Virus record (IMG/VR): IMGVR_UViG_3300030106_002183
Location: 1 to 29,236 of that record
DNA length: 29,236 nt
Source: a virus
Reading direction: 5' to 3' (one strand)
Shown: positions 1 through 29,236 of the stretch, one piece after another
Numbering within the stretch: position 1 is the stretch's first letter
Layout: every line of letters begins with the position of its first letter
Made by a program: the position numbers and the translations under genes
Notes under the pieces: model-generated
Database searches by the model: none
Told to the model about the DNA's origin: nothing
Seen by the model: only the letters and a program-made list of their open reading frames with translations

Positions 1-1040
1 CACCTTAATACCACGCCTGACACGCGAATTTCTTTAGTGTTCAAAGTTGTAACTCTATACTTTATAGAAGTACCACTAGGCTGTCCTGAAATATCAACAG
101 AACCTTCATAGTTGATAAAGTTACTGTTTGTTGACCCTTCAGCTAGTGTTACAAATGTCCAATTTGACCCATTATCTCTGCTGATCTCGGCCTTGATGTC
201 GGTATTTGCACTTACCGAATCGACGGGGTCGGCCTGTACAGTAATGAAACCTTTTGACGGTGCAGAAGCTGCGGTTAAAGCATTGTTAATTAACGTCATG
301 TTTTGAGTGGTGGCAGTTTCGAACATATCTAATTCTTTAATATTTCCGTTAGCAGCGCCACTTGAGGTGTTCTTACTTTTAACCGTAATCTTATAATATC
401 TGTAAGCGGTGGAGTTGCTCCAAGTATAATCTTTAGTCGCGTTACCAGTTGCTCCAGTGCTTTCATCAATTAACGACGTAAAGTCAGAATTATTATTTGA
501 CCCTTCGACCTTCACGCCCAGTATATAATTGGCAATATCGGAATGGTCCATCCAATGAATAGACATTTTGGTTGCAGTTTTTGTAACGCCACTGCCGACA
601 TCAACCGTAAAAAAAACGGAATTGTTGGGCAGTGGTACGTTAAAACCAGCTTCAGTGCTAGTGTTATCGTCAGCAAGATTTGCAAGATTGGTGACATCGC
701 CTGATCCAGCAGTGTACGTCAGACTAGGCGTAATAAAGCTATCCGTATATCCTGTGCCGGGATTGTGGTAATAGTCAGAACTAGCATCATACGTTGCGTT
801 CGTTTTGGTCGCTAAGGTGTCACTGTCAAAAGCATCAGCTTGACCGTTTGGAAAATTCAACGCAATGCCGCGAAGGTCGGCAACTTCCAAAGCCAGTGCG
901 CGAATGTCTTTATCCACTGGCAAACCTGACGTTTTTTCTGCCGTCACGGCTGAAGCTGCAATCTTTGCCGTCGTTATAGCGCCGTCAATTATCTGTGATG
1001 CTTGTACGTTTGTTATATTACCTGTTAGAAACGCTGACAT
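1..1040 (-). CDS. Tail fibre/appendage protein with discoidin-like domain (3' end outside window)
   Basis: The reading frame is open on the minus strand from about 1040 to the window edge, about 346 codons, with no stop. The N-terminus has the Ala/Thr-rich segment ITTAKIAASAVTAEK, common in phage fibre proteins. The middle has a pattern typical of F5/8 type C (discoidin) carbohydrate-binding domains: a FFTVDVG start, a W-containing strand and the closing YRYYKITVKS...IKELDMFE. The visible C-terminal part looks like a beta domain of a kind seen in phage tail proteins. Start choice: GGAG lies 6 nt before the second of two adjacent ATGs (1040); the first, at 1043, has only 3 nt spacing. It follows the 108-aa gene by about 10 nt and is probably the distal adhesin that binds host surface glycans. 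The domain call is from pattern recognition only. Confidence 0.75.
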   Translation of the reverse strand, partial: MSAFLTGNITNVQASQIIDGAITTAKIAASAVTAEKTSGLPVDKDIRALALEVADLRGIALNFPNGQADAFDSDTLATKTNATYDASSDYYHNPGTGYTDSFITPSLTYTAGSGDVTNLANLADDNTSTEAGFNVPLPNNSVFFTVDVGSGVTKTATKMSIHWMDHSDIANYILGVKVEGSNNNSDFTSLIDESTGATGNATKDYTWSNSTAYRYYKITVKSKNTSSGAANGNIKELDMFETATTQNMTLINNALTAASAPSKGFITVQADPVDSVSANTDIKAEISRDNGSNWTFVTLAEGSTNSNFINYEGSVDISGQPSGTSIKYRVTTLNTKEIRVSGVVLR

Positions 1041-1051
1041 CATCTACTCCA

Positions 1052-1378
1052 TTATGTTTGTACTAGATAGCTTAAAGTTGCATCTAATTTGCTGTCCGCT
1101 TCTGCTTGCATTTCGAGAGCGTCATTTGAATTAAGAACAACCTTACCTTGGAGAATATCCAAGCTATCGTTTATGGGGATGCTAATCTGGTTAACGAGTT
1201 TCGTGTCTACACCACCGCCTGTGCGATTAACCGTGACCGATACCCAACACGCATCTGTTGCGTGTTTGTTAGCGATTGTACAACCAATAATTGTTATTGT
1301 CTCTGATCCGCCAGCCGAAAGTGCAGTAGCGTTGCTGTTCGTGATGGCGTATCCCTTGCCAGTAAGTGTGTCTGCCAT
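1052..1378 (-). CDS. Small beta-rich virion-associated protein
   Basis: This is a 108-aa protein with a perfect Shine-Dalgarno (AGGAGGT) upstream. The C-terminal half, with ISIPINDSLDILQGKVVL then LEMQAEADSKLDATLSYL, matches a pattern I recognise from small phage virion proteins encoded near neck and tail genes, which end in a strand of the type VTLSYLE. It lies between two tail fibre genes and probably forms a beta-sandwich that decorates or joins fibres. There is no signal peptide, membrane segment or enzyme motif. The role is inferred from position and composition. Confidence 0.65.
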   Translation of the reverse strand: MADTLTGKGYAITNSNATALSAGGSETITIIGCTIANKHATDACWVSVTVNRTGGGVDTKLVNQISIPINDSLDILQGKVVLNSNDALEMQAEADSKLDATLSYLVQT

Positions 1379-1379
1379 A

Positions 1380-2615
1380 TTAACCTCCTAATGCCAGAGC
1401 TAGTCCAATTCCAACAGGGCCAGTAGCTCCTACATTACCTGTTCGAGTAAACGAAACAGCTATTGCATCTGAATCTGAAAAACTTCCATTACTGCTTACG
1501 TGTGTGACAGCAAGTTTAACATACCCAGAAGCATCGGTTGAAGCCCCACTTATAGTATAGATAGCGTAATTTGCAGGGGCAGACGTTTTTATAATACGTA
1601 CATACCCCCTATTTGATGTGTTGGTGCTATCATCCCAAGTTAATAGAAATGCCGAAACATCTGCACTATTTGAATCGCTATCGTCAATATAGATAGCAGT
1701 AACATTAGAAAGAGTTCCGTTATTTAATCTAAGAACTCCTGTACCCGGATCACTATCTGTAGTTGTTGTTGAGAAAGTATAATCAAGTCCTTGGTAGGCA
1801 GCACTACCTGTAGCACCAGTATCCCCTTTATCACCTACTCGACTAAAGATAACCCTAATACTATCAGTGTCCCCAAATGTCCCATTACTATCAACATGAG
1901 TTACAGCTAATTGTACCCAACCAGAATTATTAGTAAGACCTGTAATATTAAATACAGCATAATTAGCAGGAGTACCCGGCTCTACTAGACGTATCTGCCC
2001 TTTTATAGTACTAGTGCTATCATCCCATGATGCTATCCAAGCTTCAATATCAGGATTACCAGTATCGGCTGTAGTATCGTCTATAGCTATTGCAGTAACT
2101 GATGCTACAGTACCATGATTATAACGAAGTATACCAGCCCCAGGATCAGCCATACTAGTTGTTGTTGAAAAAGTATATTTAGGAGCAACCGCTGATGCTT
2201 CCCCCGCTGCTGTAGTAGCAGAACTAGCTGCATTAGTTGCTGATGTTGCTGCCGCTGTAGCACTTGTAGCAGCCTGTGTGGCTTGATGAAGGGCTGAGTA
2301 ATCATCTACTCCATCCCCACCAGCAGCAGTACTTACAAGGTTATTTACGGCTTTATTAGCCCATTCTGCGGCATAGTCAACTTGTGTACCACCAGTAATA
2401 TCTGTACCAGAAGTGTTAAAAATTTTATCTACATTACGAATAGACTTGGAGTTCATATCCATGTCACCCGTAGCTGCGTTATTACTTCCTGATGTTCCAC
2501 TTCTCCCCATCAAGTTATCGAACGCATCACGTAGTGCCTGAAAGTTATTATTCAGGATTGACGTGTCGTACCGTGCACCAGCGGGGAGAGTGGTGATTGT
2601 AGGACGATCACTCAT
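1380..2615 (-). CDS. Tail fibre protein with two tandem repeat domains and collagen-like segments
   Basis: This is a 411-aa protein directly after the giant virion protein, the position of gene 17 (tail fibre) in T7. Residues about 1-95 look like a virion-attachment domain (LNNNFQALRDAFDNLMG and MDMNSKSIRNVDKI are typical of fibre N-termini). Residues 111-142 are an Ala/Thr/Ser heptad-like coiled coil. Two homologous domains follow, about 147-260 and 279-392. Each begins YTFSTTT, contains DPG.G.LR.N.GT, WDDST and PANYA, and ends in LAVTHV.SNG.F. Each is followed by a short collagen-like stretch (GDKGDTGATGS; GNVGATGPVG), which suggests a trimeric fibre. At 411 aa it is shorter than T7 gp17 (553 aa), so the adhesive function may sit in the next genes. 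Confidence 0.8.
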   Translation of the reverse strand: MSDRPTITTLPAGARYDTSILNNNFQALRDAFDNLMGRSGTSGSNNAATGDMDMNSKSIRNVDKIFNTSGTDITGGTQVDYAAEWANKAVNNLVSTAAGGDGVDDYSALHQATQAATSATAAATSATNAASSATTAAGEASAVAPKYTFSTTTSMADPGAGILRYNHGTVASVTAIAIDDTTADTGNPDIEAWIASWDDSTSTIKGQIRLVEPGTPANYAVFNITGLTNNSGWVQLAVTHVDSNGTFGDTDSIRVIFSRVGDKGDTGATGSAAYQGLDYTFSTTTTDSDPGTGVLRLNNGTLSNVTAIYIDDSDSNSADVSAFLLTWDDSTNTSNRGYVRIIKTSAPANYAIYTISGASTDASGYVKLAVTHVSSNGSFSDSDAIAVSFTRTGNVGATGPVGIGLALALGG

Positions 2616-2618
2616 TTG

Positions 2619-5600
2619 TTATTCTCCAGTATTTTGTTCTGCAAGTTTAAGCATGTAACTTAATATCTTGTTCTGCATAAATTTAGTTTCTCGTGGTATT
2701 TGCACATCATCAAGGCCATTGTTCTCTGCAAACTTTCTAGCTTCACTTAACACTAACATTGACTCTGTGGTTAAACGCCGCATGATTTCCTCACTCATGC
2801 CTGTGTCTTTAATCTTCTGCACCATACGTTTACCGTAGTCGGTAATACCTCTACGTAATCTACGTTGTAGGTCTTCTTTACTGTACGCTTCTACGACCCT
2901 CCCTGATGTAATACCTAGTACCTGCATTAACTGACTACGAGGGGTAGCCATAACACCTAGTGGACGTAGGTTAGAAGTACGATAGTAGCCTTCTGCATAT
3001 GGTGAGTTTAGAAACGCATCTGGGTCTGTAATGCCTAAGTATGATGCGTCTAATGCTCTGGATATAGACCCTGCTGCCGAGTACACTTTACCCACTTCCC
3101 GTACAGCTTGCAAGGCTGCTGACTGAAATACAAAGTCCTGGCTGTTTAACACCTTGTACCCTACGCTATCCTCACCCATTAGCTTGCCAAACGCCACCTT
3201 AGCATCTTCTCCATTTAGTACGTCGCCCATGAAGCTAACGTATTTTATGGGGTTAAGTTGAACACCTAGCTTGTCTGCTAGAGTTAGGTAATCATTTAGC
3301 ACAGCAAGGCTGACGATCATATCCTCTGGGCCTTGCACATCGAATGTATCTGACAAGAACGCTCCCAAAGCAACACGGTTAGCTACGTTGATCTCTCCAT
3401 CTGTAGCTGCGGATATAGCACCATACGCTAAGAACCTCTGCATAGCTTTGCTAGACACAAGGCCGTTGGTAACCTCTTCTGTCATATTACCTATGTGCAT
3501 AGCAGTGTCTCTTGCAAATTGAGTAGCTTGCATCTTGCCCATAGGATCATCTTCATCCCCAAACAAGTCTGCTAGTCTCATAGCATCATAGGCTAGCGGT
3601 ACAGCACCTACACCAAACGCACCTATTAAAGCTGCTCCTGTGCCTAGCTTTTCTACACCTGTCAGTGCAGTGCTATTGAATAGAGATATCTGCTTAGGTA
3701 GTACCTGTTTAAACTGTAGCAGCACCGACCCTGCACCTGTCATAGCTTCTAGCTGTCCTGCCTTGCCCATGTTAAGAGCTAGTGTAGATGCCTTCTCTAG
3801 TACAGCAGCACGAAAGGACTCACCACCAATGTCAGTAGGCTTCAGCCGTACACCATTGATGCCTAGTACCTCTGCACCATCTCTAATCTGCTTAGCTAGC
3901 TGCTGCCTTACCATAACAAATGCAGTTACTCGGTTAATTCCCTCACCTAACTTAAATGGGGCTGCACCGGCAGTCTTTAGACCTTGTATACTTTTGTTCA
4001 GTCCACGTCTAAATGCAGACGGGTTTGTAGCACTTTTAGCACCAAAGATAATATCAGCTTGGTTTAGATCAGCAGCATATCCTGACTGTACAAGTTCTTT
4101 GTATATCTTACCTGTTTCACTGTTAGCAAATGCTTTCGGTATACTGCCACGCATACGCATTGTAGCGTGCATAAACGCCATTTCTGGGATTCTACTCATA
4201 TCCCGCATAAGAGCTATAGGATTACGTGTAACAGCACCAAAGCCTATAGAACCTACAGCCTGGGCACCCTGTACAATAGTTTGTGCAGTGTTGAAGAACA
4301 GTAGTTTAGGCAGTGCACCGAGGTAGTATCTTGCACCACCGATTACATTTTGTGCTGTAGGAGTAACGTCTAGTGCCCTTGACAGTAAGCCATATACACG
4401 ACTACCAGACTGTGCCCTTTCTGCCATACGCTCAGTCAAGCCTTGCAGTACGTTGTCGTATACTTCTTCAACATAAGTCTTGTCTTTAATAGATCGTTTA
4501 AGCCACTTAGAGTGACGTATAGCCGCCTCTTTTTCTATTGTAGATACACCACTTTTAAAGCTAGCGTTTGTGATATTTAAAGGGTCTACTGAAGCGTTTA
4601 GAATATTGCTGTATCGCTTAAGAAACTGCTCCCCAGAGAAAGAACGCCAATGTGCTTCACCACTCTCATTCGCAATAGACTGTAAGTAGTTTAGGTACTG
4701 CTGGTCATCAGGAAGTAGCTGATCCTTACGCATGGCCTTTAACTGACCCGCTAGGCTCTTATATTTAGCACTACCGGGCTTATAATTAGCCATTTCTAAA
4801 CGTAGTTTTTTAGCGTCTTCTGTTACAGCCGTAGGGACCATCTTACGAGACTTGGCTGTAGATGCGAACATAGGCTTGAAGTTAATATCTAACAAAGCAC
4901 CTATATTTTCATCGTCTACTTTAGCGGCTTTTAAAGCTGCTTTTACAGACTCACGTTGGTCTTTAGGTAAACCTGCTAATACATTACGAGTCATAGCACT
5001 ATAACGCATACCACCTGCGCCAGTGTCAGCACCGTTCATAATGTATAGAATAACCTCACCAGAGCCAGTTTTCTCTTTAGCTGCTTCTCGTGCTACTCTG
5101 TAGGCTTCAGCCTCTTTAGACCGTTGGAACAATGCTTCCCTTGTGGCTATTTGTGTCTTAGGATCATACACGACTACGGAGTAACGTGCTGCATCGTATC
5201 CCTGTGGTAAGTGCCCTGGCCGATAATTAATAATAGACGTAGGATCATCTAAAGCATCGAACTTTGTTGCATCCATAGGGTCAAACTTACTTTTAGGGTC
5301 TACTCGTAACTCATCACGGTTAAACGCTTTGTACTCTACTTTTTTACCGCTGGTAGATACTTTCTGTACATACGTACCATCAGAAAGTACTTTAACCTTA
5401 CCCTTAGCGGAAGCAACTAAGTTTGCATCATGTATCTCAAATGCTAGGTCATCCATAAACCTGAACTTAGCATAGGCTTTTTTTACAGCAGGGGTAATAG
5501 CTTTAGGGTCTATACCTTTAGGCACAACCCTGTTAAGATCAAATATCTGCCCTTTGCTATCTCCTGCGGCAAGTATCTGATAGAGTGTATCCTTTTCTTT

Positions 5601-7370
5601 GCTAGACACACCTCTAAAGGTTTCCTTGTACATCTTCTCGAAACCATTAGCAATACGAGCATTAAAGTTCCTGGTACGTAGCCAGTTTGTGGCTGCTTCT
5701 TCTGCTACGTTACCCGGCTCTACTATACGCATAGACCGCATAGCGCCAGTAACCCAGTTATCAAGCTGCTTTGCCGCACCTTCCATGTTCTCTCGGAAGG
5801 TTAACTTATTGTTAGAGAAATGGTAGTCTGTGATATTACGCATAGCCTTAGCTTCTTCGGTAAACTCTGTAAGCAACCGATAGCCAGTCCCGTGCGTAAC
5901 TGCTGTTTGGTTCTTCATAGTCTGATCCATAGCAGCATCACTAAACTTAACCAATGCAGGTAGTATAGCGTCAAACTCCATGTTTGTGACTTCGCCAGGG
6001 CTACGGCCAATCATGTTAGCCAGCCCCTTCATAATCTCATCTTGGGCATCAGCTTTGGCCCTAACACCATCAGCTACATCCATCATAGTCTTGGAGTAGT
6101 TTTGTACGTCTGCTATTAGGTTATGCTCTACTAGTGACGCTACAGGAGATGGTGCATCTGATCGTATATCCAATGCCTTCTGCACATCTGCTTTAGATAG
6201 AGTCTTCTCACCGTTCTCTGCTGCTAACTTGGCTACAGACTCATCCATTGTTCTGCTAAACACTTTATTGTATAGGGCCTTACCACCTAAAGCCAAAGCC
6301 TCACCAGCACCATAGCCGCCAGCACGTAAGGCAAACTCAGTAGCATAGTTAGTTTCTCTCCCTATAACCTGATCCTGTCCATACTGTGCTGCCGTACCAC
6401 CAGCACCTACTACCATAGCCCTGCCTACTGCTGCACCAAACCGTGCTAGGCGTGTAGCTTTACCAAACGCTAACGCTGCTCCTAGTGGTGGAATAAAAAA
6501 TGACAAATATAAAAGACCAGCATCAATACCCACCTCTTTAACCATCCAAGCTCCGAACCGTGTACCCCAGTCCTCACCGTAGTTAGAGGTCATCTTTTTA
6601 TCAAATTCGTCTGAGTCAAACTCTCCGGTAAAAATGTCCTTAACAGACTGCCATACGTCAATATCCATCCCTTCGGGGTCTTCCATCCCAATAGGGTTAA
6701 TAAATTCTGTACCTTCCTTACCTTTTTCAGCAGCGGATTTATCTGAAAATAACCAGTCTACAAATTGTTGTAAGCTGGATTCTTCTGTCTGTGTTACACC
6801 ACTAAGTTCTTCTAAAGCAACCGTAGCTACAGCACTCTTACTCTTAAATACATCTTGAGTATCTGGAATATCTAGTACTGCTGCTGTATTCTCTTCTAGT
6901 CCTTTACGTACATTGTGTACATCAACATTACTTGCAAACTTAGCTCTATCCTTCTTAGAGTGTGCCTTATCGGATATCAGCATACTTGTGGCTTCACCGA
7001 TAGTACGTGGGGCTACCTTAGAAGTAAGTATAGAAAAAGCATCCGTAAATTGGGCATTGTCTACGCCCTTGGCAAAAGCAGCAGACTGTGCTAGCGTATC
7101 CCGCATAACTGTTTCACGGAACTCTGCCAGTGTCTGTACTTCTTTATAATTCGTAGCCCCTGCCATACCAGACAAGGTAGATTCCACTACCCTGTTTGTT
7201 TTAGGTATAACAACCCCTGTATCTAGTTTAACCGCATCGTCAACCGGGTCTATTTGATAGTCATCAAAAATACCAGTATAGTCGTATTTAACAGGCTCAG
7301 GGGATTCAACAGGGTTATCAGGCTTGTCTTCCTGTTGCTCCTCTAAGGGGCTTTCAATAACTTCTGCCAT
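2619..7370 (-). CDS. Giant internal virion / DNA-ejection protein (T7 gp16-position)
   Basis: This 1583-aa protein is the largest gene in the window. It follows two other internal-virion candidates and precedes the tail fibre, which is the place of gp16 in T7 (1318 aa). The N-terminus is acidic, Pro/Glu-rich and probably disordered (1-60). Hydrophobic or Gly/Ala-rich stretches near residues 280-345, 1010-1055 and 1238-1270 could insert in the host envelope during ejection. The rest is mostly charged helix. I see no N-terminal lytic transglycosylase signature, which T7 gp16 has. The start overlaps the stop of the upstream gene (TAATG). Function rests on synteny and size, not on a recognised domain. 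Confidence 0.7.
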   Translation of the reverse strand: MAEVIESPLEEQQEDKPDNPVESPEPVKYDYTGIFDDYQIDPVDDAVKLDTGVVIPKTNRVVESTLSGMAGATNYKEVQTLAEFRETVMRDTLAQSAAFAKGVDNAQFTDAFSILTSKVAPRTIGEATSMLISDKAHSKKDRAKFASNVDVHNVRKGLEENTAAVLDIPDTQDVFKSKSAVATVALEELSGVTQTEESSLQQFVDWLFSDKSAAEKGKEGTEFINPIGMEDPEGMDIDVWQSVKDIFTGEFDSDEFDKKMTSNYGEDWGTRFGAWMVKEVGIDAGLLYLSFFIPPLGAALAFGKATRLARFGAAVGRAMVVGAGGTAAQYGQDQVIGRETNYATEFALRAGGYGAGEALALGGKALYNKVFSRTMDESVAKLAAENGEKTLSKADVQKALDIRSDAPSPVASLVEHNLIADVQNYSKTMMDVADGVRAKADAQDEIMKGLANMIGRSPGEVTNMEFDAILPALVKFSDAAMDQTMKNQTAVTHGTGYRLLTEFTEEAKAMRNITDYHFSNNKLTFRENMEGAAKQLDNWVTGAMRSMRIVEPGNVAEEAATNWLRTRNFNARIANGFEKMYKETFRGVSSKEKDTLYQILAAGDSKGQIFDLNRVVPKGIDPKAITPAVKKAYAKFRFMDDLAFEIHDANLVASAKGKVKVLSDGTYVQKVSTSGKKVEYKAFNRDELRVDPKSKFDPMDATKFDALDDPTSIINYRPGHLPQGYDAARYSVVVYDPKTQIATREALFQRSKEAEAYRVAREAAKEKTGSGEVILYIMNGADTGAGGMRYSAMTRNVLAGLPKDQRESVKAALKAAKVDDENIGALLDINFKPMFASTAKSRKMVPTAVTEDAKKLRLEMANYKPGSAKYKSLAGQLKAMRKDQLLPDDQQYLNYLQSIANESGEAHWRSFSGEQFLKRYSNILNASVDPLNITNASFKSGVSTIEKEAAIRHSKWLKRSIKDKTYVEEVYDNVLQGLTERMAERAQSGSRVYGLLSRALDVTPTAQNVIGGARYYLGALPKLLFFNTAQTIVQGAQAVGSIGFGAVTRNPIALMRDMSRIPEMAFMHATMRMRGSIPKAFANSETGKIYKELVQSGYAADLNQADIIFGAKSATNPSAFRRGLNKSIQGLKTAGAAPFKLGEGINRVTAFVMVRQQLAKQIRDGAEVLGINGVRLKPTDIGGESFRAAVLEKASTLALNMGKAGQLEAMTGAGSVLLQFKQVLPKQISLFNSTALTGVEKLGTGAALIGAFGVGAVPLAYDAMRLADLFGDEDDPMGKMQATQFARDTAMHIGNMTEEVTNGLVSSKAMQRFLAYGAISAATDGEINVANRVALGAFLSDTFDVQGPEDMIVSLAVLNDYLTLADKLGVQLNPIKYVSFMGDVLNGEDAKVAFGKLMGEDSVGYKVLNSQDFVFQSAALQAVREVGKVYSAAGSISRALDASYLGITDPDAFLNSPYAEGYYRTSNLRPLGVMATPRSQLMQVLGITSGRVVEAYSKEDLQRRLRRGITDYGKRMVQKIKDTGMSEEIMRRLTTESMLVLSEARKFAENNGLDDVQIPRETKFMQNKILSYMLKLAEQNTGE

Positions 7371-8833
7371 TAGGGGGTGCCCTTTTTAGATTGAACGCCT
7401 TTTCTAATTGCTTTTAGGTCTGCTAATCTTCTTTTTAAATCATTCTCTATTGCAGCCAAACCACCGCCAAGTTCGTCATTATCAAACATTGCTTGGATTC
7501 TATCCCCTGCTGCTATTAACGTATCTAGTTGTGGGTTGAATCTACCTGTTGCTAATAGTGTACTCATATCCCCCGCAGACCTTATTAAAGCTGCTTGAGT
7601 TCTAATACTAGCCGGGTCTTTAGCATCTTTTATACTTTTTAATGAGTTCATACTAGCAAGAAATGTAGGCTCTAATATTAACTCGTTAACAAGAACTCGG
7701 CCAAGAACGTCTTGGTTAGCAGGGGCTATGCCCGCTTCTTGTGTTATTTTAAATGCAGTCATTATTGTTGAAGTAAAATCTGCTTTATCTAACATATCTC
7801 TTGTTTCTGTAGATAATCTAGAAAGGGCGTCTTTTTTACCTTCAAGTATATTTAACTCCATAGTGACAGATACACGGTCCCTCATACGTGCTACAGCATT
7901 TACCGCACCCATCTTAGTTGCGTCTTCTGCAAATGTTTTCATAGTAGTAAGACTTGTTGATGCCATTTTTTCAACAGTATCCGGTGACAAGCCGAGTGCC
8001 CTAAGCCTTTGGGGAGTCATCTGCACACGTAAATCGTCATAGAAAGCTTTCATAGCAAGTTGCGGGGCGTTCATGTTTATATCCCCGTCACCTGCACCTA
8101 GCTTCTGTGCTACTGCTACACTCGCTACTTCACTTTCTAGCTTAGACAAAAGCGTTTTAAACATAGCCCCTCTGTTTTGTAGCGCCATTTTATAACTTTC
8201 TTCTGTCATACCAGTTTGAGCTATGAGCGTTTGGTTATCTACAGTTTCAAAGAAATTTGTTAAGTTAGTAGCAGCTTCGATTACAGGAGCGTTGTCTAAA
8301 GCATTAGGCATCTTTGTGCCTATCATATCTTGAAAGACTCTTGTAGCTTTTGGAAAAGCAAGCTCTATCTTCGTACCATTTTCAACCATTTGGTTGGCTA
8401 GCTTGCCTTCGAGTGTAGGCTGTTGAGGTGCTATTAAAGAGCCATCCTTCGCTTTATTTACAATAGTGCCATCTGGTAAAGTTACCCTTGTTGTTTCAGT
8501 GCGAGTGATTGCATTTTTTACGCCAGCGACATCTTGGTAACGTATATCCCCACTTTCTATTCCTGCTCTAATCATACTTGTGACTTTTTTGTCACGTTCT
8601 ATAACACTAAGATCAAGACTAGATTCTAGGCTTTCTGTAATTTCTAAAGCCTTCTTGCCTATTCGCCTAGCACCAGCACTCTTCATGCCTTCTGAGATAA
8701 GCTGTGAGCCTATACCTACCGCTGCTTTAACAATATCTCCACCGACATTAGGTGCCTGTATAACTGGTGCAGGGGATACAGCGCCCATAGAAGCACGAGA
8801 AGTAGTTTGGTCTACGCCCATGTATTTAACCAT
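7370..8833 (-). CDS. Internal virion protein (T7 gp15-position)
   Basis: This 487-aa, largely alpha-helical protein is second of three candidate ejection proteins. It starts at a TAATG overlap with the gp14-like gene and ends at a TAATG overlap with the giant gp16-position gene, so the three are translationally coupled. An amphipathic Gly/Ala segment near residues 30-50 (VGGDIVKAAVGIGSQLISEG) is followed by long charged helices and a basic tail. It is shorter than T7 gp15 (747 aa). No enzymatic motif is visible. The call is by synteny. Confidence 0.6.
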   Translation of the reverse strand: MVKYMGVDQTTSRASMGAVSPAPVIQAPNVGGDIVKAAVGIGSQLISEGMKSAGARRIGKKALEITESLESSLDLSVIERDKKVTSMIRAGIESGDIRYQDVAGVKNAITRTETTRVTLPDGTIVNKAKDGSLIAPQQPTLEGKLANQMVENGTKIELAFPKATRVFQDMIGTKMPNALDNAPVIEAATNLTNFFETVDNQTLIAQTGMTEESYKMALQNRGAMFKTLLSKLESEVASVAVAQKLGAGDGDINMNAPQLAMKAFYDDLRVQMTPQRLRALGLSPDTVEKMASTSLTTMKTFAEDATKMGAVNAVARMRDRVSVTMELNILEGKKDALSRLSTETRDMLDKADFTSTIMTAFKITQEAGIAPANQDVLGRVLVNELILEPTFLASMNSLKSIKDAKDPASIRTQAALIRSAGDMSTLLATGRFNPQLDTLIAAGDRIQAMFDNDELGGGLAAIENDLKRRLADLKAIRKGVQSKKGTP

Positions 8834-9303
8834 TAGAAGTATTCCCCTAATTCACCAGACTGTACGCCTGAGCCTGTGAGGTACTGACCACCTAAGCTAA
8901 GACCACCTGTTAGCAGTTGAGTGCCTAACCCCATAGATGGTTGTGACTGCACTCTAGTCATCTCCGTACCTAGCCCAGATATACCCAGTTGATTCTGAAA
9001 GCTTTGCTCCAAGAATGACTTTGCACCTTCAAAGCCCATGCCTACGCTTTGTGCCTCTATATCCATCCTCTCCGTGTCTAGGCCTCTACCCGCATAGCTT
9101 CTTGCTAAAGCAGCTTGCCTAATACGTTTGTTTTGATCTAGTTGCCTTTGTTTCTCAGCCTTCTCTAAACCCATTTGCTTCTCACGTAACGCTTGCTGCT
9201 CTTCCGCTAAACGCATGAGTTTCTTACTTTTCTTAGCTTCTGCTTTTGAAGCAATAGCTGTACCTATAAGACTTAGACCTACGCCTATAGCAACCTGTGG
9301 CAT
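8833..9303 (-). CDS. Internal virion protein (T7 gp14-like)
   Basis: This 156-aa protein has an N-terminal hydrophobic segment (VAIGVGLSLIGTAIASK, residues 4-20), then a long charged coiled coil about 21-70 (KKSKKLMRLAEEQQALREK), a conserved-looking RSYAGRGLD segment, and a Gly/Ser/Leu-rich C-terminus. This layout fits T7 gp14 (196 aa), which forms an outer-membrane channel during DNA ejection. It precedes the gp15- and gp16-position genes, as in T7. Confidence 0.65.
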   Translation of the reverse strand: MPQVAIGVGLSLIGTAIASKAEAKKSKKLMRLAEEQQALREKQMGLEKAEKQRQLDQNKRIRQAALARSYAGRGLDTERMDIEAQSVGMGFEGAKSFLEQSFQNQLGISGLGTEMTRVQSQPSMGLGTQLLTGGLSLGGQYLTGSGVQSGELGEYF

Positions 9304-9305
9304 AT

Positions 9306-9620
9306 TTACACTCCGTACTCGTAGATGCTAGGCATAATTTCCTTTGCCTTGCCTTGTGTTATCATGCGTACCATAGCTGCGTTATCTGTCGTAGCATGTA
9401 CCGCATTGTATTCTCTAGCTTTCATGTCTTCACAAACTTTCTTAAATAGTTCCTGTGCAGCTTTGCACGTAGTTTTATTTACCTTGAACAGATGCGGGTG
9501 TACTAACACATACTCTGCAAATATCTCTACTTTTATCTGACCTACTATCTCTTTTCCATCATCCATTATATACGTAGCTACTACCGCATCGTTAATGGCT
9601 ACTCTAATCGACTTTTCCAT
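9306..9620 (-). CDS. gp13-position small protein (GNAT-like?)
   Basis: This 104-aa protein lies between tail tubular protein B, whose end it overlaps by 17 nt, and the gp14-like gene, the slot of gene 13 in T7. The C-terminal pattern (H.TTDNAAMVRMITQGKAKEI) weakly resembles the end of a GNAT acetyltransferase fold, to which T7 gp13-type proteins have been related. The acetyl-CoA-binding P-loop is not evident, so an enzyme is not claimed. It is probably needed for assembly of the internal core. Confidence 0.5.
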   Translation of the reverse strand: MEKSIRVAINDAVVATYIMDDGKEIVGQIKVEIFAEYVLVHPHLFKVNKTTCKAAQELFKKVCEDMKAREYNAVHATTDNAAMVRMITQGKAKEIMPSIYEYGV

Positions 9621-11898
9621 AGAACTGCTGTGTCCAACCTATAAGATGATAGTCCTTATCACCATCGTTCAAAAATAGTAACTGAAACACGTTACCTCTA
9701 CCCCGTATACGATGTTTGTAGTAGACATGGCTGTAATCAATATCTCCTGATCCTGCTCGTCCATACGTATAACGTGTTGGGTGGTATACCTCTCTCATAG
9801 GATTACGGCTATATACTTGCTCTCCAATAGAGTCTACAACCTCATCCCCACTTGAATTGACTACATCGTTGAAAAAGGTGGTGTGTCCAGGGGCGGCATC
9901 GTCGGAGACAAAATCCCATGCAGTAGCCATAAGACAAGCACCAGGAGTAAGGTCAATATTGTTGGAGTCCAACGTACCAGATTCGACCCTCTTGAATACG
10001 AGGTAAACATATGTAATAGTTTTTTCATGTAACGCATCCCTTGCTGTTTGTACACCACAGAATATGGGGCTTTCATACGACACAGCAAAGTTAGAATCAG
10101 AAGCCCAGTCTTTAAGGTTAGTTGTGTTCAAAGACGCAAAGGCTGCTTTAATAATAGCGTTAGGTGCGGACTCTGTACGTTGCATAGCCAGTACCAGCAA
10201 AACATCTTTAGGGTCGGCTGCACCAGATGCTACGACAGGATCACCTGTACTCGTAACTACTGTATCGGAGGAAGTAACAACAGGCTCGTCAATAGGAGGA
10301 ACATCTGGGGAAACAATGGGAAGTGCAATGTAAGGCTGTGCTGTATTCGCACCATCGTAGAAAGAATATTCAAAGAACGCTCCCTTTACTGATCTTCTCA
10401 GCTTCTGTTGTTGTTCTGTAGGTAGGATATCATCTTGGAAGCGTGTATCTAGGATAAGCACATCCTTAGTATATCCTGGCTCCTCTAAGCCCCCATACGA
10501 CTTAGTAAAGTCTGTGACTGTCTTATTATAGAAGAAGTATACTCGTTGCTCTGAGGGGTTAAATACAGCCCTACCAGTGGCCTTAGAAGCCCGTGGTATA
10601 GCTGCATACAATGCCTCGATTCTGTTCTCTGACACACTACGAAATACAGCCTGTCCTGCGGTAGATACAGATAGGTTAGTCTGTATAGTAGAGCGCCACA
10701 TAGTATCCTGCCCGAAGACAAGAAACTCATCCGCTACAGCCACCATGCACTCAGGGCCATCTATGCCGTCATTAAGTACATTGTATACAACAAAGTCTGT
10801 AGCCTTGAATTGTTTGTCTGGCCCACTTAACTGCCAGATGCCTGTGTTAGACCCTATGAATATACTACTTCCAAGGGTGAGTAGTCGTTTAACCAGACCA
10901 GCGCCTTGAATAGCAACAACACCGCCGTCATCATCAACAATAGCTGAGTCACTACTGTCAAACGGGTCAGCAAACTGATGATATTTTTCCAAGTCTCCAT
11001 CGTTTATAACCACCTGTGAAAAGTACACAAAGTTAGGGAACTTAGGATCACCGGCTAGCCATGCGCTACCAGCAAAGAACTCTACCGTAGTAGGGAATGT
11101 GTCTGTGGCTGTTACGGATTGATGCTTATTGTACCGCAACACCATTGTAGATGTATACGAAGTAGAAGATGACCAAGATGCTGTACCACCTGGGATAGCT
11201 CCATCATTTAGTATCCAGAACTGTTCCCAGTTTTCACCTACACCCGGCTCATTAGAAGACGAGCCTGTATGAGATTGGATGGCATCATAGTACTTAGAGT
11301 TATGCTGCACCCTTGCATTGGTAGTTGTGGCATCAGGGTCACGTATAATTACGTTTAAGTATACTACCTCTAATGTAGAGTTATCGCTGGACACCTGTAG
11401 ATAGCCAGGGTGACAATGCTTACCCGCAAAAAACAGTCTATTACCAGACTGTGCGAACTGCATATTAGCATATTTCTGTTGCGGGTCAGCGTGTATAATA
11501 CCCTCTACAGTCCTTGAAATGACCTGTGTAGGGCTGTCAATGTTTGTTAGGCTATCCGAGGTTACCTCAAAAACGTGAAACTCGTTGTTTAAGTCTAAAA
11601 CTATCCTTTCTACTATATTACCGTTAGGTGCTGTAAGCTTAAAATACTTACCAGCAGGAGACTCCTGCCTTAGTTCGTTTTGTATAACATCTGTACGTAT
11701 GGTTTGTAAGAACCCACCAGCATCAGATGCACCTAGAAAGTCTACTCCCCTACGTCTACGCACAGAACCATTTTGGAATAGCTCTATGTTAGAGGTGCCT
11801 TCCATGAATTCAGACGGTAGTACGTTCAGGACAGAAGCCTCAGTATTCAGGCCATCAGTAAATCCTGCAACGGGGAGTTGTAACTTTCTAGTGGACAT
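9604..11898 (-). CDS. Tail tubular protein B (nozzle, T7 gp12-like)
   Basis: This is a 764-aa protein; T7 gp12 is 794 aa. The N-terminus GFTDGLNTEASVLNV then a Gly/Ser linker and GSVRRRRGVDFL matches the family pattern: a QGVNQ/DGLN-type start, then N-x-x-L..G...RRRG. The body is beta-rich with many aromatics, as in the nozzle beta-propeller. Residues about 535-570 are a low-complexity Thr/Ser/Val/Pro insert with a repeated VVTS-type motif. It starts at a TAATG overlap with a 78-aa gene. It probably forms the distal tail tube through which DNA leaves. Confidence 0.9.
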   Translation of the reverse strand: MSTRKLQLPVAGFTDGLNTEASVLNVLPSEFMEGTSNIELFQNGSVRRRRGVDFLGASDAGGFLQTIRTDVIQNELRQESPAGKYFKLTAPNGNIVERIVLDLNNEFHVFEVTSDSLTNIDSPTQVISRTVEGIIHADPQQKYANMQFAQSGNRLFFAGKHCHPGYLQVSSDNSTLEVVYLNVIIRDPDATTTNARVQHNSKYYDAIQSHTGSSSNEPGVGENWEQFWILNDGAIPGGTASWSSSTSYTSTMVLRYNKHQSVTATDTFPTTVEFFAGSAWLAGDPKFPNFVYFSQVVINDGDLEKYHQFADPFDSSDSAIVDDDGGVVAIQGAGLVKRLLTLGSSIFIGSNTGIWQLSGPDKQFKATDFVVYNVLNDGIDGPECMVAVADEFLVFGQDTMWRSTIQTNLSVSTAGQAVFRSVSENRIEALYAAIPRASKATGRAVFNPSEQRVYFFYNKTVTDFTKSYGGLEEPGYTKDVLILDTRFQDDILPTEQQQKLRRSVKGAFFEYSFYDGANTAQPYIALPIVSPDVPPIDEPVVTSSDTVVTSTGDPVVASGAADPKDVLLVLAMQRTESAPNAIIKAAFASLNTTNLKDWASDSNFAVSYESPIFCGVQTARDALHEKTITYVYLVFKRVESGTLDSNNIDLTPGACLMATAWDFVSDDAAPGHTTFFNDVVNSSGDEVVDSIGEQVYSRNPMREVYHPTRYTYGRAGSGDIDYSHVYYKHRIRGRGNVFQLLFLNDGDKDYHLIGWTQQFYGKVD

Positions 11899-12134
11899 TA
11901 TGCCTCTGGCTTAACTTTATTCTTTGCACCTTGAGGACGACCTACAGGCCGTGCTGGCTTGGCTAACTCTTCTAGGTAATCTGCAAGTGCCTTCTCAGCA
12001 AATCTACGTTGAGTGAACACTTGGTTCTTAGTTTGTCCTTTACCTGACTTAATTTTATATACCATGTTATCGGAGTCATGGACAACATGCCACCCTCCGG
12101 TGTTAGGGAATTTGGTCAAATCCACAGGTTGCAT
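11898..12134 (-). CDS. Small basic protein between the tail tube genes
   Basis: This 78-aa protein lies between tail tubular A and B and is joined to both by TAATG overlaps. The N-terminal 50 residues look compact (GGWHVVHDSDNMVYKIKSG, a possible small beta-sheet). The C-terminus GRPQGAKNKVKPEA resembles an AT-hook-like or basic nucleic-acid-binding tail. I recognise no family. Its place suggests co-expression with tail tube assembly. Confidence 0.65.
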   Translation of the reverse strand: MQPVDLTKFPNTGGWHVVHDSDNMVYKIKSGKGQTKNQVFTQRRFAEKALADYLEELAKPARPVGRPQGAKNKVKPEA

Positions 12135-12883
12135 TAGGGCATAATCCTTTCAGTACGATTATAAGTGTTACGCATAGAACGACGTGTAACAAGATACTTA
12201 CGACGGTCATCTGGTACATCTACCAGTCTTGCGTTACGAGAGAGTGCGGCAACCGCATTGTCAGCAGACCGCTTCTTTATTTGTGCACCTGAAGTATCGC
12301 CTTTAATCTCAAGCATAGCCACAGACACACATCTTTCCACCAAAGCACTAAACGCTTGCGGCGGGAGATCGAAGAACTCACCATCCGCTGTAAGCCTACT
12401 TGTCGGATGGTTGTAGAGTATAACATCGAAATCATCAGACACTAAACCACTAGCTGTAGGGTAGGCGTCAAATACAAGTGTCTCGTCATCAAACGAGGTC
12501 CAGTACTTGGGGTTACGATCCGTGTACACCTTAACATGGTTTACCTCTGTAATATTAGTCTCAGAAGTATTACGCTCAATCGTGTAGCCTAAGAACCTAT
12601 CAGGGTCCATCCAGTAGACTCTATCACCAGCGTAGTATACAGGGTCATGTACGATAGCGATAGCCGTGGTAGGAATCTTCATTTCATGGTTGTTAGCAGT
12701 AGTGTCTAACTTACCAAAGGTACGTGTGTGACGCCAACGATACTTTGAGATAAGCTTTTCAAATTCACGGTTAGCGATATTCACACACATACCTGCGTCT
12801 TCTGTCTCACCCACGCTAGACACGTTTTCAGAGTCAGTGGAAGTAAGCATGTCTTGAACAATCTGGAGGAGCGTGAGCTTCAT
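12134..12883 (-). CDS. Tail tubular protein A (head-tail adaptor, T7 gp11-like)
   Basis: This 249-aa protein (T7 gp11 is 196 aa) has the expected layout. An N-terminal helical region (LTLLQIVQDMLTS, then IANREFEKLISKYRWRHTR) is followed by the pattern seen in gp11 and P22 gp4-type adaptors, in which helices bracket a beta domain (YYAGDRVYWMDPDRF...). A helical end (FSALVERCVSVAMLEIKGD) follows. It lies directly before tail tubular B and has a strong AGGTAGG ribosome site. It probably docks to the portal and forms the first ring of the tail. Confidence 0.8.
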   Translation of the reverse strand: MKLTLLQIVQDMLTSTDSENVSSVGETEDAGMCVNIANREFEKLISKYRWRHTRTFGKLDTTANNHEMKIPTTAIAIVHDPVYYAGDRVYWMDPDRFLGYTIERNTSETNITEVNHVKVYTDRNPKYWTSFDDETLVFDAYPTASGLVSDDFDVILYNHPTSRLTADGEFFDLPPQAFSALVERCVSVAMLEIKGDTSGAQIKKRSADNAVAALSRNARLVDVPDDRRKYLVTRRSMRNTYNRTERIMP

Positions 12884-12893
12884 AACCTACCTC

Positions 12894-13358
12894 TTAGGTC
12901 GGGGTAACTGTTAGTGTAATAGACAAACGCTTTGTGCCTGTAGATGCACCGTTTGTAAGAATCTCAATCTTAGTTCCAACCGCTAGCACGTTGTTTGCTG
13001 ATGGCGTAGAAGAATCTATATCACCGGCAGCGGAACCAGACTGTGCTACGGTAATGCTAGAACCTGTAACAGCAACGCCATTAAGTTCAGCCGTAATCAC
13101 AGCGTCAGAACCAGAGATAGCACCGTGTAAAATAGTTTGAATCTTGCTAATCGTACCTGTGCAGGGTGATGCAAGCCACGTACTAGATGCAGTACTAATA
13201 TCATCTAACTCTAGTGTGAGATAGATGTTGTTGTCTGCATTTGTCCATACGCCAGAGCCAGACCCGTTAGCAATGTAAATCTGATCGGCGTTAGCAGCCG
13301 CTACACCTTTTGGTTCGTGTAGATCAGCGCCAGTAAGTGTAGAGTGTGCTGTAGCCAT
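12894..13358 (-). CDS. Small beta-rich virion protein, possible decoration or fibre protein
   Basis: This 154-aa protein has an N-terminal motif HEPKGVAAANADQIYIANGSG, which I associate with phage virion proteins near capsid genes. The rest is Thr/Ser/Gly/Val-rich alternating strand, ending in SITLTVTPT. It is the first gene after the capsid terminator hairpin and has a clear AGGAGA site. It may decorate the capsid or neck. There are no catalytic or membrane signals. Confidence 0.65.
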   Translation of the reverse strand: MATAHSTLTGADLHEPKGVAAANADQIYIANGSGSGVWTNADNNIYLTLELDDISTASSTWLASPCTGTISKIQTILHGAISGSDAVITAELNGVAVTGSSITVAQSGSAAGDIDSSTPSANNVLAVGTKIEILTNGASTGTKRLSITLTVTPT

Positions 13359-13382
13359 TATATTCTCCTAAAAGAGATGGAA

Positions 13383-13398
13383 GGGGGCCGAAGCCCCC
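13383..13398 (-). terminator. Hairpin with cUUCGg tetraloop after the capsid cluster
   Basis: On the minus strand this is a 6-bp G/C stem (GGGGGC/GCCCCC) closed by TTCG, the extra-stable C(UUCG)G loop. It lies 8 nt after the stop of the 177-aa capsid-associated gene. The tail after the stem is only TTCC...CTCTTTT, so termination may be partial, as at the T7 terminator after gene 10. A likely role is to set a high ratio of capsid to tail transcripts, or to protect the capsid mRNA 3' end. Confidence 0.7.
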
Positions 13399-13405
13399 TA
13401 ACACC

Positions 13406-13939
13406 TTAGTCGTCAGCAATACCTTCACTGCTGTAAGAAACAACAATGTCGATAGTCGCTTGAACAGCCGTACCATCGCGGTCAGCAGTGACTTGGACGA
13501 AGTGCCCTTTGCCAAAGTTTTTCGCGGTGGTGTTGACCAATTCACTCAATTCATTAGCTGCAACAGCCGAGTCCTTGTCGGTAGCTTTAACAGCTTCCGT
13601 ACCAGCACCGAAGCCGAAGTATCCTACTACTTCGTCACCATTGTCAGTGTTAATGAATTGAAGCTCATAGCCATGAGAACCGTTGATAGCTTGGGCACCA
13701 TTCTCAAGACGAATGGACTCAATCTTACCGTTGTCCTCGGCAATGAAGCCATATACAAAGTCAGCGGAGGCATCAGCCTTATCGGCAACGCGATAAGTCA
13801 CAACGCCATTCCGACGACGGTTCATACGAGATGGCACAACCGGGAACGAGATGTCCGTAGGATGCTGAGTCGTGTCATCAATTTTTTTGCCCGAACCGCT
13901 CGACTGAGCGGAACCAGCAGGAGTACGAGCTTGCGCCAT
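13406..13939 (-). CDS. Capsid-associated protein (head decoration candidate)
   Basis: This 177-aa protein is directly downstream of the major capsid gene and has a near-perfect AGGGAGGT site, which suggests abundant expression. The N-terminal 30 residues are disordered (Gly/Ser/Ala). The rest is mixed beta (NGVVTYRVADKADASADFVYGF; GYELQFINTDNGDEVVGYFGFG) with an acidic end. Codon use is G/C-richer than in the tail genes and like the capsid gene. Position and expression signals suggest a decoration protein, but I recognise no family. Confidence 0.6.
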   Translation of the reverse strand: MAQARTPAGSAQSSGSGKKIDDTTQHPTDISFPVVPSRMNRRRNGVVTYRVADKADASADFVYGFIAEDNGKIESIRLENGAQAINGSHGYELQFINTDNGDEVVGYFGFGAGTEAVKATDKDSAVAANELSELVNTTAKNFGKGHFVQVTADRDGTAVQATIDIVVSYSSEGIADD

Positions 13940-13960
13940 TGTACTTAGACCTCCCTATCC

Positions 13961-14893
13961 TTACTCAGACAAAATGCAAACCAGGGACTCAGGACGGAAG
14001 ATTTTCACTCCGTAACGCATCGTCACATGGTAAACATCAGAACGAGTGTTGTTGTCATACCAAGCGTCCATGTCTGGCATTGCCCGCATCGCACCGATGA
14101 AAGCTTCTTCACCAAGGAACATGTTCACAAAGGCGTTGGTGCCCGTGACCGAACCAGCGGCAGGGGCAGTTGCAGTGATAGTCTCAGTCACATTGTTGTC
14201 GAGGAACAATGATTCAAAGAGATCAAAGCCAGCAAAGCGACCAACATAAGCCGTGCCGTTCATACCTTCTTTAACGAAAGCATTTGATCCGTACACGTCT
14301 TGCTGGATGACGTTGCTTATCTGTTGCAACTGAAACGTCACGCTAGGATCAACAAATGCACGACGGTTACCACGCATCACAGATGCTTTGTCCAGGGCCA
14401 GTTTGGCTTTTTGGAAGTCAGCAAGAGTGATAACTTGGTTAGAACCTGTAGCAACAAAACGGTGGTCTACACCGTCAATGGTGTTAGGGTTCGATGCCGT
14501 CTGACCAGCTTGCAGGTTAGCAATGTCGGACTCTTTCTGCTCCATGAGGGCACGGGTCAGTTTTTGTACGAAGTTGCTTTCTGCGACCTGGACATAGAAG
14601 CTATCGTGGCGGAACTTCTCAGGAATCTTGAAGCCCGACTGATAGTACTTGTCGATGGTCAGCGTGAAGTTACCCGTGGTCGGGTCATCGAGAGTGACTT
14701 GTGCACCCTCTGAGTAGTTACGTACCGTCATTTCTGACAGGGTTGGAATGTTCAGCGTGTCGCCGTCTGGAAACTCAGTAATCCACCGACAGTGGGCGTC
14801 CAGCATAAGCTCCTCTTGCAGAACATCCTTTACCTCATTGGCCCATAAAGCTGTACGGATCAACGAGGAATTGTTAGATGTATCAAGAGCCAT
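13961..14893 (-). CDS. Major capsid protein
   Basis: This 310-aa protein follows the scaffold gene, the standard portal-scaffold-capsid order; T7 gp10A is 345 aa. The sequence shows a capsid-like N-arm (LIRTALWANEVKDVLQEELMLD), an extended beta E-loop-like region (GDTLNIPTLSEMTVRNY), a long spine-type helix region (VQKLTRALMEQKESDIANLQ), and a C-terminal beta segment (RYGVKIFRPESLVCILSE). An HK97-type fold is expected. Codon use is biased to C/G-ending codons compared with the tail genes, and the gene has a good RBS (AGAGGAGA). Confidence 0.85.
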   Translation of the reverse strand: MALDTSNNSSLIRTALWANEVKDVLQEELMLDAHCRWITEFPDGDTLNIPTLSEMTVRNYSEGAQVTLDDPTTGNFTLTIDKYYQSGFKIPEKFRHDSFYVQVAESNFVQKLTRALMEQKESDIANLQAGQTASNPNTIDGVDHRFVATGSNQVITLADFQKAKLALDKASVMRGNRRAFVDPSVTFQLQQISNVIQQDVYGSNAFVKEGMNGTAYVGRFAGFDLFESLFLDNNVTETITATAPAAGSVTGTNAFVNMFLGEEAFIGAMRAMPDMDAWYDNNTRSDVYHVTMRYGVKIFRPESLVCILSE

Positions 14894-14911
14894 CTAGGCT
14901 TTCTCCTCTAG

Positions 14912-15676
14912 TTAGGTTGCGAAAAAGTCTTCACCGCGATCTGCGGCAGCGGCTGCTGCTGCTTCAATCCTTTGACGGAAAGCAGGAGAGTTATATTCCT
15001 TGGGATTAGACTTCTTGAGTTCACGACATTGTGCCCAAGTAAGCGTCCCGTTCATTGGAATAGGTGACTCCTGTACGGCTTCGACTCCAGGGTTATTGAC
15101 TACAGGCTCAGTAGGCTGTACTAACCCCGTAACGAATTTGACAGTAAGTTCTGGACTCGACATGCTTAGATCATCAATAGTCTTTTGTGCAGCCGGGTCT
15201 TGGTTTACTGCCTTTGTGATTGCAGCTTTGACTTGCGCCTCACTGCCATACACACCAACAAGCTTCTGTAAGGACGTGGCAACATTAGCTTTCTTTTGTG
15301 CTTCTTCTTCCCTTACAAGAATTTGTTGTTCTACGATATTCGCTATATCTGCCGTCTGGACTTGAGGTTCCGCAGCAACCTGTGGTGCGGCTGGTGCTTC
15401 TACTCGTTCTTCGGGTTGTGAATTGCGAATCTCAGAGATAAGCTCACTAAGAGCCTCTTTGCTACCACGTACCTCACCGAGTTCACCTTTTAGTTCCTCG
15501 ATATGTAAATTGGCGTGGTGGTAAGCACGAGCAAGTTCATCAGTATTTTTATACTTCTTACCATCTCCTACAAGGGTATCTAGAAATGGTGCTTCATTGC
15601 TCGTTGGCTCTGCCGCTACTGGGTCTTTCGCTGGAGCCTCTACGGTTGCTAGTGCGTCGGTCAACGCTTCACTCAT
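14912..15676 (-). CDS. Capsid scaffolding protein
   Basis: This 254-aa protein (T7 gp9 is 307 aa) lies between portal and capsid genes. It is acidic, rich in Ala/Glu/Pro/Gln and mostly helical, with a middle coiled coil (HHANLHIEELKGELGEVRG) and a low-complexity linker (VEAPAAPQVAAEPQVQ). The C-terminal helical end (WAQCRELKKSNPKEYNSPAF) is probably the coat-binding part. A short motif with GKKYKNTDELARAYHHAN is frequent in phage scaffolds. It overlaps the upstream small gene by 8 nt. Confidence 0.85.
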   Translation of the reverse strand: MSEALTDALATVEAPAKDPVAAEPTSNEAPFLDTLVGDGKKYKNTDELARAYHHANLHIEELKGELGEVRGSKEALSELISEIRNSQPEERVEAPAAPQVAAEPQVQTADIANIVEQQILVREEEAQKKANVATSLQKLVGVYGSEAQVKAAITKAVNQDPAAQKTIDDLSMSSPELTVKFVTGLVQPTEPVVNNPGVEAVQESPIPMNGTLTWAQCRELKKSNPKEYNSPAFRQRIEAAAAAAADRGEDFFAT

Positions 15677-15848
15677 TAGTAATTCCTCTCAATAATTTAA
15701 TTAGTTCCATTGCCATATGGGCTTTCCCGTCATGGTAGGCCCTTTCTGTGCCGTAGCCTTCGGTAAAGATACTACGGTTCACCTCTTCTTCTAGTACCTC
15801 TGTCAAGTACTCTATTAACTTAGGACTGCCCTTCGCCTGGGACACCAC
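15669..15848 (-). CDS. Small protein overlapping the portal gene end (start uncertain)
   Basis: Between portal and scaffold lies a frame whose clear part is GSPKLIEYLTEVLEEEVN through AHMAMELIKLL, about 52 aa after the portal stop. It looks like a genuine small acidic helical protein. No ATG lies near the portal stop. The in-frame ATG at 16022 would add 58 Lys/Arg-rich residues that look like a frame shadow of the Glu-rich portal C-terminus. I therefore propose a GTG at 15848 (59 aa, AGGA 10 nt upstream). A TTG at 15806, or fusion to portal by frameshifting, is also possible. Its end overlaps the scaffold start. Confidence 0.55.
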   Translation of the reverse strand: MVSQAKGSPKLIEYLTEVLEEEVNRSIFTEGYGTERAYHDGKAHMAMELIKLLRGITNE

Positions 15849-17655
15849 CGACTGCCGGTCCTGCTTGTCCGGTAAATGTCTCAGTACCTGTGCCGGTAAC
15901 GTCTCCAACTCCAACTGGGTCGCTCTGTGCAACTTCCTGAAGCCTTTGAGCTTCTTCTTGAGCAATGGCCTGAAGTCGAACATCTTCCTTAACGCCAGCA
16001 TTTTCTTCGACAATCCCTTCATCTTCCAAGTTAAGTTTACGCTCCCAGTAATCAGCGAGAGCTATACCAGACACATGTGCACGTATCTTGGGGTCTTGCA
16101 TTGGGCCTGACATGAAATTATTTATTTCTAAGGTTTCCCGGTTACGTCGAGTCCAATGACGTGCACCAATAGCTTGGAACTCTCCACGAGATAACTCTGA
16201 CTCCATTGACAAAGCACGTAGTCCTAAATCTTCTGCCTCATCACCAAAGATTTCTTTGTAGTCTTCGATATCAAAGTTAAGCAGCATAAGCTCAAAGCTT
16301 TCTTTTAGCATAGACTCTAGCATACGCTCAAAGATACGTGCCTTGTCTACAAACATCATTGTAGCGTTTTGGTCTAGCTTGCTTACTTCAAATGCTGTCT
16401 TCTCACCGGGTGTACGAATACCCCGTGTCTCTGGTGGTGCACCAGCCATCTCTTCCATCATACGCTGGTATAGAGCAATCTGGTTGTCTGCGTTTAGTGC
16501 CGTAGCGTCTGGAGTAATAGTACGAACATCACTATCAACCCCGCCATAATAAGTCGCGCCAGGGCGGTAGCCTTCACTCGGCTCTTGGACATCATCCCCT
16601 TTGATGAAAAAAACGGGTTGAGCAATGACATCAAATACATCAGCTTTGAGATTCTCAAGATGATCTATCCTATATTGCATCCCAACTATATTGTCTAGCG
16701 GCCCTTGGCACCATGTGTTATCTGGCCGACTTCTCCACCCTGCGTGATGTATTCCATCAAAGCCAGCAGGTGAAGCAGAAGGCTCATTCCGTATAACATG
16801 CGCCCTGTCCATAACATAGACAACCCGGTTGCGTTGGATTCCCCCGGTCTTAGGGTCAAAGATATCTCCCCTATAGATTAGTACCTCGGCTAAGTCTTGC
16901 TTGAAATATGAGTCATAACCACCGTATCCATCCATATTGATGCCACGGTTCTTAATTACATCAATCCAATCATCTAAGCCTTCTGGGTTCCTTGTTCCGA
17001 TAGCTTCTTGTATCTTGCCTTTATTAAACCCTGCGTTAGGGTACTTTTGTGGGAACTCAGAGATATCTGCAATATGAATTTGACAACTTTCAATCTTAAT
17101 GCTTTTTTGAAACTTCTCCCTTGGGTTAAATACAATGTCCATAGGCGATACACGCTTCCAATCTGGACCTTTGTACCGCACGTTGCCTTTATGGTCACGC
17201 TCAATGATATAATCTACTGTGCAGAAGCAGTTACCGTAGTCTACAAAGTCACTAACAAGCTCTCTGCCGACTGTTTCTCTAAATTTACGCTGTTCAAACT
17301 TGACAGTAAGCCATTTCTCCATTGCAAGGGCCACAGAAGGGGCTATTTTGGCTGGAGAGGGTAGTCTGAAGAACTTAGGCATGGATAGCGACGCTTCAAA
17401 GTACTGTGACTTGAGCGTATCCGCTATCTGCGTAAGTTTTGGCTGGTGTGTACGGTTTTTATGGGGTTGATCCGCTGCACTGGTGCTGTCAATGTCCGTA
17501 GCATAGACAAATCTACGTGCTTCTTCGTTTAATGTCAGTGCATTACGTCTTTCGGTGTTGTAGCGCATCCACATTTCACCGATACGCACTGCCATATCGT
17601 CTACACCAGTGATTGAAAGGGTATGACCGCTACCCGTTGACGATGAGTAAGCCAT
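15820..17655 (-). CDS. Portal (head-tail connector) protein
   Basis: This 611-aa protein (T7 gp8 is 536 aa) follows the large terminase gene. Typical features are the helical N-terminus (RIGEMWMRYNTERRNAL), the region PKLTQIADTLKSQYFEASL, a central RVSPMDIVFNPREK segment common in T7/P22-type portals, the stem region GMQYRIDHLENLKADVFD, and the wing and crown region with RGIRTPGEKTAFEVSKL. The C-terminus is disordered Gly/Thr-rich. It forms the dodecameric ring for DNA passage and for docking the terminase and tail. Confidence 0.9.
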   Translation of the reverse strand: MAYSSSTGSGHTLSITGVDDMAVRIGEMWMRYNTERRNALTLNEEARRFVYATDIDSTSAADQPHKNRTHQPKLTQIADTLKSQYFEASLSMPKFFRLPSPAKIAPSVALAMEKWLTVKFEQRKFRETVGRELVSDFVDYGNCFCTVDYIIERDHKGNVRYKGPDWKRVSPMDIVFNPREKFQKSIKIESCQIHIADISEFPQKYPNAGFNKGKIQEAIGTRNPEGLDDWIDVIKNRGINMDGYGGYDSYFKQDLAEVLIYRGDIFDPKTGGIQRNRVVYVMDRAHVIRNEPSASPAGFDGIHHAGWRSRPDNTWCQGPLDNIVGMQYRIDHLENLKADVFDVIAQPVFFIKGDDVQEPSEGYRPGATYYGGVDSDVRTITPDATALNADNQIALYQRMMEEMAGAPPETRGIRTPGEKTAFEVSKLDQNATMMFVDKARIFERMLESMLKESFELMLLNFDIEDYKEIFGDEAEDLGLRALSMESELSRGEFQAIGARHWTRRNRETLEINNFMSGPMQDPKIRAHVSGIALADYWERKLNLEDEGIVEENAGVKEDVRLQAIAQEEAQRLQEVAQSDPVGVGDVTGTGTETFTGQAGPAVGGVPGEGQS

Positions 17656-19232
17656 TATATAGCCATGCCCCCGAATCTCTTGTTAAAGTTCACAACATTT
17701 CCTGTTCGTTGTTGCCGTCTTTGTATTGGCTGCACCATAATGTCTACACACATAGCCCAGGCATCCTTGGTGTCGTCATGAAGTGGGTTAACAGACACTA
17801 GCTCGTCCTCTAGTACTTGGCAGTTACCACCTCTGTAGTGGTAAATGGCACCATTCTGGTACAGGGGCTCTAGGATTCCATTAACCCTGGCAAACTTGCT
17901 ATTGGAATTAGGGGGTAAATACAAGTCTATCGGAACTCGTATCCCCATTTCCGTTAGTCTATCTGCCAAATCTTGCGCCACGAGTCTAAAACCCGCAACA
18001 GCTTCGATACGCATCTTCTTAAAGATATACTTTCTGTAAACTTCCGTAATTTTATCCAGTATTTCTGAAGTTTTTGCCGACTTGAATCGTACAATATCGA
18101 CCACGTAGCGGTTACCGTCTTCGTCAATCGCTCCCACTGTAATAACAGTGTAGTCTGAAGTGTCTTTCGTAGTCGCCGCCATGTCGATACTAGCATACAT
18201 CCATACAGGGCGACCCATAATCGTCCATAAACCGGCAACGAACTCAACTTCTTCCCTTTTGTAATACTTAAAAAGATCGCGGCTAATCGGTGCTGTAGAC
18301 TTATCATTAGGGTCATTATAATATTGAGCATAAAATTGTGTGATTTCTCCTAAACTTTCGTATACTGCCTTTTTTTTAGCTAGAACAGTCTTGTTAAACC
18401 CGAACCATTTACCATCCTTGCGCTGTTGCCGAGGCCACAGGAACTCCCCATCCGCCTCAACATTGTCCATCATGATGGTAAACATGGGAATCTCGCTAAT
18501 TTCTATATCCCCGTCCTCGTTTTCGTTTTCATCATCGTAGGCCATGTCCATCATAAGCTGGTAGGCATCCTTGGGGTGGTAGCGAGTACCCACCACAAAC
18601 ATGCTTGACTCTGCACTCATAATAGATGCTGCTTGTGCAGCCCACGCATTTACGTCCTTACGGCCTTGTTGCGTGTTGTTTTCTGGTACAACAATGTCGT
18701 CTAGTATTAATCTTTTACAATGCTTGCCTGTAATTGTCTTCTCTAGGCCGCATGTCATAATCGTAGAGTCTACAACCCCTTCTGACTTACGGTAGGGGTG
18801 GTCTACAACTACGTATGTTTTGTTCCACGCTTCCCTTTTACCTTCTTCTGGAGCTATAAGGTTAGCAAAATACCTTGCTACAATCTTACTGTCCAGAATA
18901 GACTTAATAAACCTTAACTGCTCTTCTGCTTTTTCCGCTGTTGCGCTAGCATATATAATCGTCGTAGCAGGATCGCGTATAACTTCCCACGCTGCATAGA
19001 AGGCTGCGTATCTACTTTTCCCATGATCTCTGGGCCAGAGTAACAATCTGTTTTCATCTCTAAACTTCTGTGCCCATTTCGTCATAGCTATATGACAATG
19101 TGCCATAAGCTGATAAGGTGCTACAAGGCGTATGAAAGCCTCAAAGTTATTTACCGCAGCTTGACGCACATCTTGTTGCTGCTGCGATAAACCCTCATTA
19201 GGGTAGAGCTTGTTAGCGTCTACAAAGTCCAC
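17655..19232 (-). CDS. terL: Terminase large subunit (packaging ATPase and nuclease)
   Basis: This is a 525-aa protein. The ATPase domain shows a Walker A variant LWPRDHGKSRY (PRDHGKS about 67-73), Walker B RLILDDI (about 174-180), and a VVGTRYHP coupling-type motif (about 213-220). The C-terminal RNase H-like nuclease has YASIDMAATTKDTSDYT (acidic residues about 350 and 360), an RIEAVAG strand, and the late acidic motif HDDTKDAWAM. The start is GTG, directly abutting the upstream TAA, with AAAGGGAAAGAGAG as ribosome site. It pumps DNA into proheads through the portal encoded next. Confidence 0.93.
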   Translation of the reverse strand: MDFVDANKLYPNEGLSQQQQDVRQAAVNNFEAFIRLVAPYQLMAHCHIAMTKWAQKFRDENRLLLWPRDHGKSRYAAFYAAWEVIRDPATTIIYASATAEKAEEQLRFIKSILDSKIVARYFANLIAPEEGKREAWNKTYVVVDHPYRKSEGVVDSTIMTCGLEKTITGKHCKRLILDDIVVPENNTQQGRKDVNAWAAQAASIMSAESSMFVVGTRYHPKDAYQLMMDMAYDDENENEDGDIEISEIPMFTIMMDNVEADGEFLWPRQQRKDGKWFGFNKTVLAKKKAVYESLGEITQFYAQYYNDPNDKSTAPISRDLFKYYKREEVEFVAGLWTIMGRPVWMYASIDMAATTKDTSDYTVITVGAIDEDGNRYVVDIVRFKSAKTSEILDKITEVYRKYIFKKMRIEAVAGFRLVAQDLADRLTEMGIRVPIDLYLPPNSNSKFARVNGILEPLYQNGAIYHYRGGNCQVLEDELVSVNPLHDDTKDAWAMCVDIMVQPIQRRQQRTGNVVNFNKRFGGMAI

Positions 19233-20510
19233 TTAGACTCTCTTTCCCTTTTTGTACTTCTTAACTGTATAGCTATCTGTGCCTTCTACGCCACTGGCTG
19301 CTGAGTATGATCCAAAGACCTTAGACATGAAGCCGCCGATCTTATCCTCAAACTTACCGACTACACCTGTATTGCCTTTTGGCTGTATGCTGGTTTGACT
19401 TTGCTTAGGTGCAGCACCATATCTCCCTTTTGGTGTGCCACGGCCAATTTTAAGTTTAGCTACCTTAGCATCCTTTGAGGGAGTAACTGCTTCAGCAGTG
19501 TCTACATTCTCACTGGTCTTAGGCAGGTTCTTCGGCATAGGCATAGCTGGTTTTTTTGGTGGTTTAATACCAGACAATTTACCTTCCTTAGACGTACTTG
19601 CTTTAGGTGCATAGTCAGCCTTAGGAGATGCTACATTCTTCTTAGGGCCTTTCTTATCCTTCTTAGGTGCAGCTTTAGTTACAGAGCCAGCACTTTTGCC
19701 CATAGAAGCATCGTAACCTTTAGCTTCTACCTTAGCTCTTCCTACTCCTTTTGCGAATGAGTCCAGGCTACCTTTTCCTTCTTGGCGTCCAGCACCCAAA
19801 ACTCTTTTAATCATAGCTGAGAAAGCTGCTGTGCCTTCCGCACCTGCTTTTGCCATAGACTTACGCTTTGGTGCCTTCCCGCCAGTCTTGGGTGTAACAG
19901 AAGTCTTAACTCTTTTAGATGGTCCCTTTAAAATCTTTTTAAAAGCTTTCGTACCCGCTGCACCCGCTTCTGCCATAGAACGATCAGGCATACGCTTTAC
20001 ACCAGACATATCTACAGGAGCGTTTGTAACAATCTTCTTAGCTTTTTTAGCTGCTGGCGTTGTACCAAGCCTCTTTGCTTGCGCTGTACGCCGAGCCTCT
20101 TCATTTGTAGGTTTAACTGTAGAAGACGATTTGCTCTTGGGGCGCGTATCTGCTGGTGGAGTTACTCTTTTCTTAGGCGCGTTAGCCGTATTAGCAGCAG
20201 CAACCCGTTTTTTAGCTTTATTAACATACTGCCGACCAATAGGCTTGCCCGGTGATGGTTGGTCGTCTGTACGTACAGAAAGTGGCCTAGCTTTAGCTGC
20301 ATTAGCAGACTTGTCTTTTTTTGCTACCATACTAGCACGCACTGCTGTTTTAGCTTGTCTAAGACGATTCTGTTGTGTGTTTTCTGGTTTTCTTACAGAT
20401 TTGGGCCGTTTAGCTTTTGGTTTATTTTTATATACAGACGGTGCTGGTGGTTTAGTTCCCGGCTTACGAACAGAACTAGACTTTGATTTATGTCCCGGTG
20501 TATGTACCAT
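19233..20510 (-). CDS. Very basic Lys/Ala/Pro-rich low-complexity protein
   Basis: This 425-aa protein is dominated by Lys, Ala, Pro, Ser, Thr and Gly with very few aromatics, resembling histone H1-like or nucleoid-associated tails. It has many KPxxK and PKK units. A repeated block occurs twice at about residues 178-196 (SMAEAGAAGTKAFKKILKG) and 217-238 (SMAKAGAEGTAAFSAMIKR); the first half of each is nearly identical. It lies immediately before terL and after the small terminase candidate, so it may help DNA packaging or sit in the virion bound to DNA. No known family is recognised. Confidence 0.6.
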   Translation of the reverse strand: MVHTPGHKSKSSSVRKPGTKPPAPSVYKNKPKAKRPKSVRKPENTQQNRLRQAKTAVRASMVAKKDKSANAAKARPLSVRTDDQPSPGKPIGRQYVNKAKKRVAAANTANAPKKRVTPPADTRPKSKSSSTVKPTNEEARRTAQAKRLGTTPAAKKAKKIVTNAPVDMSGVKRMPDRSMAEAGAAGTKAFKKILKGPSKRVKTSVTPKTGGKAPKRKSMAKAGAEGTAAFSAMIKRVLGAGRQEGKGSLDSFAKGVGRAKVEAKGYDASMGKSAGSVTKAAPKKDKKGPKKNVASPKADYAPKASTSKEGKLSGIKPPKKPAMPMPKNLPKTSENVDTAEAVTPSKDAKVAKLKIGRGTPKGRYGAAPKQSQTSIQPKGNTGVVGKFEDKIGGFMSKVFGSYSAASGVEGTDSYTVKKYKKGKRV

Positions 20511-20511
20511 A

Positions 20512-20979
20512 TTAATTTACCTCTACGAGTTTCAGTCCTTCAGTATCTAATACCCTAGCTATATCGTCCTCAACCTCTAGGTCGATCTTGGACTGAATCT
20601 TAGCTTGCTTTTCAATTTCTGCTTTACTAGGCTTGCCAACTTTACGAGGGTTGTACTTACCTTCTGCTAGCCACTTAGCTGCGGCTGCTCCGCCATCTTG
20701 TCTTGCATGTGTGCAGACTTGTCTAATGGCTTCGGAGCGTAGTTTAATCTCAACTTCTGCTAACCAATCAATTAAAATCTTTTCTCTAAACTCTTTCCAC
20801 TCTCTCTTCATGCGTTGCCATTCTTGCCAAGAACCTGCTAGTTGAATGGCTGGCTCATATTCAGTAGGGTCTGCAATTTCTACGAACACACGACGCCAAT
20901 GCTCTAAATCTTCCGTACCTTTTGCAGAAAACTGCTTGAATTTAGACTTAGTAGGTTTTCTTAACGCCATGTCCCGCAT
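20512..20979 (-). CDS. terS: Terminase small subunit (candidate)
   Basis: This 155-aa protein lies two genes ahead of the large terminase. It is helical and charged (WQEWQRMKREWKEFREKIL, LAEVEIKLRSEAIRQV), with the C-terminal segment AAAKWLAEGKYNPRKVGKPSKAEIEKQ. That pattern (WL...G..... GRPSKAE-like) is characteristic of small terminases and packaging adaptors in T7-related marine phages. The start overlaps the upstream stop (TAATG) with AGGAGAG 8 nt before. It probably recognises DNA and regulates TerL. Confidence 0.7.
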   Translation of the reverse strand: MRDMALRKPTKSKFKQFSAKGTEDLEHWRRVFVEIADPTEYEPAIQLAGSWQEWQRMKREWKEFREKILIDWLAEVEIKLRSEAIRQVCTHARQDGGAAAAKWLAEGKYNPRKVGKPSKAEIEKQAKIQSKIDLEVEDDIARVLDTEGLKLVEVN

Positions 20980-21836
20980 TAGTAGACTCTCCTTGTACCA
21001 CGTCCGTAGCCACGTAATGTACTACGGCTAGGTCCGACATTTAATGTTGTCTTGTTATTGTTTGTCTGTGTACGGGTAAGTGGCTTAGGTGTAGAGCGTG
21101 TAGGTCCAGTAGTAACATTACTATCGTCTTTGCCCTTACTGCCGGGTTGACCACCAAGACCTGTAGTATTCATCATGCCTAGTGCCCTAGCTGCACCAAT
21201 AATAGAACCCCCAGGTAATGCCATTTGTGCTGCCGCTGCAACCTTTTCACCTGTGGATGAGAATCTACCAAATGGGTTAGTCGCAATATCTACAGCCATA
21301 GATGGTGCAAGTCCACTACGAGAAGCACCGGGGTTTGCAACATTGTTAATATCTTTAGAGAAGCCAGCTTGGTAAAACTCTCCATACTTAGCCATATCTT
21401 CTGCGGCTGGAGACTTACGCCCAAACATACCCATAAATCCATCTTCATCTACAGCAGTAGCAGCTAGAGCATTTGATTGCTGTTGTCCTAACGCTCTGCT
21501 TGTAGCCGCTTCTCTCGCTTGCATGGCTAGTTCATTTTGACCAGCCTTACTAAGGTCTTGAGGTGCAGGGGCTGCGTATGCTGTCATTGCGTAATCAGAT
21601 GCGAAGTTTCCACCTTTGGTAGATTGTCCACCTTTCTGTGAGCCTACAGAAAAATTAGTATTCGCTTCATTGCCGCCGAAGTTAGTGTTATTGAAGTTTC
21701 CGGTTGTAAACTCACTAAACGTGTCCACCATAGACTGTACGTCATTGTTACCACCGTCATCGCCCGGGCCTACATCACCGGATGCAGCTTCCCCTGCTTC
21801 TGCGTCGTCTTCTACACCGCCGTCACCGTATGACAT
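20979..21836 (-). CDS. Low-complexity Gly/Asn/Ala-rich protein, unknown
   Basis: This 285-aa protein has an acidic Gly/Asp-rich N-terminus (1-32), an Asn/Gly/Phe/Thr-rich stretch (40-80), a helical middle (ELAMQAREAATSRALGQQQ), a hydrophobic Ala/Gly segment (AAAAQMALPGGSIIGAARALG, about 205-225), and a Thr/Arg/Pro-rich basic end. It looks largely disordered and may be a minor virion or assembly protein given its place in the late operon. It is joined by TAATG to the small terminase candidate. No family is recognised. Confidence 0.55.
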   Translation of the reverse strand: MSYGDGGVEDDAEAGEAASGDVGPGDDGGNNDVQSMVDTFSEFTTGNFNNTNFGGNEANTNFSVGSQKGGQSTKGGNFASDYAMTAYAAPAPQDLSKAGQNELAMQAREAATSRALGQQQSNALAATAVDEDGFMGMFGRKSPAAEDMAKYGEFYQAGFSKDINNVANPGASRSGLAPSMAVDIATNPFGRFSSTGEKVAAAAQMALPGGSIIGAARALGMMNTTGLGGQPGSKGKDDSNVTTGPTRSTPKPLTRTQTNNNKTTLNVGPSRSTLRGYGRGTRRVY

Positions 21837-21845
21837 TCTAACCTC

Positions 21846-22106
21846 TTATGCTTTAGCTTTTTTGTGATTTTTATTATTGTCTTGAGAGCGATTTTTTTTG
21901 CGGCTAACCATCCTTTTTGTTTTATGATCGTATTCCTTACGACCTAGCTTATTACCAACATTCCCCTTGCGGGCTGAGAGTCCCTTCGCTCGGCGGGCAC
22001 GCGCAGATTCTACTCTCTTCCGTTTGTGTTTCGGTTTTTGATTTTTCTTTCTCTGCCTTACCGTTTCCGCAGACGCATTTTTTTTGTATTCGCCCTTCTT
22101 TGCCAT
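21846..22106 (-). CDS. Very basic small protein, HNH-like remnant
   Basis: This is an 86-aa protein, very rich in Lys and Arg. The segment ARARRAKGLSARKGNVGNKLG followed by EYDHKTKRMVSRKKNRSQ resembles small phage proteins found near terminase genes that carry a shortened HNH-like motif (xDHxxx...S.xxNR). Only one His and no full zinc set are visible, so nuclease activity is doubtful and a DNA-binding or packaging accessory role is more likely. The family link is tentative. Confidence 0.6.
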   Translation of the reverse strand: MAKKGEYKKNASAETVRQRKKNQKPKHKRKRVESARARRAKGLSARKGNVGNKLGRKEYDHKTKRMVSRKKNRSQDNNKNHKKAKA

Positions 22107-22108
22107 CT

Positions 22109-22282
22109 TTACGCATCATGAATAATAACACCAACAAACGTGTCGCCACTGATTTGTTTAATGTCGCAGACTCGCAGAGTCTTGCTATCGTCAATAGTTT
22201 CTATTTGAGTTTCCATAGCAGCCACAACCTCTACAAGGCTACCGATGGGGGTGAGATAATCCGTTACAGCATAGTTAGCCAT
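22109..22282 (-). CDS. Small 57-aa protein
   Basis: A complete short frame, M-A-N-Y-A-V-T-D-Y-L-T-P-I-G to G-V-I-I-H-D-A, starts at 22282. It overlaps the stop of the preceding 22-aa gene (TAATG) and stops 2 nt before the next ATG. It has balanced composition (VVAAMETQIETIDDSKTLRV), not that of a frame shadow, and a Lys-codon run containing AAGAAGAAG just upstream gives a purine-rich ribosome site. The Y.V.DYL.PIGS...V start looks like a small conserved phage protein, but the function is unknown. Confidence 0.65.
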   Translation of the reverse strand: MANYAVTDYLTPIGSLVEVVAAMETQIETIDDSKTLRVCDIKQISGDTFVGVIIHDA

Positions 22283-22350
22283 TACTTCTTCTTACCCTTC
22301 TTATTTGCTGGTTTCTTAGGTTTTTTAGGCATTTTTCCATAACCGGCCAT
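22282..22350 (-). CDS. Tiny basic 22-aa protein
   Basis: The frame reads MAGYGKMPKKPKKPANKKGKK-K, then TAA. Its ATG overlaps the stop of the upstream secreted protein (TAATG) and its stop overlaps the next ATG (TAATG), so it is tightly coupled on both sides. I recall similar Gly-Tyr-Gly then poly-Lys mini-proteins in marine phages. The highly basic content suggests a nucleic-acid or virion peptide. The chain of precise overlaps supports real translation. Confidence 0.5.
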   Translation of the reverse strand: MAGYGKMPKKPKKPANKKGKKK

Positions 22351-22715
22351 TACGATACGTTCTCCAATCTGTTTAATATGTAGTAAACCCCAGGAATCCC
22401 AATAATATCGACTTCCCATACTTCAAAAAAGTCGTGTTCTGCATCCTTAAATGTAGATACGACTTGACGTAGCCCTGCAAGAAAGGGCCTACCGTTAACT
22501 ACAGAGTTCTGGCAAATACCATTCTCCATGTAGAAATCTACTAGTGCCTTGGCTTTCTTAACATCTTTCTGGGCTGTTTGCTCTAACTTAACCGCCCCTT
22601 CAATGTTACAGTATCCGTATACCTTAATAACATCGCCAGCTTCTAAATCGGAAGCAGCAGTAGGATAAGAAAACAAAAGTCCTACGAGCAAGGTAATTAT
22701 GAATGATGATCTCAC
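22350..22715 (-). CDS. Secreted/periplasmic small protein with signal peptide
   Basis: This 121-aa protein begins at GTG (22715) with AGGAATAA 8 nt upstream. It has an N-terminal signal peptide (M-RSS, hydrophobic FIITLLVGLLFSYP, cleavage probably after TAAS near residue 22). The mature part has two cysteines (YCN near 34, ICQ near 68) that could form a disulfide in the periplasm, a helix (VKKAKALVDFYMENG), and a beta end. It is not recognised as a known spanin or endolysin. A phage-encoded exported protein in the late operon could act in superinfection or envelope modification. Confidence 0.7.
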   Translation of the reverse strand: MRSSFIITLLVGLLFSYPTAASDLEAGDVIKVYGYCNIEGAVKLEQTAQKDVKKAKALVDFYMENGICQNSVVNGRPFLAGLRQVVSTFKDAEHDFFEVWEVDIIGIPGVYYILNRLENVS

Positions 22716-22750
22716 GTACTTATTCCTTATGCCTACTGCTGCTACCTTAA

Positions 22751-23152
22751 TTACTTGATCTCAAAAGTTTTAGGTTTCTTTTCTTCGGGGACTTCTTTAA
22801 CGAGATGAATACAGAGCATCCCGTCTTCCATGTGTACCTGCTTTACCTTAATATGTTCTTGCAAGGGTATTTGTCTATGAAACTTTCTTTTGGCTATTCC
22901 TTCTACGAGATACTGGACGGCATCCTCTTCCCATGAACCTTCAATAGTGAGAAACTGTCCCGTCTGCTCCACAGAGATATTCTCCTTCTTGTATCCCGCT
23001 ACCGCAAACCTTAGTGCGTATTCGTCATCTCCTAGTTTAGCAACATCCATGAATGGATATTTATTTCCTGTCATATCTCTGACCATATTTTGAATATGCG
23101 TCATGTTGGTAAACAGGTCGTTATTGTCGTGCATTAGTTGTAGCTTTACCAT
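22751..23152 (-). CDS. hsp20: Small heat-shock protein, IbpA/Hsp20 family
   Basis: This is a 133-aa protein. The alpha-crystallin domain spans about 33-125: YPFMDVAKLGDDEYALRFAVAG, then FLTIEG, and the IbpA-type segment VEGIAKRKFHRQIPLQEHIKV followed by DGMLCIHLVKEVPEEKKP, ending TFEIK. The order and spacing match bacterial IbpA. It binds unfolding proteins without ATP. It is the first gene behind the leftward promoter, with a strong AGGAGA ribosome site, so it is probably expressed with the structural genes. Hsp20 genes occur in marine phages (e.g. cyanophages). Confidence 0.88.
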   Translation of the reverse strand: MVKLQLMHDNNDLFTNMTHIQNMVRDMTGNKYPFMDVAKLGDDEYALRFAVAGYKKENISVEQTGQFLTIEGSWEEDAVQYLVEGIAKRKFHRQIPLQEHIKVKQVHMEDGMLCIHLVKEVPEEKKPKTFEIK

Positions 23153-23206
23153 GTTGATCTCCTTTAAGCATCATAGGCTACCTTTTACGCATAGCCTCTA
23201 TTATAC

Positions 23207-23234
23207 ATTATAATAATCTCTTACAAGTTGTCAA
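23207..23234 (-). promoter_or_regulatory. Leftward sigma70 promoter with perfect consensus hexamers
   Basis: On the minus strand this reads TTGACA, 16 nt, TATAAT. It lies 55 nt upstream of the hsp20 ATG and faces the structural operon. A second TATAAT-like match at 23200-23205 is out of phase. This is the only good promoter I found for the leftward block, which implies transcription by host RNA polymerase. Confidence 0.85.
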
Positions 23235-23252
23235 GTACAAAATACTAAGTAG

Positions 23253-23398
23253 TTGATATCATTACATTCTGTATATAGGAAAATAAGGCTAAATAAAACT
23301 GTTTGTACATTTGCCTTATAACTATCTGTAATCATTACAGAATAAATGTGCATGTACAAAACTGTAAATAGGGCTATTTTGTGTATTGTGTAATTACA
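23253..23398. promoter_or_regulatory. Operator-like cluster of TGTA/TACA palindromes
   Basis: Between the divergent promoters there are several inverted repeats built on TGTA/TACA. TGTACA occurs at 23304-23309 and 23353-23358, TCTGTAATCATTACAGA at 23325-23341 (8-bp arms, 1-nt centre) and TGTAATTACA at 23389-23398. A related TACA-TTC-TGTA lies near 23265. The spacing and shared half-sites suggest binding sites for a dimeric regulator controlling both promoters. No regulator gene is identified with certainty in the window. Confidence 0.55.
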
Positions 23399-23417
23399 AG
23401 GGGTTAAGTACCTTTGC

Positions 23418-23446
23418 TTGACAGACCTGTATTTTATTGTTATAAT
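23418..23446 (+). promoter_or_regulatory. Rightward sigma70 promoter with perfect consensus
   Basis: TTGACA (23418-23423), 17 nt, TATAAT (23441-23446). It is a perfect match with optimal spacing, probably the strongest promoter in the window. It points to the plus-strand genes, but the first ATG (24023) is about 570 nt downstream, giving a long leader. Confidence 0.87.
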
Positions 23447-23781
23447 AAGGTTATCGGTTCGTGAGAATCGATATATACCCCCCCTACTCTATATATACAT
23501 ATAGTTGGCCCCCGCCCTCCCCTTAGTGTGCCGAAGGGCTAGGGACCTCTATACTACGTCTATTCCCTATTTCAATAATTTATTGTAGAAATTCTTAAGT
23601 AGCCTCTTCGTACGCCCGCTAGGGGTCCGGTCCCCCCCGGTACCCTTTCGATATCCCAGAACAGCACAATAATATTCTACTGGTAGGTAATTCGTATCCC
23701 GCCTTTTCCACTCCTCAGAGATGCCCAATATTAATTCCATATCTATGGAAATATAATCCCACTATGGGATACGCCCCCCTC

Positions 23782-23796
23782 TGATAATCATTATCA
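23782..23796. promoter_or_regulatory. Fur-box-like 7-1-7 palindrome
   Basis: TGATAATCATTATCA is a perfect match to the 7-1-7 consensus TGATAATNATTATCA described for Fur-family iron regulators. It lies about 330 nt downstream of the rightward promoter in the untranslated leader. Host Fur binding would act as a roadblock or affect a nearby element. It could also be a chance AT-rich palindrome, or a variant of the phage operator, which shares the core AATCATTA at 23325-23341. Confidence 0.4.
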
Positions 23797-23850
23797 TTTC
23801 TATAATCATGGAACTATCAACCCGATTTGACCAATAATGGAACATTACCA

Positions 23851-23878
23851 GAACATTGGGACAAATGTCCTGATGTTC
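23851..23878. repeat. 28-nt inverted repeat / strong hairpin
   Basis: The arms GAACATTGGGACA and TGTCCTGATGTTC pair over 13 positions, 11 Watson-Crick and two G-T, around an AA centre. As RNA the hairpin would have a tetraloop if the last A-U pair opens. There is no U-tract after it, so it is not an intrinsic terminator. A second GAACATT copy 11 nt upstream suggests repeated binding half-sites. Confidence 0.6.
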
Positions 23879-24022
23879 TCGTTCTGTACTAAATCAATTT
23901 ATTTTCCAGAATCATTTCTCACAGTGAAATTAGGTATTGTCTATCCGACCCGGCTGCGCTAACACTTTCATCACGAGACGGGGGGAACCCCATAAAACCA
24001 TACTTTTGAAAGGGTTATTAAA

Positions 24023-24271
24023 ATGGCAAATGCACCACAAATTCACATCCCGCGCCACGCATGGGTAATAAACGGTTTGAACGATGGGGCCGGGGCCCGT
24101 GTTTTCACTTCACGCCACAAGGCATTGGATTATGCCATAGCAGCAGCAGGCCCGGTTCATTTAAATGTTGAAGACAATTTCAATGGATACGAAGTATCCT
24201 CCGAACAGGCATACCTCACAATCGAACGGGTGGAATTAAATCCCAAAGCAGAATGGGACGGGTATTGTTAG
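24023..24271 (+). CDS. 82-aa protein of unknown function
   Basis: This is the first plus-strand gene, with AAAGGG 8 nt upstream of ATG. It is a soluble mixed alpha/beta protein: HAWVINGLNDGAGARVFTSRHKALDYAIAAAG suggests strand-helix, followed by LTIERVELN and a C-terminal W-x-G-Y-C. No motif or family is recognised. Being first behind the strong rightward promoter suggests early, abundant expression, perhaps a host-takeover protein. Confidence 0.65.
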   Translation: MANAPQIHIPRHAWVINGLNDGAGARVFTSRHKALDYAIAAAGPVHLNVEDNFNGYEVSSEQAYLTIERVELNPKAEWDGYC

Positions 24272-24279
24272 ACCCTGTA

Positions 24280-24308
24280 TTGACCTAAGAGGTCGGATAG
24301 ATTAATAT
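24280..24308 (+). promoter_or_regulatory. Promoter candidate before the 291-aa gene
   Basis: TTGACC (24280-24285), 17 nt, TAATAT (24303-24308). The -35 box is 5/6 and the -10 is weak (4/6), but the spacing and the TTGACxTAAG start resemble the other rightward promoters of this phage. Confidence 0.5.
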
Positions 24309-24317
24309 TACTAAATC

Positions 24318-24341
24318 GGTGAGGGGAATTGTCCCCTCGCC
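24318..24341 (+). promoter_or_regulatory. 10-bp hairpin in the leader of the 291-aa gene
   Basis: The stem GGTGAGGGGA/TCCCCTCGCC (one G-T pair) closes on ATTG, 28 nt before the start codon and just before the purine-rich ribosome site. There is no U-run after it, so termination is unlikely. It could stabilise the 5' end of the transcript or be an RNase III processing site. It begins about 10 nt after the -10 box, so it would sit near the very 5' end of the mRNA. Confidence 0.6.
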
Positions 24342-24369
24342 AAAACCAAGGAAACAAGGAAACGAGACA

Positions 24370-25245
24370 ATGACTAAGACAATTAAAGGTAAAGATCAGA
24401 ACGGTGAAGTAGTTGAAACCGAAGTGGAGAGCATCTTCACGCCATCCAACGCCAAGGCTATGAAGAAAGTCTTCAAGGAAGTGTTGGTCACCTCCGCCAA
24501 GACTGAGGAGCAAAAGCGTTTGGACATTGCCAAGGTAGCAGGTGTAGCAGCGCCAGCTATCTCCGCTTACATCGACGATTTGGGCAAAGTACCCTCGCCA
24601 TCCATGGTTCAAAATATGGTGTATCTAGCTGGCGGAATCACTGTCATGAAAACGAGTGAGCCCGGTTACAAAACCTTCATGCGTCGCATCAATGCGGGTA
24701 TTCAGTCTGCTTTGACTGCTGAGCTTTCGGAGGCCCACCGCCTCGCGCCGGAGGATGTGAAGGACGACGATGGCAAGGTTGTAGTGTTTGCCAATGAGCT
24801 GCAAGCCCACGAGAACCAGCTAATCGAAACATTCGTTTTGCGTGATAGTGACGGCGGGGTAATCGACGCGAAATGCCCCAACACGCCAGAGCGCAATGCA
24901 ACGGCCCTTGACTGGACACGTGTACCGGGCTCTGGCTCTATTGCCAAGCAGGCTGAAAAGGTTGGAGCCAAAGAGCGGGCCAACCGGGGCACCAAGGAAG
25001 CTACTTCCAAGGATGCTCTAGCCGATCAAGGAAGCGGGGGATATGAGACATTCCTTGCCCTGCGCGATTTGATTACCGGCAAGTCAACGGGTCGTCAGGC
25101 TAACATTGCCAACCTGAACAAAGCTGAGAAGCAGGTGGTCTTGGCTGCCATCGAGATTGCTAAGGTTGCCCACACTCAAGCCTTGGCTGCGGAGTACGAC
25201 AACGCTGCTGACTTCGTAATGGCTGAATTGAAAGACGCCGCCTAA
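24370..25245 (+). CDS. 291-aa protein with HTH-like segment, probably highly expressed
   Basis: The ATG at 24370 is chosen over one at 24319, because the latter lies inside the leader hairpin and gives an unnatural N-terminus. Residues about 40-85 (EEQKRLDIAKVAGVAAPAISAYIDD, then PSPSMVQNMVYLAGG) resemble a Cro/XRE-type helix-turn-helix with its following helices. The rest is acidic and helical with a long Lys/Ala/Glu-rich middle. Codons are visibly richer in third-position C/G than neighbouring plus-strand genes and resemble the capsid gene. With its own promoter, leader hairpin and terminator it is a single-gene unit. The function is unknown; a DNA-binding protein or regulator is possible. 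Confidence 0.7.
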   Translation: MTKTIKGKDQNGEVVETEVESIFTPSNAKAMKKVFKEVLVTSAKTEEQKRLDIAKVAGVAAPAISAYIDDLGKVPSPSMVQNMVYLAGGITVMKTSEPGYKTFMRRINAGIQSALTAELSEAHRLAPEDVKDDDGKVVVFANELQAHENQLIETFVLRDSDGGVIDAKCPNTPERNATALDWTRVPGSGSIAKQAEKVGAKERANRGTKEATSKDALADQGSGGYETFLALRDLITGKSTGRQANIANLNKAEKQVVLAAIEIAKVAHTQALAAEYDNAADFVMAELKDAA

Positions 25246-25258
25246 GTGCTAACAACCG

Positions 25259-25290
25259 ATGGGCATCCTAGCGGGTGCCCATTATTGTTA
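25259..25290 (+). terminator. Rho-independent terminator after the 291-aa gene
   Basis: The stem ATGGGCATCC/GGGTGCCCAT (10 bp with one T-G) closes on TAGC and is followed by TATTGTTA. The U-run is interrupted, so termination may be partial. Confidence 0.75.
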
Positions 25291-25317
25291 CCACCCAAGC
25301 GAGAAAGGAACTATCCA

Positions 25318-25494
25318 ATGCGTTATTTTGTAACATACCGTAGGAAGTGCTACGAAAGCGAGATCCTAGAAGGATTTTGTGACCTGCTTCGCGCTGACTT
25401 TACAAACGAGCGCGGGGCAATGCTGTTCATGGATTTCTTGGAAGACCAAAACGACGTGATTCAATCATCAATCAGCCTGTATGAGAGGGACTAA
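25318..25494 (+). CDS. 58-aa protein of unknown function
   Basis: The ATG at 25318 has AAAGGAA 7-10 nt upstream. An upstream ATG at 25246 would include the terminator stem and is rejected. The protein MRYFVTYRRKCYESEILEGF... has an antiparallel-strand start and an acidic helical end (GAMLFMDFLEDQNDVIQ). It is a small soluble protein with one tyrosine-rich strand. No family is recognised. It is followed by a 3-nt gap to the membrane gene. Confidence 0.6.
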   Translation: MRYFVTYRRKCYESEILEGFCDLLRADFTNERGAMLFMDFLEDQNDVIQSSISLYERD

Positions 25495-25497
25495 CCA

Positions 25498-25671
25498 ATG
25501 CATACCCTAGCAGTATTACTTACATTCTTGGCAGCCATCGCGTTTACATTCTGCACAATGGCGATCATCGTAGCCAACCCCCAAGGTGATCTATTACTCT
25601 CTGGGGTTCTCATTTCAATGGCAGCATTTAGCGGCGGTATGGCTGCGATATTTCTAGACGAACAACGATAA
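25498..25671 (+). CDS. 57-aa two-helix membrane protein
   Basis: The frame MHTLAVLLTFLAAIAF... ends in IFLDEQR. It has two transmembrane helices (about residues 3-26 and 33-53) joined by a short NPQGD turn and ends in a charged tail. AGAGGGA precedes the ATG by 8 nt, and a strong terminator follows. Size and topology would suit a small holin or an envelope-targeting early protein, but nothing in the sequence decides this and no endolysin gene is adjacent. Confidence 0.65.
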   Translation: MHTLAVLLTFLAAIAFTFCTMAIIVANPQGDLLLSGVLISMAAFSGGMAAIFLDEQR

Positions 25672-25697
25672 ACCCCAACCCCAAGGAAGGAAAAGGG

Positions 25698-25725
25698 AAC
25701 CCTAGCCAGAGTGGCTGGGGTTTTT
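25698..25725 (+). terminator. Strong rho-independent terminator
   Basis: The stem AACCCTAGCCA/TGGCTGGGGTT (11 bp, one T-G) closes on GAG and runs into TTTTTC. It ends the first rightward gene group 26 nt after the two-helix membrane gene. Confidence 0.9.
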
Positions 25726-26022
25726 CTTTGGAATTTTTCTGGATGAGAACAAACCGTGAAGATCGAAAATCCGGTATCATCAAGGCAGGTACAGGGCATG
25801 ACAGCTACAGAGTCGGCTTGTGCTATAGTTATGAGCGGTATCACAGGGCTAGTTAATGACGATGCCCCTTCTGACTATTGACATAAGCCCCCTCATCGAC
25901 TACTATATAGATACTGACCAAGAGGGCAGGGAATAGAGTATATATATATATCCTCCCCTCCGGGTCGGTAAACTAAAATATCACAGTTTTTAACTATCTC
26001 CAAGCAAAAAAGGTTGTACAAA
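25726..26022. other. Mostly noncoding gap with promoter
   Basis: Apart from the promoter at 25878 I see no well-supported gene here. Two short plus-strand frames exist: 25743-25856 (37 aa, no ribosome site) and 25798-25881 (27 aa, running into the -35 box); neither is convincing. An alternating AT run lies near 25938-25950. An AAAAGG-TTGTACAAA stretch carrying another TGTACA precedes the 30-aa gene. Confidence 0.5.
25878..25906 (+). promoter_or_regulatory. Rightward promoter, TTGACA-N17-TACTAT type
   Basis: TTGACA (25878-25883), 17 nt, TACTAT (25901-25906). The 17 nt from 25901, TACTATATAGATACTGA, recurs exactly at 26142. It drives the segment with the 30-aa membrane peptide. Confidence 0.75.
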
Positions 26023-26115
26023 ATGAACAGGAATAAAGAACTTGAAACAATCAAAACCATCCTCACCCTGGTAGGTATATTCATGGTGCTATCTCTTACA
26101 ATGATAGTGTGGTAA
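26023..26115 (+). CDS. 30-aa single-span membrane peptide
   Basis: MNRNKELETIKT is a charged N-terminus, then ILTLVGIFMVLSLTMIVW forms one membrane helix reaching the C-terminus. AAAAAAGG lies 9 nt before the ATG. It is bracketed by two copies of the TACTAT-type promoter, which supports a separately expressed small transcript. No function is known. Confidence 0.5.
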   Translation: MNRNKELETIKTILTLVGIFMVLSLTMIVW

Positions 26116-26118
26116 CCC

Positions 26119-26147
26119 TTGACATAGCTGGCTGCTTGTAGTACTAT
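26119..26147 (+). promoter_or_regulatory. Rightward promoter before the tRNA-like RNA
   Basis: TTGACA (26119-26124), 17 nt, TACTAT (26142-26147). It shares the exact 17-nt downstream sequence of the promoter at 25878. The predicted start near 26154 is about 30 nt before the tRNA-like element. Confidence 0.75.
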
Positions 26148-26184
26148 ATAGATACTGAAGCAGTCAGCAGTTAATACATTTTAC

Positions 26185-26302
26185 GGAAGGCATGGCTGGT
26201 TAATTTCATGTTGGGTGCCGACAAGCCAATGGCACCCTATCCCTAAAGCATGAAAAGTTCATTAGGGTGAACTAACGCAGGGTTCGATTCCCTGCCCTTC
26301 CA
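26185..26302 (+). ncRNA. tRNA-like structured RNA (non-canonical) or attP-like tRNA fragment
   Basis: The ends pair like an acceptor stem: GGAAGG (26185-26190) with CCTTCC (26296-26301). A perfect T-arm lies at 26278-26294, stem CAGGG/CCCTG with the TTCGATT loop, and GGTTCGATTCC matches the tRNA B-box. A D-arm-like CATG-GCTGGTTAATTT-CATG carries the GGTTAA element. Between them are a 7-bp stem (GGGTGCC/GGCACCC, 11-nt loop) and a stacked stem (CCCTA/TAGGG plus ATGAA/TTCAT). At 118 nt, with a 7th-position C-C mismatch, no ordinary 7-nt anticodon loop and no CCA, it is not a standard tRNA. It may be a tRNA mimic, a processing signal, or an attP carrying the 3' end of a host tRNA gene. Confidence 0.5.
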
Positions 26303-26336
26303 CTTATATCATTACTGGCACTTTTATAGGTGACGC

Positions 26337-26474
26337 ATGTACGTAGTATTTTCGCATAAAGGCCCTATGACTAAACACGAGTCTAGAACAGCAGCAGAGG
26401 ACGTGGTCAAGTACCTTAAAGGTAAAGGCCACGAAGCATGGATTAAATATAAAACACGAGGAGAATATCAATGA
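26337..26474 (+). CDS. 45-aa protein of unknown function
   Basis: The frame MYVVFSHKGPMTKHESRTAA... ends in IKYKTRGEYQ. It starts with a strand, followed by a basic helix (AAEDVVKYLKGKGHEAWI) and a strand, a compact alpha/beta miniprotein. GGTG before the ATG is a weak ribosome site. Its stop overlaps the next start (ATGA), making it the first gene of a coupled operon downstream of the tRNA-like RNA. Confidence 0.6.
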   Translation: MYVVFSHKGPMTKHESRTAAEDVVKYLKGKGHEAWIKYKTRGEYQ

Positions 26475-26563
26475 AGCTCGACCCATTTGACGTACTGATC
26501 TTATGCTTTGCAGCTATGACTGCTGGCTTTGGCACAACCCTTTGGCTATGGACGAACATCTAA
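26471..26563 (+). CDS. 30-aa single-span membrane peptide
   Basis: MKLDPFDVLILCFAAMTAGF is followed by GTTLWLWTNI. One hydrophobic helix spans about residues 7-28. GAGGAGA lies 6 nt upstream, an ATGA overlap links it to the upstream gene and a TAATG overlap links it to the next one. These precise signals support it despite its size. No function is known. Confidence 0.6.
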   Translation: MKLDPFDVLILCFAAMTAGFGTTLWLWTNI

Positions 26564-27120
26564 TGAAGATAAGACCTAACGAAAATTACAGCGTTTTAGG
26601 TTATGGACGCCTTAACAAAAACAAAACCTACGAGGCTTGTATCGCTACAAATCAACCCGACTATAAAGAAAAAGGTTTGATATTTGTAGAAGCTAACGAT
26701 GATTTACGAATCGAATTATTGTTAACTAGTGATGAATACGGAGTCATCGAAGATGACCTGGATATCCCTGAGTTCCTGCAACGTGACTACGATCCTGTTA
26801 AGTGGCTGGAAAGTTATATCCCACCCAAGAACGAGCCGTGGTGGATGCCTGACTTACAGAAGTACAAGGCAGAGAAGGAAGCACGTGAGGCACGTAGTGC
26901 GGAAATACGGGAACACAAACAGCAAGTGAAAGCCCGTAAGCTAACCAAACAAAAGCATGAACATTATGTGCTTGATGCCCTGTCGCATGGGGCTAACACT
27001 TTCGGTAAGATGCGTAAAGCATTGCATCTTGAGGACAATCAAATCAAGTCTGCACTAAACAGACTACGAACAGCTAACAAAATTACCATCACTGGCAGAG
27101 TTTACAAGGCACAGTTATGA
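26563..27120 (+). CDS. 185-aa protein with C-terminal winged-helix-like domain
   Basis: The start at 26563 is chosen because it overlaps the preceding stop (TAATG); an earlier ATG in frame at 26503 would run through the membrane peptide gene. The N-terminal domain is beta-rich (YGRLNKNKTYEACIATNQ, KGLIFVEAND). A Pro/Trp linker and a long charged coiled coil (about 102-130) follow. The last 55 residues (HYVLDALSHGANTFGKMRKAL, IKSALNRLRTANKITITGRVY) look like a winged helix-turn-helix. It is possibly a DNA-binding early regulator; the family is not recognised. Confidence 0.65.
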   Translation: MKIRPNENYSVLGYGRLNKNKTYEACIATNQPDYKEKGLIFVEANDDLRIELLLTSDEYGVIEDDLDIPEFLQRDYDPVKWLESYIPPKNEPWWMPDLQKYKAEKEAREARSAEIREHKQQVKARKLTKQKHEHYVLDALSHGANTFGKMRKALHLEDNQIKSALNRLRTANKITITGRVYKAQL

Positions 27121-27365
27121 AGAACAAACTAACCCCAACGCACACACTAGACTGGTACATTAAATGGATCGGTACAGTGTTTATTCTTGCAGGTATGGTA
27201 TTGACATCACAAAACCTGTTCCCCTACAATATGATAGTTACAATAATCGGTGAGATATGCTGGTTTACTGTAGCATTTATGTGGGGTGATCGTGCATTAC
27301 TAGTGCTAACTAGTGTAGCTACTTTTATCCTTGCATCAGGTTTAATCCAGTGGAGTATGTCATGA
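27117..27365 (+). CDS. 82-aa integral membrane protein
   Basis: After a short basic N-terminus there are three hydrophobic segments: about 13-32 (WYIKWIGTVFILAGMVLTS), 36-56 (YNMIVTIIGEICWFTVAFMWG) and 58-78 (RALLVLTSVATFILASGLI). The W-x-x-VAFMWGDRAL motif occurs in a family of small membrane proteins I recall from marine phages. It overlaps the previous gene by ATGA and the next by ATGA. A role in the envelope is likely, but its biochemistry is unknown. Confidence 0.7.
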   Translation: MKNKLTPTHTLDWYIKWIGTVFILAGMVLTSQNLFPYNMIVTIIGEICWFTVAFMWGDRALLVLTSVATFILASGLIQWSMS

Positions 27366-27571
27366 ATAAACGTAAGGTAACTGTGGGAACTCTCAACAAT
27401 GCAAGTAGCATTGCAGCTATCGACAGGCTGTATAATACTAACCCAGAAGTGTTTGAACTGGGCATGGAATACGACAAGGGTATGCACCCTAACGAGCTAA
27501 TAAAAGCCACTAAGAAATGGGCTAAGTTATTGAAAGGACATACCTTTCAGGCATTGACATTCAATCAATAG
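27362..27571 (+). CDS. 69-aa protein of unknown function
   Basis: The ATG at 27362 is preferred: GGAG 6 nt upstream and an ATGA overlap with the membrane gene; the in-frame ATG at 27350 has no good site. The protein MNKRKVTVGTLNNASSIAAI... is helical, with ELIKATKKWAKLLKGHTFQAL near the end. The 3' end contains the -35 box of the next promoter. No family is recognised. Confidence 0.6.
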   Translation: MNKRKVTVGTLNNASSIAAIDRLYNTNPEVFELGMEYDKGMHPNELIKATKKWAKLLKGHTFQALTFNQ

Positions 27572-27582
27572 TGTAGTACTAT
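27554..27582 (+). promoter_or_regulatory. Rightward promoter, TTGACA-N17-TACTAT type
   Basis: TTGACA (27554-27559), 17 nt, TACTAT (27577-27582). It has the same spacing and -10 box as the promoters at 25878 and 26119. Its expected start site (about 27589) coincides with the ATGATG of the next small gene, which could give a leaderless mRNA. Confidence 0.7.
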
Positions 27583-27588
27583 TTAAGA

Positions 27589-27735
27589 ATGATGAAGAAA
27601 GACTTACCCAAACGCAACCCTATCGCCCGTGACTTACGCACTCCCAAGTATAAAAAGCGGGTGGTACAATCACGTAAACATTACGACAGAAAAAAGGAAA
27701 AGATTCATGTTAGACGAAGTATTCGATGCGAGTAA
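27589..27735 (+). CDS. Small basic protein (phage KRNPIAR family)
   Basis: This 48-aa frame is MMKKDLPKRNPIARDLRTPK then YKKRVVQSRKHYDRKKEK. The pattern K(R)NP[IV]A+.LR....+..VV.S.K.Y.RK is one I recognise from small basic proteins in many phages of unrelated hosts, so this is a genuine gene despite its size. Two ATGs (27589, 27592) are possible. There is no ribosome site, only the -10 box 7 nt upstream. The last 29 nt overlap the DUF932-like gene in another frame, so the tail beyond RKKEK may be incidental. Confidence 0.75.
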   Translation: MMKKDLPKRNPIARDLRTPKYKKRVVQSRKHYDRKKEKIHVRRSIRCE

Positions 27736-28606
27736 ATACGATTTTCCTGTATCAAAGCAAGCTATTAAACTTGCTGATGGTACGTTAATACCCGAAGATC
27801 AAGCTATGCATTTAGTTAATGATCTAACCAATCAACCCATCTGTGCTACGACAAAGTCGTACCCATTATTTCACGTTGGTACGATGATTACACCTCTTGG
27901 CAAAGCAATCAAAGAACGCTTTGGCACAAAGAACATAATCACCAGAACAAAGAATGTAGGTGATTGCTACTTTGAGTTTCTTGCTGAGTTCCCTGATTTT
28001 GCATACGACATTGATGGTAACGGTACAGTCACACCTCAGTTTAGGTTCCGCACTAGCTACAATCGTAAGTTCCGTAACAACGGCATGGTAGGCGATTGGC
28101 GTTCGGCTTGCTGGAATACTTTGGTAAGTGGCTTTAAGTTCGCTCACGTGTATGCCAAGCACTCCAAAGGCTTTGATCCTAAGTTTTTTGTGTCCAAGGT
28201 AGAAAAAGCACTGGACATGATGGGTCAGAACGAGAGTGAGTATCGTAAGCTATACGACACATCCGTAAACCGTGATGATGTTCTTGATCTGTTCTCACAT
28301 ACGGTATGCAAGTACGAAAACTATGCCACAGGTGACAAGAAAGTAAACGAGGGCTTGTTATCCACGCTCATGCGTAAATGGGATGACGAAGCACGGCATA
28401 CGCATGGCAGGGGTGCATACCAGTGGGGCAAGCCCAAGACAGGCTCCATGTGGAATACGTACAACGCCCTTACATGGTGGTCTACGCACTACACTGATGG
28501 CAGACAGCGCAAGGTTAAGTCATCTAACCCCTTCGGTACACTTGACATAAGGGAGCAAAAAGTGGTAAAGTGTATGAATAGTCAGCATTGGAGAGAGCTA
28601 ATATGA
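27707..28606 (+). CDS. DUF932-like protein
   Basis: The ATG at 27707 has AAAGGAAAAG 8 nt upstream; an ATG at 27629 would read through the small basic gene and is rejected. The 299-aa protein has features of the phage/plasmid DUF932 family: an N-terminal region ending LFHVGTMITPLGKAI, then FRFRTSYNRKFRNNGMVGDWRSACWNTLVSG (the R-T-S-Y...C-W-N-T variant of the family RNSYDGS...CSNG core), and WNTYNALTWWSTHY near the C-terminus. In phages it often sits near replication genes; its biochemical role is not established. Confidence 0.75.
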   Translation: MLDEVFDASKYDFPVSKQAIKLADGTLIPEDQAMHLVNDLTNQPICATTKSYPLFHVGTMITPLGKAIKERFGTKNIITRTKNVGDCYFEFLAEFPDFAYDIDGNGTVTPQFRFRTSYNRKFRNNGMVGDWRSACWNTLVSGFKFAHVYAKHSKGFDPKFFVSKVEKALDMMGQNESEYRKLYDTSVNRDDVLDLFSHTVCKYENYATGDKKVNEGLLSTLMRKWDDEARHTHGRGAYQWGKPKTGSMWNTYNALTWWSTHYTDGRQRKVKSSNPFGTLDIREQKVVKCMNSQHWRELI

Positions 28607-28812
28607 TCAACCGATTCAATCCTTCATGTGATGTGGAGCTTGAGGACTACTACGACGAAGCGGAAGAGGTTCTCATTGAAGAGTATGTTCGTAGAGGTGG
28701 TGCCGATAAGGATTGGTTCCCATCTATGGACGCAGTGCAGGACATGGCTTACGAGCTATGGCAAGATCGTTTTAACCAGTATGCAGATTATCGGAGAGCT
28801 ATGGATGGGTAG
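28603..28812 (+). CDS. 69-aa acidic protein
   Basis: The start at 28603 overlaps the DUF932-like stop (ATGA), with GGAGAGAG upstream. The protein is acidic and helical (DVELEDYYDEAEEVLIEEYV, then MAYELWQDRFNQYADY). It is part of a chain of overlapping small genes leading to the primase-like gene. No family is recognised. Acidic small early proteins often act as inhibitors or DNA mimics, but there is no specific evidence. Confidence 0.65.
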   Translation: MINRFNPSCDVELEDYYDEAEEVLIEEYVRRGGADKDWFPSMDAVQDMAYELWQDRFNQYADYRRAMDG

Positions 28813-28969
28813 ATTCAGCGAGTTAGATATCGAGATTCGTATGACCCTTGAAGACGAGGCACGTCTTATGGGTCTTAACGAAGACGATACGCAAGATTTC
28901 ATTGACTCTAACTATTGGACATATGCTGAAGAGATAACTCGTGCAGCTATTGAAAGGGGTACCAAATGA
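28805..28969 (+). CDS. 54-aa acidic protein
   Basis: The frame MGRFSELDIEIRMTLEDEA... ends in ITRAAIERGTK. ATG 28805 lies 8 nt inside the end of the previous gene, and the stop overlaps the next start (ATGA). It is helical, with many Asp/Glu and an LNEDDTQDFI turn, comparable in style to its neighbours. Function is unknown. Confidence 0.6.
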   Translation: MGRFSELDIEIRMTLEDEARLMGLNEDDTQDFIDSNYWTYAEEITRAAIERGTK

Positions 28970-29115
28970 GCTATTGGTATGACGACATCGAGCGTGTGCT
29001 TGATGACTTATCTAAGGGCAACATCGACAGCACTGTGGCTATCGAATTGCTTACCGACTTGGGCTACAGCCGACAGGTTGTAATCGAAGACATTCTATGT
29101 GGACATGATGAATAG
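28966..29115 (+). CDS. 49-aa acidic protein
   Basis: The frame MSYWYDDIERVLDDLSKG... ends in EDILCGHDE. It starts by an ATGA overlap with the previous gene and overlaps the start of the primase-like gene. The helix-turn-helix-like spacing (DSTVAIELLTDLGYSRQVVI) could be a small DNA-binding fold, but this is weak. Confidence 0.6.
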   Translation: MSYWYDDIERVLDDLSKGNIDSTVAIELLTDLGYSRQVVIEDILCGHDE

Positions 29116-29236
29116 CAAAACTGTGAAAGGACTGCTTGATGGACGGTCATCCTATCGGGGTGACTGTCCCTCTTGTGGTGGCAAGAACACGTTCAGTGCC
29201 AGCCGTACCCCGACAGGTGAGGTTGCGTGGATGTGC
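29105..29236 (+). CDS. Primase / primase-helicase, N-terminal zinc finger (cut by window end)
   Basis: The open frame starts at ATGATG (29105 or 29108) and runs to the window edge, 44 codons. It contains YRGDCPSCGGKNTF then SASRTPTGEVAWMC, the C-x2-C-G-G ... W-x-C zinc-ribbon pattern at the start of TOPRIM primases and T7 gp4-type primase-helicases. It is placed after the early small genes, where the replication module begins. Only the first 44 residues are visible, so a primase alone or a fused helicase cannot be separated. Confidence 0.65.
   Translation, partial: MMNSKTVKGLLDGRSSYRGDCPSCGGKNTFSASRTPTGEVAWMC

What the first reader, a model, noticed from the sequence alone, without database searches (positions are those of the whole stretch)
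26185..26302. Promoter-driven tRNA-like RNA that is not a normal tRNA
Acceptor-like ends, a perfect T-arm with the tRNA B-box and a D-arm-like element flank about 67 nt that fold into two extra stems. No standard anticodon loop is visible. A promoter starts about 30 nt upstream, so it is probably transcribed, and the operon continues downstream. It may be a phage tRNA mimic, a regulatory or processing element in the 5' UTR, or an attP in which the last 25-30 nt copy the 3' end of a host tRNA.
Basis: partly seen in the sequence, partly recalled or inferred. Interest (0 to 1): 0.72.

Follow-up and report, generated by a model that had tools for sequence, protein, structure and literature searches.

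The report
Phage tRNA look-alike lacking an anticodon
A marine-type podovirus carries, right behind an early promoter, a gene for a 118-nt RNA that has the ends and elbow of a tRNA but no anticodon to read codons, so it probably serves the virus as a tRNA mimic or RNA-processing signal rather than in ordinary translation.

Summary
The element is real. 26185-26302 has a canonical T-arm (CAGGG-TTCGATT-CCCTG), an acceptor with six consecutive Watson-Crick pairs (C7 x C66 is mismatched) and A73, and folds far better than shuffles (z -3.8). A T-arm plus acceptor of this quality turned up in 2 of 300 shuffled windows. The D region keeps GG-UUAA but has no D-stem. The anticodon arm is replaced by a 9-bp helix, a 7-bp hairpin and a separate variable-arm-like hairpin, so there is no decodable anticodon. 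ARAGORN and Rfam find no tRNA or tmRNA. A sigma70-type promoter lies 66 nt upstream. The virus is Zobellviridae-like. One relative (G005) carries, 69 nt behind a similar promoter, a tRNA-Glu-like gene whose anticodon loop is also defective; a closer relative (L002) has none, and a distant one has a 91-nt tRNA-like RNA. attP is not supported: no known bacterial tRNA shares the 3' end and no integrase was found, though the contig is partial. No sequence homologue was found, so covariation could not be tested. Best reading: a transcribed, non-decoding tRNA mimic in an accessory early slot. Trans decoy, cis processing element and decaying pseudogene remain open.

The parts
26185..26302 (+). tRNA-like RNA, 118 nt: acceptor, stemless D-loop, replaced anticodon arm, variable-arm-like hairpin, T-arm, A73
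26185..26191 (+). acceptor 5' strand GGAAGGC; pairs with 26295-26301 (6 of 7, C7 x C66 mismatch)
26191..26203 (+). D-loop-like stretch CATGGCTGGTTAA with GG-UUAA, no stem in the best fold
26204..26255 (+). in place of an anticodon arm: 9-bp helix 26204-26212/26247-26255, 7-bp hairpin GGGTGCC/GGCACCC 26213-26219/26231-26237 with an 11-nt loop, 9-nt bulge 26238-26246
26256..26273 (+). variable-arm-like hairpin AGTTCAT-TAGG-GTGAACT, 7 pairs
26278..26294 (+). canonical T-arm CAGGG-TTCGATT-CCCTG
26295..26302 (+). acceptor 3' strand CCCTTCC and A73; no encoded CCA
26119..26147 (+). promoter P2, TTGACA-17-TACTAT (10 of 12); inferred start about 26151-26154
25878..25906 (+). promoter P1, TTGACA-17-TACTAT; a 42-nt stretch from its -10 onwards is 74% identical to that of P2
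25912..25970 (+). hairpin at the predicted 5' end of the P1 transcript
26023..26115 (+). 30-aa ORF with a hydrophobic stretch (MNRNKELETIKTILTLVGIFMVLSLTMIVW) between P1 and P2
   Evidence: read by eye
26337..26474 (+). first ORF downstream of the tRNA-like RNA (45 aa, MYVVFSHKG...); no Pfam match; no + strand terminator-like site between it and the RNA

Best explanation
26185-26302 is a phage-encoded, tRNA-derived RNA gene that no longer decodes. It is transcribed early from P2 (and by read-through from P1). RNase P would cut its 5' end and host 3' processing with CCA addition its 3' end, because it keeps the acceptor/T-arm half that those enzymes read. The anticodon arm has been replaced by extended hairpins, so the mature RNA would be a stable tRNA mimic acting in trans. 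My first guess is that it occupies or distracts host proteins that bind tRNAs, such as tRNA-targeting defence nucleases or tRNA-binding enzymes, soon after infection. Shown: the tRNA-like architecture, the absence of an anticodon, the promoter-like sequence, and a counterpart behind a similar promoter in one relative. Inferred: transcription, processing, CCA addition, trans action and target.
For: Acceptor and canonical T-arm beyond chance and strong modular fold (T-arm kept in all transcript contexts). Promoter 66 nt upstream. The relative G005 (TerL 62% identical) has a tRNA-Glu-like gene 69 nt behind a similar promoter TTGACATAG...GGTACTATAT in its early plus-strand region, and its anticodon loop is also wrong: ARAGORN reports 'tRNA-??? 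(ct)', a 6-nt loop and a G.A mismatch in the stem, while Rfam tRNA scores 50.1 bits. L022 (TerL 43%) has a 91-nt tRNA-like RNA with an 8-bp middle stem, a variable arm and z -3.4 in its early region. Cases with a broken decoding end but an intact acceptor/T half fit loss of decoding with retention of mimicry. Phage tRNAs with altered anticodon loops, or specific tRNAs, that evade tRNA-targeting defences are published (PMC10264068, PMC11555353; abstracts).
Against: No homologue by sequence, so no covariation. The closer relative L002 (TerL 83%) has no such RNA in the corresponding region, so it is dispensable or newly gained. Acceptor pairing is uncertain in one transcript context (0.15). The similarity of the two leaders is weak (71 of 2000 shuffles as good). 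A trans target is pure inference: no defence or RNA-repair gene was recognised nearby.
Confidence: 0.42

Rival explanations
1. A cis-acting processing and stability element. The tRNA-like fold in the P1/P2 transcript is cut by RNase P (and at its 3' side), separating the mRNA of the 30-aa hydrophobic peptide upstream from the early operon downstream and setting their ends; the released small RNA is a by-product.
For: It sits between a small ORF and the next ORF on one transcript with no terminator-like site between; the acceptor/T half is what RNase P needs (established knowledge); tRNAs placed just upstream of a ribosome-binding site are common in phage contigs.
Against: It does not explain the extended, well-formed hairpins in the middle; an ordinary tRNA or acceptor/T-arm minihelix would do.
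Confidence: 0.27
2. A decaying tRNA gene: a former phage tRNA that gained insertions in its anticodon region and is on its way out.
For: The G005 counterpart looks like a tRNA-Glu with a damaged anticodon arm; L002 has nothing there; the acceptor carries one mismatch and the D-stem is gone.
Against: T-arm and six acceptor pairs are intact, the inserted parts form 7- and 9-bp helices, and the total energy is 3.8 s.d. better than shuffles, which random insertion would not readily give; a promoter at similar spacing is kept.
Confidence: 0.2
3. A miniature tmRNA: a tRNA-like domain with a stemless D-loop whose middle part carries a short reading frame (ATG TTG GGT GCC GAC AAG CCA ATG GCA CCC TAT CCC TAA, about 26208-26246).
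For: Topology resembles the tmRNA tRNA-like domain: acceptor, stemless D-loop, long helix in place of the anticodon stem, T-arm.
Against: No G3:U70 pair (it has A3-U70), no ALAA-like tag end, no pseudoknots, a third of the usual length; Rfam tmRNA matches only the T-arm at 11.4 bits (gathering 47) and ARAGORN finds none.
Confidence: 0.03
4. attP: the last 25-30 nt copy the 3' end of a host tRNA used as integration site.
For: T-arm plus acceptor 3' strand is the usual core of tRNA-targeting integrases (established knowledge).
Against: 25-mer absent from 84,980 species genomes; 19-mer never in a tRNA gene; no integrase in window or relatives; the 5' acceptor strand is matched too, which attP does not need; a characterised Zobellviridae phage lacks an integrase (PMC9960094).
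Confidence: 0.03

Closest known systems
Phage-encoded tRNAs that evade tRNA-targeting host defences, some through anticodon-loop mutations (PMC10264068, PMC11555353)
   Same: phage tRNA gene whose anticodon arm departs from host tRNAs; acceptor and T-arm kept
   Different: those are complete decoding tRNAs; here the anticodon arm is absent or replaced and no aminoacylation identity can be named
tmRNA tRNA-like domain (Rfam RF00023)
   Same: acceptor, T-arm, stemless D-loop, long helix instead of an anticodon stem
   Different: no G3:U70, no tag frame of the known kind, no pseudoknots, 118 nt, extra variable-arm-like hairpin
mascRNA/MALAT1-type tRNA-like processing elements (Rfam RF01684)
   Same: tRNA-like fold that could direct RNase P cleavage of a longer transcript; the T-arm alone matches the model weakly (15.3 bits)
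   Different: eukaryotic; score far below gathering (42.5)
Bacterial Y RNAs (YrlA) with a tRNA-like module
   Same: RNA carrying tRNA-mimicking D/T features (recalled, not tested)
   Different: no TROVE/Ro gene in the window, no Rfam match, and here the 5' and 3' ends form a tRNA acceptor

Membership tests
canonical tRNA | 7-bp acceptor and 5-bp/7-nt T-arm with TTCRA loop | tested here: met
   T-arm 5 of 5, acceptor 6 of 7
canonical tRNA | D-stem and U8 | tested here: not met
   no D-stem in the best fold; A at position 8
canonical tRNA | 5-bp anticodon stem with 7-nt loop and readable anticodon | tested here: not met
   ARAGORN 0 genes, Rfam RF00005 not reported at E up to 10
tmRNA | G3:U70 alanine identity pair | tested here: not met
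   A3-U70
tmRNA | match to the tmRNA covariance model beyond the T-arm | tested here: not met
   model positions 347-363 only, 11.4 bits
attP in a tRNA 3' end | identity with a host tRNA 3' end | tested here: not met
   the true host is unknown
attP in a tRNA 3' end | integrase gene in the phage | tested here: inconclusive
   none in the 29-kb contig or five relatives, but contigs are partial
Y RNA (YrlA) | linked Ro/Rsr (TROVE) gene | tested here: not met
   contig partial
functional structured RNA family | covariation among homologues | not testable with these tools
   no sequence homologue found
phage tRNA mimic/decoy | stable processed RNA that binds a tRNA-binding host protein | not testable with these tools
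   needs infection experiments

The most novel reading that the evidence does not exclude
Phages of unrelated lineages carry a class of 'adaptorless' tRNAs: RNAs that keep acceptor and T-arm (often also the D-arm) but have the anticodon arm deleted or replaced by other hairpins, used as tRNA mimics. The window element and G005 would be Zobellviridae-like members; about three dozen other virus contigs, many probably from rumen (e.g. L082, L089, L095, L111, L126, L131), hold an ARAGORN-invisible set with inserts or with the arm missing.
Probability: 0.3. Interest if true: 0.8.

Novelty: new variant of a known kind. Interest (0 to 1): 0.47.

Why it matters
Why phages carry tRNA genes is an old question. 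A tRNA-like gene that cannot decode, in an early accessory slot, separates the translation hypothesis from the defence-evasion and processing hypotheses. Standard tRNA finders miss such genes, so they may be under-reported.

Tried and rejected
Homologue searches by DNA, exact 3' 26-mer in viral contigs, neighbour proteins as bait: nothing. Pattern GGAAGG..T-arm..CCTTCC in viral contigs: 55 loci, none a homologue of the window element. Promoter motif as bait: apart from G005 itself no tRNA-like RNA behind it. The shared 'AGGTGACRCA' before the next ORF in window and L022 looked like synteny, but 46 contigs show it is a common ribosome-binding context after ordinary phage tRNAs. D-loop GGTTAA plus distant T-arm: mostly ordinary tRNAs; L252 and L288 are further oversize candidates, unrelated in sequence. 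The 15-nt antisense match between the P1 leader (25923-25937) and the T-arm/acceptor (26284-26298) is probably chance, since the P1 leader sits in its own strong hairpin. The short ORF inside the element has no visible ribosome-binding site (by eye) and was not pursued. Protein structure prediction was not used because the finding is an RNA.

Full report
What is there. The 118 nt at 26185-26302 read GGAAGGC-AUGGCUGGUUAA-...-CAGGG-UUCGAUU-CCCUG-CCCUUCC-A. The T-arm is canonical. The acceptor has six Watson-Crick pairs in a row and a C7 x C66 mismatch; position 73 is A and no CCA is encoded. GGTTCRANTCC is unique in the window (0.05 expected). Requiring a 5-pair T-arm plus at least six Watson-Crick acceptor pairs gave one hit in the window and hits in only 2 of 300 dinucleotide shuffles. 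The best fold (-45.9 kcal/mol; shuffles -32.9 +/- 3.5; z -3.78) joins the acceptor, leaves the D region open, builds a 9-bp helix topped by a 7-bp hairpin across a 9-nt bulge, then a 7-bp hairpin where a long variable arm would be, then the T-arm. A cloverleaf-like alternative with a CATG/CATG D-stem is 7 kcal/mol weaker. In longer transcripts the T-arm forms with probability near 1; the acceptor varies from 0.15 to 0.86 with the cut point. ARAGORN and Rfam see no tRNA or tmRNA.

Setting. The record is a 29,236-base virus contig. Its terminase is 41-43% identical to Zobellviridae such as MEP402, CRP-5 and ICP2. Late genes lie on the minus strand; the element stands in the early plus-strand region, directly behind promoter P2 (26119-26147, TTGACA-17-TACTAT); a sister promoter P1 lies 241 nt upstream with a 42-nt repeat. 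Between them lies a 30-aa hydrophobic ORF. The first gene downstream is a 45-aa ORF without a Pfam match; other early genes carry DUF6552 and DUF932. A characterised Zobellviridae phage has no RNA polymerase, tRNA or integrase gene (PMC9960094).

Relatives. No DNA homologue was found in phage records or, by exact 3' 26-mer, in viral contigs. Among the nearest virus contigs, G005 (L006/L145, TerL 62%) has TTGACATAG...GGTACTATAT and, 69 nt from the -35, a 76-nt tRNA-Glu-like gene with encoded CCA. Rfam scores it 50.1 bits as tRNA, but ARAGORN reports an unreadable two-letter anticodon, a 6-nt loop and a G.A mismatch in the stem. The leaders are weakly similar (71 of 2000 shuffles as good), so homology of the locus is suggestive, not proven. 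L022 (TerL 43%) carries a 91-nt tRNA-like RNA: acceptor 7 of 7, T-arm 5 of 5, an 8-bp middle stem with a 10-nt loop, a variable arm, z -3.4. L002 (TerL 83%) shares flanking early genes but no tRNA-like RNA in between. The slot is therefore variable, as accessory early regions are.

What it is not. tmRNA: no G3:U70, no model match beyond the T-arm. attP: the 25-mer of its 3' end is in none of 84,980 species genomes, the 19-mer is in 11 but never in a tRNA gene, and no integrase domain was found. Y RNA: no TROVE gene. These exclusions are limited by the partial contig and unknown host.

How it most likely works. The acceptor/T half is what RNase P, 3' processing and CCA addition recognise (established knowledge), so a stable processed RNA is the expectation if it is transcribed. 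Without an anticodon it cannot decode. I favour a trans-acting tRNA mimic, possibly a decoy for tRNA-targeting defences, by analogy with published phage tRNAs (PMC10264068, PMC11555353; read as abstracts only). A cis role in cutting the P1/P2 transcript and a decaying tRNA remain serious rivals. Nothing here shows transcription, processing or a target.

A wider lead. The pattern search that sought relatives brought in 55 virus contigs. About three dozen, many of which I take from their sample numbers to be rumen (from memory, not verified), hold 98-127-nt tRNA-like genes with normal acceptor and T-arms, and in most a normal D-arm, but with inserts in or instead of the anticodon arm. Others beside them have the arm nearly deleted (L111 4611-4671, 61 nt). 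Several come in pairs about 350-600 nt apart. They are not homologues of the window element and were selected for the acceptor GGAAGG, so their number is no measure of abundance, but they show that tRNA-like genes without a standard anticodon arm recur in phages.

Noticed in passing
L082, L084, L086, L089, L091, L094, L095, L102, L106, L111, L116, L117, L120, L126, L128, L131-L133, L135, L136: tRNA-like genes missed by ARAGORN (Rfam tRNA 38-52 bits where it hits) with normal acceptor and T-arm but an anticodon arm that is expanded, replaced or deleted; recurring inserts such as TGGAATAAGnCGCTGAA...GGCGGTGAAGAAAGCG and AATGATGTGAATCATGATGG.
   Followed up: partly
L084, L085, L095, L102, L111, L117, L120, L126, L130, L131, between or downstream of the tRNA-like genes: A conserved apparently non-coding block with GGTAGTAGTGTAAGGCCGAGGGA lies about 355-370 nt after the start of the first tRNA-like gene; no Rfam match in L111 and no consensus fold on a rough alignment.
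   Followed up: partly
window 23452-24000: About 550 nt without an obvious gene behind a perfect TTGACA-17-TATAAT promoter (23418-23446), folding with z -3.27: a possible long leader or structured RNA.
   Followed up: no
window 26127-26169 and 25886-25926: In both P1 and P2 short inverted repeats flank the -10 region (P2: GCTGGCTGCTT/AAGCAGTCAGC, 10 of 11), perhaps an operator.
   Followed up: no
window 25923-25937 and 26284-26298: 14 of 15 complementary bases between the P1 leader and the T-arm/acceptor 3' strand of the element.
   Followed up: partly
L252 2200-2308, L288 2458-2586: Further oversize tRNA-like RNAs (109 and 129 nt) with 7 of 7 acceptors in unrelated virus contigs.
   Followed up: no
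L022 362-842 (minus strand): About 480 nt without an obvious gene between a promoter-like site and the 91-nt tRNA-like RNA; its fold is not unusual (z -1.0).
   Followed up: partly
window 22751-23152 (minus strand): Hsp20-type small heat shock protein gene (phrog_432, 1.5e-28) near the late/early boundary.
   Followed up: no
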